From Clostridia bacterium (GTDB taxonomy: Bacteria; Bacillota_A; Clostridia; Christensenellales; Aristaeellaceae), in NCBI GenBank assembly GCA_017464225.1, contig JAFUDW010000124.1, positions 1-27,894 of the forward strand: a DNA stretch of 27,894 nt. The letters run 5' to 3'. The notes under the pieces are model-generated. The model was not told the origin of the DNA, did not search any database, and was given only the letters and a program-made list of their open reading frames with translations. Numbering within the stretch: position 1 is the stretch's first letter; the number at the start of each line of letters is the position of its first letter. Made by a program: the position numbers and the translations under genes. Below, piece by piece: positions 1 to 27,894 of this stretch.

Positions 1-126
1 AAAAACCTTCCTCTTATTTTCGCCACATTTTCCTTATTTCCTGTTTGCTGATTACTTGAATTCCAAAATCTATGACATAGACAAAATGTTACATTCTGTC
101 CTTGACAAATGCTCTGTTATTCCAAT

Positions 127-249
127 ATGCAGATCACAGAAATCGCCGAGGCGCTGGGGTTGGCTCCCTCCTCGGTGTCAGGACGGCTCAAACGAGCCAA
201 AGAAAAGCTGCGCGCAGCGCTGAAAGGAGCGTATTTCGATAATGGATAA
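127..249 (+). pseudogene. Remnant of an ECF sigma factor (region 4 only)
   Basis: The 40 codons from this ATG read as a sigma-70 region 4 helix-turn-helix (ITEIAEALGLAPSSVSGRLK followed by RAKEKLRAAL), the C-terminal -35-binding part of ECF sigma factors. Regions 2 and 3 are absent: the same frame meets a TGA at 103-105, and the DNA before it is AT-rich and does not look coding. A full ECF sigma factor is about 160-190 residues, so this is a truncated 3' end, perhaps left by a deletion or rearrangement just upstream. An in-frame ATG at 109 would add six residues. The stop at 247-249 overlaps another ATG at 242, as is usual in sigma/anti-sigma pairs, but that second frame closes after 44 codons and is out of frame with the next gene. 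Confidence 0.6.
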
Positions 250-296
250 AGCGACTTACAGCAGGCGCAGATACTATTTTGAAGAGGTTGCTGAAA

Positions 297-1838
297 ATGA
301 CTGCACGAAAAAGCTGGTTTCTATTTCACCTGATATTGCTGCTCCTGATTGTTCCAACCGCGCTTGCTGCAAATGAAGCGGAGGATTTTGAACAATTCCT
401 GAATGAAAGATATGTGAACAAAGGATGGTCTGCGGAAAGCGTGACCCAGTGGGGAGACGCCGCTGCGGCAGTTCTGTATCAGGGGGATAAGGGACTGTTG
501 GTGGTGCGTAAAGGAGAGCAGGCAATAGAGAATACTGATGCAGTACTGTCCTTTGGATATACCGTTCACATGGATACCGAGGATCTCCTGTATCTTACGG
601 TTGTCGATGGCGAAGAAGCTACCACGTATGATTTCTATTATGTTCTCAATCGTTGGCTATTGGGCGGTATTCGATATGCAGGTCCGAGCCTTTCTGAAAA
701 AGATATCCCCATCATCGAGGAAATCCTGTTGAATATGACGGATGATGAAATCAGCACTGATTACCTGCTGGAAGATGAAAACGAGAATATCTTCTGGCGG
801 GAAACCACCCCTCCGCTTCCGGATGTACTGACAGAGGAGGAGCTGGATCTGGCGAATTGGAGCCCCTTTAGCTGCCCCGTATCCTGCACGGGGTATATGG
901 ACATGGATTTCGGGAATTCTTCTGACAGCGTGAGACAGCGGCTGTTTGACAGGATGAGGGCCGGTACCTTCTTTGCGGATGATACATATGTGGACGGACT
1001 GATCAACAGGGATACCTTGCAATTCATTGCTGATAAGCCCGACGGGAGCCGCGTGCTGCTGTGCGGCAGCTTTGCGGAAGATACAGGCTGGCAATTTGTT
1101 GAAAGCAGCCCCTTGCCTGCCGGCACAATGATGGGAGTAGAAAACTTTACAGGTAATCTGTTGTTTCCCACCATTTATGGCGGCCCCTCTGTGCATCGAT
1201 TTGCCGACGGAACCTGGGGCGTCAGTTCGGTGATCAGCGCTCAGGGAGAAAACTATTTCATGGGGCAAAACTGGATTTCTTCAGAAGGAAATCCGGCATG
1301 GAGCGAATATAGCTGCTATGGCGATCATCCTTGGAGCGATATCACCAACATTGACTGGAGCACCATTCCGCTGACTGCTGCGGAAGCGCAGGGACAATTG
1401 GAGCTCGACGGTTGGGCAACACCCAATAACAACAATCCTGAAGATCGATTGCATCTGCGGGAAAAGGCTGAAAAAGGAAGTCGGTCTCTGGGCAAATTCT
1501 ATAATGGCACACCGGTAAAAGTACTGAAGAGGGGCCAGGAATGGACGAAAGTACAGATCGGTCCCATGACAGGCTACATGATGACAAAATATCTTGCTTT
1601 TGGTAATGATATGAAAAAAGTGAAGCTTGTTGTTTCTTCTAAGGACACGCTTCATCTGACTACCGCTATGATCTGGCTTACATCAGAAGGAAATACGCAC
1701 ACGCAGGTACTGCCAAGCGACCAAATTCCGTCTCATATCCTGATCGGAATTCATGAAGATCTATGGTTTTTCTGGGATTACATGAGCAACAGCTTTGGGC
1801 AGATCCAAGATAGCGAACTATGGGAAGGAAACGGCTGA
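297..1838 (+). CDS. Secreted protein with C-terminal bacterial SH3 domain
   Basis: I chose the ATG at 297 because GAAGAGG lies 9 bases before it; the frame is open from a TTG at 279, which has no ribosome site. The 513-residue product starts with a clear signal peptide (hydrophobic LILLLLIVPTALAA, likely cleaved after residue 25). The middle, about residues 30-370, is rich in Trp, Asp and Glu and matches no family I recognise. Residues about 384-440 resemble a bacterial SH3 domain (LHLREK, GTPVKVLKRGQEWTKVQIGP, then GYM), a fold often used for binding cell wall or other surface partners. The gene follows directly on the sigma-factor remnant, so it may once have belonged to a sigma/anti-sigma operon. 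Extracellular location is inferred from the signal peptide; the function is unknown. Confidence 0.85.
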   Translation: MTARKSWFLFHLILLLLIVPTALAANEAEDFEQFLNERYVNKGWSAESVTQWGDAAAAVLYQGDKGLLVVRKGEQAIENTDAVLSFGYTVHMDTEDLLYLTVVDGEEATTYDFYYVLNRWLLGGIRYAGPSLSEKDIPIIEEILLNMTDDEISTDYLLEDENENIFWRETTPPLPDVLTEEELDLANWSPFSCPVSCTGYMDMDFGNSSDSVRQRLFDRMRAGTFFADDTYVDGLINRDTLQFIADKPDGSRVLLCGSFAEDTGWQFVESSPLPAGTMMGVENFTGNLLFPTIYGGPSVHRFADGTWGVSSVISAQGENYFMGQNWISSEGNPAWSEYSCYGDHPWSDITNIDWSTIPLTAAEAQGQLELDGWATPNNNNPEDRLHLREKAEKGSRSLGKFYNGTPVKVLKRGQEWTKVQIGPMTGYMMTKYLAFGNDMKKVKLVVSSKDTLHLTTAMIWLTSEGNTHTQVLPSDQIPSHILIGIHEDLWFFWDYMSNSFGQIQDSELWEGNG

Positions 1839-1861
1839 AAACGAAAAGAATCTTATGATAA

Positions 1862-1902
1862 CGCCCTGCTGTGCTATTCCATGCTGAGAGCGCAGCAGGG
1901 CG
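1862..1902. terminator. 14-bp hairpin between convergent genes, possible bidirectional terminator
   Basis: The arms CGCCCTGCTGTGCT (1862-1875) and AGCGCAGCAGGGCG (1889-1902) pair over 14 positions with one G-T wobble. The hairpin lies 24 bases after the SH3 protein stop and downstream of the leftward dacF operon. No good T-run follows on either strand, so termination is inferred from position and stem strength only. Confidence 0.5.
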
Positions 1903-2184
1903 GTTCATATTGAAGAGATTATGGATCCAAGATAATCCGCTTGACGAGCACTACATGAACTCAACTTCTTTCCTTTTCTCCCATCTGTTTTCATTTACCG
2001 GCAAGCTGGTATGGAAAATCCTTTTTATCCCCACCCCGCCCATCAGTCCTGATTATGGCCATTTCGTTAAAATTGATGTGTATAGCGGCGATAGCGTTGG
2101 CATCATTCATCAGATACAAAGTCAAGAAAATCCATGGGCGGTGGTCTATGAAGGGGCATAGATTTCGATGCTCGGAGCCCTGCA
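1903..2184. other. Gene-less stretch; possible degraded coding remnant
   Basis: No gene here is convincing. A plus-strand frame ending at 2161 finishes with VKIDVYSGDSVGIIHQ, which loosely resembles the strand pattern of PepSY-type domains. It has no ribosome site and no clear beginning, so it could be the tail of a decayed gene or chance. I see no repeat or strong terminator. Confidence 0.3.
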
Positions 2185-3345
2185 TTACCGCCAGTTTTCC
2201 CGGATGCGCCAAATGCCCTCCAGATAGCCAGGCATGCGCGCTTCCTCCGCCAGGATGGCGGGCAGTTCGGCCACTACCTTGCCTTCCAGCAGTACCCGGG
2301 CGGTGCCTACTTCGGTTCCGGATGCCATGGGCGCCTGAATGGAGTCGGGCAGGACCAGTTCCACCCGAAGCTTTTCGGCCTGCCCGGGGCGAAGCAGCAT
2401 GGAAAGCCCTTTGCCAACGGCAATGTTCACGCTGTCCCGGGCGCCCCTTGTAACCGGAAGCTGGTAGCCTGTTAAATCGCCTGATGCGATGATCTGGGTA
2501 CGGGCATAAGCGCCAAAGCCGTAATCCAGCATGGCGCGGGCATCGTCAAAGCGGTGCTGGCTGGTATCGTCGCCCAGCACCACAGCGATCAGCCGCATGC
2601 CGTTTCGGTTGGCGGTGGCGGCAAGGCAATACTTCGCTTCGCTGGTGGAACCTGTTTTCAGGCCGTCGCAATCCTGATAAAAGCGAACGAGCCGGTTGGT
2701 GTTTGTCAGATCGGTGACCCGGCCTGATGGGTGCTTGATCTGGGACAGCCAGAGGGAAGAATTTTCAAAATACAGGGGATATGCGCTTACAGCGCGGGCA
2801 ATGGCCGCCACATCCCGGGCGGTGGTGTGCTGGCCCTGGGCGGGCAGGCCGGTGCAGTTGACATACATGGTGTTCTGCAGGCCCATAGCGGCGGCCTTTT
2901 CATTCATCAGCTGAACAAAGGCCTGTTCTGTGCCTGCAATGTGCTCAGCCAGGGCGGTGGCGCTGTCGTTGCCGCTGGCTATGATGGTGGCGCGCAGCAG
3001 ATCGCTCAAGGGATAGGCTGCGCCGGCATCCAATAGCGCCGTAGAACCCGTAGCGGCAGCCGCTGTTTTAGATACCGTAACGGTTTCGCTGAGCGACAGC
3101 TGCCCCGATTCAATGCGCTCCAGCAATAGCAGGATGGTCATCAGCTTGGTCACCGACGCCACTGGGCGTTGTTCGTCCGCGTTTTTTTCAAAGATCACCG
3201 TACCGGTATCGGCCTCCATCAGCAGACAGCATGGCGCGTACAGCGCGATGGGAAGCTCCGCCTCCAGAGGCTGGGCAAACGCTGTAGAAAACAGAAAAAA
3301 CCCCGCCAGCAAAAGGGCGGGGATGGGTTTTGCGAACAGTCTCAT
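2185..3345 (-). CDS. dacF: D-alanyl-D-alanine carboxypeptidase (penicillin-binding protein, S11 family)
   Basis: This is a serine-type D,D-carboxypeptidase that trims the terminal D-Ala from peptidoglycan pentapeptides outside the membrane. The 386-residue protein has a signal peptide (cleavage near residue 24, AFA) and the three active-site motifs of the family: SVTK with Ser64/Lys67, SGN at 124-126 and KTG at 230-232. The C-terminal ~100 residues form the usual beta-rich domain and end in a basic, Trp-containing stretch (GYLEGIWRIRENWR) like the membrane-binding helix of PBP5/DacF proteins. GGAGG lies 6-10 bases before the ATG. It is the last gene of the leftward run, 46 bp after the TPR gene. 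dacF as opposed to dacA or dacB is a best guess; in sporulating Bacillota such paralogs act in vegetative wall or cortex maturation. Confidence 0.92.
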   Translation of the reverse strand: MRLFAKPIPALLLAGFFLFSTAFAQPLEAELPIALYAPCCLLMEADTGTVIFEKNADEQRPVASVTKLMTILLLLERIESGQLSLSETVTVSKTAAAATGSTALLDAGAAYPLSDLLRATIIASGNDSATALAEHIAGTEQAFVQLMNEKAAAMGLQNTMYVNCTGLPAQGQHTTARDVAAIARAVSAYPLYFENSSLWLSQIKHPSGRVTDLTNTNRLVRFYQDCDGLKTGSTSEAKYCLAATANRNGMRLIAVVLGDDTSQHRFDDARAMLDYGFGAYARTQIIASGDLTGYQLPVTRGARDSVNIAVGKGLSMLLRPGQAEKLRVELVLPDSIQAPMASGTEVGTARVLLEGKVVAELPAILAEEARMPGYLEGIWRIRENWR

Positions 3346-3391
3346 ACGATCCCTCCTGCTTCTGCCAGATCGTATGAAAGAAAGTCTGTAA

Positions 3392-4093
3392 TTATCCCTT
3401 CAGGCGGGAAATTTCTTCGTCCACCATGGCGCGGGTGGCGAAATTCAGCGGAGAAAAGCGCCCTTCACGAGCCGTTTCCAGTTTCTCGAGGGCATCCTCC
3501 TTTTTTCCCGCATCCAGATCATAGCGGGAAAGGAACCAAAGCGTATCGATCTGGCTGGGCTTGAGCGCATGGGCTTTGGTAAAGTATTCCAACGCCTTTT
3601 CCTTGTCGCCGAGCAGCCGGTAATAAATCTGGCCCAGATTGTCCAGAATGATGGGATCCTCATCGTCATATTCCAGAGCGGATTCATTGAAGGCGAGCGC
3701 CCGCTCGGCGTCGCCCAGCTCGATCAGAAGGCAGCCCAGCGCGCCGTAGGTTTCACCCCGCGGATTCTTCTGATGCACACGCTCCAAGAGTTCCACGGCT
3801 TTTTCGGTGTTGCCCAGCTTGAAATCGGCCACCGCGAAATTGACCAGCAGATCGCCGCGCTGCTGCTCGGTGATAGTGGGATCCTTTTGTGCCTTTGCAA
3901 GGATCTCCTTGACCTTTTTAAAATTATCCTCGCCGCCCTCGCGCAGAAGGATATACGACCAGGAAACGATATAAGCCGCGCTGATATAACCTCCAGCGTA
4001 CAGCTCTTCATATACCGCCCGGGCGGCAGCCACGTTGCCCTTGCGGTGTTCGATCAGCGCCTTGCGCGCTTTAAATGAATCAAACATACCCAT
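3392..4093 (-). CDS. TPR-repeat protein
   Basis: The 233-residue protein has no signal peptide and is built from tetratricopeptide helices. Typical repeat cores are seen at ERALAFNESALEYDDEDPII and at residues about 160-190 (LGQIYY, EKALEYFTKAHALKP). Such proteins act as scaffolds for protein-protein contacts, and the partner cannot be told from sequence. GGAGG precedes the ATG by about 9 bases. It lies 48 bp after the YprB-like gene, which also carries TPR-like repeats, and 46 bp before dacF. Co-transcription with the rest of the run is inferred from spacing and shared strand. Confidence 0.85.
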   Translation of the reverse strand: MGMFDSFKARKALIEHRKGNVAAARAVYEELYAGGYISAAYIVSWSYILLREGGEDNFKKVKEILAKAQKDPTITEQQRGDLLVNFAVADFKLGNTEKAVELLERVHQKNPRGETYGALGCLLIELGDAERALAFNESALEYDDEDPIILDNLGQIYYRLLGDKEKALEYFTKAHALKPSQIDTLWFLSRYDLDAGKKEDALEKLETAREGRFSPLNFATRAMVDEEISRLKG

Positions 4094-4141
4094 GTGCTTT
4101 TACCTCCATCGCAAGCATAATACCGTTAAATCAAATAAAAA

Positions 4142-5278
4142 TCAACTGTTTTGGGCCGTCTTTTTGAGGAGCCTGGCATATCGCCGGGTCAGATCCTCAA
4201 AATCGGCCTGATTATGCGCTGTTTGCGGCAGGTCCGCGGCATACAGCAGACCCCGCCGGGCGATATCGGCTGCTGCGCCGGGAGCTTTCAGTCGGTGCTC
4301 CAGCAGCTTGCTCAGCGCAATATAGGGCTTTGCGCCGCCCTGACGGCTGGCGATCATCTTTTCGTAAATGGCGGCGGCTTCCTCCGGCTTTTTCTCCCGG
4401 CGCAGCGTATCGGCCAACCGTTCGCGGCTGAGCTGGCTCATGCTGCCTGCGTCGGCGGCCCGGTAGCACATCCGCGCTGTTTGAAGCCTGCCGCGTTTCT
4501 CATATACCCGGCCCAGGCTGTATATATCCTGGAGATGCTCGGCGCTGAGCGGGTTTTCATGCAGCGCGCCCAGCACAAACAGCAGCCGCGCCAGGCTGGC
4601 GATATCCTGGGCGTTATGCTTCAAAATATCCTCCAGCAGGGAGAAGTCGTGCTGCTTGAGATAGTCAAAATAGCGCTGGGGCACCTCGGCTCCGGGCAGA
4701 TCGTCCTCCCGGGGCTCATGAAAAATCAGCTCTTCCAGCGTGGATAGCGTGCAGCGCTTGAGCCGCAATTTCCATACCCTTCGCGCCGTATGGAGCAGGT
4801 CGGCATGGGGGAGAGCGCTTACGTCCATGGGAAGCCGCTGCATGATGAACCGCGTTTCCAGCAGCGGCATATCAAAGCTGCGGCCGTTATAGGTTACCAG
4901 AACGCCGCAATCCTTCAGATCGCGCTGCACCCTGCGAAGCACAAAGGCTTCCTCGTCATAATCGCGCATCAGGTATTGACGGACTGTCAGCCCGCCGTCT
5001 TTGATAACGCCTACGCCCACCAGAAAAGCCACCGTACCGGCCCCATGGCTCAGCCCGGTGGTTTCCGTATCCAGAAATAGAAAGTCCTCAGGCGCGGTAT
5101 GAAAGGGGATATTTGGGTCGCCCTGCATCAGCGACAGCATGCCGTCGGCCAGACGCGTGCCCTCGGGCAGAGCAAAGCGGGTTTCGCGCACATAACAATC
5201 CTGCGCCGCTGGACGCGCGTCTGCGCTGCGGCGTGGAGCGCCCTGGGTGGCGCGCAGCTTATCCCGCAATGAAAGCAT
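4142..5278 (-). CDS. yprB: YprB-like RNase H-fold exonuclease with TPR tail
   Basis: A 378-residue cytoplasmic protein with a DEDD-type 3'-5' exonuclease domain. Motif I is LDTETTG with Asp70/Glu72, motif II is TYNGRSFD with Asn131/Asp136, and motif III is KHNAQD with His221/Asp225. This matches the YprB family, whose substrate is not established as far as I know. The last ~130 residues look like TPR helices (YSLGRVYEKRGRLQTARMCY). I start at 5278 because GGAG sits 9 bases upstream; the longer frame from 5341 would overlap the preceding gene and adds residues that do not fit the family. The gap to the upstream VanY gene is 19 bp, so one operon is likely. Nuclease activity is predicted from intact motifs. 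Confidence 0.85.
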   Translation of the reverse strand: MLSLRDKLRATQGAPRRSADARPAAQDCYVRETRFALPEGTRLADGMLSLMQGDPNIPFHTAPEDFLFLDTETTGLSHGAGTVAFLVGVGVIKDGGLTVRQYLMRDYDEEAFVLRRVQRDLKDCGVLVTYNGRSFDMPLLETRFIMQRLPMDVSALPHADLLHTARRVWKLRLKRCTLSTLEELIFHEPREDDLPGAEVPQRYFDYLKQHDFSLLEDILKHNAQDIASLARLLFVLGALHENPLSAEHLQDIYSLGRVYEKRGRLQTARMCYRAADAGSMSQLSRERLADTLRREKKPEEAAAIYEKMIASRQGGAKPYIALSKLLEHRLKAPGAAADIARRGLLYAADLPQTAHNQADFEDLTRRYARLLKKTAQNS

Positions 5279-5297
5279 GGTGAAACTCCTGTACGGT

Positions 5298-6107
5298 TCA
5301 GGGCTGGAAAAAGGAAATCTCCGCGTCGCCCTGATCGTCAAAATCTCCCGTAGCCACAGGATCGGGCAGCGTGGTCAGCGCTTTGCAGTATTCCTCGTAG
5401 TTCCCGCCCCGGGCATTGTAATCGTCGATATACGCTTGCCATTCCGCGGTGAATTCTTCCAGCGAAAGGTTGTTTTCGTACATATACGCGGCGCAGGCAG
5501 GCCCCACGTACCGCAGGTGCCAGGGCTCGTAATTGATGCCGGTGATTTCCTGCTTGTCCTGCTGGTAACGGATCACGAAGCCGTATTCATGACAGTGCTC
5601 GGCCATCCATTGGGCTTCCTTGGCGTTGGCAAATTCAGCGTTCATGCCGCTTTTCTGCGTCCAGGCGTAGTTCAGCACATCCAGCCCAAGGCCGGTTTGG
5701 TGATCGCTGGCGCCAGGATAGCTCACCCAGCCGTCGTCCTTGCCGTTGTTGGCTTTGAGGCGATTATAGTACATGGTGTTCTGGGTCTGATAGCTCCGGT
5801 AAGCGCTTTTGACGTACAGCGTGCAGCCCTCCGCGTTGGCAGCCGCGAACATATCCAGCAGCGCGTCGTGGGCTGCCTTGCGCAGCTGAAATTTGCCGCT
5901 GACATGCCTGGCCGTCACGTTCACCAGATCCTCAGGCGCATAGGAGGCATCCAGCAGATGATCGCGGTTGGCGAGCGTCAGATACCCGTCCAGGTTGCGC
6001 AGCGTCAGCGGATCGATGGCGTAATCCCAGGGCAGCGCCTCCTCGCCCAGCGCCCAAAGGGGGCACAGGAGGATCAGGGCCGTCAGCAGGCAAAACAGCT
6101 TTCGCAT
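5298..6107 (-). CDS. VanY/M15B D-Ala-D-Ala carboxypeptidase (paralog 2)
   Basis: A 269-residue exported zinc peptidase of the VanY (M15B) family, which cuts D-Ala or related ends from peptidoglycan stems. Residues 1-20 are a signal peptide (FCLLTALILLCPLWALG). The family motifs are in order: AYRSYQTQ near 102-109, SDHQTGLGLDV with zinc ligands His136 and Asp143, and YEPWHLRYVG with catalytic Glu194 and ligand His197. The start at 6107 is the first Met of the signal peptide; the open frame upstream lies inside the preceding gene. It follows paralog 1 with only one base between that gene's stop and this ATG. A C-terminal tail beyond the catalytic core (about residues 225-269, acidic) is not in paralog 1. 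Confidence 0.9.
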   Translation of the reverse strand: MRKLFCLLTALILLCPLWALGEEALPWDYAIDPLTLRNLDGYLTLANRDHLLDASYAPEDLVNVTARHVSGKFQLRKAAHDALLDMFAAANAEGCTLYVKSAYRSYQTQNTMYYNRLKANNGKDDGWVSYPGASDHQTGLGLDVLNYAWTQKSGMNAEFANAKEAQWMAEHCHEYGFVIRYQQDKQEITGINYEPWHLRYVGPACAAYMYENNLSLEEFTAEWQAYIDDYNARGGNYEEYCKALTTLPDPVATGDFDDQGDAEISFFQP

Positions 6108-6108
6108 A

Positions 6109-6786
6109 TCATTCTCCTTCAATATAGCCGTCTGCGGCCAGGGCGCGCAGCGTTTCCACGTATTGCTCCAAGGGGATATCAAGCTGCTGCAATATGGCCG
6201 CGTGCTCCTTGCCCACATACCGGATATGCCAGGGTTCGTAGGCATAGGTGGTCACCTCGGTCCATTCCTCCTTATAGCGGATGATGAAACCGAATCGCCA
6301 GGCGTTCTCGGACAGCCAAATGCCTTCCTTGGTTTTGCCAAAGGCGCTGTTCAGAGAGCCGTTGGGGCTGTTTTTCACGTCCATGGCAAGTCCCAGCTGA
6401 TGCTCGCTGCAGCCCGGATCAGCCACCAGCAGACGCGCCTTGGCCAAATCCTTGGTGCTGTTGATCTTGCGCTCGTAGATATTCCGCTGGGTAGCATAGC
6501 TCCGATAGCCGGAATGAGCGTACAGCGTATATCCCGCTTCTTCCTTGGCGGCGCTGAAAAGCTCCTCCAGCGCGGCGGCGGCATCCGCTCGCATTTGATA
6601 AGCGCTGCTGGAGTGCTTAACGTTTGGATATACCAGGTCCTCCGGCACATAGCTGCTTGCGAGCGGATAATCGCGATTGACAAGCATCAGATAGCCGCTG
6701 GGGGAAAGGGCGCCGGCCAATGTGTCCGCGCTCAGTGAAAGGGCTGTCAGCAGCGACATCAGCAGCGCAGTCAGCTGCATGATCAT
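6109..6786 (-). CDS. VanY/M15B D-Ala-D-Ala carboxypeptidase (paralog 1)
   Basis: A 225-residue M15B peptidase with all catalytic elements: SGYRSYATQ at 92-100, SEHQLGLAMDV giving zinc ligands His129 and Asp136, and YEPWHIRYVG giving Glu184 and His187. An N-terminal hydrophobic stretch (LTALLMSLLTALSLSA) suggests export, but without the usual basic start. The ATG at 6786 overlaps the hflX stop (ATGA), pointing to translational coupling; a second ATG two codons later is also possible. It and the next gene share the same layout from SGYL/DGYL onward, so they are an old tandem duplication. A place in an Fe-S/hflX operon is unusual; in other settings VanY-like enzymes trim wall precursors or confer glycopeptide tolerance. 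Confidence 0.9.
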   Translation of the reverse strand: MIMQLTALLMSLLTALSLSADTLAGALSPSGYLMLVNRDYPLASSYVPEDLVYPNVKHSSSAYQMRADAAAALEELFSAAKEEAGYTLYAHSGYRSYATQRNIYERKINSTKDLAKARLLVADPGCSEHQLGLAMDVKNSPNGSLNSAFGKTKEGIWLSENAWRFGFIIRYKEEWTEVTTYAYEPWHIRYVGKEHAAILQQLDIPLEQYVETLRALAADGYIEGE

Positions 6787-8567
6787 GCCGGTTCTCCGCC
6801 CATGACGGCCGGATATCGCGCCATAAGCCGTCCGTAAGCCGCAGGCTCCAGCATAACGGTCACCTGAGTGCCGTTTTCCAGGTATTCCTCGCTGAGCACG
6901 CGACCCAGCTGGCGCATTTCGCCGATGACTGCGTATTGATCAAAGGGAACCAAAACGCTTACTTTGCATTCCCGGCTGCGCAGAGCGCCTGCAATAGCCT
7001 GAGTCAGGCTGTCCAGGCCCTCGCCGGTCTTGGCTGATATGCGGATGGCGCGGGGCAACGGGCCGAAATCCTCTTCCGGCGCTTGATCGCATTTGTTGAG
7101 CACGTCGATGCGTGGCTGCGCGGTGGCCTCCAGCTTTTGCAGCACTTCCTCCACCACGGCGTGCTGCGTCAACAGATCTGGGGAGGAGGCGTCGTTTACG
7201 ATCACCAGCACGTCGGCCAGCGCCGCTTCCTCCAGGGTGGAATGGAAAGCTTCTATCAGCTCTGTTGGCAGCTTGCGGATAAAGCCCACGGTGTCCACCA
7301 GCAGGTATTCGCCGCCATCGGGCAGCTTCACATTGCGGGATACGGCGTCCAGTGTGGCAAACAACCGGTCCTGGGCATATACGTCCGCGCCGGTCATTTT
7401 GTTGAGCAGGGTGGATTTGCCTGTGTTGGTATAGCCTACCAGCGCCACCACCGGGATGGCGCTGCGCTCTCTGGCCTTGCGGCGCAGGGCGCGTTGGTTC
7501 TCCAGCTCGCTTAATTCGCGGCGGAGCTGGGTGATGCGTTCGCGGATGCGGCGGCGGTCGATCTCCAGCTTGCTTTCGCCGGGTCCCCGGGTGCCAATGC
7601 CGCCCGCCAGACGGGAAAGCACAAGCCCCTGGCCGATCAAGCGGCCGCTTTGATATTTGAGCTGCGCCAGGGCCACCTGCAGGCGGCCCTCTGCGGTGCG
7701 GGCGCGCTGGGCGAAAATATCCAGGATCAGCGTGGTGCGATCCACCACCTTGACCCGGATGATATCCTCCAGGTTATGCAGCTGAGCGCCGGTGAGCTCA
7801 TCATCCACGATGATCACGTCGGCTTCCATGGCCTGGGCGTCCAGCGCCAGTTCTTCCGCTTTGCCGCTGCCGATATAGGTGGCGGTATCAGGACGGGTCT
7901 TGCGCTGGAAGGAACGGCCGATCACCACTGCGCCCGCGCTTTCGGCCAGCGCTGCCAGTTCATCCAGTGACTCCATGCTGTCGATGCCCACCAGCAGCGC
8001 GCGCTCGGGCGCGTCCTGCTCCCGCTTGTCCTCACCCTGCAGCACCCGCTGGTCGGACAAAGCAATTTCGTCCATCAGCGCCTGCTGGGGCAGTCGGCGC
8101 AGCGGCATGATGGGCAAACAGACTGGCTGAGGCTCGCCGTTAACGCGCTCGTGCAGAAAAGCGGCCTGCACGCCGGTGATGTTGCCCTGGGTATCCACGC
8201 CCAAGGCGCACATGCTGTCCAGCCAAAGCGATTTAAGCGCGGTGATATCCACGTCGCTCAGCTCGGCGCTTCCGCGGGGATGGGTGTGGATGCAGCGCAC
8301 CCTGGACAGGCGGCGATTGCTGCGGCGCAATCGGATATCGGAGAGCGGCACGCTTCCGGTATCGCCCACCGTAATATCCAGCACCTCGCCATCACGGCTG
8401 ACATACAGCGAAATTTCCCTGTTCAAAGCGCAGGAATACCTGCCCAGAGCCTTTGCGAGCTCCTGGGGCAGGTATTCGTCTCGATCTATGGGAAAATCAT
8501 AAAAGGTTTCAAGCTCTGCGATGGTGCTCTTGCGAACGCCATCCAGATTGCCATGAATCTCGGGCAT
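6783..8567 (-). CDS. hflX: HflX GTPase with N-terminal JAMM-like domain
   Basis: A 594-residue GTPase of the HflX family, which binds 50S subunits and splits stalled or stressed ribosomes. The GTPase motifs are complete: G1 GYTNTGKS 378-385, G3 DTVGF 425-429, G4 NKCD 491-494 and G5 SAKTG 511-515. The HflX-specific glycine-rich linker (GGIGTRGPGESKLE, about 322-335) and the N-terminal HflX domain (about 188-300) are also present. Typical bacterial HflX is about 420-430 residues; here about 185 residues precede it. That extension contains HTHPRGSAELSDVD (94-107), an exact H-x-H-x7-S-x2-D metal-binding motif of JAMM/MPN+ proteases, with Glu51 as a possible partner. GGAGG stands 6 bases before the ATG. 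The nifU gene ends 35 bp upstream, and the stop overlaps the vanY start. Confidence 0.95.
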   Translation of the reverse strand: MPEIHGNLDGVRKSTIAELETFYDFPIDRDEYLPQELAKALGRYSCALNREISLYVSRDGEVLDITVGDTGSVPLSDIRLRRSNRRLSRVRCIHTHPRGSAELSDVDITALKSLWLDSMCALGVDTQGNITGVQAAFLHERVNGEPQPVCLPIMPLRRLPQQALMDEIALSDQRVLQGEDKREQDAPERALLVGIDSMESLDELAALAESAGAVVIGRSFQRKTRPDTATYIGSGKAEELALDAQAMEADVIIVDDELTGAQLHNLEDIIRVKVVDRTTLILDIFAQRARTAEGRLQVALAQLKYQSGRLIGQGLVLSRLAGGIGTRGPGESKLEIDRRRIRERITQLRRELSELENQRALRRKARERSAIPVVALVGYTNTGKSTLLNKMTGADVYAQDRLFATLDAVSRNVKLPDGGEYLLVDTVGFIRKLPTELIEAFHSTLEEAALADVLVIVNDASSPDLLTQHAVVEEVLQKLEATAQPRIDVLNKCDQAPEEDFGPLPRAIRISAKTGEGLDSLTQAIAGALRSRECKVSVLVPFDQYAVIGEMRQLGRVLSEEYLENGTQVTVMLEPAAYGRLMARYPAVMGGEPA

Positions 8568-8602
8568 TTTTTCCTCCGGGGGATGATATGCGGGTCGGAT
8601 GA

Positions 8603-8986
8603 TCAGTCGATCACTGCGTCCGGATGCTTTTTCATATAGTCCTCAACGGCCGCCTTGATGGCTTCTTCGGCCAGGAGGGAGCAATGCATCTTGATGGGGG
8701 GCAGGCCGTCCAGCGCTTCGGCAACGGCAGCGTTGGTCAGTTTCAGCGCTTCCTTGAGCGTTTTACCCTTTACCATTTCGGTGGCCATGGAGCTGGTGGC
8801 GATGGCGGCGCCGCAGCCGAAGGTTTTAAATTTCACATCGGTGATAACGCCGTTATCCACTTTCAGAAACATGCGCATGATATCGCCGCACTTGGCGTTG
8901 CCCACCGTGCCCACGCCGTCAGCGTTTTCAATTTCACCCACGTTGCGGGGATTGCTGAAATGATCCAGAACTTTTTCGGAATACAT
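8603..8986 (-). CDS. nifU: NifU/IscU-type Fe-S cluster scaffold
   Basis: A 127-residue protein that matches the U-type scaffold on which Fe-S clusters are built from sulfur supplied by the desulfurase. The start MYSEKVLDHFSNPRNVG is diagnostic. The three cluster-binding cysteines are at 33 (KCGD), 58 (FGCGAAIATSS) and 102 (KMHCS), and Asp35 follows the first. It is the short single-domain form, without the C-terminal Nfu domain of nitrogen-fixation NifU. The ATG overlaps the nifS stop by one base (TAATG), so the pair is translationally coupled. Naming it nifU or iscU is a matter of convention in Clostridia, where iscR-nifS-nifU is the common order. Confidence 0.96.
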   Translation of the reverse strand: MYSEKVLDHFSNPRNVGEIENADGVGTVGNAKCGDIMRMFLKVDNGVITDVKFKTFGCGAAIATSSMATEMVKGKTLKEALKLTNAAVAEALDGLPPIKMHCSLLAEEAIKAAVEDYMKKHPDAVID

Positions 8987-10164
8987 TATTTTTGTGCCTC
9001 CATAAAATCAGCGTACAGCGGGGACATGGAACGGAGCACCTCCACGATGCCGGGCAGGACCTTGAGCACCTCGTCCACCTCTTCCTGCGTGGAGGTATCG
9101 CTCAGGGAGAAACGCAGGCTGCCATGGGCGATCTCATGGGGAAGACCGATAGCCAGCAGCACATGGGAGGGATCCAGCGAGCCGCTGGTGCAGGCGGAGC
9201 CGCTGGATGCCGCGATGCCCGCCAGATCGAGCCGCAACAGCAGGCTTTCGCCCTCCACAAAGCGGATGGAGATGTTGCAGTTGTTGGGCAGGCGGTTGGT
9301 GCGGTGGCCGTTCAAACGGGTGTAGGGGATCGAAGAAGTCAGCCCGTCGATCAGCTGATCGCGCAGCGCGGCGATGCGGGCGGATTTTTCTTCCAGGTTT
9401 TGGGTGGCCAGCGTCAATGCCTCGGCAAGACCCACAATACCGGGTATATTCTCGGTGGTGGCGCGCTTACCGCGCTCCTGAGCGCCGCCGTGCATGAAGT
9501 TTTCAATGCGGGTGCCCTGCTTGATATAGAGCACGCCCACGCCCTTGGGGCCGTGGAACTTATGGGCCGAAAGGCTCAGCATATCGCAGCCGATTTCCTT
9601 TACGTCCATGGGGATGGCGCCCATGGCCTGAACGGCGTCGGTATGGAACAGCACCTTGTGCTGATGGGCGATGGCGGCGATTTCACGGATGGGCTGGAGC
9701 GTGCCGATCTCGTTGTTGGCGGCCATGATGCTGATAAGAGTGGTCTGATCGGTAATGGCTTTTTCCACATCGTCCGGATTGACCTGACCAAACTCGTCCA
9801 CCGGCAGATAGGTCACGGTAAAGCCCTGCTTTTCCAGCCACTGGCAGGTATGCAGCACGGCGTGGTGCTCGATGGCAGATGTAATGATGTGATTGCCCTT
9901 TTTCCGATTGGCGAAGGCCGTGCCCTTGATGGCCCAGTTATCGCTTTCGCTGCCGCCGGAGGTAAAGTATACTTCCTGGGGCTTGCAGTCCAGCACTGCG
10001 GCCACCTTCCGCCGGGCTTCCTCCAGCGCTTTGCGGGCGTCGCGGCCCGAACCGTGGATGCTGCTGGCGTTTCCGTAGCACTCGGTGAAATAGGGCAGCA
10101 TCTTTTCCAGCACGGCGGGATTGACGGCTGTGGTGGCGGCGTTGTCCATGTAGATGCGGTTCAA
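8986..10164 (-). CDS. nifS: Cysteine desulfurase (NifS/IscS class)
   Basis: A 392-residue PLP enzyme that removes sulfur from cysteine and passes it as persulfide to the scaffold next door. The start YMDNAATT, the PLP lysine in SAHKFHGPKGVG (Lys202) and the catalytic cysteine in SSGSACTSGSLDPSHVL (Cys325, on the long mobile loop of group I enzymes) are all present. The start codon is TTG at 10164, four bases overlapping the iscR stop (TTGA). AAAGGAG about 11 bases upstream supports it over the internal ATG five codons later. Position between iscR and nifU confirms a role in general Fe-S assembly. It may also supply sulfur for tRNA thiolation, though no mnmA is in this window. Confidence 0.96.
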   Translation of the reverse strand: MNRIYMDNAATTAVNPAVLEKMLPYFTECYGNASSIHGSGRDARKALEEARRKVAAVLDCKPQEVYFTSGGSESDNWAIKGTAFANRKKGNHIITSAIEHHAVLHTCQWLEKQGFTVTYLPVDEFGQVNPDDVEKAITDQTTLISIMAANNEIGTLQPIREIAAIAHQHKVLFHTDAVQAMGAIPMDVKEIGCDMLSLSAHKFHGPKGVGVLYIKQGTRIENFMHGGAQERGKRATTENIPGIVGLAEALTLATQNLEEKSARIAALRDQLIDGLTSSIPYTRLNGHRTNRLPNNCNISIRFVEGESLLLRLDLAGIAASSGSACTSGSLDPSHVLLAIGLPHEIAHGSLRFSLSDTSTQEEVDEVLKVLPGIVEVLRSMSPLYADFMEAQK

Positions 10165-10583
10165 GTGGATGTCATCTCCTTTGAGTCAAGCATATCCTGA
10201 AGCGAAATACTGTACAGCAGATCGTTGATGCTGTTTGTCAGGTATTCCCATACGTGCCGCGCGGGGCAGCCTTCGCTGTGGGGACAGTCAAAGCTGTCGC
10301 CCTCCACGGCGCATTCCGAAAGGTTCAGCGGCCCTTCCATGGCGTCTATGATGTGGCCTACCGTGATCTCGCGCGGCGGCTTGGCCAGCTGATACCCGCC
10401 CTGCGCGCCGCGCACCGTGGTCACCAGCCCAGCCTTGCGCAGACTTCCCAACAGCTGCTCCAGGTATTGATCGGGCAGCGCCAGCTGAGCGATGGCCTTG
10501 AGCGGCTGGGGGCCGTCATCGGCCTTCTGCGCCAGATACAGCATGGCGTAAAGGCCGTATTTTCCGCGCGTGGAAAGCTTCAA
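10161..10583 (-). CDS. iscR: IscR-like Rrf2-family Fe-S regulator
   Basis: A 140-residue Rrf2 protein with an N-terminal winged helix (MKLSTRGKYGLYAMLYLA, then VRGAQGGYQLAKPP wing). Its three cysteines at 91, 100 and 106 are in the place where IscR holds its [2Fe-2S] cluster (E. coli spacing is 92/98/104). It probably senses cluster supply and represses this operon when clusters are plentiful. The start is TTG at 10583, with GGAGGG 6-8 bases upstream; no nearer ATG fits. A 17-bp palindrome between promoter and start is the likely autoregulatory site. CymR-type or other Rrf2 functions are less likely because of the Cys trio and the linked nifS-nifU. Confidence 0.93.
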   Translation of the reverse strand: MKLSTRGKYGLYAMLYLAQKADDGPQPLKAIAQLALPDQYLEQLLGSLRKAGLVTTVRGAQGGYQLAKPPREITVGHIIDAMEGPLNLSECAVEGDSFDCPHSEGCPARHVWEYLTNSINDLLYSISLQDMLDSKEMTST

Positions 10584-10603
10584 ATCAGTTCCCTCCAGGA
10601 AAT

Positions 10604-10620
10604 CCGATTAATTTAATCGG
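10604..10620. promoter_or_regulatory. 17-bp palindromic operator, IscR type-1-like
   Basis: CCGATTAA-T-TTAATCGG is a perfect 8+8 palindrome. It agrees with the E. coli IscR type-1 consensus core YYGACTRWWWYAGTCRR at all positions except the C-to-T change at position 5 and its mirror G-to-A. It lies just downstream of the -10 box of the iscR promoter, where a bound repressor would block transcription. Confidence 0.8.
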
Positions 10621-10632
10621 GAATCAACAAGA

Positions 10633-10661
10633 AGGATATCATGAACGGCCGCAAATGTCAA
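10633..10661 (-). promoter_or_regulatory. Promoter of the iscR-nifS-nifU-hflX run
   Basis: On the minus strand TTGACA (10661-10656), a 17-base spacer and TATCCT (10638-10633). Transcription would begin near 10626, immediately before the palindromic operator, and lead to the iscR TTG start. Confidence 0.75.
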
Positions 10662-10716
10662 CGGTATTTTGCGAAAAAGGAGGAATATTTCTGAAAGGAA
10701 ACATAAAAAAACGCCC

Positions 10717-11685
10717 TTAGTTTTCTTCTCCGCTTTGAAGCTTGGCAAACCGTTCAAGCAGGTCAAAAACCTCCGCCATGGTGCAGGCCGCAGTAATTTG
10801 CGTGCGCAGCCTGGCCGCGCCGCGTTTGCCGTGGATGTACCAGCATAAGTGCTTGCGCATTTCCAGCACGGCGCTGCGCTCGCCCTTCCATTCCAGCATC
10901 ATTTTGCCATGCCGGATGGCGGTATCAACGATCCGCCGCTCATCCGGCAGCGAAAAGGCTTCGCCCTGCAGCGCGGCCTTGATTTCAGCAAAAACAAAGG
11001 GATTGCCCAGCGCGCCGCGACCGATGGCGACGCCGTCGCAGCCCGTTGCGTTCAGCGCGTTCAGGGCGGATTCGGCGGAATTGATATCGCCGTTGCACAG
11101 AACGGGGATGGATACGGCTTGCTTCACCCGGGCGATTTGATGCCAATCGGCTTTTCCGGCATACTGCTGGGCGCGGGTGCGCCCGTGCACCGTGAGCAGG
11201 TCCGCGCCGCAGTCCTGAGCGATCTTCGCCAGCTCCGCCGCGCAGATATGGTTTTCATCCCAGCCCAGCCGCATTTTAACGCTCAAAGGCAAAGCCGTGG
11301 CTTTTCTCACTGCTGTGATGACCCGGGCGCACTGGGCAAGATCGCGCATCATAGCGCTGCCCGACCCCGATGTGACCACCTTTTGCGCCGGACAGCCCAT
11401 GTTGATATCGACGCCCGAAAACAGGCCGGTATCGCTGAGCTGGGCGGCGGCCTCCGCCATGTATCCTGTATCGTGACCGAAAATCTGCACCCTGGGCGCA
11501 GGCTCTTCCGGATTAACGGCCAGGAGGTAACGATATACGTTCAGCGTATTGGGAGCCTGCAGGAAGCCCTGCGCGCTGACCATTTCGGTGGTGGTATAAT
11601 TACAGCCCTGTTCGGCGCACAGCGTGCGCATGGGCCAATCGGTGATGCCCGCCATGGGGGCCAGGGCAAGGATGGGCGTCGTCAT
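10717..11685 (-). CDS. dusB: tRNA-dihydrouridine synthase
   Basis: A 322-residue FMN enzyme that reduces uridines in the D-loop of tRNAs to dihydrouridine. The start ILALAPMAGITDWPMR, the catalytic cysteine in NMGCPAQKVV, the RNA-contact motif VHGRTRAQ, and the C-terminal CNGDI, GVAIGRGALGNPF and MRKHLCWYIHG segments are those of DusB-type enzymes. I start at 11685 because this ATG overlaps the upstream stop (ATGA). The longer frame to 11775 runs inside the previous gene and does not match the family. It forms a two-gene unit with the upstream membrane protein. GGGCG followed by seven T stands right after the stop, but I see no good stem before it. Confidence 0.95.
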   Translation of the reverse strand: MTTPILALAPMAGITDWPMRTLCAEQGCNYTTTEMVSAQGFLQAPNTLNVYRYLLAVNPEEPAPRVQIFGHDTGYMAEAAAQLSDTGLFSGVDINMGCPAQKVVTSGSGSAMMRDLAQCARVITAVRKATALPLSVKMRLGWDENHICAAELAKIAQDCGADLLTVHGRTRAQQYAGKADWHQIARVKQAVSIPVLCNGDINSAESALNALNATGCDGVAIGRGALGNPFVFAEIKAALQGEAFSLPDERRIVDTAIRHGKMMLEWKGERSAVLEMRKHLCWYIHGKRGAARLRTQITAACTMAEVFDLLERFAKLQSGEEN

Positions 11686-12179
11686 GGGGTGTTCTGCTCC
11701 ACTGTGGTGATGTTGCGGATCTTCCAGTTTCCGCTTTCGCGGGTGAGGATCATGGTATAGGTACCCTCGGGCCACGCCGGTACGCCGCCGCTTGAGGCTT
11801 TGCCGTCAATGGAGGGGATGCGCTCGGCAACGGTGGCTGTGGCGCTGTCCTCCCAGGGCCAGCACCATACCCGTTTCAATGATATACGATGGTCAAAGCC
11901 GGTCACGCTCACATTCTGGTAGGGTCCCTCGCCGTTCAATGCGCGCTGCAGCTGCTCGTCCCGCTCGATCCATGCGGAAGTAAAGTACTGATTCAGGGAG
12001 GAGAGCGGCTCATCCATCATGATCACCTGGGCCCGCCGGGCCATGCCGTCCTTGATGATCACATAAATATTGGTGGTGTTCATGGCGTAATAAAAGGTAA
12101 CGGTCAGCATGCCGATGAGCAGCAGCAGGATAAAAAGCCTGGACGCGATATACCAGACGAAACGGCGCAGATAACGCAT
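11682..12179 (-). CDS. Single-pass membrane protein of unknown function
   Basis: A 165-residue protein that I do not recognise. The N-terminus is basic (MRYLRRF) and is followed by one transmembrane helix at about residues 8-32 (IASRLFILLLLIGMLTVTFYY), leaving about 130 residues outside the membrane. That domain has a helix, then strands ending in TYTMILTRESGNWKIRNIT; the 'GxWKI' ending is common in NTF2-like folds, an inference only. The ATG at 12179 has a strong GGGAGGTGA 6-8 bases upstream. An upstream ATG at 12206 lacks one and overlaps the -10 box of the promoter. The gene is translationally coupled to dusB. Confidence 0.75.
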   Translation of the reverse strand: MRYLRRFVWYIASRLFILLLLIGMLTVTFYYAMNTTNIYVIIKDGMARRAQVIMMDEPLSSLNQYFTSAWIERDEQLQRALNGEGPYQNVSVTGFDHRISLKRVWCWPWEDSATATVAERIPSIDGKASSGGVPAWPEGTYTMILTRESGNWKIRNITTVEQNTP

Positions 12180-12204
12180 GAACTCACCTCCCGCAAACGT
12201 TTTC

Positions 12205-12233
12205 ATTATACCCGATCACAGGGCAAAAAACAA
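12205..12233 (-). promoter_or_regulatory. Promoter for the membrane protein-dusB unit
   Basis: On the minus strand TTGTTT (12233-12228), 17 bases, then a perfect TATAAT (12210-12205). The -35 box lies in the T-run of the terminator that ends the preceding gene, so the two signals are interlocked. Confidence 0.75.
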
Positions 12234-12260
12234 GCCGGACGCCTGTAACAAGCGTCCGGC
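12223..12260 (-). terminator. Rho-independent terminator of the PrsA-like gene
   Basis: On the minus strand GCCGGACGC and GCGTCCGGC pair perfectly over 9 bp (12252-12260 with 12234-12242), followed by TTGTTTTTTG. It lies 15 bases after the stop of the lipoprotein gene. Confidence 0.9.
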
Positions 12261-12275
12261 GGAGGTTTTGCGGGA

Positions 12276-13358
12276 TCAGTTGAGCCTGTCCAGATAGAGC
12301 TGGACATCGGCGGCGTTGACCCATTCGGTCATGGCGGCGTTATAGGCGTCCGTCCGGGCGGTTTCAAGCGTTTCATCGTAAAGCTCGTCCCGTACGGCCT
12401 CCAGCGTCACGGTGGCTTCCTCCACGTCCTGAACGTACTTGGCGAACGCATACCCGCCCGAAGTCTGAATGGCTTCGGTCACGCTGCCGGCTTCATTCAG
12501 CGCCATGGCGGCGTTTGCCACGTCGGCGCTGGGCAGGGTGCTGCCCTCGCGCACGGCATATTCGCGCACTTCGGCGCCCAGGCTGTGCATCGCCTCGCCC
12601 TGAGCCGCGCGGTCGATCAGCGCTTTGACTTCGGCTTCGGCGTCGTCGCCGGTGAGCTCAATGACCTGGATGATCCGGTATCCGGCAGGCGTGTAGAAAA
12701 TGGTGTCGCTGCCGTTGCGGGCGGTGTTATAGGCGTTGGCGCTGTTTTCAAAGCGCTCCTTCTGGGCGCTGATCTTTTCATCCAGGGCGGATTGCAGCGC
12801 GGCGTCGTCCACCGTCACATCCCGGGAGGCGTATTCCTTGAGTCTGTCCTCCACCATGTTCTGTTCCACGGAGGCGCGGACTGTCTCCAGCGTAATGCCT
12901 TCGTTACGCGCCGCAGCTTCCAGTTCTTCATCGGAGGGATCGCTGTCGGCAAAGTATACGCTCTTGACGGATTCCAGCTGCTCGGCGTACTGCGTTTCGG
13001 CATCGGCGTCCATCGCCGCCTTTTCCTCATCGGTAAACTGATCCAAACCAAGCTCGGCGGCCTTATGCTGGATGACATTGCTTGAAATAAAGCTCTGGGC
13101 TGTGTTCTGCAGCACGTTGGCGGTATCCACGGTGCCGTCGGACATGCCAAACTGCGCCAACAGCTGGGCGTACTGCTGCTCGGTGTAGAGGTTGTAATTG
13201 TACAGGTTCACAAACCGCTGTTTGGTGATGTGCTCGCCGTTGACGGTCAGGATGGTCTGCCGGGCGTCCACGTCACTGTCCCGCAGCACCAGGGAGGAAC
13301 AGCCGCTGAAGGTCAGCACGGCGGCCAGGAGCAAAATAAAAAGCGTCTTCTTTTTCAT
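12276..13358 (-). CDS. PrsA/SurA-like lipoprotein (peptidyl-prolyl isomerase family)
   Basis: A 360-residue exported protein. The signal peptide ends in a lipobox-like FSGC with Cys20 as the likely lipid-modified residue. An N-terminal SurA/trigger-factor-like helical domain follows (VNGEHITKQRFVNLYNYNLY through about residue 190). Then comes a segment resembling a parvulin domain (about 205-310, with GYRIIQVIEL and SGGYAFAKYV), though the usual isomerase residues are not obvious, and a closing helix. Family members help exported proteins fold outside the membrane. The ATG at 13358 begins the signal peptide; the open frame further upstream includes the promoter. It is transcribed alone: its own promoter lies 40 bp upstream and a terminator follows. 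Confidence 0.8.
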   Translation of the reverse strand: MKKKTLFILLLAAVLTFSGCSSLVLRDSDVDARQTILTVNGEHITKQRFVNLYNYNLYTEQQYAQLLAQFGMSDGTVDTANVLQNTAQSFISSNVIQHKAAELGLDQFTDEEKAAMDADAETQYAEQLESVKSVYFADSDPSDEELEAAARNEGITLETVRASVEQNMVEDRLKEYASRDVTVDDAALQSALDEKISAQKERFENSANAYNTARNGSDTIFYTPAGYRIIQVIELTGDDAEAEVKALIDRAAQGEAMHSLGAEVREYAVREGSTLPSADVANAAMALNEAGSVTEAIQTSGGYAFAKYVQDVEEATVTLEAVRDELYDETLETARTDAYNAAMTEWVNAADVQLYLDRLN

Positions 13359-13398
13359 AGTTTGCCTTTGCACTCCAATCTGATATTTTGCGTAACCT

Positions 13399-13427
13399 AT
13401 TATACTGAAAAAGACGAAAGAGTTCAA
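13399..13427 (-). promoter_or_regulatory. Promoter of the PrsA-like gene
   Basis: On the minus strand TTGAAC (13427-13422), 17 bases, TATAAT (13404-13399). The -35 box overlaps the last codon and stop of the ppx gene upstream. Confidence 0.8.
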
Positions 13428-14314
13428 GATGATTTTTGTTCCGCCAGCATCCGCAGCAGCCCATCGCCGTTGGTGCGCTCGGTTACGGTCACCGTGGATA
13501 GGCTCAGCCTGTCCATTACGGCGATCAGGATGGCCATGCCGGTGGGCAGGATATCGATGCGAGAGGCGGGAAAGCCAGGGATGGCGGCGCGCTGTTCCCT
13601 GGGGACGGCGGCGACGGACAGAAGATGGCGATAGATCGTATCCCTGCGCAGCAGAAAGCCCTCAACCTGCGCTTTTTTGCGGGACAGTCCCTGAGCCAGA
13701 CAGGCGCAGGCCGTTCCCGTGCCGCCTACTGAGTAAAAATGCTGAATATCCTTGTGACTGACCAATACTTCAGGAAGATCCCGGCAGGCAGCGGACGCGG
13801 CGTTCAAAGCTGCCGTAACGTCCTGCGGATCGTTGACAGGGTGGGCGGCAAAAAGCCTGGAAGCGCCCAGCTGAAGCGAAACGGCGGCCTGCACGCGCAT
13901 GCCTTCGCCAATGGCGATCTCGGTGGAGCCGCCTCCGATATCGATCATTCCGGCAGGCTTATTTCCCGCCGCGCCGTAAAAGGACGCGGCGGCTTCCTCC
14001 TCGCCGCTGAGCACGGTCAGGGGAAGGCCGCAAGCGCTCTGTATGGCGAAGGAGAGCGCGTCGGCGTTCTGCGCGTCCCGCACGGCGCTGGTGGCGTATA
14101 TGCCAAGCACCGGCGCGCCTGCCTCCGCCGCAAGCTTCCGGATGCCGGAGACCGTATCGCTGATGGCGTCTTCGGCCAGACGTTCATCCCGCATATGTAA
14201 AAACAGGCGTGTTTCCACACGCCTGCGCTGGGCGGTACTGTCCGGCGCCTCAAAGTCCGCCGTCACGCAGCGGGTAGAATTGGAGCCGATCACGATCACT
14301 GCCTTTTTGCTCAT
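13424..14314 (-). CDS. ppx: Ppx/GppA-family phosphatase
   Basis: A 296-residue member of the exopolyphosphatase/guanosine-pentaphosphate phosphatase family, with the actin-like ATPase fold. Phosphate-binding segments are visible: VIGSNSTRC at 8-16, YATSAVRDAQN at 73-83, LSGEEEA (catalytic Glu about 105-107), and the loop MIDIGGGSTEIAIG at 123-136. It covers the two core lobes only, about 300 residues, and lacks the HD-type C-terminal domain of long Ppx proteins. Whether it acts on polyphosphate, pppGpp or another substrate cannot be told. The ATG overlaps the divIC stop (ATGA), so it is the last gene of the yabP-yabQ-divIC unit. Ppx next to divIC is seen in other Clostridia, from memory. Confidence 0.88.
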   Translation of the reverse strand: MSKKAVIVIGSNSTRCVTADFEAPDSTAQRRRVETRLFLHMRDERLAEDAISDTVSGIRKLAAEAGAPVLGIYATSAVRDAQNADALSFAIQSACGLPLTVLSGEEEAAASFYGAAGNKPAGMIDIGGGSTEIAIGEGMRVQAAVSLQLGASRLFAAHPVNDPQDVTAALNAASAACRDLPEVLVSHKDIQHFYSVGGTGTACACLAQGLSRKKAQVEGFLLRRDTIYRHLLSVAAVPREQRAAIPGFPASRIDILPTGMAILIAVMDRLSLSTVTVTERTNGDGLLRMLAEQKSS

Positions 14315-14694
14315 TCCAACGCCTCCGCATCCAGCACGGCCATCTGCACCGGCTCGTCGGTTTCGCCGTATAAAGCTTCCGGATTTTTGATTACAAACAG
14401 TTTTTCATCGGGCATCATGTAGCCGTAGATTTGCCTTGCCTTTGCCATGATATAGTCGTCGGTCTCCACGATCTGCAGCTCGTCCTCCAGTTTTCTATAC
14501 TGTTTATACTGCTGGTCGCGCTCGATCCGCAGGTCGGTGAGCCTGACCTGCATTTCGGCGGTGGAATCCTGAATAGCGCCGATGGCCATGACGCCCAGCG
14601 TGATTACCACAAAAAGGGCGCAAACCAGCGCCAGAGGCCGAACGCGCATTGAAAACAAACGCTCCAGCGGATTGCCGGGAACAGGGGATGGCAT
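14311..14694 (-). CDS. divIC: DivIC/FtsB-like septum protein
   Basis: A 127-residue bitopic membrane protein of the FtsB/DivIC family, which joins FtsL and DivIB in the divisome and links septum wall synthesis to the division ring. It has a short cytoplasmic tail, one transmembrane helix at about 20-42 (LALVCALFVVITLGVMAIGAI), a coiled coil at about 44-80, and the family's extracellular motif (TDDYIMAKARQIYGYMMPDEK) near residue 90. GGAGG lies 7 bases before the ATG. Its position after yabP-yabQ matches the order known from Bacillus and many Clostridia, and it is coupled to ppx downstream. Confidence 0.9.
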   Translation of the reverse strand: MPSPVPGNPLERLFSMRVRPLALVCALFVVITLGVMAIGAIQDSTAEMQVRLTDLRIERDQQYKQYRKLEDELQIVETDDYIMAKARQIYGYMMPDEKLFVIKNPEALYGETDEPVQMAVLDAEALE

Positions 14695-14728
14695 GGTTTA
14701 CCTCCAGAGAAAAACTTTTCCGCTAAAG

Positions 14729-15061
14729 TTATTCGCTGCCTTTGCGCAAATTCCTGTTGCGGCGGAGCAAATTTATGGGAGCGGTAAGGAGCCTGCGCAG
14801 GCCAAGCCGGTAGATCATTGCGCCTGTCAGCATGGCCGGCAGCATATAAAAACGCAGGCTGCTGCAGCCGGTCAGCGTCAGCGCGGCCAGCGTAAGCCCG
14901 GAGGAGATCATGCAGAGCGCCAGCGCGGCCAGCAGATGCGCAAACCATGATTTGCTGTTCAGCAGCGGCAGGGCAAGATCATACAGCGGCGCCAGCAGCA
15001 TCCCGGCGTAAACCAGCGCCAGAAAGGTGTAGCCCTGAAAGGCCGTTTCCCTGAGCGGCAT
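14729..15061 (-). CDS. yabQ: Spore cortex biosynthesis protein YabQ
   Basis: A 110-residue integral membrane protein with about three to four hydrophobic segments (YTFLALVYAGMLLAPLYDLA, AHLLAALALCMISSGLTLAA, MLPAMLTGAMIYRLG) and a basic tail. YabQ is needed for cortex peptidoglycan formation and sits in the membranes around the forespore. The order yabP-yabQ-divIC supports the call more than any single motif. The ATG overlaps the yabP stop by one base. Its expression is expected in the mother cell under SigE, as in Bacillus, but I do not see a convincing SigE promoter. Confidence 0.87.
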   Translation of the reverse strand: MPLRETAFQGYTFLALVYAGMLLAPLYDLALPLLNSKSWFAHLLAALALCMISSGLTLAALTLTGCSSLRFYMLPAMLTGAMIYRLGLRRLLTAPINLLRRNRNLRKGSE

Positions 15062-15348
15062 CAGTGAAACAGCCCGCCCAGGCTCCGGCGCGCGCCGCCG
15101 CGGCCGCTGTAGGTCATGGCGTTGATCTGTCCTTCAATGGATACCCTTCCCTCGTCAAGCAAAAGAGCGGTGATATGCAGGCTGTCTCCGTCTATCACCA
15201 ATGGGCCGCCCTCGGTATGCAGGATCAGCTGCTTTTCGTCAAAGGACGATACGTCCTTGACGCCGGTCAGGTTCAGCGACTTGCGGCTGTTCAGCGTCAA
15301 AGTATGGGGGCGGGAAGGCGTTTCCGACGCCGCCGTTGTCTTTGCCAT
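15061..15348 (-). CDS. yabP: Sporulation protein YabP
   Basis: A 95-residue protein of the YabP/YqfC family, a small beta-rich sporulation protein. The typical pattern is present: HTLTLNSRKSLNLTGVKDVSSFDE, then LHTEGGPLVIDGDSLHI and LLLDEGRVSIEGQI. I start at 15348, with GAGGTGATCGAT in front; the frame is open further upstream but has no ribosome site. A CATATGTT octamer about 40 bp upstream of the ATG resembles a SigE -10 box, but its -35 partner is not clear. It heads the yabP-yabQ-divIC-ppx unit and is divergent from the receiver-like gene. Confidence 0.9.
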   Translation of the reverse strand: MAKTTAASETPSRPHTLTLNSRKSLNLTGVKDVSSFDEKQLILHTEGGPLVIDGDSLHITALLLDEGRVSIEGQINAMTYSGRGGARRSLGGLFH

Positions 15349-15424
15349 ATCGATCACCTCGGGCCATGATATGCAAGGACAGAGCAACATATGACTACTC
15401 TTACAGCAAAAAATGGCAAAACAA

Positions 15425-15452
15425 TTGCAAAAAAAAAGATTTGATGTATAAT
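15425..15452 (+). promoter_or_regulatory. Promoter of the pseudo-receiver gene
   Basis: TTGCAA (15425-15430), 16 bases, perfect TATAAT (15447-15452), with an A-run in the spacer. Transcription would start about 30 bases before the ATG at 15490. Confidence 0.7.
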
Positions 15453-15489
15453 GTGTAGTGCACTTATACTCTGTTATGGAGGATCATGC

Positions 15490-16293
15490 ATGTATCGCCT
15501 TTTGATTGCGACCAACGAACCGAGCGTGTTGGACAAGCTCAACGGCAGTGTTGACTGGGCCAGTCTTAATTTTCATCAGCCCACGGTGGTGGGCACGGCT
15601 GAGGATGCGATTCAGCAGATGGAGAACAACCGGGTGGACTGCGTGGCTTATATGCTCAGCAGCAGCGAGGCCCGCAGGCTCAGCAAATATCTGAATACCG
15701 TCCGTCCCAGCCTGCCCATTTTTGAAATCCGCCGCAGCCTGGAGGCGCAGATGCGCATTCTGAACGATATGCGCCGGGTGCTGGATCGGCTGCACGATGA
15801 TTCTTCGGATGAGGTCGTTGACGAAAAAACCGTGATGTCCATGCTGCGGGACGAGCTGATGCATAATCTGCTGGCTGGAGAGATTTCCGGCGAGAAGGAG
15901 CTTCGCGGAAGGCTGCAGATGCTCCGTTCCCATCTGTCGCTCGTGCGGCCCTGTGTATTTTATGAATTCGATATGCCGCAGGGCGAGGTTTACCTCAATT
16001 TCCAGTGGCATTACGGCTCCGAGCGCCTGGAAAGGGCGCTGCGCAACAATTTCTTTGGCCGCTACTGCGACGATATACATTACCAGGTAGCGGCGCTGAC
16101 GCCCCGGCAGATCAGGCTCATCGCCTGTCAGCGGGATGATCGGGAGAACGAGCCCGAGGAAAGCCTGTTGGAGCGGGCCGATCAGCATGTGGATCAGGTG
16201 CTCAACCAGATCAAGGAATATCTGGGCCTGGATATGGTGATCACCCAGCGCATGGTGCTTCCCAGCCTGATCACGCTGACCGAAGCGCAGTAA
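15490..16293 (+). CDS. Pseudo-receiver domain protein, function unknown
   Basis: A 267-residue cytoplasmic protein. Residues 1-100 follow the layout of response-regulator receiver domains of the YesN/AraC type (MYRLLIATNEPSVLDKL, VVGTAEDAIQQMENN, VDCVAYMLS, then LPIFEIRR). The acidic pocket is replaced by ATNE, and Tyr stands where the phospho-acceptor Asp would be. A helical linker (100-145) and a mixed domain with no family I know (150-260) follow. There is no helix-turn-helix, so it is probably not a classical transcription factor. I start at 15490 because GGAGG lies 8 bases upstream; the longer frame from 15451 begins inside the -10 box. It is a single gene with its own promoter and terminator, divergent from the sporulation unit. 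Confidence 0.75.
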   Translation: MYRLLIATNEPSVLDKLNGSVDWASLNFHQPTVVGTAEDAIQQMENNRVDCVAYMLSSSEARRLSKYLNTVRPSLPIFEIRRSLEAQMRILNDMRRVLDRLHDDSSDEVVDEKTVMSMLRDELMHNLLAGEISGEKELRGRLQMLRSHLSLVRPCVFYEFDMPQGEVYLNFQWHYGSERLERALRNNFFGRYCDDIHYQVAALTPRQIRLIACQRDDRENEPEESLLERADQHVDQVLNQIKEYLGLDMVITQRMVLPSLITLTEAQ

Positions 16294-16307
16294 AAAAGAT
16301 ACAGACG

Positions 16308-16341
16308 CCGCTCTCTGGTATTGAAGCCGGAGGGCGGTTTT
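16308..16341 (+). terminator. Terminator of the pseudo-receiver gene
   Basis: CCGCTCTCTGG (16308-16318) pairs with CCGGAGGGCGG (16327-16337) over 11 positions, two of them G-T, followed by TTTT. It lies 14 bases after the stop. Confidence 0.8.
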
Positions 16342-16348
16342 ATGTGCT

Positions 16349-16648
16349 TTACCGCAATGTGATCTCCTGCCCTGCCATGCAGAAAGACAATGTGTCGGGC
16401 AGCTCCGCAGAGATCGGCCAGATCGTGGATGCCTCGGGACAACGATCGATATTGTTGGGAATGCCGAGCGTCATAACAAATCCGTATTCGTTTCTGTCAT
16501 GATCCAGATGCGCGCCTTCGGACGGCTGATAGAATGCCTTCCAATCGACGCCGTTGGCGTTGGAAACTTTTTCCAGTATCGTTACATACATTATATTGAG
16601 AAAGAAGAATAATATCACGGATACAACAAAAAACGCTTGATCACTCAA
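16349..16648 (-). CDS. Small membrane-anchored hypothetical protein, perhaps a gene remnant
   Basis: An open frame of 99 codons from a TTG, convergent with the upstream plus-strand gene. Residues about 6-26 are strongly hydrophobic (FFVVSVILFFFLNIMYVTIL) and the rest looks like real soluble protein (VDWKAFYQPSEGAHLDHDRN). The codon use is like the neighbours'. The beginning is doubtful. The TTG lies inside the terminator hairpin of the tRNA genes, no ribosome site fits it, and the first ATG (codon 20) would cut the membrane helix. It may be the 3' part of a gene that lost its start when the tRNA unit came to lie next to it. No family recognised. Confidence 0.4.
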   Translation of the reverse strand: MSDQAFFVVSVILFFFLNIMYVTILEKVSNANGVDWKAFYQPSEGAHLDHDRNEYGFVMTLGIPNNIDRCPEASTIWPISAELPDTLSFCMAGQEITLR

Positions 16649-16655
16649 GCGTTTT
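16622..16655 (-). terminator. Terminator of the tRNA-Gln/tRNA-Glu unit
   Basis: AAAACGCTTGA and TCAAGCGTTTT pair perfectly over 11 bp with a four-base loop (16630-16655). On the minus strand TTTGTT follows, extending the T-run. It begins one base after the CCA end of tRNA-Glu. Confidence 0.88.
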
Positions 16656-16656
16656 A

Positions 16657-16732
16657 TGGCACCTCCGACCGGATTCGAACCGGTGTTTCAGCCTTGAGAG
16701 GGCCGCGTGCTAGGCCACTACACAACGGAGGC
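16657..16732 (-). tRNA. tRNA-Glu (anticodon CUC)
   Basis: 76 bases with an encoded CCA. The acceptor stem is GCCTCCG with CGGAGGT, the anticodon stem is CGGCC with GGCTG around the loop CTCTCAA (anticodon CUC, reads GAG), and the T arm ACCGG-TTCGAAT-CCGGT is standard. It lies three bases downstream of tRNA-Gln in the same transcript. Confidence 0.95.
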
Positions 16733-16735
16733 AGG

Positions 16736-16809
16736 TGGCTGGGGAACAAGGATATTAACCTTGACAATACGAGTCAGAGTCGTAGGTGCTGCCGTTACAC
16801 CATTCCTCA
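16736..16809 (-). tRNA. tRNA-Gln (anticodon CUG), unusual T-loop
   Basis: 74 bases with an encoded CCA. The acceptor stem TGAGGAA with TTCCCCA pairs except for an A-C mismatch at 3:70. The D arm is GTG-N9-CAC, and the anticodon stem TACGA with TCGTA encloses CTCTGAC (anticodon CUG, reads CAG). The T stem CAAGG with CCTTG is perfect but the loop is TTAATAT, where nearly all tRNAs have TTCRANN: C56 is A and A58 is T. The strong promoter directly upstream argues for expression. A TTG-anticodon tRNA-Gln elsewhere would make this one dispensable. Confidence 0.85.
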
Positions 16810-16838
16810 ATGCCTTGCAGCTCAACGCTGCGAAAAGC

Positions 16839-16867
16839 ATTATACTAAAATCAGCAGGATATGTCAA
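16839..16867 (-). promoter_or_regulatory. Consensus promoter of the tRNA unit
   Basis: On the minus strand TTGACA (16867-16862), exactly 17 bases, TATAAT (16844-16839): both boxes match the consensus. Transcription would start about 25 bases before tRNA-Gln, with a short 5' leader. Confidence 0.92.
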
Positions 16868-16968
16868 TACCATTTTTCAAAATTAATTTATCTCCCCCGG
16901 GAAATATTACAAAATGAAAAATGACGAACGAAAAACAGAAAAAATGTAAAAATGTTCACAAAAACATC

Positions 16969-16998
16969 TTGACAGACAGGGGAAATATATTGTAATTT
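16969..16998 (+). promoter_or_regulatory. Likely guaA promoter
   Basis: TTGACA (16969-16974) with GTAATT (16992-16997, spacer 17) or TAATTT (16993-16998, spacer 18). A short direct repeat, TGTAATTTTGTAGGGA (16991-17006) and TGTAATGTATGGGA (17011-17024), spans the start region and ribosome site. I see no purine riboswitch in the short leader. Confidence 0.6.
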
Positions 16999-17031
16999 TG
17001 TAGGGAATTCTGTAATGTATGGGAGGCTTTT

Positions 17032-18327
17032 ATGGCGCGCGACATGATTGCGATTCTGGACTTTGGCAGCAGTGATAACAGCGGTATTGCCCGCGCGGTG
17101 CGAAAGGCGGGCGTGTACAGTGAAATCGTTGCCCACGATATCACGCTGGACGAGCTCAAAAAAATGAACGGGCTCAAGGGACTGATCTACAACGGCGGTT
17201 CCAATCGCGCCTATGAGGGACAGCGGCTGATCGCCGATCCCGAAGTGCTTTCCTGCGATCTGCCCAAGCTGGCTGTGGGCTGCGAATTTACCGTATCCGG
17301 CGTCAACGCCTCTTCCTGGAACGGCCGTGAGCGCGAGATCATTGATTCCTTTATCGATGAAGCCCAGATCACCCGCAACTGGAGTATGGAAGGCTTTATT
17401 GAGGATCAGATTTCCGCGCTGCGCGAGCAGATCGGCGATAAAAAGGTGCTGCTGGCGCTGTCCGGCGGCGTGGATTCCTCGGTGGTGGCGGCGCTGCTGC
17501 TGCGGGCCATCGGAAATCAGCTAACCTGCGTGCACGTCAACCACGGTCTGCTTCGCAAGGGAGAGCCGGAACAGGTGGTGCGTGTGTTTAAAGAGGAGAT
17601 GGGCGCCAACCTGATCTATGTGGACGCCGTTGACCGTTTCCTGAATAAGCTGGAGGGCGTGAGCGACCCTGAACAGAAGCGCAAGATCATCGGCGCGGAG
17701 TTTATTCGCGTATTTGAAGAGGAAGCCCGAAAATTGGACGATATCAGCTTCCTGGGACAGGGTACGATCTATCCCGATATTCTGGAAAGCGGCACAAAAA
17801 CTGCCCGGAATATCAAATCACATCATAACGTGGGCGGCTTGCCTGACGATCTCAAGTTTGAGCTGGTGGAGCCCCTGAAACAGCTTTTCAAGGATGAAGT
17901 CCGCGCCGTGGGCGAGGCACTGGGCCTGCCCCACAGCATGGTATACCGTCAGCCCTTCCCCGGCCCCGGCCTGGGCGTTCGCTGCGTGGGCGCCATCACC
18001 CGCGAGCGCCTGGAGCAGGTGCGCGAAAGCGACGCCATTCTCCGGGAGGAATTCGCCAAAGCCGGTCTGGACCAGACCGTATGGCAATATTTTACCGTGG
18101 TGCCCGATATCCGCTCCACCGGCGTGCGCAACCATGCCCGCTGCTGGGAGCGCCCGGTCATCCTTCGCGCCGTCAATACCCAGGACGCCATCACCGCCTC
18201 CATTGAGGAAATCCCTTACGCGATCCTGGCTAAAATCGTCTCCCGCATCGTAAACGAAGTTCCCGGCGTCAACCGCGTGCTTTACGATCTTTCGCCCAAG
18301 CCCGTTGCGACGATCGAATGGGAATAA
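17032..18327 (+). CDS. guaA: GMP synthase with a degenerate, shortened glutaminase domain
   Basis: It makes GMP from XMP, ATP and an amino donor, the last step of guanine nucleotide synthesis. The ATP-pyrophosphatase part is complete: P-loop SGGVDSS at 144-150, then the XMP-binding and dimer domain with PGPGLGVRCVGAI and the C-terminal end KPVATIEWE. The N-terminal class I glutamine amidotransferase part is only about 115 residues instead of about 195-200. It keeps the first strands (IAILDFGSSDNSGIARAVR, LIYNGGSNRAYEG), then has LAVGCEF where the nucleophile elbow GICYG should be. The segment carrying the His-Glu pair is missing. Total length is 431 against about 510-525 normally. It should depend on free ammonia or a separate glutaminase. 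GGGAGG lies 6 bases before the ATG. The 3' end adjoins the mobile region. Confidence 0.93.
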   Translation: MARDMIAILDFGSSDNSGIARAVRKAGVYSEIVAHDITLDELKKMNGLKGLIYNGGSNRAYEGQRLIADPEVLSCDLPKLAVGCEFTVSGVNASSWNGREREIIDSFIDEAQITRNWSMEGFIEDQISALREQIGDKKVLLALSGGVDSSVVAALLLRAIGNQLTCVHVNHGLLRKGEPEQVVRVFKEEMGANLIYVDAVDRFLNKLEGVSDPEQKRKIIGAEFIRVFEEEARKLDDISFLGQGTIYPDILESGTKTARNIKSHHNVGGLPDDLKFELVEPLKQLFKDEVRAVGEALGLPHSMVYRQPFPGPGLGVRCVGAITRERLEQVRESDAILREEFAKAGLDQTVWQYFTVVPDIRSTGVRNHARCWERPVILRAVNTQDAITASIEEIPYAILAKIVSRIVNEVPGVNRVLYDLSPKPVATIEWE

Positions 18328-18340
18328 AGGCTGAAATCCT

Positions 18341-18365
18341 GAAACCCACATAAAATAAGGGTTTC
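18341..18365 (+). terminator. Weak hairpin after guaA
   Basis: GAAACCC (18341-18347) and GGGTTTC (18359-18365) pair perfectly over 7 bp with an 11-base A/T-rich loop. No T-run follows, so it is at most a weak terminator for guaA. Confidence 0.35.
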
Positions 18366-18409
18366 CGGGTAGCAGAAGTCCCGAGTGGCAACAATTTGGC
18401 AAGAAAAAT

Positions 18410-18488
18410 CCATCATTCCGAAAATAAGGGCTAACTGATTTTGTGTAGATCAGTTAGCCCTATTACTATGCGATTTTCGGAAGGATGG
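18410..18488. repeat. Nested double inverted repeat at the left edge of the mobile region
   Basis: An outer pair, CCATCATTCCGAAAAT (18410-18425) and ATTTTCGGAAGGATGG (18473-18488), matches at 15 of 16 positions and encloses a separate 13-bp hairpin. The whole could form a long cruciform or RNA stem with an inner arm. It lies between guaA and the repressor gene. Confidence 0.8.
18427..18461. terminator. Bidirectional terminator, 13-bp hairpin
   Basis: AGGGCTAACTGAT (18427-18439) and ATCAGTTAGCCCT (18449-18461) pair perfectly around a nine-base loop. On the minus strand TATTTTC follows, ending the repressor transcript 36 bases after its stop. On the plus strand ATTACTATG follows, a weaker end for guaA read-through. 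Confidence 0.75.
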
Positions 18489-18496
18489 TGGTGTCA

Positions 18497-19030
18497 TTAG
18501 TGATCATCGTCGGCGTGTTCCTGAAGCCCGGCAACCAGATCATCCATCAAGCCCTGGGACGGAACTTTCACCCACCGCCGGGTGGTATCCCCGTCCGGGA
18601 AATTGTACCGCCACAGGTCGTAGGCTTCCTGGGTGATTTCGCCCTTCCGCAGTGCATTGGCAACCGCTTGCCATTCGTACAGCATCCGGTGAAGCTCGGC
18701 TGCCCGCTGATTTTCACGGAGATTGACCCGCAGGCAAACGTCACCCTCAGATTCCTCCACATGGAGACCATACCGATCCTCCAAGGTGAAAAGCGTGTGC
18801 ATGAGGCCGACGTAGGAATCAATATCAGGCACCGATATGGCATGGGGCGATACGCCAAAGATTTGTGCCATCTGTGCTGTCAGATCAGCCTTCGGATTCC
18901 GATCCTCGGATTCATACTGCGCCATGCGCACATCGGCGGAATTGGTCGGGAAGCCCAGAAGCTGCCCCAAATAACGCTGTGTCATCTTCATGCGCTTGCG
19001 GAAATGATGAATGCGCTCGCCAGTGGCCAT
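18497..19030 (-). CDS. XRE-family repressor of the mobile region
   Basis: A 177-residue protein with an N-terminal HTH_3 domain (GERIHHFRKRMKMTQRYLGQ, LLGFPTNSADVRMAQYESE, about residues 4-62). A helical C-terminal domain follows (about 70-165, with ENQRAAELHRMLYEWQAVAN). This build is common in regulators of clostridial integrative elements and resembles no peptidase-type LexA/CI repressor, so control by cleavage is unlikely. I start at 19030 with AAAGGGGA upstream; the longer frame to 19168 covers the promoter. It is divergent from the first excisionase gene, and repeated TTAG motifs in the shared region are likely operators. It probably keeps integrase genes silent. Confidence 0.82.
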   Translation of the reverse strand: MATGERIHHFRKRMKMTQRYLGQLLGFPTNSADVRMAQYESEDRNPKADLTAQMAQIFGVSPHAISVPDIDSYVGLMHTLFTLEDRYGLHVEESEGDVCLRVNLRENQRAAELHRMLYEWQAVANALRKGEITQEAYDLWRYNFPDGDTTRRWVKVPSQGLMDDLVAGLQEHADDDH

Positions 19031-19055
19031 AAGGAAGTCCCCTTTCAATGAGATA

Positions 19056-19089
19056 TGCTTAGTATAGCAGATTTGTTTAGGAGAATCAA
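19056..19089 (-). promoter_or_regulatory. Repressor promoter with two operator-like motifs
   Basis: On the minus strand TTGATT (19089-19084), 17 bases, TATACT (19066-19061). Two plus-strand motifs, TGCTTAGTATA (19056-19066) and TTGTTTAGGA (19073-19082), cover the -10 box and the spacer. The same pair recurs at the cassette B promoter. The second motif also overlaps the ribosome site of the first excisionase gene. I find no strong plus-strand promoter for that gene here. Confidence 0.65.
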
Positions 19090-19090
19090 T

Positions 19091-19330
19091 ATGAAATTGG
19101 AAAAATACGAAATAAAGCGGTATGGGAGCGCTTTTCTGACTGCGCCGGAGGCAGCCCGGCTCCTGCACATCTCAACTTCCCACGCTTATAAGGTCATTCA
19201 CCGGCTGAATCAGGAGCTGAAAGCCCAGGGCTTTCTCACCATCGCCGGGCGTATCAGCCAGCAATATCTTCTTCAGCGCACCATGGGAAAGGCACCGGAA
19301 AAGGAGGCGAAGCAGGATGGGAGTCTATAA
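19091..19330 (+). CDS. xis: Excisionase-like HTH protein (cassette A)
   Basis: A 79-residue protein with a MerR/HTH_17-like winged helix (FLTAPEAARLLHISTSHAYK, then VIHRLNQELKAQGFLTIAGR), the usual fold of small excisionases and integrase-linked DNA-binding proteins. Its core matches the cassette B protein (AYKVIHRLNQELKAQGFLTI against AYKIVHKLNEDLKAMGYLTI). I start at 19091 because AGGAG lies 7 bases upstream, rather than at the longer frame from 19055. It overlaps the integrase start by 14 bases, so the two are co-translated. It likely bends DNA at the attachment site and steers the integrase toward excision. Confidence 0.8.
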   Translation: MKLEKYEIKRYGSAFLTAPEAARLLHISTSHAYKVIHRLNQELKAQGFLTIAGRISQQYLLQRTMGKAPEKEAKQDGSL

Positions 19331-20387
19331 AGACAACAAGACAAATACGTGGCGAGTGATCTATCGCTACACCGATTGGACGGGAGAGCAGAAGCAGAGT
19401 TCCCGGCGGGGTTTTGCCAGCAAGCATGAAGCACAGGCATGGGAACGGGAGCAATTGAACAAGGTGACGGCAGATCTGGATATGTCCTTTGCCAGCTTCG
19501 TGGAGCATTATACCGAGGATTTGAAGACACGGCTGAAAGAAAACACCTGGAACACCAAGGATCATATCATCCGTACCAAACTGATTCCCTATTTCGGAAA
19601 GCTGAAGATGTGCGCCATCACACCGCAGATCGTCATGACCTGGCAAAATGAAATGTTGCGTTCCCGGGAAAACGACGGGAAGCCATACTCTCCCGTCTAT
19701 CTCCGCACCGTGCAAAATCAGCTCACCGCCATCTTTAACCATGCCATGAAGTATTATAACCTTCGGGAAAACCCCTGCCGCAAGGCCGGGCCGCTGGGCA
19801 AGAAGAAATCGAGGGAGATGCTGTTCTGGACGAAGGAAGAATACCTGAAATTTGCCGATGCCATGATGGATAAGCCCAAATCGTTCTATGCCTTTGAGCT
19901 TCTCTACTGGTGCGGTATGCGGGAAGGAGAACTGTTGGCCCTGACCCCTGCGGACTTCGATCTGGAGAAGGGCACCGTTACGATCAGCAAATCTTATCAG
20001 CGGATTCATGGAGAAGATATGATCACGACGCCGAAAACCGAGAAGAGCAACCGTACCATCACCATGCCGGATTTTCTGACGGAAGAAGTTGAGGAGTACA
20101 TTGAATCTCTGAACGGAATCAGGAAAAGGGATCGAATTTTCAACTTTACCAAGGACTATCTTCACCATGAGATGGATCGCGGAGCGAAGCAGGCGGGCGT
20201 CAAACGGATCAGGATTCACGACCTGCGCCATAGCGCAATCAGCCTCCTGATCGACATGGGCTTCAGCGCCATCGCCATTGCGGATCGCGTGGGGCACGAG
20301 AGTATCGACATTACGTATAATTACGCCCATCTCTTTCCTTCTAAACAGACGGAGATGGCAGCAAGACTGAATATGGAAAGGGGCTGA
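19317..20387 (+). CDS. int: Tyrosine recombinase/integrase (cassette A)
   Basis: A 356-residue site-specific integrase of the Tn916/Tn1549-like group. It has an N-terminal arm-binding domain (about 1-50, YKDNKTNTWRVIYRYTDWTG), a SAM-like core-binding domain (about 57-150) and the catalytic domain with Arg202 (MREGELLAL), Lys240 or Lys243, His301 and Arg304 (HDLRHS), His327 (GHE) and nucleophile Tyr336 (TYNYAHLF). All six catalytic residues are present, so it should be active. It starts inside the excisionase gene and is followed 4 bp later by the MobC-like gene. It aligns without gaps with the cassette B integrase. Confidence 0.95.
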   Translation: MGVYKDNKTNTWRVIYRYTDWTGEQKQSSRRGFASKHEAQAWEREQLNKVTADLDMSFASFVEHYTEDLKTRLKENTWNTKDHIIRTKLIPYFGKLKMCAITPQIVMTWQNEMLRSRENDGKPYSPVYLRTVQNQLTAIFNHAMKYYNLRENPCRKAGPLGKKKSREMLFWTKEEYLKFADAMMDKPKSFYAFELLYWCGMREGELLALTPADFDLEKGTVTISKSYQRIHGEDMITTPKTEKSNRTITMPDFLTEEVEEYIESLNGIRKRDRIFNFTKDYLHHEMDRGAKQAGVKRIRIHDLRHSAISLLIDMGFSAIAIADRVGHESIDITYNYAHLFPSKQTEMAARLNMERG

Positions 20388-20391
20388 AATA

Positions 20392-20718
20392 ATGTCCGCA
20401 AAAGCATTGGATGCGCATGGACGCTGGCGTAATATCACGGTGGCATTCCGGGTTTCACCGGAGGAAGACAGTCAGATTGAAACGCTGGTCAGGCTCACGG
20501 GAATGACAAAGCAGGATTACATCATGAGCAGGCTGCTGCACAGGGATGTGGTCGTAAAGGGGAACCCAAGGACATATAAAGCGCTGCGAGATACGATGGG
20601 AGATGTACTGACAGAATTGCGTCGGATTGAAGCCGGAGAAAAAACTGACCAGGAATTGCTTGAGTTGATTAGCACGATTGCTGCCATCATGGGCGGCCTG
20701 AAGGAGGAAAGAAAATGA
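20392..20718 (+). CDS. MobC-like ribbon-helix-helix protein
   Basis: A 108-residue protein whose first half has the ribbon-helix-helix pattern of MobC relaxosome accessory proteins (ITVAFRVSPEEDSQIETLVR, then LTGMTKQDYIMSRLLHRDVV). An acidic and helical second half follows. MobC proteins bind near oriT and help a relaxase open the DNA. Here no relaxase is present, so the protein would have to serve one from a helper element, or it has been re-used as a regulator. GAAAGGGG precedes the ATG. It lies 4 bp after the integrase and overlaps the TnpV start (ATGA). Confidence 0.65.
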   Translation: MSAKALDAHGRWRNITVAFRVSPEEDSQIETLVRLTGMTKQDYIMSRLLHRDVVVKGNPRTYKALRDTMGDVLTELRRIEAGEKTDQELLELISTIAAIMGGLKEERK

Positions 20719-21065
20719 ATATCATGTATCATCAGAATGGAGACTGTCTGCTCCCAGACATGGGTTTGAACGAGACAGACAAAACACCGCTGAACAAATA
20801 TGGCAGGATGCGGATGCGGTATTTGCAGGAATACCGTCCCGGTCTCTATACGAGGCTGCTTCTGTCCGGGAAACTGTATGGGCATCTGAAAGAAGCGCAA
20901 GAAGCTGCGCAGACCAGGATGGGAAAAATCGAAGCTGATATGGCAAAAGAGCAAGGTATCGACGAAGCATTGAAAGCCCAGGATCAAATGGCATGGGTTG
21001 GCGCAATGAATATGATCCGGCATCAAGCGGAGGAAATTGTTTTTCTGGAACTGATTTATAACTGA
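20715..21065 (+). CDS. tnpV: TnpV-family protein
   Basis: A 116-residue protein of the TnpV family, first named from the clostridial transposon Tn4451, with no known function. The family pattern is visible: NGDCLLPDMGLNE, then LNKYGRMRMRYLQEYRPGLY, TRLLLSGKLYGHLKEAQEAA and, near the end, QMAWVGAMNMIRHQAEEIVF. It is common in mobilizable elements of gut Clostridia. The ATG overlaps the stop of the MobC-like gene, so it is the last gene of cassette A; a strong terminator follows. Confidence 0.8.
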   Translation: MNIMYHQNGDCLLPDMGLNETDKTPLNKYGRMRMRYLQEYRPGLYTRLLLSGKLYGHLKEAQEAAQTRMGKIEADMAKEQGIDEALKAQDQMAWVGAMNMIRHQAEEIVFLELIYN

Positions 21066-21071
21066 TACCCA

Positions 21072-21107
21072 GCCCCATGGCAAACACCGCCATGGGGCAT
21101 TTTCTTT
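21072..21107 (+). terminator. Terminator of cassette A
   Basis: GCCCCATGGC (21072-21081) and GCCATGGGGC (21089-21098) pair perfectly over 10 bp, followed by ATTTTCTTT. It lies 6 bases after the tnpV stop. Confidence 0.92.
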
Positions 21108-21142
21108 GGAAACACAATGGGAAAACACTGTTGGGAAAATAG

Positions 21143-21232
21143 TGGCAAGCAATGCAAATCTGCAAGAATTTGCAAAACGCTTGTTGGCAGGCTCCGCCCC
21201 AAACCCCGTCTGCCAGCGCAAGCGCTGTGGTT
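21143..21232 (+). other. Conserved structured module, copy 1 (possible oriT or origin)
   Basis: This non-coding ~90 bp recurs in inverted orientation at 24417-24509. Shared blocks in order are TGGCAAGCAATGCAA (21143-21157, identical), a TTGCAAAA..GCTTGTTG block, GGCTCCGCCCC (21190-21200, identical), and a hairpin followed by GTGGTT. The hairpin is CAGCGC-AA-GCGCTG here and CAGAGC-TTAC-GCTCTG in the other copy, so paired bases changed together. A hairpin next to conserved arms is the layout of transfer or replication origins. The stretch 21066-21458 has no gene; besides this module it holds the cassette A terminator and the cassette B promoter. Confidence 0.65.
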
Positions 21233-21316
21233 ATAAATTTGTATCATAACGTCGCTCGGGATTTACATCCGCAAAAGCGCCATAAATATTTTTGTTTAGG
21301 AAAGCTTCACGGGCTA

Positions 21317-21345
21317 TTGACACAAGCATAAATGTTTAGTATAAT
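21317..21345 (+). promoter_or_regulatory. Consensus promoter of cassette B
   Basis: TTGACA (21317-21322), exactly 17 bases, TATAAT (21340-21345). The operator-like motifs TTGTTTAGGA (about 21293-21302) and TGTTTAGTATA (about 21334-21344, over the -10 box) match those at the repressor promoter. The leader to the excisionase gene is about 105 bases and has no clear structure. Confidence 0.88.
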
Positions 21346-21458
21346 GAAAGTACTGAAAGCGGAGAAATTTTCAGGGGGAAGGAGATGCCAGCATAGAGGA
21401 AAAGAACGAGAGATAAACGCCAAGCAGCCGATACCAATAAGCCAAAGAGGAGAGCACT

Positions 21459-21683
21459 ATGAAGGAACAAACATTCATCACAGTAGCAGAGGTAGCGGAG
21501 ATTATGGGGATATCCAAATCCTATGCCTACAAAATCGTACACAAGCTCAACGAAGACCTGAAAGCCATGGGTTATCTGACCATCGCGGGAAGGGTCAACC
21601 GGGGATACTTCCTGGAAAAGACCTGCTACTCGCCCAGCAGAAGCCCGCAGCTTTCCGCAATACCAGGAGGACAGATCGCTTAA
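21459..21683 (+). CDS. xis: Excisionase-like HTH protein (cassette B)
   Basis: A 74-residue protein with an HTH_17/MerR-like fold (FITVAEVAEIMGISKSYAYK, then IVHKLNEDLKAMGYLTIAGR), homologous to the cassette A protein through that core and different at both ends. GAGGAG lies 7-8 bases before the ATG. Its stop overlaps the integrase ATG (TAATG), so excisionase and integrase are made together. The role in excision is inferred from family and position; it could also be the activator of the integrase operon. Confidence 0.8.
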   Translation: MKEQTFITVAEVAEIMGISKSYAYKIVHKLNEDLKAMGYLTIAGRVNRGYFLEKTCYSPSRSPQLSAIPGGQIA

Positions 21684-22825
21684 TGCCGGTTTACAAGGAG
21701 GAAAAAACGAATACGTGGCGGGTGATCTACCGCTACATCGATTGGAAGGGAGAGCGAAAGCAGACTTCAAAGCGAGGATTTGTCACCAAGAGGGAGGCCC
21801 TTGCCTGGGAGAGGGAGCAGCTGAACAAGGTGGCAGCCGATGTGGATATGACCTTTGCCAGCTTCATCGACAGATATACGGAAGACATGAAAACCCGCCT
21901 GAAGGAGAACACCTGGAACACCAAGGAGCATATCATCCGAACCAAGCTGACGCCATACTTTGGAAAGCTCAAGCTCAGCAGCATTACACCCCAGCAAATT
22001 ATCACCTGGCAGAATGAGCTGCTGAATTATCGGGATGCGCAGGGGCAGGCGTATTCCCCGGTATATCTGCGAACGATCCACACACAACTCAGCGCTATCT
22101 TCAACCATGCGGTCCGGTACTATAAATTACGGGAAAATCCCTGCCAGAAGGCCGGAACCATGGGAAAGAAGAAAGCGCGGGAAATGCTGTTCTGGACAAA
22201 GGAGGAGTACCTCCAATTCGCAAAAGCGATCCAGGATAAACCCATGGCATACCATGCCTTCCAGATGCTGTACTGGTGCGGTATCCGGGAGGGAGAATTG
22301 TTGGCGCTGACGCCCGCGGACTTCGACTTCACCAGAGATACGGTGACCATCAGCAAATCTTATCACCGGCTGAACGGAAAAGACATCATTACGGATCCCA
22401 AGACTGAAAAGAGCAATCGAACCATCACCATGCCGGATTTCCTGGCGGCGGAGATGCAGGGATATATTGGTTCCCTGTACGGGATTCAATCAGATGACAG
22501 AATATTCCCGTTCACCAGCAGCTTCCTCCACCACGAAATGAAGCGGGGATGCAAGATTTCCGGTGTCAAAAAGATCCGGGTGCACGACCTTCGTCACTCG
22601 GCAATCTCCCTGCTGATCGACATGGGCTTCTCCCCGCTGGCCATTGCGGATCGCGTCGGACACGAAGCCATAGAGATCACCTACAATTACGCCCACCTGT
22701 TCCCTTCCAAACAGCAGGATATGGCCAAGCAGCTGAGCCAGGCCATGCAGGATACGCCGGACCCGCCGGACAACCCACCGTATGCACCACAACTGACCCT
22801 GATCAAAAACGACAGCGCCGCATGA
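21683..22825 (+). CDS. int: Tyrosine recombinase/integrase (cassette B)
   Basis: A 380-residue integrase with the same three domains and catalytic residues as cassette A: Arg202 (IREGELLAL), Lys240/243, His301 and Arg304 (HDLRHS), His327 and Tyr336. Alignment by eye over 350 residues has no gaps and 255 identities (73%). The differences cluster at 111-120, 181-190 and 251-280, while blocks such as 71-80, 241-250 and 301-310 are identical. It carries an extra proline-rich C-terminal tail of about 25 residues. I start at the ATG that overlaps the excisionase stop; the frame is open far upstream but that part lies over the excisionase gene. parM follows after 19 bp. Confidence 0.95.
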   Translation: MPVYKEEKTNTWRVIYRYIDWKGERKQTSKRGFVTKREALAWEREQLNKVAADVDMTFASFIDRYTEDMKTRLKENTWNTKEHIIRTKLTPYFGKLKLSSITPQQIITWQNELLNYRDAQGQAYSPVYLRTIHTQLSAIFNHAVRYYKLRENPCQKAGTMGKKKAREMLFWTKEEYLQFAKAIQDKPMAYHAFQMLYWCGIREGELLALTPADFDFTRDTVTISKSYHRLNGKDIITDPKTEKSNRTITMPDFLAAEMQGYIGSLYGIQSDDRIFPFTSSFLHHEMKRGCKISGVKKIRVHDLRHSAISLLIDMGFSPLAIADRVGHEAIEITYNYAHLFPSKQQDMAKQLSQAMQDTPDPPDNPPYAPQLTLIKNDSAA

Positions 22826-22844
22826 GCGGCAGAAAGAGAGGATT

Positions 22845-23786
22845 ATGCTTACCAACACCAACCCCATCACCAAGAATCCCACCGTGGTCATCGGAGTCGA
22901 TGCCGGCTATGGGAACATCAAGACGGCCAACACCTGCTTCCCGGCAGGTGTGGTCGCCTATGAAAAAGAACCGATCTTCGCCGGGAGCGTGCTGATCTAC
23001 AACGGCACGTACTACAGCATCGGCGAAGGCCATAAGGAATTCATCCCGGAAAAGATCATCGATCAGGATTACTACATCCTGACCCTGGCCGGTATCGTCC
23101 GGGAACTGGAAAAAGCGAATATGCCAACGGCGGATGTGCACCTGGCCGTAGGACTGCCCCTGACCTGGGTATCGGAACAGAAGGAACGCTTCAAAAAGTA
23201 TCTGATGCAGAAGAAGGAAGTGAAGGTTCAGTACCGGGATATGACCTATGCCATCCGCATCGTCGGCGTGGATGTGTTCCCGCAGGGCTTCGCCGCCATC
23301 GCAGAGAGGCTCCAAGAGTTCACGGGGACGACCATGCTGTGCGATATCGGCAATGGCACCATGAACATCATGACCATCAACGACGGGAAGCCTGACCCGC
23401 AGAAATGCTTCACGGAGAAATACGGTACCTACCAGTGCATGATAGCCGTGCGGGAACAGCTGATGCGGAAATTCGGCACTGCCATCGGTGATCGCCTGAT
23501 TGAGCGGGTGCTGTGTTACGGAACAGATGATATCGGCGAAAAGTATCTGACCGTGATTCAGGAAACTGCCAGGCAGTATGTGGCCGGGATCATGCGCAGG
23601 CTGCGGGAGCACGAATACAACCCGGAATTGATGAAGCTGTATGTCGTCGGAGGAGGAGGCTGCTTGATCCGGCACTTTGGGACATACGATCCCAACCGGG
23701 TAACGATCAATGACGATATTTGTGCCACGGCCAAGGGATACGAATTTCTGGCCAGCCTCCGGCTGAAAAAGGCGGCAGTAGCATGA
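22845..23786 (+). CDS. parM: ParM-like actin-family plasmid segregation ATPase
   Basis: A 313-residue actin-fold protein of the ParM/Alp group, which polymerises with ATP and pushes plasmid copies apart. Phosphate loop 1 is VIGVDAGYGNIKTAN near residue 15, phosphate loop 2 is LCDIGNGTMNIM near 167, and the adenosine motif is VVGGGGCLI near 265. Length and motifs fit the family, with no truncation. It is read in the same direction as the integrase, and its stop overlaps the start of a small RHH protein (ATGA) as in parMR operons. A segregation motor on an integrated element implies that the excised circle is kept as a low-copy replicon for some time, an inference. Confidence 0.88.
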   Translation: MLTNTNPITKNPTVVIGVDAGYGNIKTANTCFPAGVVAYEKEPIFAGSVLIYNGTYYSIGEGHKEFIPEKIIDQDYYILTLAGIVRELEKANMPTADVHLAVGLPLTWVSEQKERFKKYLMQKKEVKVQYRDMTYAIRIVGVDVFPQGFAAIAERLQEFTGTTMLCDIGNGTMNIMTINDGKPDPQKCFTEKYGTYQCMIAVREQLMRKFGTAIGDRLIERVLCYGTDDIGEKYLTVIQETARQYVAGIMRRLREHEYNPELMKLYVVGGGGCLIRHFGTYDPNRVTINDDICATAKGYEFLASLRLKKAAVA

Positions 23787-24151
23787 GCAAGAAAGAAAAC
23801 CTGTTTACCACCACCCTGCGGCTGAACCTGGATAATGCGCAGGACATGGAAGCATGGAACAATCTGATGAGCGCAGATAGCAGCCAGCCAGATTACAGCT
23901 CATACAGCCGAACGATTGTCACCGCCATCAACGATCACTTCTCCCAGCTGGATCAGCCGGATCGGGAAGAATGGATGCCGGTTCTGCTGCAAAAGATACA
24001 GGAAACTGTTCGGGAAACGATCATCTGCACCATGAAAGAGATCGCGGTCACGACAGCACCGCCGGTATCAAAAGATGAAGCCCAAAGGGACGCTGCTGAG
24101 CCGCTCAACGAAACAGAAGCGAGAATCGAAGCCTTCCTGGACTGCTTTTGA
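23783..24151 (+). CDS. parR: ParR-like centromere-binding protein
   Basis: A 122-residue protein whose N-terminus fits a ribbon-helix-helix fold: strand TTTLRLNL, helix AQDMEAWNNLMSA, helix SSYSRTIVTAINDHFSQLD. ParR proteins bind repeated DNA at the centromere with this domain and catch the ParM filament end with their C-terminus; here the last residues (ETEARIEAFLDCF) form a short acidic helix that could do so. The call rests mainly on size, fold and the overlap with parM, since ParR sequences diverge strongly. I start at the ATG that overlaps the parM stop. Octamer repeats directly downstream would be its natural target. Confidence 0.62.
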   Translation: MSKKENLFTTTLRLNLDNAQDMEAWNNLMSADSSQPDYSSYSRTIVTAINDHFSQLDQPDREEWMPVLLQKIQETVRETIICTMKEIAVTTAPPVSKDEAQRDAAEPLNETEARIEAFLDCF

Positions 24152-24166
24152 GGGGTGCACCAAAAG

Positions 24167-24337
24167 TGGTATTACGACGAACAGAAAAATGATACCAAGT
24201 GTGATACCAGACCATGATGTGACGAACCAGAGGCGAAATTCTGGTGATTACGTTAAGAAGCTAAATTTTAAAAATCACCAGTAACAAAATCAATACCAAA
24301 AGACCACCAAACCCCTGCACCTGAAAAGTTGGTATCA
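24167..24337. repeat. Cluster of ATACCA octamers, candidate parC centromere
   Basis: Five copies of (T/C)(G/A)ATACCA or close: 24190-24197, 24202-24209 and 24291-24298 on plus, and TGGTATTA (24167-24174) and TGGTATCA (24330-24337) as reverse copies. A perfect 9-bp inverted pair CTGGTGATT (24241-24249) / AATCACCAG (24273-24281) and two GACGAAC copies (24177-24183, 24221-24227) lie between them. They start 15 bases after the parR stop. Integrase arm sites are the alternative. Confidence 0.6.
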
Positions 24338-24371
24338 CATGCCAACCAACAGGCGCAGGGGCCTTCATTAT
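24312..24371 (+). terminator. Terminator of cassette B
   Basis: CCCCTGCACCTG (24312-24323) pairs with CAGGCGCAGGGG (24350-24361), 12 positions with one G-T. The loop contains a smaller stem TTGGTAT..ATGCCAA. CCTTCATTATTTTT follows. It ends the parMR transcript about 160 bases after the parR stop. Confidence 0.7.
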
Positions 24372-24416
24372 TTTTCAGCGAAAGCAGAAACGGGGTAAGT
24401 CGCAGACATACCCCAC

Positions 24417-24509
24417 AACCACAGAGCGTAAGCTCTGGTTTTCAGGGGCTTGGGGGCGGAGCCCTCAACAAGCTTTTTGCAATTTTTATAACAATTGCAT
24501 TGCTTGCCA
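24417..24509 (-). other. Conserved structured module, copy 2 (inverted; possible oriT or origin)
   Basis: Read on the minus strand it repeats the layout of 21143-21232: TGGCAAGCAATGCAA (24509-24495), the TTGCAAAA.GCTTGTTG block, GGCTCCGCCCC (24463-24453), then the hairpin CAGAGC-TTAC-GCTCTG (24437-24422) and GTGGTT. Spacing is within a few bases of copy 1. GGGGTATGTCTGCGACTTAC follows on the same strand. The stretch 24152-24596 has no gene and holds the repeats, a terminator, this module and a palindrome. Confidence 0.65.
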
Positions 24510-24513
24510 ATAT

Positions 24514-24532
24514 GCAAAAGTGGGACTTTTGC
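24514..24532. repeat. Perfect inverted repeat at the right edge of the mobile region
   Basis: GCAAAAGT-GGG-ACTTTTGC, 8 bp arms around three bases, immediately outside the second conserved module and 65 bases before the lysR stop. It could be part of a recombinase core site or a short terminator for lysR. Confidence 0.6.
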
Positions 24533-24596
24533 CCTGCTTGCTACAATATGTTTGACCATGAGATACTCCGTCTATATTTACGGCGCGACATTCATG

Positions 24597-25505
24597 TTAT
24601 GGTTCATCGGCATGAGTTTCCCGCAGCCTGTCCATCAGTTCGCGGCAGGCTGCGCTGGTAGGCTGATTAGCGCGGGTGATCATGCAAACGGTATGGGCGG
24701 GCGGATCATCGGTCAAGCGGATTTTGACGATTTCTCCGGTACGAAGCTGTTCCAGCGCCATAAATTCTGGCAGGAAAGCTGCGCCCAGCCCGCTGCACAC
24801 CATGGGCACGATCTGGGACATGGCGGATACGAAGGTGGTGGGATGGAACAGCAGGCCATGCTGGGCAAAGTATCCACATAGCATTTCATAACTCACACTT
24901 TTTCGGTGCATCGCCACAAAGGGCCAGGAAGCGATCTGCTCCAAGGCACGAGAAGCCGTGGGGTCAAACTTCGTGGCGATGGAAGCAGGGGCCACCAGCA
25001 CATCGGGGAAAGTAGCCAAGGTTTCCACGGACAGGGAGGCGTTTTCATGAAGGGGCTTGGTGACGATGGCCAGGTCGGCCAAGCCATGCAGGATAAAAAA
25101 GATAGCATCCTCGCTGGTCATGCTGCGGACATTGATCTGCACGCCGGGATAATCCTGCCGGTAATCCCGCAGGGCGGGCAGCAGCGCGCCCCGCAGCGCC
25201 ACTTCGCTGGCGGCAATAGTGATTTGCCCGTTACGCAGGTGGGCCATGTTTTTCAGCTCGGTTTCGGCACAGGCGATATGCTGCACCGCCTCTTGCACAT
25301 GGGCAAACAGGATTTCGCCTTCGTGGGTCAGCGTAATGCCCTTGTTGCTGCGGATGAACAGCTGGCAGCCCAACTCCTGCTCCAGTTGGCTGACGATTCG
25401 GGTGATGTTGGGTTGGCTGTTGTGCAATATTCGCGCCGCCATGGTAAAGCTTTCGCAGGTGGCTACATGATAGAAAATCCGATACGCTTCATAGGATGCC
25501 GCCAT
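24597..25505 (-). CDS. LysR-family transcriptional regulator
   Basis: A 302-residue regulator with the N-terminal winged helix of the family (YEAYRIFYHVATCESFTMAA, RILHNSQPNITRIVSQLEQE, GCQLFIRSNKGITLTHEG) and a two-lobed periplasmic-binding-like effector domain from about residue 90. Its effector is unknown. I start at 25505, with GGAGGGG upstream; the ATG five codons earlier contains that ribosome site. It is divergent from a MATE transporter with overlapping promoters, so it most likely controls the pump and perhaps itself. Only 65 bases separate its stop from the palindrome at the mobile-region edge, and its length is normal, so it was not cut by insertion. Confidence 0.92.
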   Translation of the reverse strand: MAASYEAYRIFYHVATCESFTMAARILHNSQPNITRIVSQLEQELGCQLFIRSNKGITLTHEGEILFAHVQEAVQHIACAETELKNMAHLRNGQITIAASEVALRGALLPALRDYRQDYPGVQINVRSMTSEDAIFFILHGLADLAIVTKPLHENASLSVETLATFPDVLVAPASIATKFDPTASRALEQIASWPFVAMHRKSVSYEMLCGYFAQHGLLFHPTTFVSAMSQIVPMVCSGLGAAFLPEFMALEQLRTGEIVKIRLTDDPPAHTVCMITRANQPTSAACRELMDRLRETHADEP

Positions 25506-25546
25506 ATCTTTCCCCTCCATATCAAATCCTGATAGCCGATATACAA

Positions 25547-25575
25547 AATATATCTTTTACAGAGAGCAAAGTCAA
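25547..25575 (-). promoter_or_regulatory. lysR promoter
   Basis: On the minus strand TTGACT (25575-25570), 17 bases, TATATT (25552-25547). It overlaps the oppositely directed MATE promoter almost completely. Confidence 0.8.
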
Positions 25576-25584
25576 GTGTATAAT
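25556..25584 (+). promoter_or_regulatory. MATE pump promoter
   Basis: TTTACA (25556-25561), 17 bases, TATAAT (25579-25584). Because transcription begins near 25590, a GTG at 25576 in the same frame cannot be the start of the pump. Confidence 0.8.
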
Positions 25585-25593
25585 ATTTGCCGT

Positions 25594-25613
25594 GTGAAAA
25601 TACACAAATTCAC
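25594..25613. promoter_or_regulatory. Candidate LysR-type binding site
   Basis: GTGAA-N10-TTCAC, an interrupted inverted repeat that contains the T-N11-A pattern usual for LysR regulators. It lies just downstream of the MATE -10 box and upstream of the lysR promoter. Confidence 0.45.
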
Positions 25614-25635
25614 GCACGATGGGAAGCATGTAATT

Positions 25636-26982
25636 GTGAACAAGGATCTGACGGTGGGAAAGCCGTCTTCGGTATTGTGGCGCTTCTGCCTGCCGTTGTT
25701 TGGCAGCATCATCTTTCAGCAGCTTTATAACATCGCTGACAGCTGGGTGGCGGGAAAATTCATTGGCGAAAACGCCCTGGCTGCCGTGGGCAATAGCTAT
25801 GAGATTACGCTGATCTTCATCGCTTTTGCCTTTGGCTGCAACATGGGCTGCTCTGTGGTGGTGTCGCAATTATTTGGCGCCAAGGATTACCGGCAGGTGA
25901 AAACCGCCGTTTCCACCGCCATGCTGCTGACGGGCGCGGTGTGCCTTGTACTCATGGCCTTTGGCCTGGCGGGCTGCCGTTGGCTTTTGACCCTGCTGAA
26001 TACACCGCATGCGGCCATGGCTGATTCGGCGCTATACCTGAATATTTACATTCTGGGCCTGCCTTTTATGTTCTTTTACAACGTGGCTACGGGGACGTTT
26101 GCAGCTCTGGGTGATTCCCGCACGCCCTTCATCTTCTTGGCGCTGTCCTCTACGGTCAATATCGGGATGGACATTCTATTCGTCACCGCCTTTGGCATGG
26201 GTGTGGACGGTGTGGCCTGGGCTACCTTCATCTGCCAGGGTATCAGCTGTGTGCTGGCAATGGCCGTGGTGCTGCGGCGTATGCGGGCACTGACGGTGGG
26301 GATGGGCAAAGCGCCGCTGTTTTCTGCCGCGTTGCTGAAAAAGATCATCGTCATCGCTGTGCCCAGCACCTTGCAGCAGAGCTTCATCTCCGTGGGCAAC
26401 TTGGTGATCCAGGGCGTGATCAACGGCTTTGGAACAAGCGTGATGGCGGGCTATTCCGCTGGGGTCAAGCTGAATAATCTGGTCATTACCTCCTTTACCA
26501 CGTTGGCCAACGGCATCTCCAATTACACAGCGCAGAACATCGGCGCGGGCAAGCGGAAGCGTGTACGGCAGGGCTTGCAGGCAGGTCTGAAAATGGTGTG
26601 GCTGCTGTGCGTCCCTTTCTGTTTGCTGTATTTCTTTGTAGGAGAGGCGCTGGTGCGTTTTTTCATGGACGAGCCGACGGAGTTGGCTTTAAAAACTGGC
26701 ATCATTTTTTTGCGCATCCTGTCGCCCTTCTATTTTGTGGTTTCCGCCAAGTTGGCAGCGGACGGGGTGCTGCGCGGAGCGGGCATGATGCGGCAGTTCA
26801 TGATTGCTACCTTTACCGACCTGATCCTGCGGGTGATGCTGGCGATCCTGCTCTCTCGCACGGCGCTGCAATCCACCGGCATCTGGTGTGCCTGGCCCAT
26901 CGGCTGGGTGATCGCCACCGGTCTATCGCTGCTCTTCTATAAAAAAGCTTTTCTCAATACAGAAAACACCGTTCCTGCATAG
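25636..26982 (+). CDS. MATE-family multidrug/toxin efflux pump
   Basis: A 448-residue inner-membrane protein with about 12 hydrophobic helices, of the MATE family that expels cationic drugs or metabolites in exchange for Na+ or H+. Family segments include PLFGSIIFQQLYNIADSWVA near the start, NIYILGLPFMFFYNVATGTF AALGDSRTP mid-N-half, and VPSTLQQSFISVGNLVIQGV starting the second half. That is the NorM/DinF-like two-lobe repeat. The start is GTG at 25636, with GGGAAG about 10 bases upstream; the frame is open to 25576 but that is the promoter. Divergent lysR suggests inducible expression. The flavoprotein gene starts 34 bp downstream and may be co-transcribed. Confidence 0.93.
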   Translation: MNKDLTVGKPSSVLWRFCLPLFGSIIFQQLYNIADSWVAGKFIGENALAAVGNSYEITLIFIAFAFGCNMGCSVVVSQLFGAKDYRQVKTAVSTAMLLTGAVCLVLMAFGLAGCRWLLTLLNTPHAAMADSALYLNIYILGLPFMFFYNVATGTFAALGDSRTPFIFLALSSTVNIGMDILFVTAFGMGVDGVAWATFICQGISCVLAMAVVLRRMRALTVGMGKAPLFSAALLKKIIVIAVPSTLQQSFISVGNLVIQGVINGFGTSVMAGYSAGVKLNNLVITSFTTLANGISNYTAQNIGAGKRKRVRQGLQAGLKMVWLLCVPFCLLYFFVGEALVRFFMDEPTELALKTGIIFLRILSPFYFVVSAKLAADGVLRGAGMMRQFMIATFTDLILRVMLAILLSRTALQSTGIWCAWPIGWVIATGLSLLFYKKAFLNTENTVPA

Positions 26983-27016
26983 GGAACGTGTTAAATAGAT
27001 GAAGGAGGAATACCTC

Positions 27017-27894
27017 ATGAAGAACCGTATCCTTGCCTTGCTGACCGTTGTGGCCCTGCTGCTGGCCGTATTGCCTGCGGCGCTGGCTGCTACGGTCACT
27101 GAGACCACCGTCACCGGCACGGGCACCGCCCAGGGCTTTGGCGGCGACGTAACGGTGAACCTGACGCTGAACAACGGCGAGATTACCATCGCGGAGATCA
27201 TCGGCGATAGCGAAACCCAGGGCATCGGCAGCAAGATCGTGGAAGAATGGCCCCAGGCTTTTGTAGAAGCCAACGGCATTGTGGACACCTATACGGGCGC
27301 TACCTTCGCGTTTGTCACCCGCGCCGCGGTCATCGAGGCTGCCCGCGCCGCTTTGACGGATGCCGGTGTGAACCCCGATGATTATATGCGGGAAGCCGCT
27401 GAGGAAGCCGCCGAGGATGTGACCCTGGACGCCGACATCGTGATCGTCGGCGCGGGCGGCGCGGGCATGACCGCCGCCATCACCGCCGCTGACGCGGGCA
27501 AGACCGTGGTGATCCTGGAAAGCCAGCCCGCCGTGGGCGGCAACTCCGTCAAGGCCACCGGCGGCATGAACGCCGCCAAAACCGTATATCAGGACGCAAA
27601 CGCTTTCGGTGAATCCGCCGGTGTGGAAAAGACGCTGGCCGCCGCCGAAGCCTATGTCGATAACGAGGCCATCACTGCCCTGGCCGCCACGGTCAAGGAA
27701 CAGTGGGATGCCTACCAGGCCAATCCCGAAGGATATTTCGATTCCACCGAGCTCTTTGCCCTGGATACCCTGATCGGCGGCAAAGGCTTGAACGATCCCG
27801 ATCTGGTGAACACCCTGGTGGGTAACAGCGCCGAGGCCATTGATTGGCTGAGCACCATCAACATCGACCTGAACAATGTGGCCGCTTTCGGCGG
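27017..27894 (+). CDS. Exported FMN-binding/FAD flavoprotein reductase (flavocytochrome c-like), 3' end beyond window
   Basis: The first 292 codons of a larger gene cut by the window edge. Residues 1-25 are a signal peptide (ILALLTVVALLLAVLPAALA). An FMN-binding domain follows (about 27-118), with the flavin-attachment motif DTYTGAT near residue 95, whose second Thr (the last of TGAT) would carry FMN covalently by an ApbE-type transferase. Then comes an FAD domain of the fumarate reductase/succinate dehydrogenase flavoprotein type: DIVIVGAGGAGMTAAI near 141-156 and GGNSVKATGGMNAAKT near 175-190. Such proteins reduce fumarate, urocanate, acrylate-type or other enoate acceptors at the cell surface; the substrate residues lie beyond the window. 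AAGGAGG stands 7-8 bases before the ATG. It follows the MATE gene by 34 bp. Confidence 0.9.
   Translation, partial: MKNRILALLTVVALLLAVLPAALAATVTETTVTGTGTAQGFGGDVTVNLTLNNGEITIAEIIGDSETQGIGSKIVEEWPQAFVEANGIVDTYTGATFAFVTRAAVIEAARAALTDAGVNPDDYMREAAEEAAEDVTLDADIVIVGAGGAGMTAAITAADAGKTVVILESQPAVGGNSVKATGGMNAAKTVYQDANAFGESAGVEKTLAAAEAYVDNEAITALAATVKEQWDAYQANPEGYFDSTELFALDTLIGGKGLNDPDLVNTLVGNSAEAIDWLSTINIDLNNVAAFG

Follow-up and report, generated by a model that had tools for sequence, protein, structure and literature searches.

Two inverted copies of a structured motif, A and B, in a 27,894-nt contig of a Clostridia bacterium (JAFUDW010000124.1; the window, meaning the whole stretch of DNA analyzed) are very probably origins of transfer (oriTs) of the MOBP kind, similar to those of Tn1549 and pRJ6. 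An oriT is the DNA transfer origin, where the conjugation enzyme nicks the DNA. We assign a probability of about 0.9, from sequence comparison, to the best explanation as a whole, namely MOBP-type oriT copies on a relaxase-less, helper-dependent integrative mobilizable element (IME). The assignment of A and B to MOBP-type oriTs is based on the linkage of the motif to relaxase genes in fixed geometries and on the presence of a known nic string in its stem.

Two Inverted Copies with a Conserved Dyad Symmetry

A sequence-only reading of this DNA had described two inverted copies, at 21143-21232 (+) and 24417-24509 (−). Their placement was verified, as were the strings common to both. R1, the covariance model used for scoring, was trained on pattern-selected copies including A and B themselves.

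21137..21240, + strand: oriT copy A, predicted; R1 86.2 bits (copy A in training), exact pattern
21214-21227, + strand: copy A hairpin CAGCGC-AA-GCGCTG, "alpha" type
24412..24515, − strand: oriT copy B, predicted; R1 106.5 bits (copy B in training), exact pattern
24437-24422, − strand: copy B hairpin CAGAGC-TTAC-GCTCTG, "beta"-like type

The motif pattern, composed with both copies already known, has exactly two exact matches in the window and none in 100 shuffles. The ungapped match score between A and B is 33, against a maximum of 12 over 500 mononucleotide shuffles of B. A recent duplication is not supported, as the mean A-B identity is 0.67 both within and between elements; among elements, it is 0.71 for A-A, a small margin, and 0.78 for B-B.

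The paired stem change pointed out previously is real (CAGCGC/GCGCTG in A, CAGAGC/GCTCTG in B), but a one-pair difference between two copies proves little about a selected fold. In a 28-row alignment, pairing is kept in 97.8% of the cells and none of 500 shuffles equals the covariation score of 0.157, whereas both-sided changes at five pairs are equalled by 5 of 500, in a test that used 18 of the 22 RNAalifold pairs, excluded one 4-pair helix, and is inflated by related rows. Compensating changes in conserved inverted repeats, one of the marks of an oriT, are therefore found in this alignment. The claim that covariation reveals a selected fold holds for a dyad symmetry selected in DNA, but does not necessarily imply an RNA fold. 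Folded as single-stranded DNA, copy B is special (z −3.0) and copy A is not (z −1.2).

Predicted Nic Sites

Each copy consists of an inverted repeat CAAGC...GCTTG with a predicted nic, TGCTTG|CC, at its outer base, followed by a small GC hairpin, an AA(A/G)CCCC string, and the variable hairpin. The nic strings tabulated for the Tn1549 and pRJ6 oriTs are RYGCTTG|C and TGCTTG|CCA, respectively (PMC7755788). According to this table, the stem arm of the motif is the reverse complement of the pRJ6 string, and the complement of A and B, GCATTGCTTG|CCA, matches that string exactly and the Tn1549 string partially, with a T at the R position. The 28-bp Tn1549 oriT was compared from its table coordinates only. 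The predicted nic-bearing strand is the complement of the one drawn in the sequence-only reading.

21145..21146, − strand: predicted nic of copy A, ..GCATTGCTTG|CCA.., from the string match
24506..24507, + strand: predicted nic of copy B, ..GCATTGCTTG|CCA.., string at 24497
24535..24541, + strand: second nic-like unit TGCTTG|C, in tandem with B, read from the sequence

In 102 of the 111 unique copies of the pattern, GCAAGC, the complement of GCTTGC, occurs no more than 130 nt upstream; for random windows the figure is 96 of 2,000. A nic at TCCTGCG in the downstream loop (compare the IncP/IncI-type TATCCTG|C) was rejected because of this upstream conservation and the fit to the tabulated strings; by eye, TCCTGCG is absent from copy A and from the Tn1549-like class.

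The Motif Family Is Linked to Relaxase Genes

The motif family is widespread in Clostridia, with at least 119 exact-pattern stretches. Using our own relaxase HMM, we found a relaxase ORF at most 400 bp from the motif in 28 of 48 fetched regions, which are far from independent, as they form nine relaxase clusters at 90% identity, one of them comprising 19 of the 28. All but one of these 28 motifs are on the opposite strand beyond the relaxase 3' end, 21 of the 27 at exactly 64 bp. Among 40 relaxase regions without the exact pattern, 13 have an R1 match 6-148 bp beyond the 3' end of the relaxase gene, and 15 have one 276-497 bp ahead of its start, many of the latter being weak (E up to 0.45); the other 12 have no consistently placed match (seven none, four elsewhere, one without a relaxase ORF). 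In 297 genomes drawn from one order, we identified 67 R1 matches. For 30 of them, a relaxase domain lies no more than 1.5 kb away; of these, 18 are on the 3' side and opposite strand, 12 on the 5' side and same strand, and none in the two other geometries. A relaxase is present in 21 of 27 R1-positive genomes and in 44 of the 270 without an R1 match (Fisher p 8e-11, shared ancestry ignored).

An intergenic position beside a relaxase and/or RHH accessory gene, as used to recognize oriTs, was thus found in 28/48, 28/40, and 30/67 cases in the three sets. An oriT for a helper relaxase, the first candidate role in the sequence-only reading, is supported by this fixed-geometry linkage together with the MOBP-type nic string. 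The covariance-model search that it had proposed did yield many matches adjoining relaxase genes in fixed geometries, but 37 of the 67 order-wide matches do not; two of these are the copies of the window's element in genome G040, and among the 37 some may be satellites and some noise at E near 1e-3.

Enterococcal pMG2200, whose record is typed MOBP, has a weak R1 match (24.6 bits, E 6.5e-4) that ends at the start of mobC, directly before mobC and the relaxase gene; its complement, ATGCTTG|C, fits the RYGCTTG|C tabulated for Tn1549. Of 31 records in a plasmid search, 20 were listed, and two Subdoligranulum plasmids among these were examined. In viral contigs, the first exact pattern, GCTTGTTGNNNGGCTCCGCCCC, has no match and a loosened pattern has one.

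The alternatives weighed here and below are not mutually exclusive, nor exclusive of the best explanation, and their odds therefore do not sum to one. Hairpins, GC-rich stems, and the frequent location after a gene 3' end might also be expected if mobilization genes ended in a cis-acting RNA or a transcription terminator, and the core of copy B is terminator-like on the plus strand at 24450-24468, in the direction of the ALP and orf5 genes described below. However, the region contains eight such sites against 4.8 expected, none is listed over copy A itself (a separate one precedes it at 21072-21098), related matches precede nikA/mobC operons on the other relative strand, and the nic string is conserved, which makes this explanation highly improbable. 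At gathering score, Rfam identified two tRNAs only in the window, and a laxer regional search gave seven matches, none at gathering score; the structured RNA suggested earlier as an alternative therefore finds little support, the motif having no Rfam match at that score.

Relaxase-family enzymes can also initiate rolling-circle replication. The copies might accordingly serve to start replication of the excised circle, by a rolling-circle or another mode, whether or not they also act as oriTs, and the ParM-like gene of the element suggests a partitioned circle. Nevertheless, no Rep family was detected among the ten window ORFs scanned and the motif is linked to PF03432 relaxases; we consider this role very unlikely, though it could exist as a second function beside that of an oriT.

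An Element with Its Own Integrases and No Relaxase Gene Found

The predicted MOBP-type oriT copies belong to an element, of approximate borders, with the following genes:

18497..19168, − strand: HTH repressor-like gene, probable regulator, divergent from xis1; RstR-like, below cut-off
19055..19330, + strand: xis1, putative excisionase-like small HTH protein, directly before int1; HTH_23 below cut-off
19317..20387, + strand: int1, tyrosine integrase (PF00589, PF14659, PF14657)
20392..20718, + strand: NikA-like relaxosome accessory protein (PF21983, E 5.9e-12, above cut-off)
20715..21065, + strand: TnpV (PF14198, E 4.4e-39)
21459..21683, + strand: xis2, excisionase-like protein; HTH_17 below cut-off
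21683..22825, + strand: int2, tyrosine integrase (Pfam), 73% identical to int1
22845..23786, + strand: ParM/ALP actin-like protein (PF17989, PF21522; Cbc-ParM and ALP12 chains)
23783..24151, + strand: orf5, small conserved protein after ALP, conserved in L237, L241, L105, and L243

A Pfam search of ten ORFs revealed no relaxase or mating-pair genes in the element, and the relaxase HMM detected no relaxase among the stop-to-stop ORFs of at least 60 aa in the window. Recombination genes are present: two tyrosine integrases, and excisionases recognized by sub-threshold HTH matches and position. With these integrases, the NikA-like and ParM-like proteins, and no relaxase found, the element is best read as a helper-dependent IME, which probably rides along with other mobile elements. 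The "MobC-like protein" noted previously does correspond to an accessory protein, but one that is NikA-like. For orf5, which has no Pfam family at E 0.001, a ParR-like role is a guess from its position.

What had been described as two cassettes looks like one element, in the order HTH, xis, int, nikA-like, tnpV, oriT A, second xis-int, ParM-like, orf5, oriT B. The relative L241 has an uninterrupted xis-int-nikA-tnpV-ALP-orf5-motif arrangement; in the window, tnpV is separated from ALP by motif A and another xis-int pair. The backbone HTH, xis, int, nikA, tnpV is also that of L142, in which a relaxase gene adjoins the motif at the place occupied by ALP-orf5 in L241. In a near-copy, L237, a MAG contig, the proteins are 63-96% identical to those of the window element and the two-oriT layout is kept; the blastn match stops at 24548, just beyond the second nic-like unit. 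This copy adjoins TetR and radical-SAM genes where the window has LysR, and the right flanks differ, so the element occupies different chromosomal sites, in two places only (the window and L237).

The backbone common to relaxase-bearing L142 would also fit decayed remains, in which the former relaxase was lost and the oriT copies are relics. Yet the ORFs listed above are open, L237 keeps the two-oriT layout despite its protein divergence, convergent pairs recur elsewhere, and the hairpins change sequence while keeping their pairing, so decay appears unlikely. A role as arm-binding sites for the integrase, or as attachment repeats bounding the element, would be consistent with the position of B where the shared element ends on the right and with paired copies near the end of elements that have a serine recombinase, for example L235; but the motif also adjoins relaxases in elements whose recombinases differ or that show none nearby, copy A is internal, and no direct repeat marks A or B, leaving this role barely credible.

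For the window element, we found neither a flanking direct repeat nor an attachment site. Insertion at the guaA 3' end is not supported, as we detected no repetition of the end of this gene. The HTH gene could be chromosomal rather than part of the element, its DNA matching genome G027 together with guaA; similar HTH ORFs also adjoin xis in L241, L142, and L170. The G027 contig ends at this guaA-HTH DNA.

Proposed Mobilization by One or Two Helpers

We infer excision, helper use, and nicking in the following way. Int and Xis would excise a circle from the chromosome, and its oriT would be bound by the NikA-like protein of the element and that of the helper. A co-resident ICE or IME would supply a MOBP relaxase nicking the oriT in trans; the nicked strand would exit via the type IV secretion system of the helper, with re-integration of the circle. 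Counting against this model, the Tn1549 relaxase acts in cis (PMC6856555), which would limit mobilization in trans.

Convergent oriT pairs recur in other elements, and the six typed elements have tyrosine or serine recombinases. In all six, copy A carries the hairpin type of one relaxase group; for copy B, a different group is the closer one in five elements, and the sixth is undecided. This split suggests two helpers, which would export opposite strands, since the predicted nic sites are outward and on opposite strands. We tentatively propose, as a possibility short of even odds, that an alpha oriT (L213/L218/L258/L120 hairpin) and a beta-like oriT (L143/L226 hairpin) allow either of two helpers to move the element, with the NikA-like protein widening the choice further.

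Comparison with Known Systems

Finding oriT sites is difficult, and annotation readily overlooks elements that lack a relaxase. A model that detects this class of oriT throughout Clostridia indicates the small islands that may be moved and the relaxase group that may move them, and turns the matching of helpers and hitchhikers into a testable question in gut and rumen bacteria. In the literature covered, by titles and abstract starts and with subscription journals mostly outside, we found no report of the motif or of paired oriTs in clostridial IMEs.

As in the Tn1549/pRJ6 oriT entries (PMC7755788), the nic string is at the base of an inverted repeat. Unlike in these, A and B carry an additional, variable hairpin, the window element has no relaxase, and most class I copies are past the relaxase 3' end and not before mobC. 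The relaxase-less IMEs described in the parts of two sources available to us, MGIVflInd1, MTnSag1, and iOriT, encode their own recombination enzymes and use the helper's relaxase and secretion system, and one of the classes given for them is "oriT plus accessory factor" (PMC5704250, PMC11389934). These are from Gammaproteobacteria with a MobH helper or, for MTnSag1, depend on Tn916, whereas the window element has MOBP-type sites, is from Clostridia, and carries two oriTs. IME_Rho_tet, likewise from gut Bacillota and with MobC, differs in carrying a relaxase and a serine recombinase; the term "oriT" is absent from the main text of its report (PMC12904643).

In staphylococcal plasmids, pWBG749-type oriT mimics are described as allowing mobilization by a relaxase in trans; their subtypes differ in one inverted repeat, some plasmids carry two or three mimics, mostly of different subtypes, and a carried RHH gene can alter the helper range (PMC8136818). 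Here, by contrast, convergent oriT pairs are located in chromosomally integrated elements of Clostridia. Such paired, type-mixed oriTs would be the integrated clostridial counterpart of the multi-oriT staphylococcal plasmids.

A motif family spread through Clostridia

The sequence-only reading had placed a ~90-bp module twice, in inverted orientation, in this DNA. Both copies were borne out by an exact motif pattern derived from six related sequences, the two window copies among them; the pattern matched the window twice and gave no match across 100 shuffles.

Motif copies in the window
21137-21240, + strand: copy A, pattern match
24412-24515, - strand: copy B, pattern match

Scanning GTDB species genomes with this pattern gave at least 119 motif stretches. 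By record title, nearly all hosts are Clostridia or unplaced Clostridiales MAGs. The few others include Holdemania, Amedibacillus, Paenibacillus, one Bacteroidota MAG and two Bdellovibrionaceae MAGs, and chance or contamination may lie behind some of these matches. Further copies occur in two Subdoligranulum plasmid records and two phage-filed faecal scaffolds. The shared order is GCAAGC, a variable hairpin, GCTTGTTG, a small GC hairpin, AA(A/G)CCC and another variable hairpin, with helices backed by pair statistics. On one faecal scaffold (L004), the motif adjoins relaxase-like sequence; a Cas3-like helicase lies next to it, and Cas5 is encoded ~5 kb off. One plasmid record (L002) has two annotated tet(W) genes, one of them ~4 kb from its motif-bearing element.

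Linkage to relaxase genes

Forty genomes, hand-chosen from those behind the pattern loci, were searched for the pattern, the relaxase domain PF03432 and the NikA-like domain PF21983, the loci of both domains being those among the matches listed. In 48 fetched regions holding 50 pattern copies, we called relaxase ORFs with our own HMM: 28 regions have one within 400 bp of the motif and the remaining 20 have none. The motif lies past the relaxase 3' end on the opposite strand in 27 of the 28; in the last (L154), it is on the same strand, before nikA and the relaxase gene. The 28 regions collapse to nine relaxase clusters at 90% protein identity, the largest of which comprises 19 regions, all with 64-bp spacing. 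Among the other 20, L151 ended 57 bases past the motif; its extended version, L241, has no relaxase near the motif.

A covariance model built from 43 motif copies (R1) gave 53 matches in the 48 regions, namely all 50 known copies plus a partner in each of L137, L138 and L149. We also applied it to 40 pattern-free relaxase regions of the same genomes, hand-picked among the matches listed. Its match lay beyond the 3' end of the relaxase gene in 13 regions and on the upstream side of that gene in 15, the position at which these operons have a NikA/MobC-like gene; it was elsewhere in four, unplaced in one and absent in seven.

As a less biased sample, we used 297 genomes from the order of G040, including G040 and G027, two previously known motif carriers. 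PF03432 is present in 65 of these genomes, and R1 gave 67 matches across 27 (E up to 1e-3). Relaxases occur in 21 of the 27 versus 44 of the other 270. The sequence-only reading had asked whether covariance-model matches lie beside relaxase or mobC genes: of the 67 here, 30 have a relaxase domain no more than 1.5 kb away, and these 30 show just two geometries (18 and 12); by a rough estimate, chance would give fewer than one. The other 37 have no relaxase domain within that distance. Three contigs (G191:C1, G165:C1 and G094:C1) each carry two inverted R1 matches separated by ~11.6 kb; one of the two immediately precedes a relaxase.

Predicted nic site

The nic strings tabulated in PMC7755788 include RYGCTTG|C (Tn1549), TGCTTG|CCA (pRJ6) and CTTG|CA (pRS01). 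The motif 5' arm, TGGCAAGCA, is the reverse complement of TGCTTGCCA. The nicked strand would thus be complementary to that drawn in the sequence-only reading, with predicted breaks as listed below; in relaxase-bearing relatives, the relaxase gene would reach the recipient last.

Predicted breaks in the window, from the nic strings
21146|21145, - strand: copy A
24506|24507, + strand: copy B

In pMG2200, an R1 match (1085-1211 of region L245) ends at the mobC start and its complement reads ATGCTTG|C. The comparable Monoglobus region (L246) gives a weaker match (15 bits, E 0.14).

The window element and its relatives

By Pfam, the window element encodes two tyrosine integrases and NikA-like, TnpV and actin-like proteins, and no relaxase. 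A near-copy in G040 (L237) has identical gene order, both oriT copies and proteins 63-96% identical; its right flank differs from that of the window. A single-cassette form (L241:9501-13851) comprises HTH, xis, int, nikA, tnpV, a ParM-like actin-like gene, the small gene orf5 and the motif, with no second integrase. This compact relaxase-less element is likely the basic form. In L142, the order is HTH, xis, int, nikA, tnpV, nikA, relaxase, motif. We interpret the window element as belonging to the L241/L142 lineage, lacking a relaxase and carrying an inserted oriT-xis-int unit. Further HTH-xis-int-nikA elements carry the motif (L170, L176, L182, L002), with no relaxase found near it.

A partition-like ATPase gene occupies the relaxase position of L142 near oriT in the window (22845-24151, actin-like) and in L002 (12271-13074, AAA_25). 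Near-identical 14-mers (A..TTTGTTTAGGA, two mismatches) precede xis1 and xis2 at 19069 and 21288, the latter adjoining a 12-of-12 sigma-70 promoter-like site (21317-21345). TGATACC/GGTATCA occurs nine times in the whole window, including near copy A (21063) and between orf5 and copy B (24190, 24202, 24331); these repeats are possible integrase arm sites or partition sites. Genes for tRNA-Glu and tRNA-Gln (16657-16809) lie upstream of guaA.

Convergent pairs and hairpin types

Convergent motif pairs occur in the window, L237, L238, L239, L235, L067, L031 and L236. Hairpins were typed in the first six, which are not all independent, against the oriTs of two relaxase groups, alpha (L213, L218, L258, L120) and beta (L143, L226). 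Over the 3' hairpin and tail, copy A is closer to alpha in all six (mean identity 0.84-0.93 vs 0.69-0.75 for beta) and copy B closer to beta in five (0.71-0.87 vs 0.60-0.70 for alpha); copy B of L237 is closer to neither (beta 0.69, alpha 0.70). A third relaxase-oriT set (L003, L094, L150, L142) is nearest to copy B of L067 and L237 (0.75 each). L235 and L153 apart, the 5' half of copy A is closer to beta or to neither, so that most A copies look like hybrids. A and B copies fall mostly apart in the motif tree, where only the A copy of L235 groups with alpha relaxase oriTs. In a quick FastTree relaxase tree, read for topology alone, alpha relaxases group together and the two beta relaxases sit on neighbouring branches without forming a clade.

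Four paired elements have a large serine recombinase on their contig (L235, L238, L067, L031). In L235 (5645-9665) and L238 (11092-14353), the element spans ~4 kb, encodes this recombinase and an HTH protein, and has its convergent oriT pair at one end; in L235 the flanking genes are purL-like and DUF218.

Known parallels and candidate helpers

PMC8136818 describes oriT subtypes distinguished by one inverted repeat, plasmids bearing two to three oriT mimics, mostly of differing subtypes, and a carried RHH gene enabling a helper to move a foreign subtype. IMEs relying on oriT alone or with an accessory factor (PMC5704250), relaxase-less IMEs named iOriT and mobilizable plasmids with multiple oriTs (both PMC11389934) are also described. 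The class of mechanism is therefore already known. The clostridial motif family, the R1 model for it and the occurrence of type-mixed convergent pairs on integrated elements seem to be new.

Elements with both a relaxase and the coupling protein PF02534 are candidate helper ICEs. PF02534 is absent from four of ten genomes searched, including G040; its distance to the relaxase is ~25 kb for L226 and L143 and 27-37 kb for four further relaxases, one each in G013 and G005 and two in G020. The alpha-group relaxase L213 is present in G040, the host of L237.
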